64,000 bases of DNA from Artocarpus heterophyllus (Eukaryota > Streptophyta > Magnoliopsida > Rosales > Moraceae). The DNA lies in NCBI GenBank assembly GCA_025403435.1, contig CM046348.1, forward strand, positions 25,169,899 through 25,233,898, in the 5' to 3' direction. The notes below the pieces were generated by a model. The model did no database searches. It saw nothing but the letters and a program-made list of their open reading frames with translations, and was not told the DNA's origin. Every line of letters starts with the position of its first letter. The first letter of the stretch is position 1. Shown here one piece after another: positions 1 through 64,000 of the stretch. The position numbers were made by a program, and so were the translations under genes.

Positions 1-699
1 AGCTGTTTATTATTATTTTGCTTGTGGCTTTGTATGATTGTTTTGCTTGTCTGCATTATAATATGATTTGCTATGTATGTTGATAACATGTTATATAGAA
101 TAGGGAGTGCCGCTCATTAAAAATTGATTATGTATGTTTTAAAAATAAAAGCTTGGTTTTTGCAAAGATTGAGTGGGAGAAGGTTTTCAAAGAGAGGACC
201 TATGGCCTCTATCGTTAGTCCATAGGTAGCACATGGTGGTTTCGACCTTTAGGAAGGGACTTCATCATGTACCAGGTTAGATCTCTGAAAGGACAAGATA
301 TTTTAACATGATTTATAGTTGCACACCCCTAAGTGGTGATTATAAATCATAGATAAAATAATTGAAACAATGGTTATACACTCAAGTTAATTTTATTATT
401 AACCTCCCCTAAGAGCTTTATTAATAAAATTAATGGCCAAAGAAAACGATTATTATATATGCTAGATCGACAGGTCTTGGATGACATATATTAATCAGGA
501 GGAGATCTGTGTTTCTAATTGAATTTGCCAAGTCTCCCTTAGAAATTATCATTGTAAGGTTATGATATTTTCAAGATTTTGACACATAAACACAATTGTA
601 TGTTGACTTGATTGTGTTTTCTTACTAAATTGTTGTGGGATGTTTGCTTAAATTTGGTATATGATTCTTTATTGTAGATTAAAATATCTAAAAACACTT

Positions 700-1640
700 T
701 ATCTTTAATACTCGATAAAAACCAATTAACAGGCAAGAATTACAATGATTGGAAAAGGAACCTAAATATCATCCTAGCCTTTAAAAAACTAAAATTTGTG
801 TTGATGATACTGTGTCCTCCCAAACCTACTAGGGAATCCACTAATGTGCAAATCTAAGCATATGACTGCTGAAAAGATGCTAATAATTAGGTCTGGTGTT
901 ATGTTATAGCTAGTATTATAACATACTGTAGGCTCAACATGAAGACTATGAGACTATGAAGCAGATCTTGGATAATCTTGAAGACATGTTTGGAGGCCAA
1001 GCTATAACAAAGACCGAGGATGTTTGTGAATGAGCATATGATGTTGATCATTGGTTACCTTGTTGAGGCTCAAGCCCATAAAGTTGATATTGATGCAGAG
1101 TCATAGATAACTATGGTTTTTGAGACTTTGTCAAAGGAGTCATCTCTTTTAGAGCTTTGTATAATCCGAGCAATAGATAGGATGTGATCCTAACGGAGTT
1201 GATGAAACAGTTATAGGAGTTCAAAAATCTGATCAAAGAAACTCCTACGGGTGGCGAGGCCAACTTGGCGGCTGTATTCAGTTCCAATCCTAACCTTGGG
1301 AATAGAAGGAAGTAGAAGGCTAAGAATGGGAGCAAATGGCAAGAACAAGAAGAAGAAAAAAAAGGAACCAAAAGGAGCTCAAGTGCTTTTTCTATGGGAA
1401 GTTCAAGCACATCAAGGAGAATTACAAAGACTTTCTTTCCCAAGGAGGTAGGTATGATCTTCTGGTTATTGAAACTTGTTTGGTTAAGGAATCATGTGAC
1501 ACTTGGGTCATAGATTCTGGAGCAACTAATCATGTTCGTGTTTCTCTGCAGGGGTTCAAAGAAACGAGAAGTCTGCTACATGAAGACTTCATGCTTCAGA
1601 TAGGCGATGGATCCTTGGTGTTGGCGAAGCAGTAAGAGAT
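700..1640 (+). pseudogene. Copia gag and protease remnant
   Basis: At about 718 the frame reads DKNQLTGKNYNDWKRNL, the usual start of the copia gag domain, followed by several stops. Around 1370-1440 a Lys-rich stretch precedes a damaged CCHC knuckle (CFFYGKFKHIKENY), in which the second Cys is Tyr and the Gly-His spacing is altered. At about 1500-1535 the protease motif VIDSGATNHV is intact, with D-S-G as the catalytic triplet. The gag part contains stops and shifts frame, so no full protein can be made. The reading 1336-1635 is the longest surviving piece. Confidence 0.7.
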
Positions 1641-1929
1641 GTCCATCTTTATTTTGATAATTATAGGAATTTAGTTTTGCTATATTGTTTTTATGTTCCT
1701 AAACTTAAAAGGAATTAAATATCTATAGCTTGTTTATTTAAAGAATTCTATTTAGTTTCTTTTAATAATAAAGTGGTGATTCGTAAAAACAAATCTTTTA
1801 TTTGTGAAGGATGAATGCAAAATAATCTATATTTTATCAAACCTAAGATGAACTTACTACTTAACACTAAGGTTAGTGATAATAACTCTAAAAGACTTAA
1901 AACTTCTCACTCTAATAAGGCCTATCTTT

Positions 1930-2935
1930 GGTATTTGTGACTGGATCATATTAGCCTGAATAGGATTCAAAGGTTGATAAGAGATGGACCTTTGTGTCAC
2001 TTAAAGGTTGAATCTATACCACAATGTGAATTTTGTTTGGAGGGTAAAATGACTAAAAGACTATTTGGGTCTAAGGACAATAGGGCCGAAGGGGTTCTAG
2101 AACTTGTGCATAGCAATGTTTGTGGTCCCATGAACATTCAGGCATGAAGAGGGTGTGAGTATTTCGTCACTTTTATTGATGATTACTCGAGATATGGTTA
2201 TGTCTACCTAATGCATCACAAAAGTAAAACTCTTGACAAGTTTTAGGAGTTTTGGGTTGAAGTGGAAAAGTAATTAGATAAACCCATAAAGGTACTTCGA
2301 TCCGATCAAGGTGGAGAATACCTCTATGATGAGTTCTTGGAACACTTATTACAGCATGGGATTTTATCTCATTTGACTGCGCTGGACACTCCGCAGCAAA
2401 ATGGTGTAGCTGAGAAAAGGAATAGGACATTGTTGGACATGGTCAGGTCTATGATGAGTTACTCATCATTGCCTTTATCCTTTTGAGGATGTGCACTTTA
2501 AACTGCATGTTATCTTTTGAACAATGTGCCTTCAAAATTGGTTCTCAAAACTCCTCATGAGTTGTGGATGGGGAAGAAGACATTCTTAAATCATATGCCC
2601 ATATGGGAATGTTTGACTCATGTCTTGTATAAGGAAGCAAATAAGTTGGAGGCATGTTCGAAAGTTTGTGTGTTTGTAGGATATCCAAAAGGGACTAAAG
2701 GGGCTTATTTCAATATCCCAAAGGAAAAATAAAGTTGTTGTTTAAATGAATGCAATGTTCCTTGATGAAAGTTACATGAAAGACTTTAAGGCTCGAAGAA
2801 AAGTGGTACTCGAGGAGTTGGTGAGTGATTCGATCACTCCCAGGGTTCCAAGAGAAACCAATCCAATTAATGTAGACAAGCCAGCCGAACAACAACCTAA
2901 CAGGCTTCGGTGTAGTGGGAGGATCAGGCCTTAAC
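1930..2935 (+). pseudogene. Copia integrase remnant
   Basis: The GAG-pre-integrase zinc region (L-DHISLNRIQRLI) is readable from about 1935. The catalytic core follows, with FVTFIDDYSRYGYVYLM at about 2163-2215 and the segment around DQGGEY (about 2305). The C-terminal part includes VFVGYPKGTKGAYFN at about 2670-2720. Stops such as TAG at about 2247 and TGA at about 2484 break the frame. This is the region into which the Athila-like element jumped in the sister copy, which gives an unbroken reference for that junction. Confidence 0.75.
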
Positions 2936-2979
2936 CCGATAGGTATTGTTCAATGGTGAGGCCTTTTTAATTGAACTAG

Positions 2980-4533
2980 ATGAGCATGACAGAGATCCAT
3001 ATATTTACAAAGAAGCTATGGTGGATGTTGATTCAAAACTCTAGACAAAAGCCATGAACACTGAGATAAAATCTATGGAGACTAATCGGATCTGGGAACT
3101 TGTGGATCTTCTCGAAGGGGTGAAACCCATAGGGTATAAGTAGATCTATAAGAGAAAAAAAGGAGCAAATGGAAAAGTCAAAATCTATAAGGCTAGATTA
3201 GTAACTAAAAGGAAACCTTTTCGCCTGTAGCTATGCTTAAGTCCATCCGCATTCTCTTGTCTCTAGCTGTCGCTCTTAACTACGAAATTTGGTAGATGGA
3301 TGTCAAGACAGCCTTTTTGAATGGTTATCTTGATGAGTCCATATATATGGCATAACTAGACGAGTTCAAGGCTAAGGGTCAAGGGGGTAAGGTTTGTAAG
3401 CTGCTAAAGTCAATTTATGGACTTAAGTAGGCTTCTAGTTCTTGGAAAATAAGATTTGATTAGGTGATCAAGACTTATGGGTTCAAACAAAATGTGGACG
3501 AACCACGTATTTACAAACACATTAAGGATGGAAAGGTGGTTTTTCTACTGCTCTATGTAGATGACATTCTACTAAGTGGCAATGACGTTGTGGGCATTAT
3601 CATAGATCAAATTATGGTTGACCAAGTAGTTTGACATGAAAGATTTAGGTGAAACTAATTATGTTCTCGGTATCTAGATCTTTCACGATAGAAAGAACAG
3701 AATGATAACTTTGTCTCAAACAAGCTACATGGAAAAAATTCTCAAGAGGTTTGCAACACAGCATTCCAAGAAAGGTGGGCAACCATCTAGGTTAGAATTA
3801 CTCTTTCTAAGACTCACCAAAGTTTGATGAGGAAAGAGAATACATGAAGAAGGTGCCCTATGCTTCAACAGTGGGTAATCTCATGTATGTCATGCTTTGT
3901 ACACGACCAAATATTAGTTATGCAGTCGGGATAGTAAGTCAGTCTTAGTCGGATTTGTGACCAAACCACTGGGTAGCAGTCAAGCATATTTTCAAGTACT
4001 TGAGAAGAACTCAAGGGTATATACTTGTATATTCAGGTGACAATTTTACACCTTTAGGATATACTGATTTAGATTTTCAATCCTATCCAGATTCAAGGGG
4101 ATCAACTTCTAGTTTTGTGTTTACTCTAGGCAGTGAAGCCAATGTTTGGAGAAATGTCAAGCAAGATTGCACTTCGGATTCAACAATGGAAGCCTAGTAT
4201 GTGGCAGCTAGTGATGCTTCAAAAGAAGCAATGTGGCTTTGGAAGTTCCTTGGGGATCTTTAGATAGTTCCTGGCATGGAAAAGGCAGTTTCGCTATATT
4301 ATGACAACATTACAATGATAGCTAATGCTAAGGCACTAAGATTTCACAAGAAGAGTAAGCATATTCATCGGAAGTATCATGTGATAAAGGAATTCGTTGA
4401 GGGTGGGCATGTTGCTATATGCAAAATCACATCTAAGAACAATTTAGCTGATCCACTCATGAAGATACTAACTATGAGGGTCTTCAAGAGGCATGTGGAA
4501 ACATGGGGATACGTGATATGTCATATTTACTAA
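2980..4533 (+). pseudogene. Copia reverse transcriptase and RNase H remnant
   Basis: The RT start is visible at about 3050 (NTEIKSMETNRIWELVDL). The polymerase motif LYVDDILLS appears at about 3553, so the YVDD site itself survives. RNase H begins near 4180 and ends with KSKHIHRKYHVIKEFVEGGH at about 4345-4405, the usual copia C-terminal block. Stops in frame (for example 3142, 3199 and 3295) and small shifts show it is dead. The last codons end about 20 bases before the LTR at 4553. Confidence 0.8.
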
Positions 4534-4552
4534 CTTAGTGCAAGTGGGAGAT

Positions 4553-5327
4553 TGGTGGACATATATGCCCTAAGGAGTAAAATATTGTAACATGTTTTTG
4601 GAGATATTATATTAATAAAGAATTTATTTATTAGTCATTTACCAAATGTTGTCCTCTTTGTGTTCATATTTGTTGAATATATATTAAGCAAACGAAAGCC
4701 TAAGACTATCGGTCTATGCCTTTAGTAATCAAGCATATGATTGACAGATTATACGGAAGACATGATTTTGAAGGTGATGGTCTAAATCATAAGATCTACA
4801 ATCGAGGGAATAAAGTTTGGCACTTTCTTCATGCTAAGATTGTTATGTTGTCTACATCCCAGATGGGAGATGGCATGTCTTGGCCAATGGAGTTAGACTT
4901 CATGAGTAGAAACATTAATACATTGTCATAGATGACGATGTATTAGATCGGGCTATAAAGTGCAGTTGATTTGGATTAATAATTCTATTTGTGCAAATTA
5001 ATTCACTTTAGATAATCATATGTATTGTATCTTAATCTTAAAAGGACTAATAGGCCCGTTATTTTGACTGATGTCTTTTGGTATATCAAAGGATGACATC
5101 CTGACTTTGTGATGGTACACGTACCAGTATGTTAGAGACATGACTCTTGATAGCGTAGGCCTATTATTCATACATATAGAATCCATAGCTCCATTGGTGG
5201 AGTCAATGATATTCTCTTATATACGTTACTCTGTAATTAGAAAACTGGAGCGTTTAACCATTTGGATGTATAGGTGTAACCGAATGATATCTGTCTTTGG
5301 ATGGTAAGTTTTCTAATGGTGGGATAA
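4553..5327 (+). repeat. Angela-family LTR fragment A (first ~770 bases)
   Basis: It starts TGGTGGACAT, a mutated form of TGTTGGACAT. It follows base by base the first ~765 bases of the complete solo LTR at 57864-59890, then stops abruptly at a junction with an unrelated copia coding fragment. It is the 3' LTR of the element at 1-4552, truncated at its far end. Confidence 0.85.
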
Positions 5328-6980
5328 GCAAGAAAAAAAAGAGCTAAATTAAATGATAAGCAAGTTGGCATTTCTAATATTATTGATGTTCCTGAAGAGC
5401 CCAATACAATAGTTGACATAGCTAAAGAAATAAACCCAAAATAGGTTAATGTACCTAAAAATGATGTTAATGAAGAGGTCTCAATAAGTTAGGTCATTTT
5501 AGGAAAGAGACGAAACTGAAATATAACTGTTGATGACAATATATTTGCATTTGGAGTAGCTATTGATATTACAAAAGAAAATGAGGATCTTGAACCAAAG
5601 TCTATTGAAGATGATTGGCCAAAATGGAAAGACATCTTTTAGGTAGAATTAAATTCAATTGAAGAACATCAAGTTTTTAGGCCTCTTTTGTAAACACTTG
5701 AAGGTGTAGAACTAGTAGGCTACAAGTGGGAATTTGTGCAAAAAAGTAATAAGATAAATAAAGTTGTCAAATACAAAGCATGACTTGCAGCACAAGGTTT
5801 TTCGCAGAGACCAAGTATTGATTATTAGGAGACATATTGTTTAGTGGTGGATGCAATTATGTTTAGATTTTTTATTAGCCTAGCAATTTCAAAAGGAATT
5901 CATATGCGTCTAATGAATGTAATGGCTTAACTGTATGGATCACTTGATAGTGACATTTACATGAAAGTCTTTAAAGGGCAAAAAATCTATGAAGCATGAA
6001 ATTTAAAACCTTAGAAAATGTATTCGATTAATCTTTATATGGATTAAAGCAATCTGGATGCATGTGATATAAACGTCTCTATGAATAACTTTTGAAGAAA
6101 AGATATATTAAAAATCTAATCTACCCATGTGTTTTTATTAAAAAGTCAAATTCTAGATTTACTATTACTATAGTTTATGTCGATAATTTGAATATTATTA
6201 GGACTCATCAAGAGGTTACAGATACAACAACATATTTGAAAAATGAACTTGAAATGAAGGATTTAGGAAAAACAAAATTTGTCTCAGCATGCAGTTCAAG
6301 CATTTGATAGGAGAGATTTTTGTTCATCAGTTAATATATATTGAAAGGTATTAAAGCATTTTAATATGGATAAATCCCATCCGATGAGTTCTCCTATAGT
6401 TATACAATCCCTTGATGTGAAAAAGGATCCTTTTCATCCTCAAGATAAGGATGAAGAAATTCTTGGACCAAAGTACCATATCTTATTGTTATTGGTGCAC
6501 TAACGTATCTTACTAACAACACAAGACTCGACATAGCATTCTCTATTGGTTTACTTGCAAGATATAGTTCTTCACCAACTTGAAGACATTGGAATAGTCT
6601 CAAACAAATACTTCATTATCTTCGTGGTATATGGGTTTGTATTATGCTTAGGATTCAGTCAGAATTGATTGGATATGTCGATGCAAGATATTTGTTTGAT
6701 CAATATAAAACACAATCACAAATAGGTTATTTGTTTGCATATGGTGGCACAACTATATGTTGCTACTTGATAAAGTAAACCCTAACCGCCACATCTTCAA
6801 ATCATGTTGAGATATCGGCAATTCATGAGGCGAGTCAAGAATGTTTATGGTTAATATCACCAGTACAAGAAATAATAGAAACATGTGATATTCCATTCAA
6901 TAAAAAAAGTCCAATAGTGCTATACGAGGAAAATGTAGCTTGTATTGCCCAACTTAAAGGAGGTTACATAAAAAGGAGAC
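5328..6980 (+). pseudogene. Foreign copia RT-RNase H fragment between LTR pieces
   Basis: The plus-strand reading with many stops gives WPKWKDIF at about 5620, GYKWEFVQKSN at about 5720, a damaged GFSQRPSIDY segment at about 5800 and GSLDSDIYMKVF at about 5938. These are the conserved blocks of copia RT. The catalytic site at about 6177 reads YVDN instead of YVDD. RNase H follows, with GALTYLTNNTRLDIAFSIGL at about 6490 and the end of the domain near 6970, where the sequence stops mid-domain. The wording differs from the Angela copies, so this belongs to another copia lineage. No LTR of its own is seen. Confidence 0.75.
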
Positions 6981-7503
6981 ACAATCATATGTGATATGTC
7001 TTAATCCTAAAATGAATTGATGAGCCCGTATTCTTGACTTGTGTCTTTTGATATGCCAAAGAGTAACATCCTAATTTGATGATCGCATGCATGCTAGTAC
7101 ATTAGAGACACAACTCTTGATTGACATAGATTGCTATTCATAGATACAAAATCTATAGCTCTTTTGTAGAGTTAATGATGTTCTCTTATAAGAATTATCA
7201 TGTAATTGGAAAACAACTGGAATCTTAGCTCTAGGTTTTCTCAAGTGGTTGGAAGGAGAGTCACCGGAGGAGAAGCTATATGAGATGCGACCACCCACAC
7301 ATCGATCATGGATAGACAACAGCAAGAAAGACTAGTTGGCTGAAGCTCTTTTGGAAGATTCTTCTCTAGATAGAGTTTTATGTTGTCTTAAGGAAGGTAC
7401 GTAAGATCTATTATTAATTTATGTACTTAGCATGTCAAACTTGTTATTTAGAAAAGACTTTGATTTAAAATTTTAAAATTCCGCTGTGTATCATTTTCTA
7501 ACA
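6981..7503 (+). repeat. Angela-family LTR fragment B, internally deleted
   Basis: Bases 6981-7224 match the part of the reference LTR at about 58322-58560. The match then jumps to the last ~290 bases of the reference (from about 59595) and ends at the terminal TTCTAACA at 7503. About 1 kb of the LTR middle is missing. It overlaps fragment A in LTR coordinates, so the two are not halves of one LTR split by an insertion. Confidence 0.75.
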
Positions 7504-7759
7504 ATATCCTGGGAGATGGATGCCAATCAACCTCGTGCACATCCAGTGAGTGATATTAACCTTTCTAGATTCATATTGAATTAGTTGTTATTTTCTTTCC
7601 TATATTGTGATATTGTTGTTGTAGTTTCTATTTCATTAATAATATTATTCTAGTTTCTATTTGTTATTCTATGATATTTTTGTAACAGTTCTTTCATTCT
7701 TGAATTCACGGCATCCTTGGCGTTGTCAGTATTTGCATCAACCTGGTTGGGGTGAAATG
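7504..7759. other. Unassigned spacer between LTR fragments
   Basis: These 256 bases are T-rich, with no coding frame of note and no match to the other repeats in the window that I could see. They lie between the terminal CA of LTR fragment B and the first TG of fragment C. Confidence 0.4.
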
Positions 7760-8204
7760 TGTTAGACTATGTGCCATAAGGATTAAATGATGTAATAGTT
7801 TTTTTGGAGAGATTTAATCAACAAAGAGTTTATTATTTTCATATATCAAATGTTGTCCTCTTCATGTTCATTTCAATTGAATATATGATAAGCAAAAAAG
7901 GTCTGAAACTGTCAGTCTAAACCTTTAAGATCATGCATATGATCAACAGATTATGCGGAAGACATGAATCATAAAGGCGATAGTCTACATGACAAGGTTC
8001 ACAGTTGAGAGAATAAAGCTAGACATTTTATTCATGCTAAGATTATTATGTTGCCTACATCCCTAACGAGAGATGCATGTCTTAGTCATTGGAGTTGGAC
8101 TCTGTGAGTAGAAACATTGGTATATTTTCATAGGTGATGATATATTGGATTAGGACAAAGTCAAATTGATTTGATTAATAATTCTATTTGTTTAAATTAG
8201 CTTA
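7760..8204 (+). repeat. Angela-family LTR fragment C (first ~445 bases)
   Basis: It begins TGTTAGACTATGTGCC and matches the start of the reference LTR through the segment containing the phrase GTGATGATATATTGGAT. It breaks off at about 8204, exactly where similarity to the Tat-type gypsy LTR begins. It is truncated, not complete. Confidence 0.8.
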
Positions 8205-8803
8205 GTTGCCATGCTCAAGAAGGTCATTGAGAAGAGAAATTCACAATTCCATGTGCTCGGTTCTTTCTCCCGAGGTGCCCCTTAAAGCTACCATTGGCAC
8301 TGGTTGTGAACAGGGCATCGCCTCCTCAGGAAGAACTTATGCTTGGGTTAGACTATCAGAGCCTACACTTAGGCAACAACTCACCACAGAAAGTCGACAT
8401 ATGGCCTCATTACAACCCTCAAATGGAGACCAAATCTCTTACAAGAATCATGACACTTGTCACCAGCCATATGTCACATCATGATGGGACACACGGGTCA
8501 TAGGTCAAATTGCCTAATACGCAGTTCAAGTGGTAGCCTATAAATTGAGCACATTTACTCCAGCTCAATGTAACGTGCCCCTTCCCACCTAACCTTAATC
8601 CCGAACTCTACAAAACAGGTACCTAACTTGAGCGTCTGAGAGCCTTTGGCCATCACTACACTGGTGTCCCCTTACCAATAATGCGTCCCTCTTCATGTAT
8701 AGGTTTACCCCAGGAAGCAGAGTCAAGTAGGAGGAGTCATCCAACCACTATGCGTAGCCGCATGTGGTGTTAATATGCAGTAGACCAAGACCAAACATCA
8801 ACA
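8205..8803 (+). repeat. 5' LTR of the Tat-type element, left end missing
   Basis: Bases from TTGCCATGCTCAAGAAGG match the 3' LTR copy starting near 39461 (TGCCGTGCTTGGGAAGG). About 50-55 bases present at the start of the 3' copy (39409 on) are missing here. The LTR ends near ...CATCAACA at 8803, three bases before a primer-binding-like site. Confidence 0.75.
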
Positions 8804-8806
8804 TTT

Positions 8807-8820
8807 TGGCGCTAGAAGGA
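8807..8820 (+). other. Primer-binding-like site of the Tat-type element
   Basis: TGGCGCTAGAAGGA lies three bases after the LTR end, where a tRNA primer site is expected. I cannot say with confidence which tRNA it would pair with. Confidence 0.5.
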
Positions 8821-9479
8821 AGGCCCTTTACGTTTCCAACATTTTCACTTAGCAGCCACATTTCCCAACAGCCGTACTTAGCATGGGTACCAGATGAAAC
8901 ACCAGGTACGACAGTACTCGACAAGAGGGGTCGAGTAATGCCTAGAACCAGAACCAGAACATGCCTCAGGCAACGAGGACCTAGTTAGACGGCCAGGCTA
9001 GTGAAGTTAGAGCAGATTAGGCCACTCAAGATCTGATCTCCAAGCTGACTATCGTGGTCGCCTACTCAAGAAACAGATAGCGCAGTAACAAGCATAGTAG
9101 CAACCGTCCCTTACTCTCCTTCCCCCAACCTAGGAAGACTAGGTGGGTGGTCGAGCAGGGTAGAAGGGTGACTCTTAGAATGAAGCAAACTTCGAGCATA
9201 CCAAATAGACCTCAAAAGGCATATCAACGAACATCAGGCTAGTCTGAGAAGGTCGAATCTATCCTCACAAGGTTCCTAGGCTTCAGTCTTTGATAGGCTC
9301 AGGGACCAAGGGACTTGCCCTGCTTAAGTCGACCAGAGAAAAGAGGCGACAAGGTAGAGGATGGTGCCCAGTACAAGGTAAAACTACCTAGAGGTACCAA
9401 CAGTCGTCAACTACGAGTCCTATAGCGGTAAATCGACTAGATCAAGAACAATAGCCTTTCATCGACACAATTATGTAGG

Positions 9480-10330
9480 CCCTCAAGCCAAACAAGTTCA
9501 AGATACCATGGAGGCTGATGAGCACCTAGAACTTTACAGAGTTCACATGCTCCTCCAAAACGCTAGTGACATTGCTATGAGTAAAGCATTTTCACTCAAC
9601 TTGACGGGTCCAACTCGGTAATGGTTTTGCCACATCAAGCCAGGCACAATGTCCTTGTTCTATAAGCTATTTGACTCATTCTCGGCTGCATTCTCCACAT
9701 CTCGGAGCAGGAAGAAGTAGGTGATCCATTTTTATGCTATTAAGCAAGATGATAGAGATGTGAAAGACTACATTAATCACTTCATCCAAGCAGCATTAGA
9801 GGTGAGGCACTTGGAAGACAAAACTCTGAAACATGCCATCTTGATGGGGCCTAGGGACAAAAACTTGATATGATCGCTCGCCCTCGAGTAGCTGATCACG
9901 TTTTCCTAAATACTCGGTTATGCTCAAAGACATGTCGATGCGACTGATTACATGAAGAGCCGTAGGGAAGGAGAAGGCAGCAGTAGTAGCAAGAAAGATA
10001 AGAAACAGGGAGATCCACCTGAGCAGCCTATGATCGACCAGAACAAGAAACCAAAAACCAACAAATCCAAAGTCCTTACTGGAAATTCCAAAGCTATACA
10101 ACCCTGGTAGCCACCATTGACGAGGTGTTAAACGAGGTGAGCAACTGAAACAAGTTAATGAATTTGCCTCTGTTAAAGGGCAACTGACCTAAAAGAGATC
10201 AGAAAACGTATTGTAACTTTCACAAGGACATCGGGCATAACACTCACGACTACATTCAACTAAAGGATCAAATTGAAAAGCTCATCCTAGAAGGGCATCT
10301 AAGAGAGTTTGTTGAGTACTCCTAGCACCG
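9480..10330 (+). pseudogene. Tat-type gag remnant
   Basis: The frame with stops reads FKIPW, then LYRVHMLLQNASDIAM, LTGPTR (stop) WFCHIKPG and LFDSFSAAFS. These are the conserved blocks of the retrotransposon gag domain. At about 10198-10260 comes YCNFHKDIGHNTHDY, the C-x2-H-x4-GH form of the zinc box used by Tat elements, with the last Cys changed to Tyr. Several TAG and TGA codons lie inside (for example about 9619, 9717 and 9871). Confidence 0.75.
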
Positions 10331-10559
10331 ACATTAGGAGAAATGACCAACCGGCTTAAGAAGGCCAGCCTAGGCCACACAACGATGGTGGGAAAGCCCC
10401 AGACTTGCCAAACATCATGCACATGATCTTTGGCAGGCTTGTCACTAGGGACACCTTGAGTGGCCTATAGACATATGCTCGGGAGGCCAAGCTAATCAAA
10501 AGAGGAGACCTGATGAACACGTCCAAATATATCAACAAGATCTACCGTCAAGAGGACGT

Positions 10560-11300
10560 TCCCATCAACTTTACAGAGGAAGAGGTGGATAGACTTATTT
10601 ATCCGCATAACGATGCTCTAGTGTGCGAGCTTTAGATAGCCAACAACATCGTTCGGTGCATGCTGATCGATAATGGTAGCTCGGCCGCTATCTTATTTAA
10701 GAAAGCCTTTGACAAGCTTAAGATTAGCAATGCCATGTTGATCCTGGTCTAGACGCCACTGTACAGTTTCTCAGGGGAGTGTGTTCGAGCTATAGGCATG
10801 ATTTGCTTGCACGTTACATTTGGTGAAGGTGCTGCTTGGCTAACGCACCTTATGGAGTTCCTTGTCGATGACAAGCCTTCCTAGCACAATATCATTATCA
10901 GCCGATTGACTCTCAATGCTCTCAAGACCATAGTCTCGACCTACCACCTAGCAATGAAGTTTCAAAGTGAGAACCAAGTAAGAGTGATAAGGTCATGGTA
11001 GAAGGATTCCCAGAAGTACTACACTAAGGCCGTCAAGGAAGCAGCAGCTTGGTAATTGAACATCTCAGCCATTTTCAAAGTAGACAAGATAGAATTCCTT
11101 ACCAAGCAGGAGCTGAAGATGTTATCTGACCTTGACCCTAAACTGCTAGAAGAGGAGGCGCGAGCCATGCCTACAGAAGACTTGGTGTTGTATCACTTAG
11201 ACCTCGGGCACCCCAAACGAATGGTCCAATTAAGATCTGAGCAGACCTGTAGAAGTTCCTAACGGAATATTGGGACATGTTTGCCTAGTCCCATGAGGAC
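10560..11300 (+). pseudogene. Tat-type protease remnant
   Basis: Around 10650-10690 the frame reads CMLIDNGSSAAILF. D-N-G-S-S stands where the aspartic protease has D-T/S-G-S/A, a variant common in this lineage. Stops flank it on both sides (about 10633 and 10750). The linker to RT contains a surviving 68-codon piece at 11056-11262. Confidence 0.7.
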
Positions 11301-11379
11301 ATGCCTGGGATCAACCTAAGCATCATCAGCCATCACCTGAATATCCATCCCGGACACAAGCCAATCATCTAAAAGATAA

Positions 11380-12240
11380 GAGCATTTAGCCTAAAGAGGT
11401 ATACCATAATCAATGAAGAAGTTCAAAAGCTCCTGAAGGCTGGATTTATCCGAGAGGTTATGTATCTGAAGTGGCTAACGAACATGGTCTTGGTTGGAAA
11501 AGCCAACGAAAAGTGGTGGGTGTGTATCGACTTTATCAACCTAACCAACGCCTACCTAAAAGATTGTTTCATGCTATCCTAGATTGACCAATTGGTAGAT
11601 GCAACCACCGGGCATGAGCTATTGAGTCTCACAAATGCTTACTCTAGCTACGATCAAATCAGGATAGCCGAAGAAGACTAAGTGAATACCGCATTCACCA
11701 CAGGCCAAGGATTGTTTTTCTACGTGGTCATGCTGTTTGGGTTGAAGAACACAGGGGCCACTTACTAGTGCCTATCTCGATTGATCCAAAAAACTATGGA
11801 AATGTATGTTGGCGGCTTGCTTGTCGAATCAGTCCAAGCAGCTAACCACATCACCGATCTTCGAGATAACTTTGACATATTTTGGGAATACATTATGAAG
11901 CTCAACTCGGCACTCAAGAGGAGGTTTAAATGGAGTAGGGAGTGTGAGGAAGCACTCTAGAATCTCAAGAAATATTTGGCCACATCCCTGCTCCTATCCA
12001 AACCTCTATCAGGAGAGATACTCTATGCCTACCTAGCTGTTTCCAAAAAGACAGTCAACTTGGTCCTCATTTAAGAAGAAGAAAAAGTTCAAAAGTCACT
12101 TTACTACACCAGCAAGGCCTTCTAGGGGCCGAAGAGAGGTACCCTCTACTTGAGAAGTTAGCACTTTCCCTCGTCGCCTCTACCCAAAAACTTTGACCAT
12201 ATTTCCAGGGCATATAGTTCGAGTTCCGATCAAGTATTCC
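11380..12240 (+). pseudogene. Tat-type reverse transcriptase remnant, catalytic site lost
   Basis: The frame gives EVQKLLKAGFIREV, WWVCIDFINLTNAYLKD and TAFTTGQGLFFYVVMLFGLKN, the standard RT blocks. The catalytic motif at about 11807 reads MYVGGLL, so both Asp of YVDD are Gly. Just after (about 11905) the text jumps from MKLN to LKRRFKWSRECEEAL, skipping the thumb and connection region. I estimate ~80 residues are gone. The enzyme cannot work. Confidence 0.8.
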
Positions 12241-12464
12241 CTGCGCCAAATTCTCCAAAATCTAGAAATTTCTAATCAAATGACTAAGTGGTTTGTAGAG
12301 TTTGAGGAATTTGACATACATTTCATGCCTCGGACAGCCATAAAATCCTAAGCTCTGGCTGACTTTACTAGAGAATTCATAGATACTAGGCAAGCTACCC
12401 CTTCAGTTGAGAAGGCACCCTTCAAAGATCTCGATTCACCCAACAACAGCATTACTAAGCCCTA

Positions 12465-12870
12465 GCCCGAATGGAAGTTATTCGTCGACGGATCCTCAAA
12501 TATGAGCGAGTCGGGCACCGGTCTTATCCTCACTAGTCTAGATGGCTACAAGGCAAGCTATGCACTCTGCTTCAATTTTATGGCCTCCAAGAAAGAGGCC
12601 AAATAGTAAGCCTTGACAGCCAGGCTTAGAATCATGTGAGACCTTAGGGTGGATTCCATCTGCATCCATAGTGATTAAATGCTCTTTGTCTAGAAGGTGA
12701 TCAATGGATTTCAGGCTCGGAGTGAGTCCATGGCTGCATACTTGAGCAAAGTTAAAGCCCTGATTAGACAATTCAAGAGTTACTTTTTTGTTTAGATCCT
12801 AAGAGTAGAAAGCACTAAGGCTGATATGCTTGCTTGACTAGCCTTGAGCTTAAAAGACAATGACTTATTG
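12465..12870 (+). pseudogene. Second (archaeal-type) RNase H remnant of the Tat element
   Basis: The frame reads EWKLFVDGSSNMSESGTGLI at about 12470-12530, then ASKKEAK, ICIHSD and VESTKADMLA. These are the four blocks of the extra RNase H that Tat-lineage elements carry in addition to their normal one. Asp of VDGSS, Glu of KEAK and Asp of HSD are present. Stops follow KEAK (12606) and HSD (12676). Confidence 0.75.
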
Positions 12871-12959
12871 GTTCTAGTCAAGAGGTTGGCCGAGCTGAGC
12901 ATCAAGAAAAAAGTGGTGAATACAGCCAATGAGCAAACTAGAACTTAAATAGACTTAAT

Positions 12960-13218
12960 CATCTGATACTTGACCACAGCTAAGCTGCCCAACAATCGAG
13001 AGAAAGCCCGACGCGTTCGAAATAGCTTGGCTTGGTATTCGAGGATTGGAAAAAGGCTTTACAGACATGGCTACACTACAACCTATCAGAGATGTGTCGG
13101 ACCTCAAGAAGCTCGGTACCTCATGTACGAAATCTATAGTGGGCTATTTGACAATCGTACAAGGGGCACTCCCTATCTCATAAATGCCATCGTCAGGGCT
13201 ACTATTGGCCCACCATGG
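12960..13218 (+). pseudogene. Tat-type integrase, N-terminal half
   Basis: The zinc-binding N-terminal region is recognisable: LYRHGY, then MYEIYSGLFDNR in place of the usual H..H-G. It runs into the phrase YYWPTM at about 13200-13218. There the nested copia begins, and the same sentence continues after it at 34877 (M-DPNFKEYTRKCLKCQQ). Confidence 0.8.
13214..13218. repeat. Target-site duplication of the nested copia, left copy
   Basis: CATGG directly before the LTR start at 13219. The right copy is CATGG at 34877-34881. Confidence 0.9.
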
Positions 13219-15242
13219 TGTTGGAAAAATAGTATGTAGCAGAATTTTAAAAATTTTTATATCAGAGTATTTTCTAAAACACAATTATGACATGCTATAT
13301 GGATAAATTAATCAGATCTTGCTAACCTTGTATACGCTGAAAAGCTTCCTCAATCAGTGAAGAGATGTAACGTTCCATAAGGGCCTCAACCAACTGGTCT
13401 TCTTTGCTATTCTCCATCCATGACAGGAGTGAGCGTGGGCTCACACATATAGCTCTTCCACTAGGTGACTCTCCTTCTAACAAGGAGAGAAAAACCCAAA
13501 GCTATAATTCGTGATTTGTGAATGATAGCCTTCTGGGGAGTTTCAGAGTCTTGCTGATAGAGTCTCACTCTAGATTTCTCAACTGATCTGAATAATAAAG
13601 AGACTCCCCTTTATATAGAGGTTGGGCCTAGGAGTCAGTCCTTATCAGATAAGGCCTCAAAAATTTGAATCAGAATCAAACTAAGATCATCATCTAATAA
13701 AATCTACGTCAAAACGCATGATCTTTTTTTCACTTGGTCGGCAGGCTGAACAGGCAGATCGGCCTACCGAACCTTTTTAATCGACAGACCGATTTTAAAG
13801 ATCGGCTAGCCAAACCTCCGATAAAACATCCTACGAATCTTTATTTTCCACTCGAGATTCTTGGGATAGGGCCTTAGTTTTAATTCAAATAACCCAATAC
13901 AGAAGTTATCTGATTAAAATAGTCATATCTAGAAAATCTTTAAGAAAATAAATATTCATAATAATTCAACAAGTTTATCTTGAATTAATTCAAAATTAAT
14001 CTAACTGATAATCAAACATGAATTATCTAATCTCGATAATTTAACAAGTTTATCTTAAATTAATTTTATCACAAAATTAATTAAACCGATAAACAAACAT
14101 GAATTATTTAATCTTTTTGAATTTTATCTAATGTGATAAATCTGACATAAGTCACAAATTGTTAAAAAAGTACACCATATATTTATAGGATTTTTGTGAG
14201 CTAGCAAAGGGGACCAAATGGACTTATATAGTTCAAGCTCTCGATAATTATGAAACCTAATATCCCAGATATACATTTTATAATTATCAACTCCAACGCT
14301 ACTCAACTAAAAGCATGGAGCTGCACTCTCAAACTATATAGAATTACAAAGCTCGTATAGTTAAGTTTTCATAACATATAATATTGTATCGTATCCCTAT
14401 AGGACTACATAATCGACTTAAGGACAAGTTATGTCTTACCTTCCTGATTATTTATATCTTACGTTCCATTATCTTACCATTGGAAAACTTACCATCCAAA
14501 GATAGTATACAATTCGGTTACACCTATGTATCTAAATGGTTGAGCACTACAGTTTTTCAATTACAGGATAACGCATATAAAAGGATATCACTACTCCTAA
14601 AGAGGAACTATGGATTCCATATCTATGAATAACAGGTCTACATTATCATGAGTCATGCCTCCAACGTACTGGCATGTGTACCACAATTAAAATATGGATG
14701 TCACCCTTTGGTACATCAAAAGACAAGAGTCTAGACAACGGGCCCATTAGCCATCTTAGGATTAAGATAAAATACAAATGATTGTCTAAAGTGAATCGAT
14801 TTGCCGAGACAAAATTATTAATCTGAATCAATTCACTTTATGTCCCGACCTAACACATCGTCACCTATGACAATGCGTCAATGTTTCTATTCATGGAGTC
14901 CATCGTTGATGGACAAGGCAGACCATCTCCCAATAGGGATGTAGATAACATAACAAAATTTGCATGAATAAATCGCCCAACTTTATTCCCTCTATTGCGG
15001 ATCTTATTATTTAAATTGTCACCTTAAGAATCGTGTCTTCCGCATAATCTATCCATCATATGCCTAATTCTAAAAGGTTTAGACCGACAGTCTCAGACTT
15101 TTGTTTGCTTAACATACATTCAATGAATATGAACATAAAGAGGACAATATTTAGTATATAAATAATAAATAAATTCTTTATTGATAAAAATGTCTCCAAA
15201 AACATATTACATTTTTACTCCTTAGGGCATACATGTCTAACA
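13219..15242 (-). repeat. 3' LTR of the nested copia
   Basis: On the minus strand it starts TGTTAGACATGTATGCCC (from 15242) and ends ...TTTTTCCAACA (13219). It is the same LTR as 32864-34876, 57864-59890 and the fragments at 4553, 6981, 7760 and 39732. A Lys/purine-type tract AAGTAAGAGAT precedes it as the plus-strand primer. Confidence 0.95.
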
Positions 15243-15635
15243 ATCTCTTACTTTCACTAAGTAAGTAAATATGACAAATTTCACATCCCATAGCTTTTAC
15301 ATGCTTCTCGAAGACTCTCCCAGTAAGTATCTTGGTGAATGGATCAACTAAATTATCCTCTGACGTGATTTTGCACACTGTGACATGCCCGCCCTCGACG
15401 AAGTCCCTTATCAAATTATACTTCCAATCAATATGTTTACTCTTCTTGTGAAATCTTGGTTCCTTAGCATTAGTTACCGCCACACTGTTATCACAGTAAA
15501 GCGATACCGCCTTATCCATACCAGGAACTACCTCAAGATTCCTAAGGAACTTGTAGAGCCATATTGCTTCTTTTAAAGCATCACTAGCTTCCACATACAA
15601 GGCTTCCATCGTTGAATCTGAAGTACAATCTTACT
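15178..15635 (-). pseudogene. Copia RNase H, C-terminal part
   Basis: The 143-codon reading 15609-15178 contains EASDALKEAIWLYKFL, VSLYCDNSVAV and KSKHIDWKYNLIRDFVEGGH, the conserved end of copia RNase H with the Asp of YCDN. It runs into the LTR at 15242, so its last ~20 codons are LTR-encoded. A stop upstream near 15632 separates it from the rest of the polyprotein. Confidence 0.85.
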
Positions 15636-16796
15636 TCACACTTCTCCAACTAATGGCATCGCCGTCCGGAGTAAACATAAAACCCAAAGTTGATCTCCTA
15701 GAATCCAGACAGGATTGAAAATCCAAATCAATATATCCTAGAGGAGTTAAGTCCTCACCCGAATATACAAGCATATACCCTCGAGTCCTTCTTAGATACT
15801 TGAAAATGGGCTTGACTTCAACCCAATGGTTTGATCCTAGATCCGCCTGAAATCGACTTACAATCCCAACCGCATAACAAATATTCGATCATGTGCAAAG
15901 CATGGCACACATGAGACTACCCACTACCGAAGCATAAGGCACCTTCTTCATGTATTCTCTTTCTTCCTCAGACTTTGGAGAGTCTTTCTTAGAAAGAGTA
16001 ATTCCAGAACTAGATGGTTGCCCACCTTTCTTGGAATCTTGCATTGCAAATCTCTTGAGAATTTTATCTATGTAGCTGACTTGTGACAGAGCTATCATTT
16101 TGTCCTTCCTATCCCGAAAGATCTAGATATCGAGAATAAAATTAGCCTCACCCAAGTCATTCATGTCAAACTGCTTGGTCAACCATAATTTAACCAATGA
16201 CAATGCCCCAATGTCATTGTCAATTAGTAGAATGTCATCTATATAGAGTAGTAAAAAAACCACCTTCCCATCCTTAATGTGTTTATACACACATGGTTCA
16301 TCCACATTTTGTGAGAACCCATAAGTCTTGATCACTTGATCAAATCTTATGTTCCAATAGCGGGAAGCTTGCTTAAGTCTATAAATTGACTTTAGCAGCT
16401 TACAAACCTTACCATCTTGACCTTTAGCTTGAACCCGTCTGGTTGTTTCATATAAATGGACTCATCAAGATAGCCATTTAGAAAAGCTATCTTGACATCT
16501 ATCTGTAAAATCTCGCAGTCGAGAGTGACAGCTATGAACAAGAGAATCTAGATGGACTTAAGCATGGCTATAGGCAAAAACGTTTCCTCGTGATCGATTC
16601 CTTCCTTTTGTGTGTAACCCTTAACTACCAGTCTAGCCTTAAAGGTTTTGACTTTTCCATCCATTCCTCTTTTCCTCTTATAGATCCACTTACACCCTAT
16701 GGGTTTTACCCTTTTAGGAAGATCCCTAAGCTCCCAGACCTTATTAGTCTCCATAGACTTCATCTCTGTGTTCATAGCCTCTGTCTAGAGTTTTGA
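15636..16796 (-). pseudogene. Copia reverse transcriptase remnant
   Basis: The readings 16775-16548, 16335-16123 and 16098-15889 give [56 protein letters not shown] and LSQVSYIDKILKRFAMQD. The catalytic motif is YIDD in place of YVDD, a change that can be tolerated. Stops at about 16545, 16122 and others break the frame. Confidence 0.85.
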
Positions 16797-17175
16797 ATCA
16801 ACATCCTCCATAGCCTCTGTGTAAGTATAAGGATCCCTGTCATGTTCTTCTAGTTCAGTCAAAAAGGCCTCACCATTGAACATATACCTCTCGGGTTGAT
16901 GATTAATCCTCCCACTATGCCTAAGCCCCTTAGGTTGTTGTTCAGGTTCGTTTGGTTTTTCTACACTGATAGGAATGGTTTCATTTGAAACCCCTAAAGT
17001 GATTGTATCACTCCTCAACTCCTCAAGCATCACTTTGCTTTGAGGCTTAAAATTGTCCATGTAACTCTCCTTAAGGAAAGTTGCATTAGTTGAAACCACA
17101 ACTTTTTTCCCCTTTGGGTTATAAAAATAACCCCTTAGTCCCTTTTGGATATCCTACAAATATGTAAACTTTTGA
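16785..17175 (-). pseudogene. Copia integrase C-terminus and linker, 3' side of the nested insertion
   Basis: The reading 17099-16785 follows the phrase FVGYPKGTKGYFYNPK (about 17165-17105) and gives VVSTNATFLKESYMDNFKP and LRHSGRINHQPERYMF, the usual integrase-to-RT linker of this family. The left end of the Athila-like element cuts it at 17176-17180. The missing half lies at 29135-30034. Confidence 0.85.
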
Positions 17176-17180
17176 ATGTG
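17176..17180. repeat. Target-site duplication of the Athila-like element, left copy
   Basis: ATGTG directly before TGATGAGACT at 17181. The right copy is ATGTG at 29130-29134. Joining the two flanks restores the copia integrase sentence seen intact at about 2640-2700. Confidence 0.92.
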
Positions 17181-19310
17181 TGATGAGACTATAAAAGTGT
17201 ACATTTTCTAAGGCTTAAATCATTTATTTACGCTTTTATTTCTCATTAAATCCTCTAATTAATAGCATTTTGTGTTAATAAGTATTTTTGTGTCTTGGTG
17301 TGAAAATATGTTTAAAAATACATTTTTAGCGTGTTTTTATGTTTAATAATATTTTAAGTAATTTTTAGAATCATTTTGGTGTGTTAATAAGTGTCTAGTC
17401 TGTAAATAGTCAAAACCGTAAAAGTAATGCAGTTATTTTATTTTGAGTTTTAGTGTGTTTGATAGTGTGTTTTAAGTTTATAAATATATCTTATTATATT
17501 TTTAGTAATTTTTAAAAATATTTCTAAGTCATAGAAATTATATCTGTGCTAAACCGCAAGAAGCTGGAAATTTTAGGAGTTTTTATTTCATTTTGTGTGT
17601 TTTAATGTAAAATAAATATTTTTAATAAATATTATGTTTGTAAAATAATTAATATTAGTGGGATTGTGATTTTAGATTTGAAATCTGGAAGAAAAACGGA
17701 GCAAAACGACAGCAACATGGATAAAATCGGACATCAAATGCATCAAAAAGATAAAGAAAATTTGAATTTAAATTAAATGAGACACATGGCATAACAAGGA
17801 CCGTCGGATTCACTGTCGAATTCATCTCAGCCATCCGAGGAAGAGACGCGTGTCAACGCGTCATTCGGTGCGTCAACAGAATCTCACAGTGTGGTCCACG
17901 TGTCGAGATATGATTGGCGCGTGCATCACACGCGCCGACAAAGCTGCAGCATGTCTCAGAGGGTGCAGCAGGCGTGTCCGATCGTGTGCGGTCGTGTCCA
18001 CGTGCATCCGTTCTTTGAACCGTCAGATCTGAATACTTTGACTCATCCATCGGCCTTAAATCTTGGTCCCACCTAGGCCCATCTTGCCCACATCTGACAG
18101 CCATTGGATCTTATTTTAAACGGTTCTGATCGTGCCTATTCCGTGCTGGTCTGGTCTGCATCACACTGGATTACAAACTCAAATTCGCATTCTCACCAAC
18201 ACAAATCAGCATGAGAAAAGAAGAAAATAATTCAAATCGATCAACTTTCAACAGGAAAAAGCATTAATTATCAATGGACGTTAGTAAATCCAATTCCCTA
18301 TAAATACCGAGGCATTTACCTCAGTTGAAAAGCCCCTCTTACAGCATGAGAATGCTGTTGTAATAATTATAGTCTAGTTTTTATTTTAGTTTTTAGTCTA
18401 GTTTTTTGTAAAATATTTTTTAGTTTATGTTGTAAAAATTATGCTCAATAATATCAGTAGTACTTTATTAATTATGTCTTTCTAAATTTCTTTTTAGCTG
18501 AGGGGAGAGGGGAAATTCTGGCAAAATTATCTTAAACATTTTTGGTTTTTCTTAGTTTTCTAAGTTGTTGTAATGCCAAAATATTCTCTGAGAAAACCTA
18601 GAATTTCAATATTTTCTTAGCTAGAACTCTGCCAAAATTACGGTTCTGATTTATCGACGACATAGACTGGCACGGATAATGCTTGAGAGGACCTTGATTA
18701 CTCGTAGACAGAGAATGGCTCGGTAAATGCTTAACTTACTATCTTGGTTGTTATTTTAGTTAAGTTATGTTGAAATGCTGCTTATTTATTAAGTTATGTT
18801 TTTGCTACATTATAGACATTGAATGACATAGTAAATGCTTGGTAAATCTTGATTTATTGTCGACATAGGATGACATAATGTATACTTAAATCAACTAATA
18901 AATAAAAAGAGAAACTAAAATATATTGAAGATAATTGTCAGAATAAAACCTTTGAACCTCAATCCTATTATTATTATTATTTTACTTCTTTAAATTGTCG
19001 TTATTATTGTTGTTATTCTGCTTAAGTTACTATTTGCATGTCTTGTTATTAAAGTTCCAAATTATCAAAATTTAAAGATGAAAAATGTTGTAAAAAAAAT
19101 GTGTAAATATTGTAAATACATTCTGAAAATAATAAATATTAATCCTTAAATTTTTCAGCTTAAATAAAAAGAAAAAGTTAATATAATACATGTACTGGAA
19201 CTGAATAAATCCTTCCCTATGGGTTCGACCTCGGATTCACCGAGAAAATATTACTTGAGACAACCTTATACTTGAAGTTAGTTTAAAATGCGTAAATAGA
19301 CGCGAGACCA
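17181..19310 (+). repeat. 5' LTR of the Athila-like element
   Basis: It is near-identical to 26997-29129. Short open readings on both strands at 17850-18104 recur at the same place in the other LTR (27668-27922) and look like chance frames in a GC-richer patch. The promoter TATA is at 18298. A stretch with TTTTAGCTGAGGGGAGAGGGG follows at about 18494. Confidence 0.95.
18298..18306 (+). promoter_or_regulatory. TATA box of the 5' LTR
   Basis: CTATAAATA in the phrase CCCTATAAATACCGAGG, the only strong TATA in the middle of the LTR. The matching copy in the 3' LTR is at 28116-28124. Transcription would start about 30 bases on, near 18330. Confidence 0.6.
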
Positions 19311-19316
19311 AGTTTT

Positions 19317-19334
19317 TGGCGCCGTTACCGGGGA
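19317..19334 (+). other. Primer-binding site (tRNA-Asp type)
   Basis: TGGCGCCGTTACCGGGGA begins six bases after the LTR end. It differs by one base (A for G) from the form usual in Athila and related plant gypsy elements. Confidence 0.8.
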
Positions 19335-20006
19335 AGTTATTGTTTTTAGTGCAGTATAATATTGTGTAATATATTTTCTCTTTCTTTTTATTTTTCTTTT
19401 ATATATTACTAACTTTTCTTTTCTTTTGTTTTATTTCTTTTCTTTGGTTAATATCTTTTGTTTTGTAGGTATTTAGTACTGTTCACGTAGAAATCTGCAT
19501 GCATTTTTTGTAAGTTACTACTTAAAGTAGTTACTATTCATGTCACTATTTTAATATTCAAAAAAAATTAAAAAAATAAAAAAAAAAACAAAAATAAAAA
19601 AAATAAAAAAAATTTCTCTCATTTCTTCTGTAAAATATTTATTTTGCTAGTTTTAGGTTTTTGCCTTAGAAATAAAACTTCATAAAATTTTAGATTAGGT
19701 TTTCCATAATACTTAATAAACAAATTGTGTTTTTGTGAAAAGTATTTTTTGAGAAAGTTTTGTTTGGGGACTGGTACTGGTTCGGAATTCTTTCCTATAA
19801 CCGGTTCACTTTTGGAGATTCTCCCAACACCAGTCATTCCTAAAACGTTATTCTGCCAAGGAAATTAGTTCTTAAGGAGCCTTAGCACCACCAATCTTTC
19901 CTGGAAACATTCTTGAAAAATATAATTCACAACTTCACAAAATCAATAAGGCATATATTTTTCATTCACTACTCTACTCTCCCTAAGTGGAGAAAAGCTT
20001 AGTATT

Positions 20007-20018
20007 TGTCTATAAAAT
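20007..20018 (+). promoter_or_regulatory. TGTCTATAAAAT motif, copy 1 (before gag)
   Basis: The 12-base motif ends 120 bases before the likely gag ATG at 20139. The same 12 bases stand before the two cargo ORFs at 23169 and 24505. It has TATA-box form, but its role is not known. Confidence 0.45.
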
Positions 20019-20138
20019 TTTCTAAATATTTAAATAATTTATATGCCAGTTTGGTTTTGTGAGTCTAATAGTCGTAGGTTAGTTAGGAAAAGTTTAGAAC
20101 CACTTTTCATCTCTGTTGTGTCTTCAAATTCACCAAAA

Positions 20139-20819
20139 ATGGCTGATAATGAAAGTGTTCATAATGAAAATATTGATAATCAACAAATCATCAATCCTGT
20201 TGTTCGCTCAATGAGAGATTATTTGCAACCACCCCATGAATCCACTCCATCATGTTTGGTTTTTCCTCTCAATGCTCATCACTTTAGGTTTAAACCTGAA
20301 ATGATCAACTTGCTTCCCAATTTTCATGGCTTAGAATCTGAAAATCCATGTCTGCACCTTAGAGAGTTTGAAGATGTTTGTGCTACCTTCACTGACCAAG
20401 AAGTTTCAAATGAAATTGTTAAGCTTAAGCATTTCCCTTTTTCTTTAAAAGACAAAGCTAAAACTTGGCTTACTTCTTTAAAACCTAGGTCAATAGGTAC
20501 ATGGCAAGAAATACAAACTGAGTTTCTGAAAAAATTATTTCCAACACATAAGACCAATGCTTTGAAAAAACAAATTCAAAATTTTTCCCAAAATGCAAAA
20601 GAAGTTTATTTCCAAAGCTGGGAATGATTTAAAGATTTGTTGAATTCTTGCCCACATCATGGTTTTGAAAAATGGCGTTACATTAGTTTTTTTTATGAAG
20701 TCTTAACTCCTGAAACCCGTCAATTTGTTGAAACAATGTGTAATGGAGAATTCCTTGATAAAGAAGCTGATGAAGCGTTAGATTTTCTTGATAATTTGGC
20801 TGATAACTCTCAATACTAG
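20139..20819 (+). pseudogene. Gag of the Athila-like element
   Basis: The likely start is the ATG at 20139 (context AAAAATGG, reading MADNESVHNEN). An earlier in-frame ATG at 20043 is possible. The gag core reads FRFKPEMINLLPNFHGLES, HLREFEDVCATF, LKHFPFSLKDKAKTWL and FPTHKTNALKKQI. An in-frame TGA at 20625-20627 splits SWE and FKDLLNSCPHHGF; relatives usually have Arg here, so CGA to TGA is the likely change. A TAG at 20817-20819 follows NSQY, where a Trp would be expected. Both changes are C-to-T or G-to-A, as in methylated DNA decay. The protein would coat element RNA in virus-like particles. Confidence 0.88.
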
Positions 20820-21873
20820 CAACATAGTAATTCTGAAGGCTCAATTAGATCTAATCTTGCTAATGCTCAAAGAGGTGTCCATCAACTTAGTCAAGAAAAT
20901 GATCAAGTGTTAGAATTGCATGTTTGACTAAAAAGATTGAAGCCATGGAACAAAGGAATGTCCAAGAACCCAAAATTGAAATTTTGTGTAGTGTTTGCCA
21001 AACTCTAGGACACTCAACTTATGAATGCCCAATTTTTAAGGAAGAGTCCCATGAACAGGTGAATTATACAAATTAATTGGACCCACCTAGAAAGCCATTT
21101 CCATCCCCACATTCTGACACATACAATTCACAATGAAAAAACCATCCCAATTTCAGTTGGAGAAATGATTAACCACAAAAACAATATCAACCACCACCAC
21201 CATTTCCACCACAAAACTCTCAAGGCCGTCCACCATTTCCATCAAATTCTCAAAATTTTCAAAGGCCTCCACAAAATTTTTCTAAAAATCTCCAATCTCG
21301 AGTCAAAACTCTTGAAGACACTTTGCAAACTTTCATTTAGGCTCAAAAATCATTCATTCAAAAACAGGAAGTTCATAACACTCGTACTTCTCAAGACATT
21401 CATGAAATTAAAGAATCCATTTCTAAACTCACTTTTCCCTTCGCATTCAAAAAAAAGGCAAATTTCCTGCTCAACCTGTACATTATCCATCTGCAAATGA
21501 AATTGCATCTTCTAGTTCACAGTCACAACAAGAAACTATTAATTTTGTCACAACTCTTCGAAGTGGAAAAACTGTTGATAAAACTAATCTTTTAAAAGAT
21601 CAGAAAGTTAATTCAACTTTGAAAAGTGGTGATAAAATTAATAGTGATGAGGAAAATTCTGAAAAAGAAAAGAGTGTTTCAAGAGAGAAATTTGTTCCAA
21701 AGATTCCATTTCCTCAAGCTTTGCTTTCAGAAGAGAAGTTTGACAAAAACGTTGAAATATTTAAACTGCTCAAATAAGTCAAAATTAACATTCCACTTTT
21801 AGATGCAATCAAACAAGTCTCATCTTATGCTAAATTTTTAAAAGATTGTTGTACAATTAAAAGAAAGCATAAT
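20820..21873 (+). pseudogene. Gag zinc knuckle and gag-protease linker, broken
   Basis: The knuckle at about 20988-21030 reads CSVCQTLGHSTYEC, a complete C-x2-C-x4-H-x4-C. The frame then breaks near 20925-20965 and again in a Pro/Gln-rich stretch at 21060-21480. From about 21540 a long frame resumes with VTTLRSGK and runs to the protease. It is interrupted by one TAA at 21775 between IFKLLK and VKINIPLLDAIKQV. Confidence 0.75.
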
Positions 21874-22632
21874 GTGACTAAAACTACATTTTTAGCTAAG
21901 AATGTTAGTTCCATCATTCAACATGATTCATCATTGAAATACAAAGATCCTGGCTGTCCCACAATTTCTTGCATCATCAGAAATACTCAAATTGAACATG
22001 CTTTGTTAGACCTTGGCGCTAGTGTTAACCTCTTACCCTATTCTGTTTATCAGCAATTAGGTCTAGGTGAACTAAAGCCAACTTCTGTGACACTTCAACT
22101 AGCTGATCGATCTGTAAAAATTCCAAGAGGTGTTGTTGAGGATGTGTTAGTCCAAATTGATAAATTTTACTACCTACTGGATTTTATTGTTTTGGATACA
22201 CAACCTGTCACAAATTCAAATGTTCAAATTCCTGTCATTTTAGGTCATCCATTTCTTACAACTTCTAATGCTTTGATTAATTGTAGAAATGGAATACTAA
22301 AATTGTCTTTTGGAAATATGACCTCAGAGTTCAACGTTTTTAACATGACACATTCAGCCTCTGGAAAATGTGAAGTGAACTTTATTGAGAGCAATGCTTC
22401 TGGAACGTTTATTGATCCTTTGGCTGATTTGGCTAATTCTTTTGATTCGAATGTTGCACCCAAAATTGATAACCATCCTATGAATGTTTTTGACCAATCT
22501 CTTGAAGCTAAAAATTTAAATTTTGAAACTGAATGTGAAAATGAAGTTTTTGGAGAAGAACCTGAGGATGAGGTGATGGGTGACACTATGGATGACCTCA
22601 TGTATGATCTCATGGATAAAGAAGAATTTTAG
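21874..22632 (+). CDS. Aspartic protease domain ORF of the Athila-like element
   Basis: This is 252 codons without a stop; the real protein would begin further upstream in the gag-pro polyprotein. The active site reads LLDLGASVNLLP (residues ~45-56). D-L-G-A-S is the form normal for Athila and Tat elements. VILGHPFLTTSNALINC (about residue 120) is the second conserved protease block. The C-terminus is acidic and Glu/Asp-rich and ends MDKEEF-stop. Autonomous relatives continue into RT here; this element does not. The role would be cleavage of gag in particles. Confidence 0.85.
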   Translation: MTKTTFLAKNVSSIIQHDSSLKYKDPGCPTISCIIRNTQIEHALLDLGASVNLLPYSVYQQLGLGELKPTSVTLQLADRSVKIPRGVVEDVLVQIDKFYYLLDFIVLDTQPVTNSNVQIPVILGHPFLTTSNALINCRNGILKLSFGNMTSEFNVFNMTHSASGKCEVNFIESNASGTFIDPLADLANSFDSNVAPKIDNHPMNVFDQSLEAKNLNFETECENEVFGEEPEDEVMGDTMDDLMYDLMDKEEF

Positions 22633-23168
22633 CAAAGATTCTTTGCAGCTGCTGGCAATTAACTTTTTGAGAGTGCTATCTTTTGGGAAGGTTTAGAGCA
22701 ACTCTTCCAACAGTCATCAACATTGATGATTCTGACTCCGAACCAGAAACTAAAATCATAGTTATAGATTAATGTTAGTATTGTGTTTATGTTTTTGTAT
22801 TTGTTTGTTGTATCTTTATTTTCTTTGTTTTTCCTAAAAATCAGAAAAATAATTTCAAAAATTCATTAAAATAGCAAAAATTATGGAGGTTATAATCAAC
22901 ACTATTAGTTTGTATTTTTGTATCAATGGCCTCTAGAAATGCATTTTAATGAAATAATTTTCAATGAATTTTTCTGAATTTTAGATCTTTGTAAAAAAAA
23001 TTTAAAAAATAAAAATTAAAAAAAATTGAAAAACTCAAAAAACACAAAAATATTTTCATTTCTGAGCAATCTGTTAGGTTACCTTTCTTTAGCCCATCTT
23101 AGTTTAGCCCATTATTCCTGCATGCGTCTGTACAGTCTTCCCCGTGTCTAAACAGAAATCCACCCCTT
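22633..23168. other. Non-coding stretch after protease, no RT or integrase
   Basis: AT-rich sequence with A-runs near 22990-23060 and no coding frame. A reverse transcriptase would be expected here in an autonomous relative. None of the RT, RNase H or integrase blocks is visible in any frame from here to 26996. Confidence 0.7.
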
Positions 23169-23180
23169 TGTCTATAAAAT
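23169..23180 (+). promoter_or_regulatory. TGTCTATAAAAT motif, copy 2 (before the small basic ORF)
   Basis: Identical to 20007-20018 and 24505-24516. It is followed by a long C/T-rich stretch (about 23210-23420) that looks like a plant 5' leader, then the ATG at 23443. Confidence 0.45.
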
Positions 23181-23442
23181 CTGTTACTATGCATCAAGCT
23201 CAAAAATCTGTGTTCTTTCCCTTTCTAAATTTCTTGTTCTCTCTCTTGAATTCTCTCTGTCTTCTCACTAAAATTCTGAGAAATTCTTCAAAAATCTTTC
23301 AAAGTTCTTCAATCTTTCAAACACTTTTTCTAAAAAATCTTCAATCTCCTTTTCTTCTGCTTCTGCAAAAATCTTCACAATTCTCTCTCAAACTCTCTCT
23401 TAAAGCTTTCAATTCACTCTCAAGAATGTCAATTCCTCAATC

Positions 23443-23985
23443 ATGGATCCAAAATATGAGCACTTAAAGAAATATTTCCCTTCACTTTCTCACAGAGAAA
23501 TTAGAAAGAAGTATAAAACTAGAGTCACTCGTCTTTGGGTACTTTCACGTTTTAAGCTTCCTACTGATATTAAGATGTACATAGAAGGTCTTGTTCGTTC
23601 AAGTGATGTAAATAATGTAGGTCTGCCTGGTATGGGTACAAGTCTATGTGCTAGAAAAAGAAGAGCTCGTCGTATAGAGTCAAAATGTCATAAATATTCT
23701 CGTTAAACTTGTTCTAAAAATTGTCCCTCACCTAGTTTCGTATCTAGAAATAGGGAAGATAAAATTTAGTTTTGTAAAAATGGTCTTAGGAATGAAAACT
23801 TAGAAGATCAACAAGTTTCTCTTGAGTCCTATCCAAGTGGATACTTCTGGGGGGCTATGAAACAACTCTTGCCTCAATTTCATGAAGAAAAAGAACGTCT
23901 TGGGAATCTGACGCTAAAAGACCCAACTGTTCAGTTTACGAGAATGTTAGATGCAAAACAGACTCAAGATCCTTCTACTTCATAA
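23443..23985 (+). pseudogene. Small basic ORF with carlavirus nucleic-acid-binding-protein-like motif, broken
   Basis: The frame from the ATG at 23443 runs 87 codons to a TAA at 23704. It then stays readable, with one more stop (TAG, about 23767), to a TAA at 23983, about 180 codons in all. An LPTDI...YI segment (residues ~46-54) precedes a basic run ARKRRARRI (~69-77). A Cys/His cluster with one apparent Cys-to-Tyr change comes next, and more Cys lie just past the first stop. This order of hydrophobic helix, basic run and Cys cluster resembles the small Cys-rich RNA-binding proteins of carlaviruses. The likeness is by eye only. The C-terminal third is acidic and unlike that family. Its role in the element, if any, is unknown. 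Confidence 0.5.
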
Positions 23986-24084
23986 CAAGGTCTGTAAGGT
24001 ATTTTTCTTTGTTTCTTTGTATGTTTGTCTAAAAAAAAAATTAAAAATTTATTCGAGGTATGATCGTGGTTTTAATGAAAAAAA

Positions 24085-24132
24085 TCATCAAAACGGCTGA
24101 GTAACGGAATTTCTGGAAACGCGTTTTGATGA
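24085..24132 (+). other. Hairpin motif H1 (before LOG)
   Basis: Stem TCATCAAAACG / CGTTTTGATGA (11 bp) closes the inner boxes GCTGAGTAACGG and CTGGAAACG. The boxes are shared with H2-H4 while the stem sequence is not. An outer imperfect stem, AAATTTATTCGAG (24045) with CTCGAATAAAATTT (24156), encloses it. Confidence 0.7.
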
Positions 24133-24504
24133 ACAAAAGTTTTCTTCAACTCATTCTCGAATAAAATTTCATCAACAAAAAGATTTTTATTTTTGTGATC
24201 TATATAGTTGTTGTTTAATAATTGTGATTGTACCGTTTATCTTATAATAATGATATCTTTACTTTTCTTCTTTTGTCAGATGCATAATTTTATTCGGTTG
24301 GTGTCTTGTGTGTCGTGTAAGATAAGCTTTTCTTCGAATTTTAAAATTTAGTCCCATTTGTCAAAAGTTGTACAGTAAAGTCGAGTTTGTCAAAAGGTTA
24401 ATAGTGTTGTCAGGTACAAGTTGTCTGCAGGGGTGTCACATTTATCTGTCCTTGTCTATCATCATAGCTATCTTTATTTAATTTTACCCAACGTTCTCTT
24501 TAGG

Positions 24505-24516
24505 TGTCTATAAAAT
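24505..24516 (+). promoter_or_regulatory. TGTCTATAAAAT motif, copy 3 (before LOG)
   Basis: Identical to the copies at 20007 and 23169. It ends 88 bases before the LOG ATG, a normal TATA-to-ATG distance for a plant gene. It could drive LOG independently of the LTR. Confidence 0.5.
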
Positions 24517-24604
24517 ACTTTTAGTTCTTAAGTTTTTCTCAAAGCAAATTTATAAGATAAAGTCAGTCAAAAAAAAAAAAAGAGTCTTAGTCTTAGTAAC
24601 TATC

Positions 24605-25243
24605 ATGGATTCCTCGTCCCAGTCATCTTTAAAGTTTAATAATATCTATGTGTTTTGTGGTTCTAAATCAGGAAAAGGTATTGATTACATAGAAAATGCA
24701 TTTCATTTAGGCTATGTCTTGGCTAAGAAAAAGATAAACCTTGGCTATGGAGGAGGTAGTCTAGGTTTAATGGGTACTGTCTCTACTGGAAGACGTTCTG
24801 GAGGTACTGGAGCTTTAGGTATTATTCCAGGTGTCCTTGCTCAAAGTCGTTTATGTGGTCCTACCATTGGTGTTGAAAAAATAGTTGCAGGTATGCCTGA
24901 GCGAATAAGAGACATGGAGTTTGCTTCTGATGCTTTCATTGCTTTACTTGGAGGTTTAGGAACTCTAGAAGAACTTTTTGCCATTGCTAGTTGGAAATTG
25001 TTAGGACTACACTCTAAACCTGTTGGTTTGTTTAATATAAATGGTTACTTTCACAGTTTGCTTAGTTTTTTAGATCATGCTGTGGAACAAAAGTTTCTTG
25101 AGGAGTCAGGAAGAAAGATTTTTATCTCTGCCACTACTGTAGAGGAATTGCTCAAAAAAATGCACGTCATTGATCTTGAAACAGACACTGCAACATCAAA
25201 GTTCTGTGAAAAACGCAAACGAGATTGGGATCTTTCTCTCTAA
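24605..25243 (+). CDS. LOG-family cytokinin riboside 5'-monophosphate phosphoribohydrolase, captured by a retrotransposon
   Basis: This is 212 codons without interruption, close to the ~210-220 aa of plant LOG proteins. These enzymes release active cytokinin base from its nucleotide in the cytosol. The visible blocks are IYVFCGSKSGK (residues 14-24), YGGGSLGLMG (48-57), GIIPGVL (72-78), MPERIRDM with the catalytic-type Arg (97-104), SDAFIALLGGLGTLEELF (108-125) and LHSKPVGLFNINGYFHSLLS (135-154). The usual PGGxGTxxE is LGGLGTLEE here, so Pro is Leu, but the Gly, Thr and Glu remain. The loop at 60-69 also departs from the family. Host LOG genes have several introns and this copy has none, which points to capture from mRNA. 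It is the one fully open cargo frame in an element whose gag is broken. Confidence 0.92.
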   Translation: MDSSSQSSLKFNNIYVFCGSKSGKGIDYIENAFHLGYVLAKKKINLGYGGGSLGLMGTVSTGRRSGGTGALGIIPGVLAQSRLCGPTIGVEKIVAGMPERIRDMEFASDAFIALLGGLGTLEELFAIASWKLLGLHSKPVGLFNINGYFHSLLSFLDHAVEQKFLEESGRKIFISATTVEELLKKMHVIDLETDTATSKFCEKRKRDWDLSL

Positions 25244-25380
25244 ACTCTACCTCTTTTATTTTTACTTACAGCATTATTGTTTTTGTCTTTGCGTTTGTAT
25301 TTGAATAACCACCCTTGTAAGTATATGTTGTTAGTCTTCTTACTTAATCTTGTTAAACATTGGGAACAGTGTTCAATTTA

Positions 25381-25396
25381 GGTTGGGGGGAGAAGG
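25381..25396 (+). other. Internal polypurine tract
   Basis: GGTTGGGGGGAGAAGG follows AACAGTGTTCAATTTA. Athila and Tat elements often carry such a G-rich tract at the start of their long 3' untranslated region. It may prime a second plus-strand start. Confidence 0.5.
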
Positions 25397-25522
25397 TTGT
25401 GTCAATTATTTTCTTTTGTGATTGAATCTGGGACTAGTTTTAAAAACCAAGCGAAAAAAAAACTCAAAAAAAAAAGAGGGTGTGTGCTGTTTGTAAGACT
25501 TTAAGATTCATGTGTTCATAGG

Positions 25523-25565
25523 TCGAGATGGCTGAGTGAAGGTTCTGTCCTGAAACGCGTCTCGA
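25523..25565 (+). other. Hairpin motif H2 (after LOG)
   Basis: Stem TCGAGATG / CGTCTCGA (8 bp, one U-G) closes GCTGAGTGAAGG and CTGAAACG, with 7 bases between the boxes. Confidence 0.7.
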
Positions 25566-25640
25566 TAATGGTCCGAAAATGAAGTCCTTTGTGTTTGTAA
25601 AATTCTCATCTCTGCATCTTTCCTTTGTAGCATGCAAGTT

Positions 25641-25690
25641 TGAAGATGGCTGAGGTAAGGAGTATTTATTATTCTTGAAACGCATCTTCA
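25641..25690 (+). other. Hairpin motif H3 (after LOG)
   Basis: Stem TGAAGATG / CATCTTCA (8 bp, perfect) closes GCTGAGGTAAGG and CTTGAAACG, with 13 bases between the boxes. Confidence 0.7.
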
Positions 25691-25696
25691 CCTTGG

Positions 25697-25746
25697 TAGA
25701 AATAGCTTAGTAATGGAGTGACTAGCATTCTTGAAACGTGTTTCTA
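25697..25746 (+). other. Hairpin motif H4 (after LOG)
   Basis: Stem TAGAAATA / TGTTTCTA (8 bp, one U-G) closes GCTTAGTAATGG and CTTGAAACG, with 13 bases between the boxes. It begins six bases after H3 ends. Confidence 0.7.
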
Positions 25747-25749
25747 CAT

Positions 25750-26984
25750 GATTGTAAAAAAAAAAAATTGTGTATTTGTATTGCATTTATTAAAAAAAAA
25801 ACAACTAAAAAAAAATTTAAAAAAATCTAAAAATATTTTGGTGATTTGCCTCCTGTCCAATGACGATATCAAGATTATATCATTTCCATGACTTAAGGTA
25901 AATTTTAAATATTATTTAAGTTTATGTTAGTTTCTTTAGTTTGCCATATGTTTAGGATGAAATTTTCCCAAAATTTAAACACTTAATCTTGCACTATGAT
26001 TTGTTATATTAATTTAGAGACTGTTTATGTTAGTATAATTTAGTTTATTTTTTATAAAACCTTATAACTTGTTTAAATCCTTCTTGAGATGAAATCTTAG
26101 ATAACACTAAGTTATAGATATAATTTAGGCCATCTTTGGATCGTTTGAGCCTTTGAAGCTAACCTGTTTACATTCTATATCCCTAGTCACCTCGTTGTGC
26201 TTAATGTTCTATTTTCTTTGTTACCCATATATTTAGCCTAGCCTTTTTAATAAATTGTAATCCTTTTCTTGTACCTTTCACTCATAAGGCATCTGTTCTT
26301 TCAAGTGAAATCAGATTTATGAGGTTAGGATGAGTTAGGAATATTTGCTACCTCTGTAAAATATGTATGTTTATTGTAACTCTTCAGTTATTTTATATCA
26401 AAAAAAAAACAAAAAAACAAAAAAAAAAAAAAACATAAAAAAAGAAGAGGAAAGTTAAATATAAAGTGGTTGACAAAAGAAATTTCATTTTGAGTTCGGG
26501 ATTGTAAGCTTTGGGAATTGGATTGTACATTTTAAATGTTCGGGATTTTTGTAAGTGTCTTATGGGTAAACTAAGCCTCAAATATATCTTCCATCATACC
26601 TTTAACCCAAGCCTTATATTACAAGCTAAATAAACTCCTAAAGGTCTTTAACAAGGTGTTATTCTATATTAGTGGAGAGAGGGATGAAAAACAAGTTTAT
26701 AAGAATTAATTTAAATAAATTAAGATATATTAATATAAATTTATCTGATTAATATGCATTGATTAGTAATAGAAATTCACACACACAGAGAGGAAAATTC
26801 ATCTTAAATAATTGATGAACTCAAGAAATGAATCATAACTTAATTAGTGTTTACATCTTTACTTTGAGGCATGAATATGAGATAAACCCTGAAGAAAATC
26901 AGTGAGGAATCGCAAGTTTGAAAAAAAAAATCGTTTGTCTGTTTTAAGTTTTATCGCTTTAGTTGCTAGAGACTAGCAATAAGC
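25750..26984. other. 3' untranslated region of the Athila-like element
   Basis: AT-rich sequence with A-runs at about 25755, 25790 and 26400-26440 and no coding frame of substance. Long non-coding 3' regions are normal in Athila-type elements. Confidence 0.6.
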
Positions 26985-26996
26985 TGGTTGGGGGTG
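26985..26996 (+). other. Polypurine tract before the 3' LTR
   Basis: TGGTTGGGGGTG ends exactly at the LTR start TGATGAGACT. Together with the upstream ACTAGCAATAAG it is the typical Athila plus-strand primer region. Confidence 0.8.
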
Positions 26997-29129
26997 TGAT
27001 GAGACTGTAAAAGTGTACATTTTCTAATGCTTAAATCATTTATTTACGCTTTTATTTCTCATTAAATCCTCTAATTAATAGCATTTTGTGTTAATAAGTA
27101 TTTTTGTGTCTTGGTGTGAAAATATGTTTAAAAATACGTTTTTAGTGTGTTTTATGTTTAATAATATTTTTAGTAATTTTTAGAATCATTTTAGTGTGTT
27201 AAATAAGTGTCTAGTCTATAAATAGTCAAAACCGTAAAAGTAATGCGGTTATTTTATTTTGTGTTTTAGTGTGTTTCATAGTGTGTTTTAAGTTTATAAA
27301 TATGTCTTATTATTTTTTTAGTAATTTTTAAAAATATTTCCAAGTCATAAAAATTATATTTGTGTTACACCGCAAGAAACTGGAATTTTTAGGAGTTTTT
27401 ATTTAATTTTGTGTGTTTTAATGTAAAATAAATATTTTTAATAAATATTATGTTTGTAAAATAATTAATATTAGTGTGATTGTGATTTTAGATTTGAAAT
27501 CTGTAGAAAAAAACAGAGCAAAACGACACCAAAATGGATAAAATCGGACATCAAATGCATCAAAAAGATAAAAAAAAATTCAAATTTAAATTAAATTAGA
27601 CACGTGGCATAACAAGGACCGTCGGATTCACTGTCAAATTCATCTCAGCCGTTCGAGGAAGAGACGCGTGTCAACGCATCATTTGGTGCGTCAGCGGAAT
27701 CTCACAGTGCGGTCCATGTGTCGAGATATGATTGGCGCGTGCATCACATGCGCCGACAAAGCTGCAGCGTGTCACAGAGGGTGCAGCAGGCGTGTCCGAT
27801 CGTGTGCGATTGTGTCCACATGCATCTATTCTTTGAACCGTCAGATCTAAATACTTTGACTCATCCATCGGCCTTAAATCTTGATCCCACCTGGGCCCAT
27901 CTTGCCCGCGTTTGACAACCATTGGATCTCGTTTTGAACGGTTCAGATTGTGCCTGTTCTGTGCTGGTCTGGTCTACGTCACACTGGATTACAAACTCAA
28001 ACTTGCATTCTCACCAACGCAGATCAGCGTGAGAAAAGAAGAAAATAATTCAAATCGGTTAACTTTCAACAGGAAAAAGCATTAATTATCAATGGACGTT
28101 AGTAAATCCGATTCCCTATAAATACCGAGGCATTTGCCTCAGTTGAAAAGCCCCTCTCGTTGCATGAGAATGCTGTTGTAATAATTATAGTCTAGTTTTT
28201 ATTTTAGTTTTCAGTCTAGTTTCTTGTAAAATATTTTCTAGTTTATGTTGTAAAAATTATGCTCAATAATATCAGTAGTACTTTATTAATTATGTCTTTC
28301 TAAATTTCTTTTTAGCTGAGGGGAGAGGGGGAAATTCTGGCAAAATTATCTTAAACATTTTTGGTTTTTCTTAGTTTTCTAAGCTATTGTAATGCCAAAA
28401 TATTCTCTTAGAAAACCTAGAATTTCAATATTTTCTTAGCTAGAACTCTGCCAAAATTACGGTTCTGATTTATCGATGACATAGACTAGCACAGATAATG
28501 CTTGAGAGGACCTTGATTACTCGTAGACAGAGAATGGCTCGGTAAATGCTTAACTTACTATCTTGGTTGTTATTTTAGTTAAGTTATGTTGAAATGCTAC
28601 TTATTTATTAAGTTGTGTTTTTGCTACATTATAGACATGGAATGGCACAGTAAATGCTTGGAAAATCTTGATTTATTGTCGACATAGGATGGCATAGTAT
28701 ATGCTTAAATCAACTAATAAATGAAAAGAGAAACTAAAATATATTGAAGATAATTGTCAGAATAGAACCTTTGAACCTCAGTCCTGTTATTATTGTTGTT
28801 TTACTTCTTTAAATTGTCGTTATTATTGTTGTTACTCTGCTTAAGTTACTATTTGCATGTCTTGTTATTAAAGTTCCAAATTATCAAAATTTACAGATGA
28901 AAAATGTTGTAAAAAAAATGTGTAAATATTGTAAATACATTCTGTGAATAATAAATATTAATCCTCAAATTTTTCAGCTTAAATAAAAAGAAAAAGTTAA
29001 TATAATACATGTACTGGAACTGAATAAATTCTTCCCTGTAAGTTCGACCTCGGATTCACCGAGAAATTATTACTTGAGACAACCTTATACTTGAGGTTAT
29101 TTTAAAATGCGTAAATAGATGCGAGACCA
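26997..29129 (+). repeat. 3' LTR of the Athila-like element
   Basis: TGATGAGACT...GCGAGACCA, aligned end to end with 17181-19310 with scattered, mostly transition differences and a few 1-2-base indels. Confidence 0.95.
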
Positions 29130-29134
29130 ATGTG

Positions 29135-30060
29135 CTTCCAACTTATTTGCATCCTTAAATAGGACATGAGTCGGACATCCCCATATGCAAATATGGTTTA
29201 AGGATGTCTTCCTGCCCATCCATAACTCATGAGGAGTTTTAGGTACCAATTTGGAAGGCACATTGTTCAAAAGATAACTTGCGGTTTCTAATGCATATCC
29301 CCAAAAGGATAAAGGAAATGATGAATACTCATCATAGACCTAACTATGTCCAATAAAGTCCTATTTCTTCTCTCAGCTACACCATTTTGCTGCTAAGTGC
29401 CTGGCACAATCAAATGGGATAAAATCCCATTCTCTAATAGGTGTCCCAAGAGCTCATCAGAATGGTATTCTCCACCTTGATCAAATCGAAGTGCCTTTAT
29501 GGGTTTTCCCAATTGCTTTTTCACTTCAGCCTGAAACTCCCTGAACTTGTCAAAAGTTTCGCTTTTGTGGTGCATCAAGTATACATACCCATATCTTAAG
29601 TAATCATCAATAAAAGTGACAAAATACTCATACCTTCCTCGTGCCTGGATGTTAATCGGTCCGTAAACATCACTATGCACAAGTTTTAGAACCCCTTCGG
29701 CCCTATTACCCTTAGACCTGAATGGTCTTATGGTCATTTTACCCTCCAAACAAGATTCACGTTGAGGTATAGCTTCCACCTTTAAGTGACTTAGAGGTCC
29801 ATCCTTTACCAACCTTTGAATCCTATTAAGGTTAATATGACCAAGGCGCAAATGCCAAAGATAAGTCTTATTAGAGTGAGAAGTTTTAAGTCTTTTAGAG
29901 TTATCATCATTCATCTCAGCATTAAGCAATAAGTCCATCTTAGGTTTGATAAAATATAGATTATTTTGTATCCATCCAGAACAGATAAAAGATTTGTTTT
30001 TATGAATCATCACTTTATTATTAAAAGAAACCAAATAGGAGTCTTTAAATAAAAAAGCTA
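29135..30060 (-). pseudogene. Copia integrase, 5' side of the nested insertion
   Basis: The 213-codon reading 30034-29393 contains LWHLRLGHINLNRIQRLV (GAG-pre-integrase region), FVTFIDDYLRYGYVYLM (first catalytic Asp) and ALRFDQGGEYHSDELL (second Asp and flank). A one-base shift near 29393 then leads through the third block to LEAHS at about 29140, where the Athila-like element is inserted. It is one of the better preserved pieces of this copia. Confidence 0.88.
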
Positions 30061-30092
30061 TAGAAATTAAATTCCTTTTAAATTTAGGAACA

Positions 30093-30308
30093 TTAAAACA
30101 ATCTCACAAAATCAAAATTCCTATAATTATCAAAATAAAGATGGACGTCACCCACTGCTTCTACTGAGACCAAGGATTCATCGTCCATCTGAAGCGTGAA
30201 GTCTTTATGAAGCAGACTTCTCGTTTCTTTGAACCCTTGTAGAGAAACACAAACATGGTTAGTTTCATCAGAATCTATTACCCGAATGTCACTAGATTCA
30301 TCAACCAA
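30093..30308 (-). pseudogene. Copia protease remnant, active site damaged
   Basis: The reading shows VIDSDETNHVCVSLQGFKETR. The sister copy at about 1510 has DSGATNHV. Gly and Ala of the D-S-G-A-T motif have become Asp and Glu, so the protease is dead even where the frame is open. Confidence 0.8.
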
Positions 30309-30359
30309 ACACGTTTCTAAATACAGAAGATCACACCTACCTCCTCAGGACAGGAAGTC

Positions 30360-31130
30360 CTTGCAATTCTCTTAATGTGCCCGACCTTCCCATAGAAGAA
30401 GCACTTAAGCTTCTTTGGGTTCTTCTTCTTCTTCTTCTTGCTCTTGGTATTAGCACGAATAGAAGACTTCTCATTCTTGGCCCGTTGCTTCATTCAATTC
30501 CCTGGGTTAGAATTGGAACCAGAAGCAGCTACCATGTTGGCCTCGCCACCAGCAAGGGATTCCCTGATCAGCAGTTTGAACTCCTGTAACTATTTCATCA
30601 CTCAATTAAGGTCATATCCCCCCTATTGCTTAAATTGAAAGTAGCTCTAAATGAGATAAACTCCTTAGACAAAGTCTCAAAGACCATAGTCATCTGAGTT
30701 TCAGTATCGATGTCGGCTCCATTAGTTTGAGCCTCAGCGAGGTAACCCATGACCAACATCATGTACTCCTTTACAGATGTCCCTAGTCTCTGCTTACAAT
30801 TTAAGAGTTTTCAAAGCGCCCATTGCTGCTTTGTTAGGGCTTGGCCTGTAAACATATCTTCAAGATTATCCAAGATCTACTTAGCAGTCTTATAATCTTC
30901 ATGTTGAGCTTGTAGCACGCTGTTCATGCTGGCCATAACATAGCAACGGGCCTAATCATTATCATCTTTCCAATGATCATATGCTTGTATTTCATCATTG
31001 GAAGAACTTCCCATAGGCTCGAGAGGACAAGTGGTTGTCAGCTCAAATTTTAATTTCTCAAAGGAGAGAATGATGTTCAGGTTCTGTTTCTAATTATTAT
31101 AATTCTCTCCGGTTAATTGGTTTTTGCCAA
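30360..31130 (-). pseudogene. Copia gag remnant
   Basis: On the minus strand from about 31130 the frame gives KNQLTGENYNN and LNIILSFEKLKFELTT, then ILDNLEDMFTGQA near 30870 and a Lys-rich stretch before a damaged zinc knuckle at about 30400 (CFFYGKVGHIK). Several stops are present. Plus-strand open readings here (30377-30638) are shadows. Confidence 0.7.
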
Positions 31131-31311
31131 ATATCGATGATAAAACGTTTTTAGAGATTTTTAATCTAAAATAAAGAATCATATACCAAACATAAGCAAA
31201 CGTATCATAATAATTTAGAAAGATAGCATAATCATGTAAAAACATACAAATGTGTTTATGTGTCAAAACCTTAAAAATATCACAACCTTGCAACGATAAT
31301 TCCCAACTCAA

Positions 31312-32863
31312 AATTCAACAAGCTCCTAAGGGAGTCATGCCAAATTTAATCAGGAACATGGATCTCCTCTTGATTAATATATGCCATCTAGGACCCATAT
31401 GATCCAGCATATATTAATAATTGTTTCTTTGGCCATTAATTTTTTTAACAGAACTCCTAAGGAAGGTTAATAATAAAATTAACATGAGTGTATAACCATC
31501 GTTTCAATATTTTATCCATGATTTATAATCACCACCTAGGGGTGTGCAACCATAAATCATGCTAAAATACCTTATCCTCTCAGAGATCCAATTAGATACA
31601 TGATCGAAATCCCTGAGACCATCATGTTCTTCCCATGGACTAACGATGGAGGCCTTAGGTCCTCACTTCGAAAGCCTTCTCCCACTCAATCTTTTGAAAT
31701 CAAGATTTTATTTTTAAAACATGGGTGAACAATTTTAATTGAGCGGCACTCTCTATTCTATATGGCATGTTATCAATATACATGGCAAATCATATTATAA
31801 TACAGACAAGCAAAGCAATCAAGCAAAGCTACAAGCAAAATAATAATAAATAACCGTAGCGTTATGGTTCCACCCTATAGAATAGAAAACAAAGATTACG
31901 AGAGAATAATCAAAACATATTATCGATTCTTCATCCTCGAATCCTCAAGCTGTATGCTTCTTCATGTAATCCCCATCTTCAAGTCTTCAATCCCTTATAG
32001 ATCGAATACTCCATATTTCTGGTCATATCCAAATTTAATGTTTCTCATAATTGTCCCAAAAATAAAATTAAAACTACATGAAAAACTGCACATTTTTTGG
32101 AAAATAATAGCTCTCTATCGGCAAGCCGGTCTAGGTGATCGGCCTGTCGGTCATGACCCTCCGGCTTGCTGATGTATAAAGATCGGCCTATCGATATATG
32201 ACAATTCAGCCTACTGAACTGAAAGTTTGACTTGCTGCAAAGCTACTAGATTTCTGCCCTGCAAATGGCCTGCCGAACTTGAAGTATAGCCTACTGATCA
32301 TGCAACCATCGGCTTGCCGAACTTAAGGGTTCAGCATGTCGACCTAGCACAAACAACCCTTCTTCAGAAAATACAATTTTTAATGCAATTCATAATTTTA
32401 TTTTCAACAATTCAAAAAACATAAAATTAGAGACTTAAGAAATACTTAGGAACGCCATCATCCATCTTCTAGATCCGTTTTCTAGATCTGTCTTCTTCGA
32501 ATGATTATTTAATTTACAAAATTCTTACAAATTTAAAATTAAACAATAATTTTGAGACGAAAATGATAGTCTGTCATCTAATTTCATGAAAAAACTAGAT
32601 ACATATTTTAACCTCTAAGGAACCACAACGGGTATAAATTAATTAATTAATAATTAATTAAATAATAATTTAATCAACCGTAATTAATTAATAAACATTC
32701 ATCGTATAATCCATAACAACATATGAATATATAGAAATCCTAAAGTGCCAACTCTCTATAAGATTAAATTCAAGCATATGAGAGATCAAGATCACATAAT
32801 TTATACGTAAAGCATGATCATAAACTTACAAATTTATGTAAAAACAATGGCTTTGATACCAAT
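31312..32863 (-). other. Untranslated leader of the nested copia, with primer site
   Basis: The leader runs between the 5' LTR and gag. The primer site is TGGTATCAAAGC on the minus strand (32861-32850), the initiator-Met type with one or two changes. The block 31350-31850 matches 1-560 on the plus strand, showing both copies share this leader. No gene is seen. Confidence 0.75.
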
Positions 32864-34876
32864 TGTTAGAAAAATAGTATGCAGCATAATTTTTAAAATT
32901 TTTATATTAGAGTATTTTTCAAAACACAAGTATGACATGCTATATGCATAAATTAACCAAATATTACTAACCTTGTATATGTCGAAAAGCTTCCTCAATC
33001 AGTGAAGAGATGTAACGTTATAGAAAGGCCTCAACCAACTGGCCTTCTTTGCTATTCTCTATCCACAACTAGAGTGAGTGTGGGCTCATACGTATAGCTC
33101 TTCCACCAGGTGACTATCCATCCAACCAGTAGAGAAATACCTAAAGCTATAATTCATGATTTGTGAATAATAGCCTTCTGGGGAGTTTCAAAGTCTTGCT
33201 AACAGAGTCTCACTCTAGATTTCTTAACTGATCAGAATAATAAAGAGATTCACTCCCCTTTATATAGAGGTTGGGCCTAGGAGTCAATCCTTATCAGATA
33301 AGGCCTTAAAAATTTGAATCAGAATCAAATCATGATCATTATCTAATGAAATTCACATCAAAACATGTGATCTTTTTATCACTCGGTCGACAGACCGAAC
33401 TAGCAGACCAACCTGCCTAATCTTCTTAATCGGCAGGCCGAACTTAGAGAGCGATCTGCCGAACCTCCGATAAAAGATCCTACGAAACTTTATTTTCCAC
33501 CTACGATTCTTGGGATAGAGCCTCAGTTTTAATTTAAATAACCCAATACATAAGTTATTTGATTAAAATAGTCATATCTAGATAATCTTTAGGAAAATAA
33601 ATATTCCTAATAATTAATCAAGTTTATCTTGAAATAATTCAAAATTAATCTAACTGATAATCTAACATGAATTATCTGATCCAAATAATTCAACAAGTTT
33701 ATCTTAAATTAATTTTATCATAAATTAATTCAATCGATAAACATACATGAATTATATGATTTTACCGAATTTCACAACATAAGTCACCAATTATTGAAAA
33801 AGCACGCTGTATAGTTATAGGATTTTTGTGAGCTAGCAAAGGGGACCAAATGAACCTATATAGTTCAAGCTCCCGATAATTATGAAACCCAATATCCTAG
33901 ATATACATTTCATAATTATCAACTCCAATGCTACTCCACTAAAAGCTTGAAGCTGCACTCTCGAACTATATAGAATTACGAAGCCCATATAGCTAAGTTT
34001 CCATGACATATCATAGTGTATCGTATCCCTATAGGATTATTCATAATCAGCTTAAGGACAAGTTCTATCTTACCTTCCCGATTATTTATATCTTACGTTC
34101 TATTATCTCACCATCGAAAAACTTACCATCCAAAGATAGTATACTATTTGGTTACACCTATGTATCCAAATAGTTGAGCACTTCAGTTTTCCAATTAGAG
34201 GATAACGCATATAAGAAGATATCACTACTCCTAAAAATGAGCTATGGATTCTATATCTCTGAATAACAGGCCTACGCTATCAAGAATCATGCCTCTAACG
34301 TACTGGCATACATACCATAATTAAAATGTGGATGTCACCCTTTGGTACATCAAAAGACATGAGTCTAGACAACGAGCCCATTAGCCATCTTAGGATTAAG
34401 ATACAATACAAATGATTGTCTAAAGTGAATCGATTTGTCAAGATAGAATTATTAATCCAAATCAATTCACTTTATGTCCTGATCCAACACATCGTCACCT
34501 ATGACAATGCGCTAATGTTTCTATTCATGGAGTCCACCTTCGATGGTCAAGACAAACCATCTCCCAATAGGAATATAGACAACATAACAATTTTTGCATG
34601 AATAAAGCGCCCACCTTTATTCCCTCGATTGTGGATCTTATTATTTAGATTATCAACTTAAGAATCGTGTCTTCTGCGTAATCTATCCATCATATGCCTA
34701 ATTCTTAAATGTTTAGACCAACAGTCTCAGACTTTTGTTTGCTTAACATACATTCAATGAATATGAACGTAAAGAGGACAATATTCGGTATATAAATAAT
34801 AAATAAATTCTTTATTGATAAAAATGTCTCCGAAAACATATTACATTTTTACTCCTTAGGGCATACACGTCTAACA
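32864..34876 (-). repeat. 5' LTR of the nested copia
   Basis: On the minus strand it begins TGTTAGACGTGTATGCCC (34876) and ends ...TTTTTCTAACA (32864). The other copy is 13219-15242. The outer flank carries CATGG at 34877-34881. Confidence 0.95.
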
Positions 34877-35930
34877 CATGGACCCAAACTTTAAAGAATA
34901 CACACGTAAGTGCCTCAAATGCCAACAGTTTTCCCGACAATCGGACACCACACTGAGCTACTCAACCTTGTTGTATCTACCTAGCTGTTCCCTAAATAAG
35001 TCATTGATTTGATCGAACCTCTGCCCCATCCCAGTCACAATTCAAATACAGTATAGTGGCTATCGATTACCTCACTAAGTGCATAGAGGTTGAACCTTGT
35101 ATCAATAAGACTAAAGCTAGGTTCACTAACTTTATTTGGAAGAACATCATCTGTCAGTATGCATCCTGCACACCATAGTCATGGACAATGCCAAACAGTT
35201 TGAAGCAGTTAGTCTCCTTAGAATGTGCAAGCAGTTCAGTTCAAGAAAGATTGCTCCTCACTGGGCTATGCTCAGAGCAATGGGCAAGTCGACTCTATCA
35301 ACAAAACCATCAAGGACAACCTGAAGAAGAAGCTAGAAGGACTAATGGGCACATGGATCAACGAGCTCCTAAAGGTGCATTGGGCATATCACACTACGGT
35401 TCAAATTGCCACGAGAGACACCCCATTCTCCTTAGTTTAACGAGCAGAAGCCTGTAATTCCAACAGAGGTCGGCTTGCCTAGCTTTAGAATTAAACACTA
35501 CAATGAGCAATGGAATATCGAGCTCATGATGTCTAAGCTAGATCTATTAAAAGAGAAGAGGGATGCTGCTCTCATCCGAAGTATTGCTTGGAATTAGGCT
35601 ATTGTTCGATACTATAACAAGTTGGTTTAGCCGAGAAGTTTCAAAGATGGTAACCTAGTTTTAAAGAAAGTGACTGTTCAATAGCTCAGGCTTAGTTCCT
35701 TTGGGCCCAAATGGGACGGCCCATTCAAGTTGGTTAGTATCGTTCAACCAGACACATATAAGATTTTTGACATGGAAGGGAATGTACGCCAAGCACTTAA
35801 AGAGGTTCTATTGCTGAAAAGAGCCAAAACACCTTTTCGATCTCTAGCTGTAGCATTCTTTTTTATAACCAAAGACTTGCCGAATAGAGTAAAGAAATGT
35901 ACAAAAAAAATACATTAATGAAAATACAAA
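34877..35930 (+). pseudogene. Tat-type integrase, C-terminal half
   Basis: It continues the sentence cut at 13218: PNFKEYTRKCLKCQQFSRQS supplies the C-x2-C of the zinc domain. VMDNAKQFE (about 35185) is the second catalytic block. SNGQVDSINKTIKDNLKKKL (about 35280-35340) carries the region of the catalytic Glu. WAYHTTVQIATRDTPFSL follows. Stops and at least two frame changes (about 34960-35100 and near 35225) break it. Confidence 0.82.
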
Positions 35931-36549
35931 TTCAAAGAATTCCTTTAAGAAATTCAAATCTTGAAAAACGCCACAACTCCTGAAAAGGAGGGCCATTTAA
36001 CTACCAAACTAGGGGCCAGTCAGCACACACTTGACCACAAGTGGACTTGAAACACTAGCCCACTAGTCCAAATGTACCACAGACTACCCGACCAACAGTC
36101 GTACCAAACTAGTGATGACCACAGGGAATAAACCTCCCAGCCATAAATAGACTTGTAAATGTCCTAATGGACTCGATAAGTCTTGGGGTGCACTAGGGCA
36201 CTATACAGCGACCAACATAGCCCGCCTAAACTCGAACAAGCTAGACAAGCTATCCTAAAAAGAAGAGCCTACGCTGGACAAGCAAGATCATGTTTGGTCG
36301 AGACAAGCTTGACCCGAAAACACAAAGTATAATAATAAAAATAAAATGCAAAGTCATGAACCTAAGAAGTTTTAAACTTGGGAAAAAATTAAAACATACC
36401 CAAGAAGCATTGAACTGCGAAAATTAAAAATTTCATTAAAAGTTTTAGGGGGAGGTATAAGTAACTGGGCACCTCCCGAACCTGAGCACAAAAAAAAACA
36501 ACAACAGAAAAAGAATATAAAAGGGGAAAGATTTGGAGCTTCATCAAGG
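35931..36549. other. Spacer between Tat integrase and the antisense ORF
   Basis: It contains repeated short phrases about CGACCA and CTAGCC and a poly-A patch near 36490. No coding frame was recognised on either strand. Confidence 0.4.
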
Positions 36550-39019
36550 CTAGGCATCATCGTCGGCATCATCGGCATCTAGATCGACAACCGTGTGTTG
36601 TTTAGCTGGTGCTGGGGTCTCCTCATTCCTCACTTTGTCATCGCCACCCTAGGGTCCACGATTAAAGACTAATCCATGGCGACGGGCTCGGGATACTTCT
36701 CTAGCAAATGCTCATACAAGTTCTTCATCCTGAGGTAATATTGGTGAACAAACTTGTCGAAATCCTTGAACTCCTTCACCTTCTGGCTCAGCCTCCCAGG
36801 CAGCTCTTTCCTCAAGAATCAGTTTTGCTCCTTTTGTGCTACATTGACCTTCCAAAAGAGGGTGGCTCCAGCTTACTCCACCTCTTCACAAGCCTGCTCT
36901 GCCTCCTGCCAGGCCTGCTAGGCCTCCTCTTGTGTTTGAGTAACATTAGCCTCCAGCCCTATCTTTACCCGAGCAAATTCGGCCGCCTTTTCGTTGAACA
37001 TTTTCTACACTTAATCCTTCTCCTCAGCAGCCTTTTCAGCTTTTTCCTGCTCGATGTTCATCTGACACTCAGCCCTAAGGTCAGCGAGCTTCAAAGATAC
37101 ACTAACTTGCAAGAAGACGGAGTTAGCAGATGAAAATAAAAATGCAAGTATAGACAAGCTTAGAATTTTAGACCAAACCTAACTGCATGATATGTTGGAA
37201 GGCCATGTGATAGTAGTCCTAGTAGGATTGGTTCCTGGTCAAAAGGAAGAAGTCTTTGTTAGGCACGGCCTCCCCAAGAAACTCACCAAAAAAGGGTGCA
37301 TTAGGTGGCACCTTTTAAGTTGAACGATAGGTGGAGGTGGAACAACTATAGGAGGTGGAGTACTGACACCTCGGCTTGTTGAGTCCCTTTGTCTTGTCAA
37401 TGGCGGAGGTAGGATGCTTGGGGGGTTGGCTATAGGGGGCTGCTCGGCCTTTTCGGTCCTCTTTCTCTTTGACCTTATAACCTCTTTCCCTTTTGTCTGA
37501 CGATGAATGTCCTCTATCTACATCCCTGAATGACATATCTGTGAAACAAGGAAAAATGCAAGTGAAGCTAAGCTTGAAAAACTAAAAAAAAAAACTTGGC
37601 CTTAAACCTCCGATCTTGAGTTGGCCTAGCAGGTTGAGAAGCCTTATCATGTCCTCGAGCTCCTCATCAGCTATAGGCAGCCCCAAACTGAGGGAACCAC
37701 CAGAAGAGTCCTTAGAATTGGATAATGATGGTTACCGCGCTGGCCACCTAGCTTGGAAGGTGCTTGTCCTTGGGACATCGATAGTGCATTACCTCGTAAC
37801 TGTCACTTGTTTGGTCGGATGAGCAAGAGGAATGTCATTTTGATAAGGGACTATCAATCTGGACCCCCTAAACTAGCCATAGTATCCCAAGTTGGTTTTT
37901 TGTAGCAAAAAAGCCTGTTGCCAGGTACCTTCAGGCTTGGCATGTAACTCCAAAATAGCTGCAAGAAGCCTGCTCAAGGCCCATGGCCTCTTCGACCGCA
38001 TGTGCCCCTGCTTGGTATGACTTAATCAGCTAGCACAACTTCACTGACCCAAGCCATCCAGTTTTCCCAACATAAAACCATTCAAATTTCCATAATGTGC
38101 CCGAGTTGAGGTTACCAAGGATGAAGTCCTTTTTGAACTCAGTGAATGAATACCACCTGGTCTACCAGAGAAGCCTTTTCATCTTAAATGCCAGCTTGAA
38201 GTCCTTCCACGACATCTTATCATAAAGAAGTACCTCCACAGGATGTACATGTCGATCAATGATCAATAATAGTTTGGATTAAGTTAAGCAAGGCACATGT
38301 TTAGGTCATTTAGTGCCCTACGGAGGAAAGGATGAAAAGGAAGGCTAAGTCTAGCTTAGATGAACTCTACATACACAGTGATGTACCCCTCTAGCGGGTC
38401 TATGGACAAGGCCCCCTCCCTAGGCAGCACAAGAATGACATCATCAGGTATCTGATATTCCCAATGAGAGTTTCAAGGCAGCCCGATGTCATTTTTGAAG
38501 TATATCTAGCCGTTAAAGTTTGGCTGGGCTGATGTATCCTATAGGTGACTATTCCTTAGCCTCTAATGGCCATGGTGGGACGCTCTTCCTCTTTTCCCTT
38601 GCCTTCAGCCTCATCACCTTGGGTAGGTCTCTCCTCATCAATTGCCGTGTTGATGACCACTTCTCCCATTAGAGCTGCTGTCTCGAGGCCCCTACCTGAT
38701 GTGCTTAGTACAATGGCGGTTACCGCCAGACAGGAACGTTCCTAGGCTATAACATGAGAAGTACCTACGCAGCCACCCCAATGTAAGGATCTTATCCCCT
38801 ACACGGCCTAATGGGTCGCCTCCCTTCAAGCATGTCAAGGAACTCTCTATTTGAGACTGTTCCCTCTCCTAAACTGAGGATTTTGGCCAACCAGACATTT
38901 GGCTCTAGCGACATCTCCATAATATCTACCTCCTCGGACCCTTCTTGGTTTGTGTTGGTATCCTCATCTGACTAAGAGTTGTTAACTAAATTATTCCAGG
39001 AATCACTCAAGTCACTCAT
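36550..39019 (-). pseudogene. Antisense extra ORF of the Tat-type element, decayed
   Basis: On the minus strand an ATG at 39019 opens MSDLSDSWNNLVNNS-stop. The frame then continues as SDEDTNTNQEGSEEVDIMEM and AKILSLGEGTVSNREFLDML. Further readable blocks are WKDFKLAFKMKRLLW and NSGTLWKFEWFYVGKTGWLG (about 38200-38060), and a Lys/Arg/Ser-rich piece at 37536-37315. Many stops interrupt. Tat-lineage elements are known to carry an ORF in antisense between integrase and 3' LTR, and the position and strand fit. Its function is unknown. The plus-strand readings at 36708-37133 are shadows. Confidence 0.6.
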
Positions 39020-39390
39020 AGTTGCGCTCGTGTTCGAAGATTACTTGCTCGGATAAAATGCTATTCCAGTAAAAGCTGTTCAGATAGAAAAAGTTTCTCA
39101 AGATCGCAATCTCCTACTTGGTAGGTAAAGTTAGAAGGTCAAAATCTCAAGCACAAAGTACCCTTAAAAGGCAAGAATCAACTTATATTTATGGCCAAAA
39201 CTCAGGCACAGAATTCAAAGTGGTGCAATGATTACGCTCATTAAGGAAATAGTCAATCACTTGTTGACACGTGTCCCACCGAGCTTGACCACCTGTCCTT
39301 GTAAATTCCACTACACCAAGGCAAGGCCCAAAGACAATCTTCAACTGACCACTCCCTCCCAACATAATACACCTCGCTGAGCACCGACTA

Positions 39391-39408
39391 GGTGCACTAG
39401 GGGACTAT
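39391..39408 (+). other. Polypurine end of the Tat-type element
   Basis: GGTGCACTAGGGGACTAT directly before TGTTGGGGGTG, a common plus-strand primer phrase of this group. Confidence 0.65.
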
Positions 39409-39731
39409 TGTTGGGGGTGTGTTCGGCATCTTTCCCGAGGACCACCTCTACGACAGCTCAACTGCCGTGCTTGGGAAGGTCATTAAGAAGAAAAATTTGT
39501 AACTCCATATGCTTGGTTCTTTCTCCCAAGGTGCCTCTTAGAGCCGTCATTGGTTGCAACACAAGACATCACCTCCTAAGGAAGAACATATGCTTGGGTC
39601 AGACTGTAAAAGCCTACACCTAGGCAATAACTCACCATAAAAGGTCAACATATAGCCTCATTCCAACCCTCAAATAGAGGACAAACCTCTAGCAGGGATC
39701 ATGAGACTTGTCACCCACCACCCATCACATC
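39409..39731 (+). repeat. 3' LTR of the Tat-type element, truncated
   Basis: It starts TGTTGGGGGTGTGTTCGGC and matches 8205 onward until about 8482 in the 5' copy, then stops at a junction with an Angela LTR fragment. About 320 bases of the 3' side are missing. Confidence 0.8.
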
Positions 39732-40763
39732 AAGACCAAATGGACCTATATAGTTCAAGCTCCCGATAATTATGAAACCCAATATTCTAGATATACATTT
39801 CATAATTATCAACTCCAACGTTACTCCACTAAAAGCTTTGAGCTGCACTCTCGAACTACATAGAATTACGAAACCCGTATAGCTAAGTCTCCATGACATA
39901 TCATAGTGTATCGTATCCATATATGATTATCCATAATCGGCTTAAGGACAAGTTCTGTCTTACCTTCCCGATTATTTTTATCTTACGTTCCATTATCTCA
40001 CCATCGAAAAACTTACCATCCAAAGACGGTATACCATTCGATTACACCTATGTATCCAAATGGTTGAGTGCTCCAGTTTTTCAATTACAGGATAACGCAT
40101 ATAAGAAGATATCACTACTCCTGAAGAGGAGCTATAAATTCCATATCTATGAATAATAGGTCTACACTACCAAGAGTCATGCCTCCAACGTACCGGCATG
40201 CATACCACTATTAAGATGTGGGTGTCACCCTTTGGTACATCAAAAGATACAAGTCAAGACAACAGGCCCACTATTCATCTTAGGATTAAGATACTATACA
40301 AATGATTGTCTAAAGTGAATTGATTTACCGAGACAGAATTATTAATCCAAATCAATTCACTTTATGTCCCGATCCAACACATTGTTACCTATGATAATGT
40401 GTCAATGTTCTATTTAAAGAGTCCACCTCCGATGGTCAAGACAAACTATCTCCCAATAGAGATATAGACAACATAACAATCTTTACATGAATAAAGCGCC
40501 CAATTTTATTCTCTCAATTGTAGATCTTATGATTTAGACCATCACCTTCAGAATCGTGTCTTCCGCATAATCTATCCATCATATGCCCAATTCTTAAAGT
40601 GTAGACCGACAGTCTCAGACTATTGTTTGCTTAACATACATTCAACAAATATGAATGTAAAAAGGACAAGATTTGATAATAAATAATAAATAAATTCTTT
40701 ATTAATAAAAATATCTTTAAAAACTTATTACATTTTTACTTCTTAAGATATACATGTCTAACA
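39732..40763 (-). repeat. Angela-family LTR fragment D (first ~1030 bases)
   Basis: On the minus strand it starts TGTTAGACATGTATATC (40763) and follows the reference LTR until the phrase TATATAGGTCCATTTGGTC (39732), where it is cut. It shows the opposite orientation to fragment C on the other side of the Tat element. Confidence 0.88.
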
Positions 40764-40977
40764 ACAGCTACATTTTAGGGAGGCACTCTAAACACATCAG
40801 ACTCTAGACGTTATTAGCTAAATATGGCAAGAGAATAATTATTGGGAATGGACTGATGCCCCTTTAGTGCTCCAGAGATAGCAAGTTCAACATTGGTCAA
40901 CCTAAAAAAAATCTAATCTCAGAGCTGGAAACCTTAAGAAGGGGCTTAGTCAACTTAAAAAGTCGATTTTTATCCTT

Positions 40978-41026
<49 letters not shown>

Positions 41027-41539
41027 CAAGACAAAAGCCATGCTTAGAAAGCCATGTGATGAGTTTGCTTTGAGAAAAAAGTCTGGCGATAGGTCCAATC
41101 CTGACACATAGCATATTTCCCATAGCAGCCATCAATGACTCCCTTTTTTTCTCATAAATACAACACATCAATTAGTCCAATTTTTCCATTAGCCAAACTC
41201 TTGCTATTTTTCTCCTTACTTTCTCTCTCTAAGTCTATGCACCTCGGACTTAGGATCCTCCCTTATGGTCTGTGCCTTTCGAACTGTACTACTCTGAGAG
41301 ATCATCAATAGGTTTATGCCCTTCGAACCATAACTAGTCAAAGAGTCCTTTATGAGATCTCCTTTGAGACATTTCCAGAAAATGCGGTAAGGTTTGGCCC
41401 TCTTGATATGTGGACTTTTAGAAACCATTCCCTTGGATCTCTAGGATAGCTTTCTAGCCTTTTCCTCTAAGAGACCATCAAACTGGATAATCCTTTAAGA
41501 CACCACTAATCATTTAAGTAGTCTTAAACTGTCTAAAGT
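40764..41539. other. Intergenic, with (TA)n microsatellite
   Basis: No gene seen. The (TA)n run is at 40982-41024. The right part (about 41200-41539) may still be weakly related to the reversed Athila-like LTR that follows. Confidence 0.5.
40982..41024. repeat. (TA)n microsatellite
   Basis: About 21 units of TA. Confidence 0.95.
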
Positions 41540-42943
41540 AGCTTTGTTTTGAAAAACATATGTAACTTTGACATTATAACAACTTAAAAAAAATTAAAAA
41601 ACTAAAAATATATAAGTTATTTTTCTAAAATTTCCCTCTCTCCTTGTCAAAAAGAAAATTTAGAAAAATATATTAAAAGTAAAAACACACATAATTCTAC
41701 TAAGCATAACTATTTTACAACATAACCTTAAAATGATATTTTACAAATAAAACATAGTACTAAAATCTTAAAACTAACCTGAAACTACTTAGGATAGTAA
41801 TTCTATACTAATGAGAGGAGGTTGTTCTCAGATAGGGAATGGGTGGGTATTTATAGGAAGGATTTGAGATTTTTATTTTTATTTATTTTATTTATTTATT
41901 ATTATTATTTTATTTTTTATTTTGTTAGATATGATAGCACAATTATTTGAAAAGATTTGATTTGAATTTTTTCATTTTTTTTCCTTTCAGTAGCCCACAT
42001 GAATGAATCAAAGCTTATTGATTTTTTTCTTTCTCTTCCCGCTTGAAACGACTGAGGAGAATGTTGATTTGGGCTTATAACCTGCTCTTTTGGCGATACT
42101 GAATGCACGCTTCTTAGCCTTTGGATCGCTGATCAAAGACTGGACGAATGGCTGGGATTGGCGAAGAATGGTAAGACCGCATGAGCTTTCTATGACCGTT
42201 GGATTTGTTATGGTACGTTGATTTTGCAGCTGTGGATGAGAGAGCACATGCAACCTGCTACACACAATCTGGAGGGTGGCTTGACAACTGTAGAGACATG
42301 TAGATGGCCTGGATTGATTTGTAGGTTGGATCCGACGAACCTCGTTGTGCCATGCGTCATTTTTTTGAATTTTAATTTCTTTTTTATTTCTTATGCATTT
42401 GATGTTCGTTTTTACCTCTTTTTGCACTATTTTGCTCAATTTTTCCTCTAGATTTTTAAATCTAAAATTAACAAACACACTAAAATTATTATTTTATGAA
42501 CATAATTTTTACAATAATTTAAAAATATTTATTTTACAATTAAACACACCATAAATAAATAAAAACTTCTAAAATTAAGAAACCTTAATAAATATATTAT
42601 CTAAGACTCAGAAATATTTTTAAAAATTACTAACAATGTAATAAAACATATTTACAAACTCAAAAATTATTTACAAATAATTTAAGACTCAAAATAAAAT
42701 TACATAATATTATTTTTATGGTTTTACTATTTATAAACTAATTAATTATAAAAACACACCAAAATGACTCTAAAAATTACTAAAAATATTATTAAACATA
42801 AAACCACACTCAAAACATATTTTTACACAAACACACTAAAATACTATTTAACATAAAATGTTATAATTAAGGGATTTATGAGAAATATTAATACAAAATA
42901 ATGATATTTAGCCTTAAAAAATATGCATTTTTAGCAATCTTCA
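41540..42943 (-). repeat. Old, diverged relative of the Athila-like LTR
   Basis: Read on the minus strand from 42943 it follows the LTR at 17181 step by step. It shares TGTTTAATAATATTTTTAG, the GAATCATTTTGGTG-type phrase, a GC-richer patch with CGTCGGAT, a CCTATAAATACC TATA (about 41848), GTAAAATAT and TATGTTGTAAAA. Divergence is high and the distal end is uncertain. A 156-codon open reading at 42478-42008 lies in the GC-richer patch and looks like chance. No matching internal region is next to it, so it is a solo or broken LTR. Confidence 0.75.
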
Positions 42944-45900
42944 TGAACTTTTTGCTTACTTCTCCCACCATACTTCACACACGTGCAATTCTACTTTGTT
43001 CTCTTGTGATCATGCTTTGACTAGGATAGCAACAAAGTGGGCCCTATGAGCCATTCTCCTTCAAATCACTTCAGAGCTAATTGTCCCCACCATTCCATCG
43101 GAGGTCCTACTGCTCTTCTTCTATGAGCTTGTTAAAATTCTTTAACTTTGTTGGAATTGCCACTAGTGAATCAAAGACGTTTGCATATACAACCCTGATA
43201 CGTCATACCCTTTGGATCTATCAAACCTCAATCCTATTTCAAAATTCTGTCCGAAATGGGATAGAAAAGCAAAATATGCTAGTCATGAATCGGGTTTGAT
43301 ATTGAAAATTTTTCCCAAACGAAACCCCTAAAAAGAATAAATTCCAAATCTTTTCAATGTATAGCACGTACTTTTCTATCTCTTTTTGGATGGATTTATA
43401 ATGGAGGGGCTACTAGTGGGGTTTACAAATAGTTAGATTATCGTACTATCTAAAATCTACTATTTCATAAAAAATTAAATTTTTTATGTATCTATTAATC
43501 ATTGATGATTTAATACAAATCTAGATTTATCTCTCTTGTGTGATAATAAAATAAAATGCAATCTTACTATAAAATTTTATTCAAATAATGATATAGAGGT
43601 CAAAAAAATGTCAATCAATTAAATTGATGATTTCTTAGGACTTCTTAGGAGTTCTTATTGATCATCGAGCTGTAACACAACCCATTTAGCGTTCATGGTA
43701 TCTATCCAAATAACAAACTTTCTTCGCTACAAGGGCATTTAATTATTATGTCCAAAAATCAAAACCAACCAAAGCTCAACCTTCAAACTTATGTTTGCTA
43801 AAGAGGCGAAGAAAAAAACAAGAACATTATCAGTGACACGAGCAGCCAAAACTAAGCCATTACATGTGTTGATTCGGAATATTTTGATTTGAATTATGTG
43901 TTTTGAGTTGTGTGATTTGAATTGCTATCCGAATTGATGTTTGGATGTGCAGTTAAAGTGTTAATCTAAACATAAAATAAAATTAAAATTTGTATTTGGA
44001 TAGATAGTAGAAAAAGCTTTTAATTTATTAATAAATCTAACTATTAACGTTCATGATATTAGCAAATATGCAATATGAATTTTGATTTCTTTTTCTCTTT
44101 ATTATGAACACAATGAAAAAAGAATTGTTTAAATTAGATATCAAACAAAGAAGGTATGATATTTTTTTCCTAAAATATAAAAAGGTAATATTGTTACGTT
44201 ACAAAAATCAAATTTTGCACTCAAAACTCAATTAAGATTTGAATATTGATGCCACCAAACACATATCCAATTCGAATCAAAATTTTGAGTCTAAAAAGTC
44301 AAGTTAAGCCACACAGCAGACGGGGCCTATGATAGTATTACTAACGCCATGCTGAGCTCATGCTCGGTTATCCAATTTAACTATCTAATATTAGGGGAAC
44401 CATCTTGAGCCTAAACCTCACTTAATCTTGTTTATGAACTTAAAATGAAGATTTCAATGCTTTTAAAACAGTTTAATAGCAACAATCTCGCAGTTAGGCC
44501 ATTAGTCTAGTCATTTTTGTAACCACTAAACAACCAACGACATTGATATTTTTTCATGCACCTTTTTTTTTTTAATTAATTTTCATGAACCTTTTTAATC
44601 AGCATAATTTTCACAGGCTACTTTTTCCAAAGAGAAGAAAAAAAGTCCAGTGAAGTTCTAACCTCTTAATCATGATCTTGAAAAAAAAAAAAAAAAGCTG
44701 TTAGGGAGTTCCAATCTTATATTATGAGGTTCTCCATTAGAAAATTAAAACCCCACTTGATTATGCTTCAAATGACAACATTTGACGTGGATATGATTAT
44801 AACTGGAGAGAGATTGGTTAATCTCTCATCTTTCTATTTCAAAAATCTTGTGTACAAATTCCAATTATTATTTGAGAAGAGGGAAAATACAAAGTAAGAA
44901 TTCCGAACAATTAGTCAACTTTGACACTACATTTTAACTAAATGAGCTATTATTATTACTTGAAAGATTGATAATTATTCTTTCAAGCTCATGATTTTAA
45001 GGCTGACAATGGCGTTAAAATCCCACATGTGACTTGTCAACAGCCATTAGAGAATGTTATCATTGGCTCATGTGATGAGTCCAACTGACATGGACCCGTT
45101 TATCAGTTTATCGTAAAGAAAGGGCCTCATCTTGTGATAATTTCTCAGTCTGTATATGCTGAAGTACTGGGCTTATATAACCCCACAGCTATCAAAGTTC
45201 CCAACCAAATCAACAAGTTTTCTTCTAGACAATGCTTTGGCTTATCAGGCTTAGAAGCTGAGCCAAGTGAAAATATTTTCAAACTTTAAAATAGGAAAAA
45301 AAAAAAATTAAACTAGAGGCATCTACGCGCGCCATGCATGAGAAAATATTATTTGTACTTTTGTCACCAATTAGACTCCCCAAATTTTTATTTTTTTTTT
45401 GGCTAATGAGAGTTACAAGCTTGCGTAGGATAGTAATGGAACAAAAGAACCATATAAGTCATGGTTTTGTTTTTTGTTTTATTTTTGATTTTTTTTTATT
45501 GTTGTTTGGACAGTATATGAAAAAAAAAATTGAAAAAGAAAAGCTTTTATAGTGTTTTGGTTAAATAGGCGAGGAGCTGTTACTTTTATCATAATGTCTA
45601 TTACACCTGCAATTGGAGTTATTTATTCTCTCATTTTTTTTAACAAAAATTCACTTTGTTACGGCAATAAAACTTTTTTGCAATATTTCTAGCCAAAAAA
45701 ATCTATTAAAAGAAATAACTTGAACATCTTTAGTAAATCTAAATAACAAAAATACGCGTGTTAGCATTTGCAAATAGTTATTCACAACTAAAGATTTAAA
45801 ATGAAAATAAAAAAGTTTAATTGGATTTTTTATAAGCATTTTTCATGGAGAATGAGCAAATTAGCAAAATTTTGAAACTTTTTAAAATAAATAGCAAATT

Positions 45901-46676
45901 TTAAAAATATTTACGTAAATAGTAGATTCATGATATAAATAATTATTTATTGTATAAATAAGAATTATTTAGATTGTAAATTAGGAGGTAAATAAAATAT
46001 TTGCACTTTAAATCTATTTAGTATGTAGCTAATAATTAATTTATAAATAAGAGAATAAATAAATTAATTATACCATAATAAATAAATTAATTATACCATA
46101 GATTTGCTATTTACTACAAATATTTTCAAAACCTGTTATTTACTACATTAATTTTGAAAAAAAAAAAGGTATTTACCACAATTTCTAAACATGTTTCTAG
46201 CACCTTATAAAAAAAAAAAAAGAAGCATGTTTTAAGCAACCTTGAAACTGGGTTATCCAAAAAGAGTTTGGAAAAGTGAAAAGCTAATTCAAAGTGGTCA
46301 TTCGAACAAACCAAGAAGAAGATTATAGACAGAATATATCAAAAACAACTTAAGAATGCCCTTTCAAACAAGACGTAGCAACATGGAAAAAACGTAGTAA
46401 CATGGAAAAAAAAAGAAAAGAAAAGAAAAGAAAAGAAAAGATAACAAGCACACAAGGTTTATTAGCAGTTCACCTTTGTCAAGAGTTACTTTCAACTGTA
46501 ACAGTTGCATATTTCACTATGATAGAAGATTACAAAAAGAATCACACCCCTGGCGCTGCTAGATCCTGATAGTGTTTCTATACATTCAGTTTTACAAAAA
46601 CTGTCATGTTCCCTTACATACGTGTAATTAGGGCAACAAAAATACGTGCACAGAAACTCCAATATACCCCTACTAA
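42944..46676. other. Intergenic region without recognised gene
   Basis: Mostly AT-rich with homopolymer runs. Short open readings (43081-43299, 45334-45552) have no recognisable motif. A promoter-like phrase CTTATATAACCCC is at about 45173, with no sound ORF after it. (AAAAG)n lies at about 46405-46441. Around 43870-44320 two Phe/Leu-poor AT stretches with TTTGATTTGAATT-type words may be a decayed small transposon, without clear ends. Confidence 0.5.
46405..46441. repeat. (AAAAG)n microsatellite
   Basis: Six units of AAAAG after an A-run. Confidence 0.9.
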
Positions 46677-46842
46677 GGTGGTGTTTGACTAAGAGTGGTG
46701 TGTACTACAAACTCAGTTATGAACAGTATAAAGCTCTCACATGTTACAGTAAAAAGAAAAATGTTACTACAATATAAAGCTCTCACATGTTACAATAAAA
46801 ACGATTTCCACTAATAGTTTTCACTACTAACCAAACACTCTC
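46677..46842. mobile_element. Tourist-like MITE candidate
   Basis: 166 bases flanked by TAA on both sides (46674-46676, 46843-46845), the duplication type of PIF/Harbinger elements. The ends GGTGGTGTTTGACTAAGAGTG and, inverted, GAGAGTGTTTGGTTAGTAGTG agree at 14 of 21 positions. Inside, the words TATAAAGCTCTCACATGTTACA occur twice in tandem. A related sequence lies in the opposite sense at 52106-52262. Confidence 0.6.
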
Positions 46843-46845
46843 TAA

Positions 46846-49001
46846 AACATTATAGATCCGCGCTGTGTAAGCTCCAACTTCGTGGACTTTTAAGTCTTAA
46901 GTATTTTATTTTCTTCCCCTTATTTTTTTTTAAACAAAGTTTAAAGAAAAAGAGATTTCCTTGTAAACCGAATCTCAAGTAAAAGAAGAATTAGTGCATG
47001 ATTATGGTTCTCTGAAAGTCGTCCACAAATTTACCTTGTTTGGAATTGTTGTGAAATTAGTGGTTGTAGCAGGCAGATGAGACAATTTGTCATAGTTCTC
47101 TCTCCCTTTCAAAACAAACAACAAAATAATGTAACTTCCAAACTATCATCATGAAATTTAATCAATCAAGAACAGTGTTGGAGAATTATGGACCACAATG
47201 ACAACTTTTGTAACAATTTAGTTATCTTTTCCATAGCAAAAAGGCAGCACTATGAGCTAGGTTGTCTCGGTCTACCTGTACTTTTACATACCAATTTTTA
47301 TCCTGATGGGACCATTTTATTCTGATTTGGGTCTAAATTCTTTATTCATTTATAGTTTATTTGATGCGGATTTGAGCCCAATTTAAAGTATAAAAGCAGT
47401 TTTAAATATGACAAAATATTTAAAATTTAAACTTTATCTTTTAAAGATCATGCTGTTTAAACATTTTTTTATAGTAAAAATTATTCTAATTTTTACTTTA
47501 TTTTCATAAATCATAATTTTTTAAATATTAATTTTCGTTTTGAACTTGATGTGTGTTTTATTCTCATTTTAAACTTTTACGTTTCAAAGTCGGTTCAAAA
47601 CCATCATTTTAACCACATAGTTTAAAACTATCAATTTAAACCATAAAATTTAAAACCACATCATTCTGAACCTACGAACCAAACGAACCCTTAGCATCTC
47701 ATTTATATCTCATTCTATTATATAAAATGTAAATCTTATTAACAGCTTGGATTAGTATGTGGTGATGATTAGAACAGAAACCCACCATTCAAAAAGTGAA
47801 GGAAAACAAAAGAAAAGGTGATGGAGAAGCAACAAACCATCACGGCTTCTGAAATGCTTGATCCAGTTCACCACTTTTTAAATGAACAACCTTTTGTTAA
47901 ATCTAGACGAATGAGAATCACTGTTGCAGAAGAACATAAATTTGAAGAACACTGGTAATTGTGTCAGTTCCATTAATCACTTTTATACACGACTTTTAAG
48001 TATTTGTCCATGTTTTGTCACAATTATGTACACATATAAGCCTACATATACACTCATTAATTTATCCACACAAAATACATAATTATGAGACTTTTCTTTT
48101 GAAGGAATCATAAATATTACACATCTTTTGCAAAAGCATTGACATGATACAAGACATATATATTGAATATTCTCAAATGTGGACAAATTTCAATGCCTGA
48201 AAAAGCTGGGAACAAAACCAATCAACATATTCTTTTTGGATATTAGATCCAGTCAAGACGTCATAAGAAAATTTGCCAATTTACAGTTTAGAAAACTTTT
48301 TTTCAACGAGATATTGCACAGCCATATTAGATTATGTTCTCTTTGTGGGTTGGTGCGGACATATAATATATAGTTTTATTTCTTTTTTCAAACATTATAC
48401 TGTAAAACATATATATACTCGGCAGTGGGAAACCAAAGATAATGTTACATAGAATAAACCTACCAAAATCCACTTCTGTGCAAAAATTCCATCATACTTC
48501 ACCGTTGGAAACCCTGACATTCCATATGTTTCGAATGAAAAATTCCCACTCCCTCTTCCTTTCCCATAAATCAAAGAAGGCCGTCAAAGGTGAATATCTC
48601 CAATATACCCCACAACGTTGAAAATGAAGTCTCAATAATCCATTTCCATTCCCCACTTTTTTCCTTTAATGTATACCACTTTCTTCATTTTACTCAAGTG
48701 TGGGTTCTCACCAAAAGCATATATATCAACATCCATGCAATACAAACATTATTTTTGTACAAACACACTAACATAGCAATCTACTTAAAGAATTCCACTT
48801 TGCCCAACTATTCTTTGAGAAAACCGAAAGTGAAATGTGATTCAATTGTGACCATCTTTGTTCAACCAGAACCTTGTCCTTGTGGCAGAAATGGAGAGAG
48901 ATGACACAAGCCTGACCATCCTCTGATTTCACAAAAACCGGAGGGTTTTAGCCTGTTTCTCCTTATTCCCTCCCTCGAATTCATCGAACATATACATTTC
49001 A
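46846..49001. other. Intergenic, upstream of the cytochrome b561 gene
   Basis: AT-rich. No motif is seen in the short open readings at 47983-48186 and 48179-48373, or in the one at 48590-48904 that overlaps the likely promoter. The last few hundred bases should hold the promoter of the gene at 49091. Confidence 0.5.
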
Positions 49002-49008
49002 ATATATA
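49002..49008 (+). promoter_or_regulatory. TATA box of the cytochrome b561 gene
   Basis: ATATATA in TTTCAATATATAGTGC, 83 bases before the ATG. The start of transcription would be near 49035. Confidence 0.6.
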
Positions 49009-49090
49009 GTGCTTTAAAAGGAAGCACTAAAAATTTTCACCCTTTTAAAAGGTTTTAAGCTTTCTCTCAGCTCATTCAGAGAGACACAAA

Positions 49091-49603
49091 ATGGGAATGG
49101 ATAAGCTGAGATTGGCTTCTTTCTTTGTTCATGTAAGTTTCATTTTTCTTCTTCTTTTACCACTAGTCAACTCATCATCTCAAGAACATGTGGAAAGTTT
49201 TGAGACTACTTCTGATGCAAGCAACAAAGGGAACACCCAACAGGTACTATATGAAGCTCCTGATATAAATATATATATATATATATATATTATATTTTGT
49301 TATCCAGATTTTTGTTTCCTTTGTCATGAAAATTTGGTGGGATTTTTTTTTTTTAATGTTCAAAGCTTCTTTGAATTTTTGTCAATATTACACAGCTGAG
49401 TCAAAAACTGTTGTTTGAGATAACAACTCATGGGTTTTTGCTCTGGGCTTCAATGGGATTCTTGATGCCTATTGGGATCCTCACTATAAGGATGTCACAC
49501 AAAGAAGAATGTGGAAGAAGGCTCGGAATTCTTTTCCAGATTCATGCTGTTTCACAGGTCAGCTTATTTCCATACTAATCTAGATGAAACTGTGAAAGCC
49601 TTT

Positions 49604-49635
<32 letters not shown>

Positions 49636-50992
49636 AATTATTTTTTTAACACCTTTACTTCATAAACGATATCTCTACAGTTTTCCAAAAGATACCATTT
49701 ATACTCCTAAACTTCGTTTATTGAAGGTAGATACCCCACTATTCAACTTTTCAATGATGGTGAAAGTAAAATTAGAACACACTCCTTATTGGCTTTACAA
49801 ATATTTCAAGTAGCCCACAGATTTCCAATAACTAAAAACGGAAAAAAAAAAAAAAGTTGATTAACTTCACTTTCCTCAGGTTTCTTAACCAGAGAGAGCA
49901 AGAAAAGACATTTATTGCATATCAATTTTAGAATCCACTACATTATGATGTTAGGTACTTATCAAGTTCCTCAGGTTCCTCAGGTTTCTTAGCCCACATT
50001 TAGGTACTTATCAGGTTTTTCTGATCTCACTGTTTCAAGAATTAAGCATGTGTTATATATTTATAAAACCAGCAATTATGATGTTGGGTGTAGAAATATT
50101 GACCAATACACAGTAAAGATATGTAGTCATTAATTTACCAACATGAATTACACACCTACTTTTTATGCAATGAGTCTCTCTCTCTCTTTTAAATTTTTTA
50201 TTTTATTTTATTTTATTTTTAATTATTATTATTATTATTTTTTTTACAGATTCTTGCTGTGCTTCTAGCAACAGCAGGGGCGGTAATGTCCTTCAAGAAC
50301 TTCGATAACACCTTCAACAATAATCACCAAAGGATTGGGGTAACCCTCTATGGGATAATCTGGCTACAAGCTATTCTTGTATTCTTAAGGCCAAATAGGT
50401 AAATGAACAAAAGCCCTTGATATAAAAGCAATGTAAAGTCACATCTTGGGTTGTTTCCAAAAAGTCAGAAAGGCAAAAAAAAAAAAAAAAAAACAAAAAA
50501 GGAATTCTTAACATATTTACTTTCATTTACGTATGTGCGTGAAAACAAGTACCTCTGATTTCTGTGGCGGCATTCTGCTCTTGTTTTGTTTTATTTATTA
50601 TCTTCTGAAGCTTTTCTGTACCGTGGCCAAAGTGTATTTGTCTGACTTCAATGTTTCCCAGATTATAAAAGATTGGTTTTAATTTTACAAGCTCTGTTTT
50701 GTTTTTTAGGGGGTCCAATGGAAGGAGTGTTTGGTTTTTTGTACATTGGATGCTTGGAACTGCGGTCTCCTTAATGGGAGTGTTTAGCATATATTCAGGT
50801 TTACAAGCTTATCATCAGAAGACATCAAGAAGCATAAGGATTTGGATCTCACTTTTCACAGCTGAGATGTGTTTGATTTGCTTCTTTTACCTGTTCCAAG
50901 ACAAGTGGACTTACATACAAAAGCAAGGAGTAATCTTGGGCAATGAATTAACAAGAGAAAAGCCAAAAGACTTGGCTACAGAGCTTTGCTGA
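49091..50992 (+). CDS. Cytochrome b561 domain-containing membrane protein, four exons
   Basis: The exons are 49091-49243, 49396-49557, 50250-50398 and 50710-50992, all with GT..AG introns. They join to 747 bases, 248 aa. The N-terminus MGMDKLRLASFFVHVSFIF is a signal peptide or anchor ending near residue 28. The core has hydrophobic helices and four well-placed His that fit the two haem-b sites: H63 (TTHGFLLW), H101 (QIHAVSQ), H131 (NNHQRIG) and H167 (VHWMLGT). Proteins of this family move electrons across membranes, often from ascorbate. No DOMON domain precedes the core, so it belongs to the short plant type (b561 domain only). The start is the first ATG after the leader and gives the signal sequence. 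Intron 2 (692 bases) holds an A-run and short direct repeats. Confidence 0.93.
49244..49395 (+). other. Intron 1 of the cytochrome b561 gene
   Basis: GTACTATATG...TTACACAG, phase 0. It contains (AT)n near 49270-49290 and is read through in frame for some codons, which explains a longer single-exon open reading. Confidence 0.85.
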
Positions 50993-51660
50993 GAAAGCTG
51001 CTTAATTAATTGCTCATTTTACTAACACAATACTAGTCATTCTCTTGAATGTTTTGCTGATTTTCTATATGTTTTCTTTTTTCTCCCTTTTAACCTCTTT
51101 GAAAGAGACATCAGTGTTTGAAGTCTGCATATGGGATTGTGCATGAAAATTTTGGGCCTCTATAAGTGGCAGAATGTAGATTTGTAGAAAGTGAACCAAA
51201 AATATCCACCCTTGGGAAACTAATGTCATTCATTGCTATGTGAACATTTATCACATTTAATAATGGTATTTTTAATACGAAACTTTTAGGGCAAGAACGG
51301 TCTTTTTTCACCATCAATAGGAACTATTAGATTAAACATTTTATTGTTTTTCTAAAGACTTGATGTATGAGTATTCTCGTTAAAAATTTATAGCATGCGG
51401 TGTAAATTATAGATTATTTCGTTGAAAATTAATCCAACTGCTTGAATAGCGAAACACGCGGTTTCCCAAAGCTCCAACAGTTGAATACTTCAAAGTTAAA
51501 GGCATATATGAAGCCTGTGACACACCCTTTTTCTTTATGCAGGGGCCAAAAATTTTCTTTCACCAACAATTTGTATGCTTTTATAAAAGGACTATAAAGT
51601 CTGACTATTCCCCAATCCCAAACATTTTTAAACTAGTGTGAATTCTTGTATTATACACTT
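50993..51660. other. Region between two convergent genes
   Basis: It holds the 3' ends of the b561 gene (left) and the plastid-protein gene (right). No further gene is seen. The minus open reading at 51111-51317 has no motif. Confidence 0.6.
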
Positions 51661-54600
51661 TCAAGGAAAAAACTGAACGTAACCAGTTAGAATAGCAATT
51701 CCCAAAATTACAAGAGGTGGAAGAATGACAAAGGCCCCAATTGTGGCGAAGAAAACAGAGTCATTCCTTTGAGATACTTCGTTCAAGTAAGCTTGTCTTC
51801 TGATGTTTCTTTTCTGTGATATGGTCAAGAACTTTGCACTCACTTCCTTCAGATTTTTGCCTAGTGGTAAGCTGAAATCCCCTTCTCTGTCCTCAACTAG
51901 CTGCGCTAGCTGATTACGGATGGCGAGCTTTCTAGAGCTATCTTCACTCGCATAACCTGTTTACCGATAGAGAATGTATTTGGTAAGAATGAAAAGTTAG
52001 AACAAATGTACTGTAACATGTTTATGAACTTTTTTTTCAAAAATTTTGTAATAAAATTAAAAAATATATATAGTTTTAAATTATCAGATGACATCAAAAT
52101 TAAAAAGGTATTTGACAAGGTGGTTATAATTTTTTTACTGTAGCATATAAAAGCTCTATATTGTAGCATTTTTTTTGTTATTGTAACATGTAAGAGTTTT
52201 ATACTATTTATAATCGAAAAAATGATTCAAATTGTGGTCCAAATCGAGTTGCCAAACATCATATAAATTTTAGGGTAGAAAAATATATAGGTCATTGTAG
52301 AATTATATGCTTGTTAGTTTTTCTAAAAGAAGTTAACTTTATAATTTTTGTTTGTTGTTGATGAAAGGACAGAGCTCACTTACCGTCGACCGAAGATGAG
52401 CCACTAGAGGTCAACTGCTCCAAAAGATCCAGCTGTGCACGAGCTGACGAGGATGGACCTTCAAGAAAAATAATCATTAGAAATAGCCTTGTTGAATGAT
52501 TTATATTCAGTTTATTGGGTCTTTTACAAGAGGGCCTTTAGTGTATGTTTATAAATGTATGATACAGTCAAAATCACTTTAAAATAAAAATAAATACATA
52601 GATTAATTTTAATATGAATAATTTTATTTAACCTCATAACATCATAATCCCTATTAATAAAACAATAAGTTTTAGTCTAAGAAGACATTATATATTAGAC
52701 ATAGTAGGACTTTAACCATTGAGATGAAAAATGTTTTTCTTCTAATACAGACAACTAAAAAGCAAAACTTTGCAAAACTCTATCGCCTGCCGATCAGAGT
52801 TTCGACTGGATCTGTGCTCCTGCAATCGCACTTCATTGCTTTAGTAACAAACAAAAAGAGACCAGTTTCCGAATGTTGAGACTATTGAAAAAGAATTGCT
52901 AGTTAATAGTTATCATAAGAAATTCATGTTGTATAGCCTAGGAGGGTGAAGGCAGGCAAAATGGCGATTTTAGGCAGACATTTTAACCCAAGTTGAGCCA
53001 TAACCTATTGTTAGAAATTAAAGCAATAAGCAATAAGAAACAGAGAGAAAAATACACACAAGATTTTAAGTGCAAAAACCTTAATAAAGGGTGAAAAAAC
53101 TACGGACAGAGGAGAAACAATCTACTAATTACAAAATAGATATTACAACGGTGTTTAGAGCTCTCAAATACAAAAATTCACTCATTCAATCACTTACAAA
53201 CTCACAAGATTGAGTACCCTATATCACTCTCAACACTATGATCTCTATGATATCTGTATTATTTGTGATTACTGGAAACAATGGAGAATAACAAGTAGAT
53301 ATATACATATATGTGTAGACTCAAACCCTAGCTTAAAATAATCCAAAAACATGTAAAAATGCAGAATCTACGTTTGGGCTGAGTCGTAGCACCGTAGCGC
53401 TGCCTTTCTAGCGCCGCGACACTCGTTCACCAAATTGTAGTGCCGCAACGTTGCTTTCAAGCGCCGTGGCCCTATCTTTCTGTCAAGTATGGTTTTGAGT
53501 CACCACAATAACAATCTCCACCTTAACACAAAATCCACCATAAAAGAAAAAACTCCAACATGTGATTAATCAAATTCTCCATCTCTTTCACAAAGCCCCA
53601 ACGGGCAACTAACAAATACGAACATGAACACCAACCAAGTTCAAGCAATGCTCAAACTTAGCTGTAGGTAATGACTTAGTCATCATATCGACAAGATTAT
53701 CATGCGTACTGATTTTGCTCACACCAATATCACCACAAGCAACAATATTACGAACAAAGTGATAACGAACATCAATGTGCTTCGTCCTCTCATGAAACAT
53801 TTGATTTTTAGTGAGAAAAATAATACTCTGACTGTCACATATCACCATAGTAGCCTGCAAGTCTTCACTGAGTTCTCCAAATATGCCTCTCAACCAAATA
53901 GCTTCTTTGAAAGCCTCCATAATAGCCATATATTCAGCCTCAGTAGTAGACAAGGCAACAGTAGCCTGTAAGATAGCCTTCTAACTAATAGCATAACCCC
54001 AACTATAAACACATACTTAGTAAGCGATCTCTTTTTATACAAGTCTTTAGCAAAATTAGAATCAATGTATCCCACAACACCATCTTCAATCCTCTCAAAG
54101 TACAAACAAACATCAATAGTGCCATGCAAGTATCTAAAAATCCATTGCATCGCTTTTCTAGTGCTCTTTACCTAGATTAGCCATATATCTACTAAATGCA
54201 CTTACTGCATATGATAAATCTGGGTGAGAATATACCATAGTGTACATGAGAGAACCAACTGCACTAGAGTACAAAACACGCGACATGTACTCAATCTCAT
54301 CGTCTGACTATGCTAACGCACCTAAAAGTCTGAAATGCGCTACTAACGGAGTGCTAAATGGTTTTGCTTTTAGTATGTTGAACCTGTGTAAAACTTATTC
54401 AATGTATCCTTTCTAACTCAAATATAGCTTACATGCTTTTCTATTTCTCAAAATCTTCATGCTAAGAATCTTCTTGGCAACCCCCAAGTCCTTCGTCTCA
54501 AAAACTCTAATGAGTTGAGCCTTTAACTTCTTAATCTCTCCTTTATCCTTAGCAGCAATCAACATATCATCAACATATATGAGCAAATAAACAAGGGACC

Positions 54601-57600
54601 CATCATCACCCCTCTTGAAGTAGACACAGTTGTCATAGCTACTCCTTTTAAACTCATGAGCAGTCATAAATGAGTCAAATCTCTTATACCACTACATAGG
54701 AGACTGTTTAAAACCGTAAGGAGACTTTTTTAACGAGCAAGCATAGTCTTCTTTACCTATAACAACGAAACCCTCGGGTCACTGCATGTAAATGTCTTCC
54801 TCGAGATTTCTATGGAAAAATGCAGTCTTCACATCTAACTACTCAAGCTCAAAATCATAAGTGGCCACAATAGCAAGCAAGGCTCGAATTGAGCTATGCT
54901 TAACCACAGGAGAAAAAACATTTGTAAAGTTAATACCTGGAACTTGATTGTATCTTTTTGCAACTAGTCTAGCCTTGTACCTAGCATTCTCAACTCCCGG
55001 TGTACCTTCTTTTCTTTCAAATACCCATTTGCAGTGAACAACTTTCTTTCCTTTAGGTAACTTCACCAAATCCCATGTGTCATTCTTATGTAGGGATTTC
55101 ATTTCCTTCTGTATAGTAATCATCCACTTATCAGAGTCAATTGACTCAACCGCCTGTAAATAGGTAGAAGGTTCCTCACCAGACTCAATACCTTCTGCCA
55201 CCAATAAAGCATAAGCCACCAAGTCAACCTCAGCATACCTCTGTGGAGGCCTAACATCTCTCCTCAGACTATTCTTGATGATAGAATACTACAGTGGTTT
55301 CGATGGCAGTGATGGGAAAGCAACATCTCCATGACTCTCTGAACTTGACTGGAAAGTCAAATAGGATGATGTATTTGTCTCAATCTAAAACTTCATCTAT
55401 CTGGGAGATCTTTCCTGATCGACATCACTAGATCCCGTAGTAGATGTCTCACGTAACATAGCAGTCTCATCAAACATAACATCCCTACTAATAATAAGTT
55501 TTTTGGTTTTTGGGCACCACAACTTATAACCTTTAATTACAGGCTTATAACCAAGAAATATACACTTTATGGATCTAGGCTCTAACTTTTCATTGTCAAT
55601 ATGAGCATAAACGGGACAACCAAAAATTCTCAAATTAGAATAATCAAAAGGTTTTCCTTACCACATCTCTTCTGGTGTCTTCTTGTCAATGATGATGGAA
55701 GGAAAGCGATTGACCAAGTAGCAAGCTGTGGAAGCGGCTTCAGCCCAAAACGACTTAGGTAGGCTAGCATTTGAGCATATGCAACGTACCTTCTTCATCA
55801 ATGTTCTATTCATTCGCTCTGCCACACCATTTTGCTGCAGAGTACGTCAGACTATTAAGTCCCTCATAATTCCTTTTGATTTACAAAAGGTATTAAATTC
55901 ATCTGAACAAAATTCCAAGCCATTATTTGTGCGGAGACATTTAACTAGCTTATCGGTTTACTTTTCTACCATGATCTTTCAATCTTTGAATGTAGCAAAA
56001 ACATCATTCTTTTGCTTCAAAAAGAATGTCCATACCATTCTAGAAAAGTCATCTATGATTGTAAGCATGTAATTAGCTCCACCACGTAAAGGAACAATAG
56101 ACTCCCTAAAGGTCAGAATCAATATACTAGAGAATTCCCTTAGTACTGTGGATGCCTTTGCCAAAACAAACTTTCTTCTGTTTTTCAAACACACAGGGCT
56201 CACAGAACTCCATCTTACCTATACACTGGCCACCAAGAAGCCCTCTCTTACTTAACTCTGCCATCCCAAGCTCACTATATGCCCCAGTCACATATGCCAT
56301 AACTTAGTGACATCACTATCAGATATAGTGGACGTAGAAACTTTTGCATCACCAACAACTATAGTACCTTACAAAACATACAAACTAGCAAATTTCTTCT
56401 CACCTTTCATCATCACAAGAACGCCTTTACTAACTCTCAGAACTCCACCTTCAGCGGTGTACTTGTACCCTTTAGCATCAAGAGTACTTAAGAAAATTAA
56501 ATTCCTCTTAAGATCGGGGACATGTCTTACATCACCTAGTATTCTCACTAACCTATTATGCATCCTAATTCTGACATTACCAATACCAGCAACCTTGCAT
56601 GGGGTGTTGTTTCCCATCAAAACAGAGCCTTTAGAAACCGTCTCATATGTTGAAAACCAGTCCCGGTTGGGACACATATGAAACGTACATGCGGAGTCAA
56701 GAACCTAATCCTCATAGGGTTTAGAATCACCATCAGAAATTATCAAAAGCTCACCATCAAAAACTTCTTCAACGACACTAGCTTCATTGGCATTCGGTTT
56801 CTTCCTCTTTTGATTATCAGCCCTCTAGTTTTTATTCTGCCACTTATAACACTCAGTGTTAACGTGCCCTTTCTTTTTGCAATAGTTACAAAACTTGTTC
56901 TTATTTCTGGATTTACACCTAAATTTATTCTCAGTCTTAGAACTTCTCTTTTAGGTTCTACCTCTAACAACTAAACCATCTCCTTGTGTTTCGGATCCAA
57001 TCACTAACTACTTCATTTTTTTAAAAAAAAATAAAGCCTCATAAACCTCATCTAGGATAAGAGTGTCCCGACTATATAAGATAATATCCCTAAATGTGGC
57101 AAATGATAAAAGCAATGAACATAATAAAATTAACCCAAGGTCTTCTTCATTATACTTAACTTCCATAGCCTCCAAATCAGACACAATCTCTTTAAGCATA
57201 GTTAAGTGATCCTCGAAAGACGTACCTTCAAACATTCGGTGAGAGTATAGACGTTGCTTTAAATGAATTTTGCTAGTCAGACTCTTAGTCATGCATAATT
57301 GCTCTAGCTTAAGCCATAAAGCAACAGCGGTCTTCTCCTTTAGTATATCCTACAAAATCTGATTTGACAAATGAAGGTGTATTTGGGACAAGTCCTTATG
57401 CTCTTTTCCTCCTTCATCCATGATAGGGGCTTGTTATCGAAACCCAATAGCGCAGCATCAAGGTCTATCTATGCCAAGACAGCCCGTATCTTCACTTGCC
57501 ATAGAGAAAAACTCATTGTGTGATCTAGCAGTGGAATATCGAATTCATGGTTGCCATTGCTAATCAAAGCCAAAGCTCTGATACCACTTAGTTAGAAATT

Positions 57601-60600
57601 AAAGCAATAAGTTGTTGGACAAAGCAATAAGTTGTGGGACAAGTCCGTACGCTCTTTTCCTCATTCGTCCATGATGGGGGCTTGTTATTGAAACCTAATA
57701 GCGCAGCATCAAGGTCTATCTGTGCCAAGACAGCCCGTATCTTCACTTGCCATAGAGAAAAACTCATTGTGTGATCTAGCAGTGGAATATCGAATTCATG
57801 GTTGCCATTGCTAATCAAAGCCAAAGCTCTAATACCACTTAGTTAGAAATTAAAGCAATAAGTTGTTGGACATGTATGCCCTAAGGAGTAAAATATAATA
57901 TGTTTTTGGAGATATTTTTATCAATAAAGGATTTATTTATTATTCATATACCAAATCTTGTCCTTTTTACGTTCATATCTGTTGAATGTATATTAAGCAA
58001 ATAAAAGTCTGAGACTATCGGTCTAAACTTTAAGAATTGGGCATATAATGGATAGATTATGCGAAAAACATGATTCTTAAGGTGATGATCTAAATTATGG
58101 GATCCATAGTCGAGAGAATAAAAGTTGGGCACTTTATTCATGCAAAGATTGTTATGTTATCTATATCCCTAATAGGAGATGGTTTGTCTTAACCATCAGA
58201 AGTGGACTCTGTAAATAGAAACATTGTACATTGTCATAGGTGACGATGTATTGGATCAGGACATAAAGTGAATTGACTTGGATTAACAATTCTGTATTGG
58301 CAAATCGATTCACTTTAGACAATCATATATATTGTATCTTAATCCTGAGATGAATAGTAGGCTCGTTGTCTTGACTTATATCTTTTGATGTATCAAAAGT
58401 TGACATTGACATCTTATAGTGGTACGCATGCTGGTGCATTGGAGGCATGACTCTTGATAGCGTAGACCTATTATTCATAGATATGGAATCTATAGCTTCT
58501 CTTTAGAAGTAGTTGATGTCCTCTTATATGCGTTATCCTGTAATTGAAAAACTGAAGCGCTTAACCGTTTGGATACATAGGTGTAACTGAATGGTATACT
58601 ATCTTTGGATGGTAGGTTTTTCGATGGTGAGATAATGGAACGTAAGATAAAAATAATCGAAAAGGTAAGACAGAACTTGTCCTTAAGCCGATTATAGATA
58701 ATTCTATAGGGATACAATACACTATGATATGTCATAGAGACTTAGCTTTCGAGCTTTGTAATTCTATGTAGTTCAAGAGTGCAGCTCTATGCTTTAAGTG
58801 GAGCAGCATTAGAGTTGATAATTATGAAATGTATATTTGAGATATTGGGTTTCATAATTATCGGGAGCTTGAACTATATAGGTCCATCAGGTCCTCTTTG
58901 CTAGCTCATAAAAATCCTGTAACGATACGGTGTATTTTTTTAATAATTTGTGACTTATGTCAAATTTATCAGCTTGACTGAAATTCAGTAAAATCATATA
59001 ATACCTGTTTGTTTGTCAGTTGAATTAATTTTGTGATAAAATTAATTCAAAATAAACTTGTTGAATTATCAGGATCAAATGATTCATGCCTGTTTATCGG
59101 TTGGATTAATTTTGAATTAATTCAAGATAAACGTTTTGAATTATCAGGCATATTTATTTTCCTAGAGATTATCTAGATATGACTGTTTTAATCAGATAAC
59201 TTCTCTATTAGGTTATTTAAATTAAAACTGAGACTCCATCCCAAGAATCTCGGATAAAAAATAAAGGTTCGCAGTGATCTTTTATCGAAGGTTCGGCAGG
59301 CCAATCTTTAAGTTTGGCTTGCCGATTGAGGAGATTCGACATGCTGATCTGCCAGTTTAGCCTGTCGATCGAGCGATAAAAGGATAACGTGTTTTCATGC
59401 GTGTTTTATCCGATATTGATTACGATTTAATTCTAATTTGAATTTTTGAGACTTTATCTGATAAGGACTAGCTCCTAGGCCCAACCTCTATAAAAGGGGA
59501 GTGAGTCTCATTATTATTCAGATCAGTTAAAAAATCTAGAGTGGGACTCTACCAACGAGACTGTGCAACTCCTCAGAAAGCTATCATTCACAAATCACGA
59601 ATTTTGGCTTTGGGTATTTCTCAATTGGTGGGAAGGAGAGCCACCTGGTAGAAATGCTAAACGACGTGAGCACACACTCACTCCGATCGAAGATAGAGAA
59701 TAGCAAAGAAAGCTAGTTGGTTGAGGTCCTTCTGAAACGCTACTTCTTTTCATTGATTGCGGTAGCTTTTTGGCATATACAAGTTTAGTAAGATCTGGTT
59801 AATTTATGCATATAGTATGTCAAACTTATGTTTTAGAAAATACTTTGATATAAAAATTTTAAAATTCTGTTGCGTACTATTTTTTCAACATAAGCAACAA
59901 GAAATAAAGAGAAAATTACATACAAGATTTTACATAGTAAAACCCTAAGAAGGGTGAAAAGACTACGGGTAAAGAAGAAGCAATTTATTAATCACAAAAG
60001 GAATATTACAACGGTGCTTAAAGCGCTCAAATACAAAAATTTACTCACTTAATTACTCATAAACTCACAAGATTGAGTTCTCTATATCATTCTCAACACT
60101 ATAATCTCTATCATGTCTGTATTATTTGTGACTACTGTAAACAATGGAGAATAACAAGTATATATATGTGTAGACTTAAATCTTAGTTTAAAATAACCCA
60201 AAAACGTGTAAAAACACGAAATCTATGTTCGGGCCGAGTCGTAGCACTGTGGCGCTGCCTTTTAAGTGCCATGGCCCTGTTTTTCTGCCAAGTGTGGTTT
60301 TGGGTCACCACAATAACACCTATTATTGTAGGCTTAGGTAGAGCCTGTGTATGATTCTTTAGATGAAAATGAACAAAGAAAGCTACAAACAATACATCCT
60401 TTCATATTTTATGCTTGTTTGCTTCATTTCTTTCTCAAATTCTTAAGTTAACCATTTTAAACTATAGCATCTAGATCGATGAAAGAATAACGTTAACAAA
60501 ATTGTGGATGCAATAAGTTTAAAGGATAATGTTTGGAATGTGCCATTAATCTATAATATTATAGTTTTTAACTTTATCGTGTTAATTTTACCTTTTTACT

Positions 60601-61324
60601 CTAAATTTTTATTTTACGAAAATACCCCACTCGAATAAATTTCCAGATCCCTCTGATTGAGATTTGGATTGCTTAATACACCTAATTTTTAAAATTTACC
60701 TGCGAAAGTGACTGGACTACGTTAAAGTACTATACCCTGTTCTCTTAGAATTTCCAAGTCACAATTTCTTTTAAATTTTACCTCACCAATGGCCTTTAAT
60801 TCTGCTTTGAAATTTATAAACTCTGCAAAGTTACTTTTGTTCAAATTAAAATTCAACATGTAAATACCATTACAAAGATTTGAACTCAAAAGCATGTGCT
60901 CTAATTTACCAATCCTAATTCTGAAAAGCTTAAAGCCAACAACGATTAGTTTCCATTTTCCAATAGCACCAAACAAAAGGAATATGGTTATGCATAGTAT
61001 CAACCTTGAGGATGAAACTATTCAATATTTTTAGCAAGTAATTTGACAAAAGTTGCATACTAACAAAGAGGCAATAATTAAAACACCTCAAAAATTAAGC
61101 TGATTTAGTAATAATTGGAAAACGTAAATTCATTATTGCTTACCAGAAAAGGAAGGAGGAGGGTCCTGCTCTTTGACCACTCTTTCGGTTCCCTCAGACT
61201 GTGCAAGGGCTTTAACTGAAGATGGAGAAGATTTGAAAAGGGACTTGTGCTTTGGAATCAGAAATGAAGGAGAAGAAGATGAGGAATTTGGGCAAAGAGA
61301 AGTAGGTCTGAGATTCAAGGCCAT
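51661..61324 (-). CDS. Plastid-targeted single-membrane-span protein, three exons, 8.7 kb intron
   Basis: The exons on the minus strand are 61324-61144, 52458-52384 and 51956-51661. The 552 joined bases give 183 aa. Splice sites are GT..AG (donors GGTAAGC and GGTAAGTG, acceptors TTGAAG and AAACAG), with codon phase kept at both joins. The N-terminus [20 protein letters not shown] is Ser-rich and lacks acid residues, a typical plastid transit peptide. The C-terminal part has [39 protein letters not shown] and one membrane span [18 protein letters not shown], ending QFFP. I do not recognise the family by name. It looks like a conserved thylakoid or envelope protein. Intron 1 contains an entire copia retrotransposon, yet all exons are intact. 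Confidence 0.88.
51957..52383 (-). other. Intron 2 of the plastid-protein gene
   Basis: 427 bases, GTAAGTGAGC to GGTAAACAG. It contains a MITE-like segment at 52106-52262. Confidence 0.8.
52106..52262. mobile_element. Second MITE-like segment, in intron 2
   Basis: It begins GGTATTTGACAAGGTGG and ends with GCCAAACATC, a loose inverted match. Inside, ACTGTAGCATATAAAAGCTC and TTGTAACATGTAAGAG are the inverted forms of words in the MITE at 46677. The ends are less clear than in that copy. Confidence 0.45.
53004..53008. repeat. Target-site duplication of the intronic copia, left copy
   Basis: CCTAT before TGTTAGAAATT at 53009. The right copy is CCTAT at 60319-60323, after ...CAATAACA. Confidence 0.93.
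53009..53513 (-). repeat. 3' LTR of the intronic copia
   Basis: TGTTAGAAATTAAAGC (plus-strand view) to CACCACAATAACA. It matches the split copy at 57842-57863 and 59891-60318, where one ~50-base stretch including a GCGCCG-rich part is missing. Confidence 0.92.
53609..54180 (-). pseudogene. Tork-like RNase H
   Basis: The overlapping frames 54150-53890 and 53953-53609 give [51 protein letters not shown] and [18 protein letters not shown]. One frame change at about 53950 separates them. The Asp of GYIDSNFA and the Glu of TEAEY are kept. Confidence 0.87.
54413..55222 (-). pseudogene. Tork-like reverse transcriptase
   Basis: The reading 55222-54839 starts the domain ([31 protein letters not shown]). 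54667-54413 holds [16 protein letters not shown] with an intact YVDD and [18 protein letters not shown]. The frame is broken in between by stops at about 54835 and 54690. It is clearly of the Tnt1/Tork wording, different from the Angela copies in this window. Confidence 0.88.
55397..56330 (-). pseudogene. Tork-like integrase
   Basis: The reading 56203-55979 gives [20 protein letters not shown] with the first catalytic Asp. 55633-55397 gives [19 protein letters not shown] and [18 protein letters not shown], the C-terminal part. Between them several stops and shifts break the core. Confidence 0.83.
56369..56990 (-). pseudogene. Tork-like zinc knuckle and protease
   Basis: At about 56900-56850 the frame reads [20 protein letters not shown], a full C-x2-C-x4-H-x4-C. 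The protease region continues as [30 protein letters not shown] and [21 protein letters not shown] in the 102-codon reading 56677-56369. The catalytic Asp region lies just upstream of 56677, where the frame has a stop. Confidence 0.8.
57008..57824 (-). pseudogene. Tork-like gag
   Basis: The start [20 protein letters not shown] and [20 protein letters not shown] are at 57824-57700. The reading 57292-57008 continues with [33 protein letters not shown] and [12 protein letters not shown] ~250-base tandem duplication (57385-57863) repeats the 5' part of gag together with the primer site, so the gag start occurs twice. Confidence 0.83.
57385..57863. repeat. Tandem duplication of gag start, primer site and LTR edge
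   Basis: The units are 57385-57635 and 57636-57863, offset 251 bases, with roughly ten differences. Each holds the end of gag's 5' part, a Met-type primer site (57575-57586 and 57826-57837) and TTAGAAATTAAAGCAATAAG from the LTR edge. Confidence 0.9.
57864..59890 (+). mobile_element. Complete solo LTR of the Angela-like family
   Basis: TGTTGGACATGTATGCCC to ...TATTTTTTCAACA, 2,027 bases, with no internal region. It splits the 5' LTR of the intronic copia. The flanks are TAAGT (57859-57863) and TAAGC (59891-59895), a 5-bp duplication with one later change. It arose by recombination between the two LTRs of a full element. It is the longest intact reference for all Angela LTR pieces in this window. 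Confidence 0.92.
60324..61143. other. Distal part of intron 1, no gene
   Basis: AT-rich with no recognisable coding sequence. The open readings on the minus strand (60722-61003) have no motif. Confidence 0.6.
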
Positions 61325-61753
61325 GTTTTTTGGAGTGTCCTATTTGCTATAGTGGTGCTCCGTTGTGTCGTTGGGTTGGGGGAGTGAAGAAGGTTTCTTT
61401 TCTGCGTTCAAAAAAAGTCCACCTTTTTTTTTTTTTTTTTTTGAGGCTGTAATTCAGTCTGGTTTCTCAAATGTTACATTACAACAGCGTCTGTTTATGT
61501 GGGCCACAATAACTAAACCATTTCCATCCACAAATATTCCACTAGTTAAATATTTAATATCTATTTTTCGTCTTTTTCTGTCTCTCTAAAGTCTATTCGT
61601 GATTGTACAAATAGTTTTCTTCCTCTTTTCTTCGCTTTTTTTTTTTTAAAAAAATTGGAAACTCGATGTGTACAAATAGTTTGAGTGTCTCCATAGGATC
61701 GTGGGCCATCATTTTGTTCTTTGAAAATCTACCGTATGCTATTCATTTTATTT
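61325..61753. other. Upstream region of the plastid-protein gene
   Basis: It should hold the promoter of the minus-strand gene starting at 61324. No clear TATA box is seen. There are T-runs at about 61424-61441 and 61640. The plus open reading 61365-61589 is not convincing. Confidence 0.45.
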
Positions 61754-62330
61754 TCTTAGAACTATGTATCTAATTCATTAATATATAATCATTTTATTGT
61801 TTTAATTAGAATTTAATTAGTTTATTGCTAATCACATGTCACATTAGCATATCCATTAAGATTATATACAGAAGTGGAAGTAGGAGTGTTTTCTTTAGAT
61901 CAAAAATACTTGTTGTAACAACCATACTTACATGGCCATTACTTAAATCTTAAAACTATGCATCTAATTCATTTATATTTTAATCCTTTTTATAGAGTTA
62001 ATTAGAGTTTAATTAGTCAATTGTTAATGACATGTCATGTTACCATATCCATTAAGATTATACACAGAAGTGGAAGTAGGAGTGTTTTCTTTACATCGAG
62101 GATGCATGCCATACTTACATGACCATTATTTAAGTCTTAGAACTATGTATCTAATTCATTAATATTTAATCCTTTTTATAGATTTAATTAGAATTTAATT
62201 AGTTTATTGCTGGCATGCCACCTTAGCATATCCATTGAGATTATAGACAGAAGTGGAAGTAGAACTTGGTCGATCTCTTTTCTTTAGATCAGGAATGCAT
62301 GTTGTAAGAACCCTACTTATAGGGCTATTA
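61754..62330. repeat. Tandem repeat, three ~190-base units
   Basis: The units start at 61754, 61948 and 62135 with TCTTA(G/A)AACTATG(T/C)ATC. Each contains TATCCATTAAGATTATA and ACAGAAGTGGAAGTAG, and most end with a CATACTTACATGGCCATTA-type phrase. A weaker fourth echo (TTGTAACGACGCTACC, CTAC-GTGGCCACTAATTAA) is at about 62653-62690. Confidence 0.88.
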
Positions 62331-64000
62331 CTTAAACTATATAATCTCACACTTAAACATATCTTAGCATAATTACTTTAATTTGTGGAATAAATTTTTT
62401 AGTCACAATAATAAATAGTGAAATTGTTTCTTTTCAAACATTTCTCAATTTACAATAAATCCTTTTTAAAACATTTTTAAATTAAATATCATTATCAATT
62501 GTCTTATTGGCGCTTATGTATACTTGTTGCAACATAATACATTAAGCAAGATAATTGTAAACCCCCTAGTTTAATAAGTAATTAAACTAAAAAGTGTTAT
62601 CATTTAACCTTACTATTGTAATAACATTTCAAACCAATTTTCGTAATAAGTACTTTGTAACGACGCTACCTACGTGGCCACTAATTAACTATATAATCAT
62701 GATCTTAAACATACTAACATAAAGTACTTAAATTACAGAATAATTTTTTTTAATCCAAATCTTAATGATAAATTCCTGACATATTTCCTTAAAAGAAATA
62801 ATAATTATTTTTCAAAACTTAATTCCATAAATCTTTTATAATAATATTAATTCCTTATATGCAATAAAAAGCACAATAGTGATTACTATGGTTTAACATA
62901 ATAATAACTTCTAAAAAAAAAAATTCTTCATATTCATCATACATTAATTACTTAAAACATAATGATAATAATAATTCCTTAAAACTCTTCTTTTAAATAT
63001 AAAGATAATTATTTAGAAACTACATCTTTTTAAACATTTCTAAACTTAAATGATAATATTTCTAAAACAATTCTAAATTAAACATCGTTATAAATTCTTA
63101 TTTTAAATGCTTCTTAAATGCTTCCTTAAATTATCGTTATACTTTCTTATAATTTGTTATCTTAAAATTAATGTATTAATTTCTTAAAGCTTATTCATTT
63201 TTTAAGCTTAACATAATAATAATTTCTTAAAATTTATTCACTTAAGTCTAATATATTAGCTTCTTAGAGCATAATCTTCTAAACTTCCATACTAATAAAT
63301 TCATAAAACATATTTATTAGAATCCTTTCTTAATTTAACATAAAGCTCCTATAATCATTTTTAATTCTAGATAATCTTATAGTTTTCTTACTTGAAAATT
63401 TTCGTCCACTTGTTTCATTTTCTGTTGCAACCTTTTTTTTTTCCTAAAACCTTAAAATTCTATGGACCAAGTTTGTTTGATTACAATCCTAGTTTTCAAG
63501 ACATATTTACCAAATCTTATTTACTTTTTAATACATACAAATTTCATAAAATAAAAATGTGTATAATTTTGGAAGCTAAAAAATACATAAATGTTACATT
63601 TGCATAAGCGATATCCATTTCTATCTCCACCATTTGTCCACCACTCACCATTGCCCATCAAATGTCACTGACAGGTTTTTTTACCTACAGTATAAACATG
63701 CTTAAATGATCTTTCACTCAACAAGTAGGAAATTAGACTTACAAAACATAATTAAAAATCATTTGAATTAAAACATGCATAAACATTTTATGCTTGCTTA
63801 TTAACCTGTTTTATGCTTAATTATTAAGCAAAACTTATCTTATTAATTCGGCCCAAGTGATTGTAACAGTTGAGCTCGATCTTCGGGAAGTCAAGGTTCG
63901 TGAGGTCCCTAACGACACCAAAATCATAAACTGTATTAAAGCTTCCCTACAGGTCAGGAGGTTCGTACAGTACCCTCAACTTGTCTTATTAATTTGACTT
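62331..64000. other. Very AT-rich tail of the window, no gene recognised
   Basis: It consists of many short words such as CTTAAAAC and AATAATAATTCCTTAAA. The right end (63850-63975) is more GC-balanced, with GATCTTCGGGAAGTCAAGG and AGGTCAGGAGGTTCG. It may be an LTR or other repeat running out of the window, but no end or duplication is visible. Confidence 0.4.

Follow-up and report, generated by a model that had tools for sequence, protein, structure and literature searches.

A LOG-family gene with a replaced base pocket as a probable accessory gene of an apparently pol-less LTR retrotransposon family in Artocarpus heterophyllus

An apparently pol-less and non-autonomous family of Ty3/gypsy-type elements in the genome of Artocarpus heterophyllus probably keeps a retooled LOG nucleotide phosphoribohydrolase as an accessory gene, as judged from the sequence of one element and of its copies in the host. 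During propagation of the element, purifying selection acts on the LOG ORF. According to the reading that we prefer, the family would have acquired the coding sequence of a plant LOG, for which a processed mRNA is the simplest source, and would then have kept it as an accessory gene. The encoded protein may still hydrolyse a nucleoside 5'-monophosphate or a related phosphoribosyl nucleotide with a base preference that differs from that of the cytokinin LOGs, and this hydrolysis would help the element to multiply.

The element and the origin of its LOG ORF

The window, a stretch of 64,000 nucleotides of contig CM046348.1 (assembly GCA_025403435.1), contains one copy of the family (Table 1). Both LTRs have TG...CA ends, and the 5-bp target duplication ATGTG is found on either side of the element. 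The two LTRs are identical at 2017/2133 aligned sites (K 0.057; the compared stretches are a few bases wider than the LTRs). A paralogue of the flanking retroelement at about 2655 (-) represents the empty site, and the joined flanks match this paralogue at 658/793. Paired LTRs, TG...CA ends, target duplication, primer binding site, polypurine tract and empty site together identify an LTR retrotransposon, so that the exact ends and the duplication described around the LOG ORF in the initial annotation are borne out. The same annotation had placed LOG between the protease and the 3' LTR; its position is correct, but a further ORF, here called ORF2, separates it from the protease.

Table 1. Features of the LOG-bearing element, in positions of the window
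Feature	Position	Strand	Remarks
5' LTR	17181..19310	+	target duplication ATGTG before it; TATA-like CTATAAATA at about 18299
Primer binding site TGGCGCCGTTACCGGGGA	19317..19334	+	from sequence, by eye; presumably of tRNA-Asp type
TATA-like 12-mer TGTCTATAAAAT, copy 1	20007..20018	+	upstream of gag
gag-protease region	20139..22632	+	broken in the window copy: 7 internal stops, 2 frame changes
TATA-like 12-mer TGTCTATAAAAT, copy 2	23169..23180	+	upstream of ORF2
ORF2	23443..23985	+	2 internal stops in the window copy; basic run and Cys cluster; weak Viral_NABP/Carla_C4 match
RNA hairpin A	24087..24130	+	
TATA-like 12-mer TGTCTATAAAAT, copy 3	24505..24516	+	upstream of LOG
LOG-family ORF	24605..25243	+	212 aa, open; P98, I101, A126 in pocket; R100, E122, E123 kept; P115 -> L
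RNA hairpin B	25522..25566	+	
RNA hairpin C	25640..25691	+	
RNA hairpin D	25696..25747	+	
Polypurine-like tract GGTTGGGGGTG	26986..26996	+	from sequence, by eye
3' LTR	26997..29129	+	target duplication ATGTG after it

Upstream of the LOG ORF, Pfam identifies gag (PF03732) and a protease (PF13650). A Pfam scan of 22633-26996 in six frames, with E up to 1, detected neither reverse transcriptase nor RNase H nor integrase. A placement in the Athila/Tat (OTA) branch of Ty3/gypsy is suggested by the gag, the type of primer binding site and the long LTRs only, pol not being found. By tblastn (E up to 1), the LOG, gag, protease and ORF2 pieces matched nothing elsewhere in the 64-kb window. At 41567-42933 (-) lie LTR pieces that belong to the same wider family and are divergent, with about 75% identity over 640 bp, and gag, protease, ORF2 and LOG are not detectable there.

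The intact LOG-family gene proposed in the initial annotation is confirmed: its frame is open over 212 codons, and the protein exceeds the cut-offs of both TIGR00730 (NCBIfam; 2.9e-41, 141.1 bits against 96.35) and the Pfam family Lysine_decarbox PF03641 (3.3e-31, 108.6 bits against 27). The closest solved structure is that of Arabidopsis LOG3 (2a33, E 1e-52), matched with 46% identity over 199 residues and no gap in the pairwise match, and the ORF has the LOG fold of the LOG/TIGR00730 family. With the equivalog CtkRMPhLog (NF058542) it reaches 88.6 bits against a cut-off of 300, no known plant LOG having been scored as a control. Its placement was studied in a tree of 81 LOGs, made up of YvdD, Arabidopsis LOG3 and LOG8, and 78 proteins from 80 loci, two of which were dropped for too short a reading. 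The ORF groups there with LOG3 and LOG8 with a support of 94/76, below the mark for a firm branch of the tool, on a branch of 2.19 compared with 0.19 and 0.37 for the Arabidopsis pair, a length that makes its placement unsure. Among the residues identical in both plant LOGs, 35/43 are kept if they are at least 90% conserved in bacterial LOGs and 41/84 otherwise (p 5e-4). The ORF most likely stems from a plant LOG and has evolved fast, yet as a protein. Host LOG genes contain introns, and the intron-free ORF fits a capture from mRNA, which depends in part on those host introns. No close relative of the LOG was found in the viral contigs searched.

Base pocket and selection across the copies

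A search with LOG of 985 Mb of the host genome in 334 contigs yielded at least 152 matches, ranked by LOG protein score, nearly all of them full length and with identities of 85-94%. Forty copies were taken across this ranked list as internal pieces, which together with the window make the 41 copies referred to below. The layout that the initial annotation suggested looking for elsewhere in the host does recur: the order gag-protease-ORF2-LOG is found in 31/40 copies, and in 33/38 the spacing from protease to LOG is too short for pol. LOG is full length with zero frameshifts in 40/40 copies and open in 23/41, window included, while frameshifts affect the N-terminal part of gag in 14/35 and the protease in 11/39 of the copies where these were found; the copies were sampled through LOG, from a list ranked by its score, which biases the counts of open and frameshift-free LOG and makes the sample blind to family members without it. 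Four copies share a stop at codon 206, near the end of the ORF.

In the LOG of C. glutamicum, the prenyl site consists of Met96, His97, Lys100, Glu125 and Trp129, and Arg99 and Glu122 are proposed to be catalytic, according to PMC4979012. The His, Lys and Glu of the pocket of cytokinin-making LOGs are each kept in 0/41 copies of the transposon gene, with mostly Pro, Ile and Ala instead; the pocket Met is kept in 41/41 and the Trp in 36/41. E122, E123, T120, M97 and S20 are unchanged in all 41 copies, and the catalytic R100 is kept in 35, its losses being CGA -> TGA or CAA. In the PGGxGTxxE phosphate loop, P115 is retained in 33 copies, G116 in 34, G117 in 40, G119 in 38 and T120 in 41. The protein therefore has the catalytic Arg/Glu and the phosphate loop of the LOG family and lacks the complete Met, His, Lys, Glu and Trp set of the prenyl/adenine pocket of cytokinin-activating LOGs; the LOG of this family combines a largely intact hydrolytic centre with a foreign base pocket. 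For the window alone, before the copies were available and with codons chosen post hoc, the probability of three transversions in pocket codons since insertion was 1.6e-5. Two other changes of the window copy were rejected as family traits, namely P115L, a single C-to-T change (P 33, L 7 and S 1 of 41 copies), and V47G (V 37, I 3 and G 1 of 41).

The loss of the pocket Lys in 41/41 copies bears on whether the protein is an enzyme at all. Alanine at AMP-binding or catalytic residues of the C. glutamicum protein, Lys100 being named among them, is reported to abolish activity almost completely, with the exception of S19A (PMC4979012). The LOG fold might accordingly be dead as a catalyst and kept for nucleotide binding or dimerising, for instance as a particle or regulatory component, and purifying selection is no proof of catalysis, as a binding or structural role would equally preserve fold and core. 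We regard this explanation as unlikely, since a dead enzyme need not retain the five invariant residues in every copy and R100 in 35/41.

The initial annotation had proposed cytokinin activation, by which the element would favour dividing or meristem cells. Membership in the LOG family, the catalytic Arg/Glu and the selection described below agree with such a role, but three of the five listed prenyl-site residues (His97, Lys100 and Glu125 of the C. glutamicum protein) are replaced in 41/41 copies, and the proposal looks decidedly improbable. Because the pocket is replaced throughout and the centre retained, the ORF is not filed here as a cytokinin-activating LOG.

Selection was examined on a tree of 39 copies built from sequence outside the LOG ORF, 2/41 being excluded because the needed piece was absent, and with a neutral N:S of 3.01 computed from non-coding singletons. 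In LOG, nonsynonymous and synonymous changes amount to 37:42 (0.88) on internal branches and 334:120 on terminal ones (p 4.7e-6), the terminal ratio being close to neutral; two stop changes fall on internal branches. The dN/dS comparison across copies recommended in the initial annotation gives about 0.3 for LOG during the multiplication of the element, and not a value near 1. The protease behaves like LOG, with an internal N:S of 1.04 (p 3e-5 in the tree test) and frequency classes of 0.63 and 0.31 (p 0.021), and for both genes the tree test and the frequency-class count agree. For the N-terminal part of gag, the tree test gives p 0.24 and the frequency classes are 0.66 and 0.25 (p 0.058). 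In the first part of ORF2, the tree test finds 138:61 to 15:20 (p 0.0036) and the frequency classes 0.44 and 0.44 (p 1); the second part, with one stop common to 13 copies, has no selection signal in the tree test (103:42 and 15:6, p 1).

A captured LOG that hitchhikes as a passenger without function would agree with the stops found in about half of the listed copies (counted by hand, about 72 rows out of about 150 are free of stops, in a list biased by its ranking by score). The openness of the window copy is likewise unremarkable. The initial annotation had stressed that this frame is open though its neighbours are broken; the openness is real, but a single copy is weak evidence, as 2.3 lesions are expected and the chance of zero is 0.10, or 0.25 by simulation, and it was dropped as proof of function. 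A passenger is nonetheless very improbable in view of the internal N:S of 0.88 against the neutral 3.01 and the similar value of the protease. Finally, an assembly artefact, or a host gene between misassembled LTRs as considered in the initial annotation, is scarcely credible given the target duplication, the empty-site paralogue and the many dispersed copies of the same layout.

Companion ORF, RNA hairpins and expression signals

In 10/40 natural copies, ORF2 has an uninterrupted frame of 184 aa. Four of these ten were scanned, and all four matched Viral_NABP (PF05515) with E 3.7e-4 to 2.7e-3 and 18.2-20.9 bits, under the cut-off of 23, while three of the four matched Carla_C4 (2e-3 to 0.05), also below the curated cut-off. 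Neither match appeared with nine shuffles of the 87-aa ORF2 piece of the window. This piece has no solved relative that could be found, an ORF2 piece had no close relative in the viral contigs searched, and outside the basic run and Cys cluster ORF2 has no accepted match. Like the CRP/NABP proteins of carlaviruses, allexiviruses and mandariviruses, ORF2 has a basic, NLS-like run and, behind it, Cys residues clustered in the manner of a zinc finger; these viral proteins are silencing suppressors, and one of them is a transcription factor causing hyperplasia (PMC12172455). In contrast to a clear flexivirus CRP/NABP protein, its Pfam match stays under the cut-off, and an assignment of ORF2 as certainly viral was rejected for these scores. 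The likeness might reflect a possible gene exchange between viruses and retrotransposons, in either direction. It would be a long shot to see in a LOG that removes a non-cytokinin nucleotide and in a zinc-finger, silencing-suppressor-like ORF2 a joint accessory module with which an element lacking pol works against control by its host; under this speculation, the substrate could be, for example, a nucleotide that plant TIR proteins make as an immune signal, or else a modified adenine monophosphate.

Four RNA hairpins flank LOG, with a nearly constant internal loop (GGCUGAG..GAAACG) and stems that covary. The pattern occurs four times in the element and never in 200 shuffles, and the four hairpins are 95.9% paired with a covariation of 0.590 against 0.306 in shuffled sequences; folded singly, their stability is not markedly above that of shuffles (z -0.6 to -1.7). 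A model of the hairpin found 183 sites in the 40 copies, 157 of them of a short kind by our own count. The best 150 sites contain 94 distinct rows, with 93.2% pairing and a score of 0.519 against 0.269 in an alignment fitted to the model, and with a number of pair types no higher than in shuffles. The remaining 26/183 rows, of 85-86 nt, lie mostly about 1.7 kb upstream of LOG (own count) and likely represent a further hairpin, the fifth and a divergent one, situated between protease and ORF2. Hammerhead ribozymes were considered for the hairpins and rejected, as their arrangement does not match the hammerhead layout as we understand it. No Rfam family reached the gathering score, either for hairpins A-D or anywhere in 17000-29400; the best Rfam match was the plant snoRNA snoR71 at 20557-20665 (-), antisense to gag and sub-threshold (36.7 bits against a gathering score of 40, E 1.9e-4).

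At the expression level, a genomic LTR transcript would carry LOG as its third ORF. Three exact copies of the 12-mer TGTCTATAAAAT precede gag, ORF2 and LOG, at 133, 274 and 100 bp from the respective starts. Any four-letter 12-mer occurs three times in 2/200 shuffles of the internal region; if one mismatch is allowed, the expectation for the whole window is 1.45 matches, and three are reached in 17/100 shuffles. Within one mismatch, 37 of the 40 copies have the box upstream of LOG, 35 upstream of ORF2 and 17 upstream of gag, the last number being limited by the ends of the pieces. Neighbouring 12-bp windows are conserved among copies at least as well as the boxes in 234/790, 245/604 and 85/160 cases, which weakens the notion that the boxes are specially conserved. 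LOG might be translated from an mRNA of its own that starts at the box at 24505. Alternatively, a spliced LTR transcript could provide the LOG mRNA, joining a donor-like GTAAGT at 19510, which lies downstream of the primer site and is one of the three of the internal region, to a pyrimidine-rich acceptor-like site at 24277, before LOG and one of six. In 24/40 copies, the alignment shows TCAG close to the position of this acceptor. The arrangement resembles the splicing of retroviral env, here with candidate sites only.

Known systems and significance

The non-autonomous elements of the TR-GAG type have, as we understand them, LTRs and gag in the absence of pol like the present element, which differs in carrying two further ORFs. 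Fold, catalytic Arg/Glu and phosphate loop are common to the transposon LOG and to Arabidopsis LOG3 (2a33) and LOG8 (1ydh), whereas the His/Lys/Glu pocket is intact in the latter two and replaced in the former. In PMC9289625 (Alvarado-Marchena et al. 2022), which cites the 2011 survey of Steinbauerova et al., a YgdH (LOG) domain is reported in Gypsy-type consensuses of Citrus sinensis and C. clementina and, under a looser filter, of Populus trichocarpa. These consensuses share with the present family the LOG domain as an extra of plant Ty3/gypsy elements; they bear reverse transcriptase, and that text mentions the domain no more than twice, while no pol was found in this family. The AlkB (2-ODD) ORF of Phalaenopsis Gypsy elements is likewise an enzyme of host type that has become a fixed accessory gene, but it is an RNA demethylase active in vitro and carried by 25-kb elements with gag and pol (PMC9289625). 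Within the literature covered, LOG/YgdH in retrotransposons was found in PMC9289625 only. No description of selection, pocket replacement, companion ORF or RNA hairpins was found for LOG-bearing elements in the literature searched. The LOG domain in plant Gypsy elements was thus already known; the selection, the pocket change and the companions appear to be new.

Extra ORFs are frequent in plant LTR elements and have seldom been linked to an activity that can be tested. In the present case, a selfish element retains under selection a small enzyme whose family is well known structurally, with a pocket change defined in all 41 copies. The role of an accessory gene for a retrotransposon thereby becomes addressable by ordinary enzymology, and the finding hints that transposons may tune the nucleotide metabolism or signalling of host cells.
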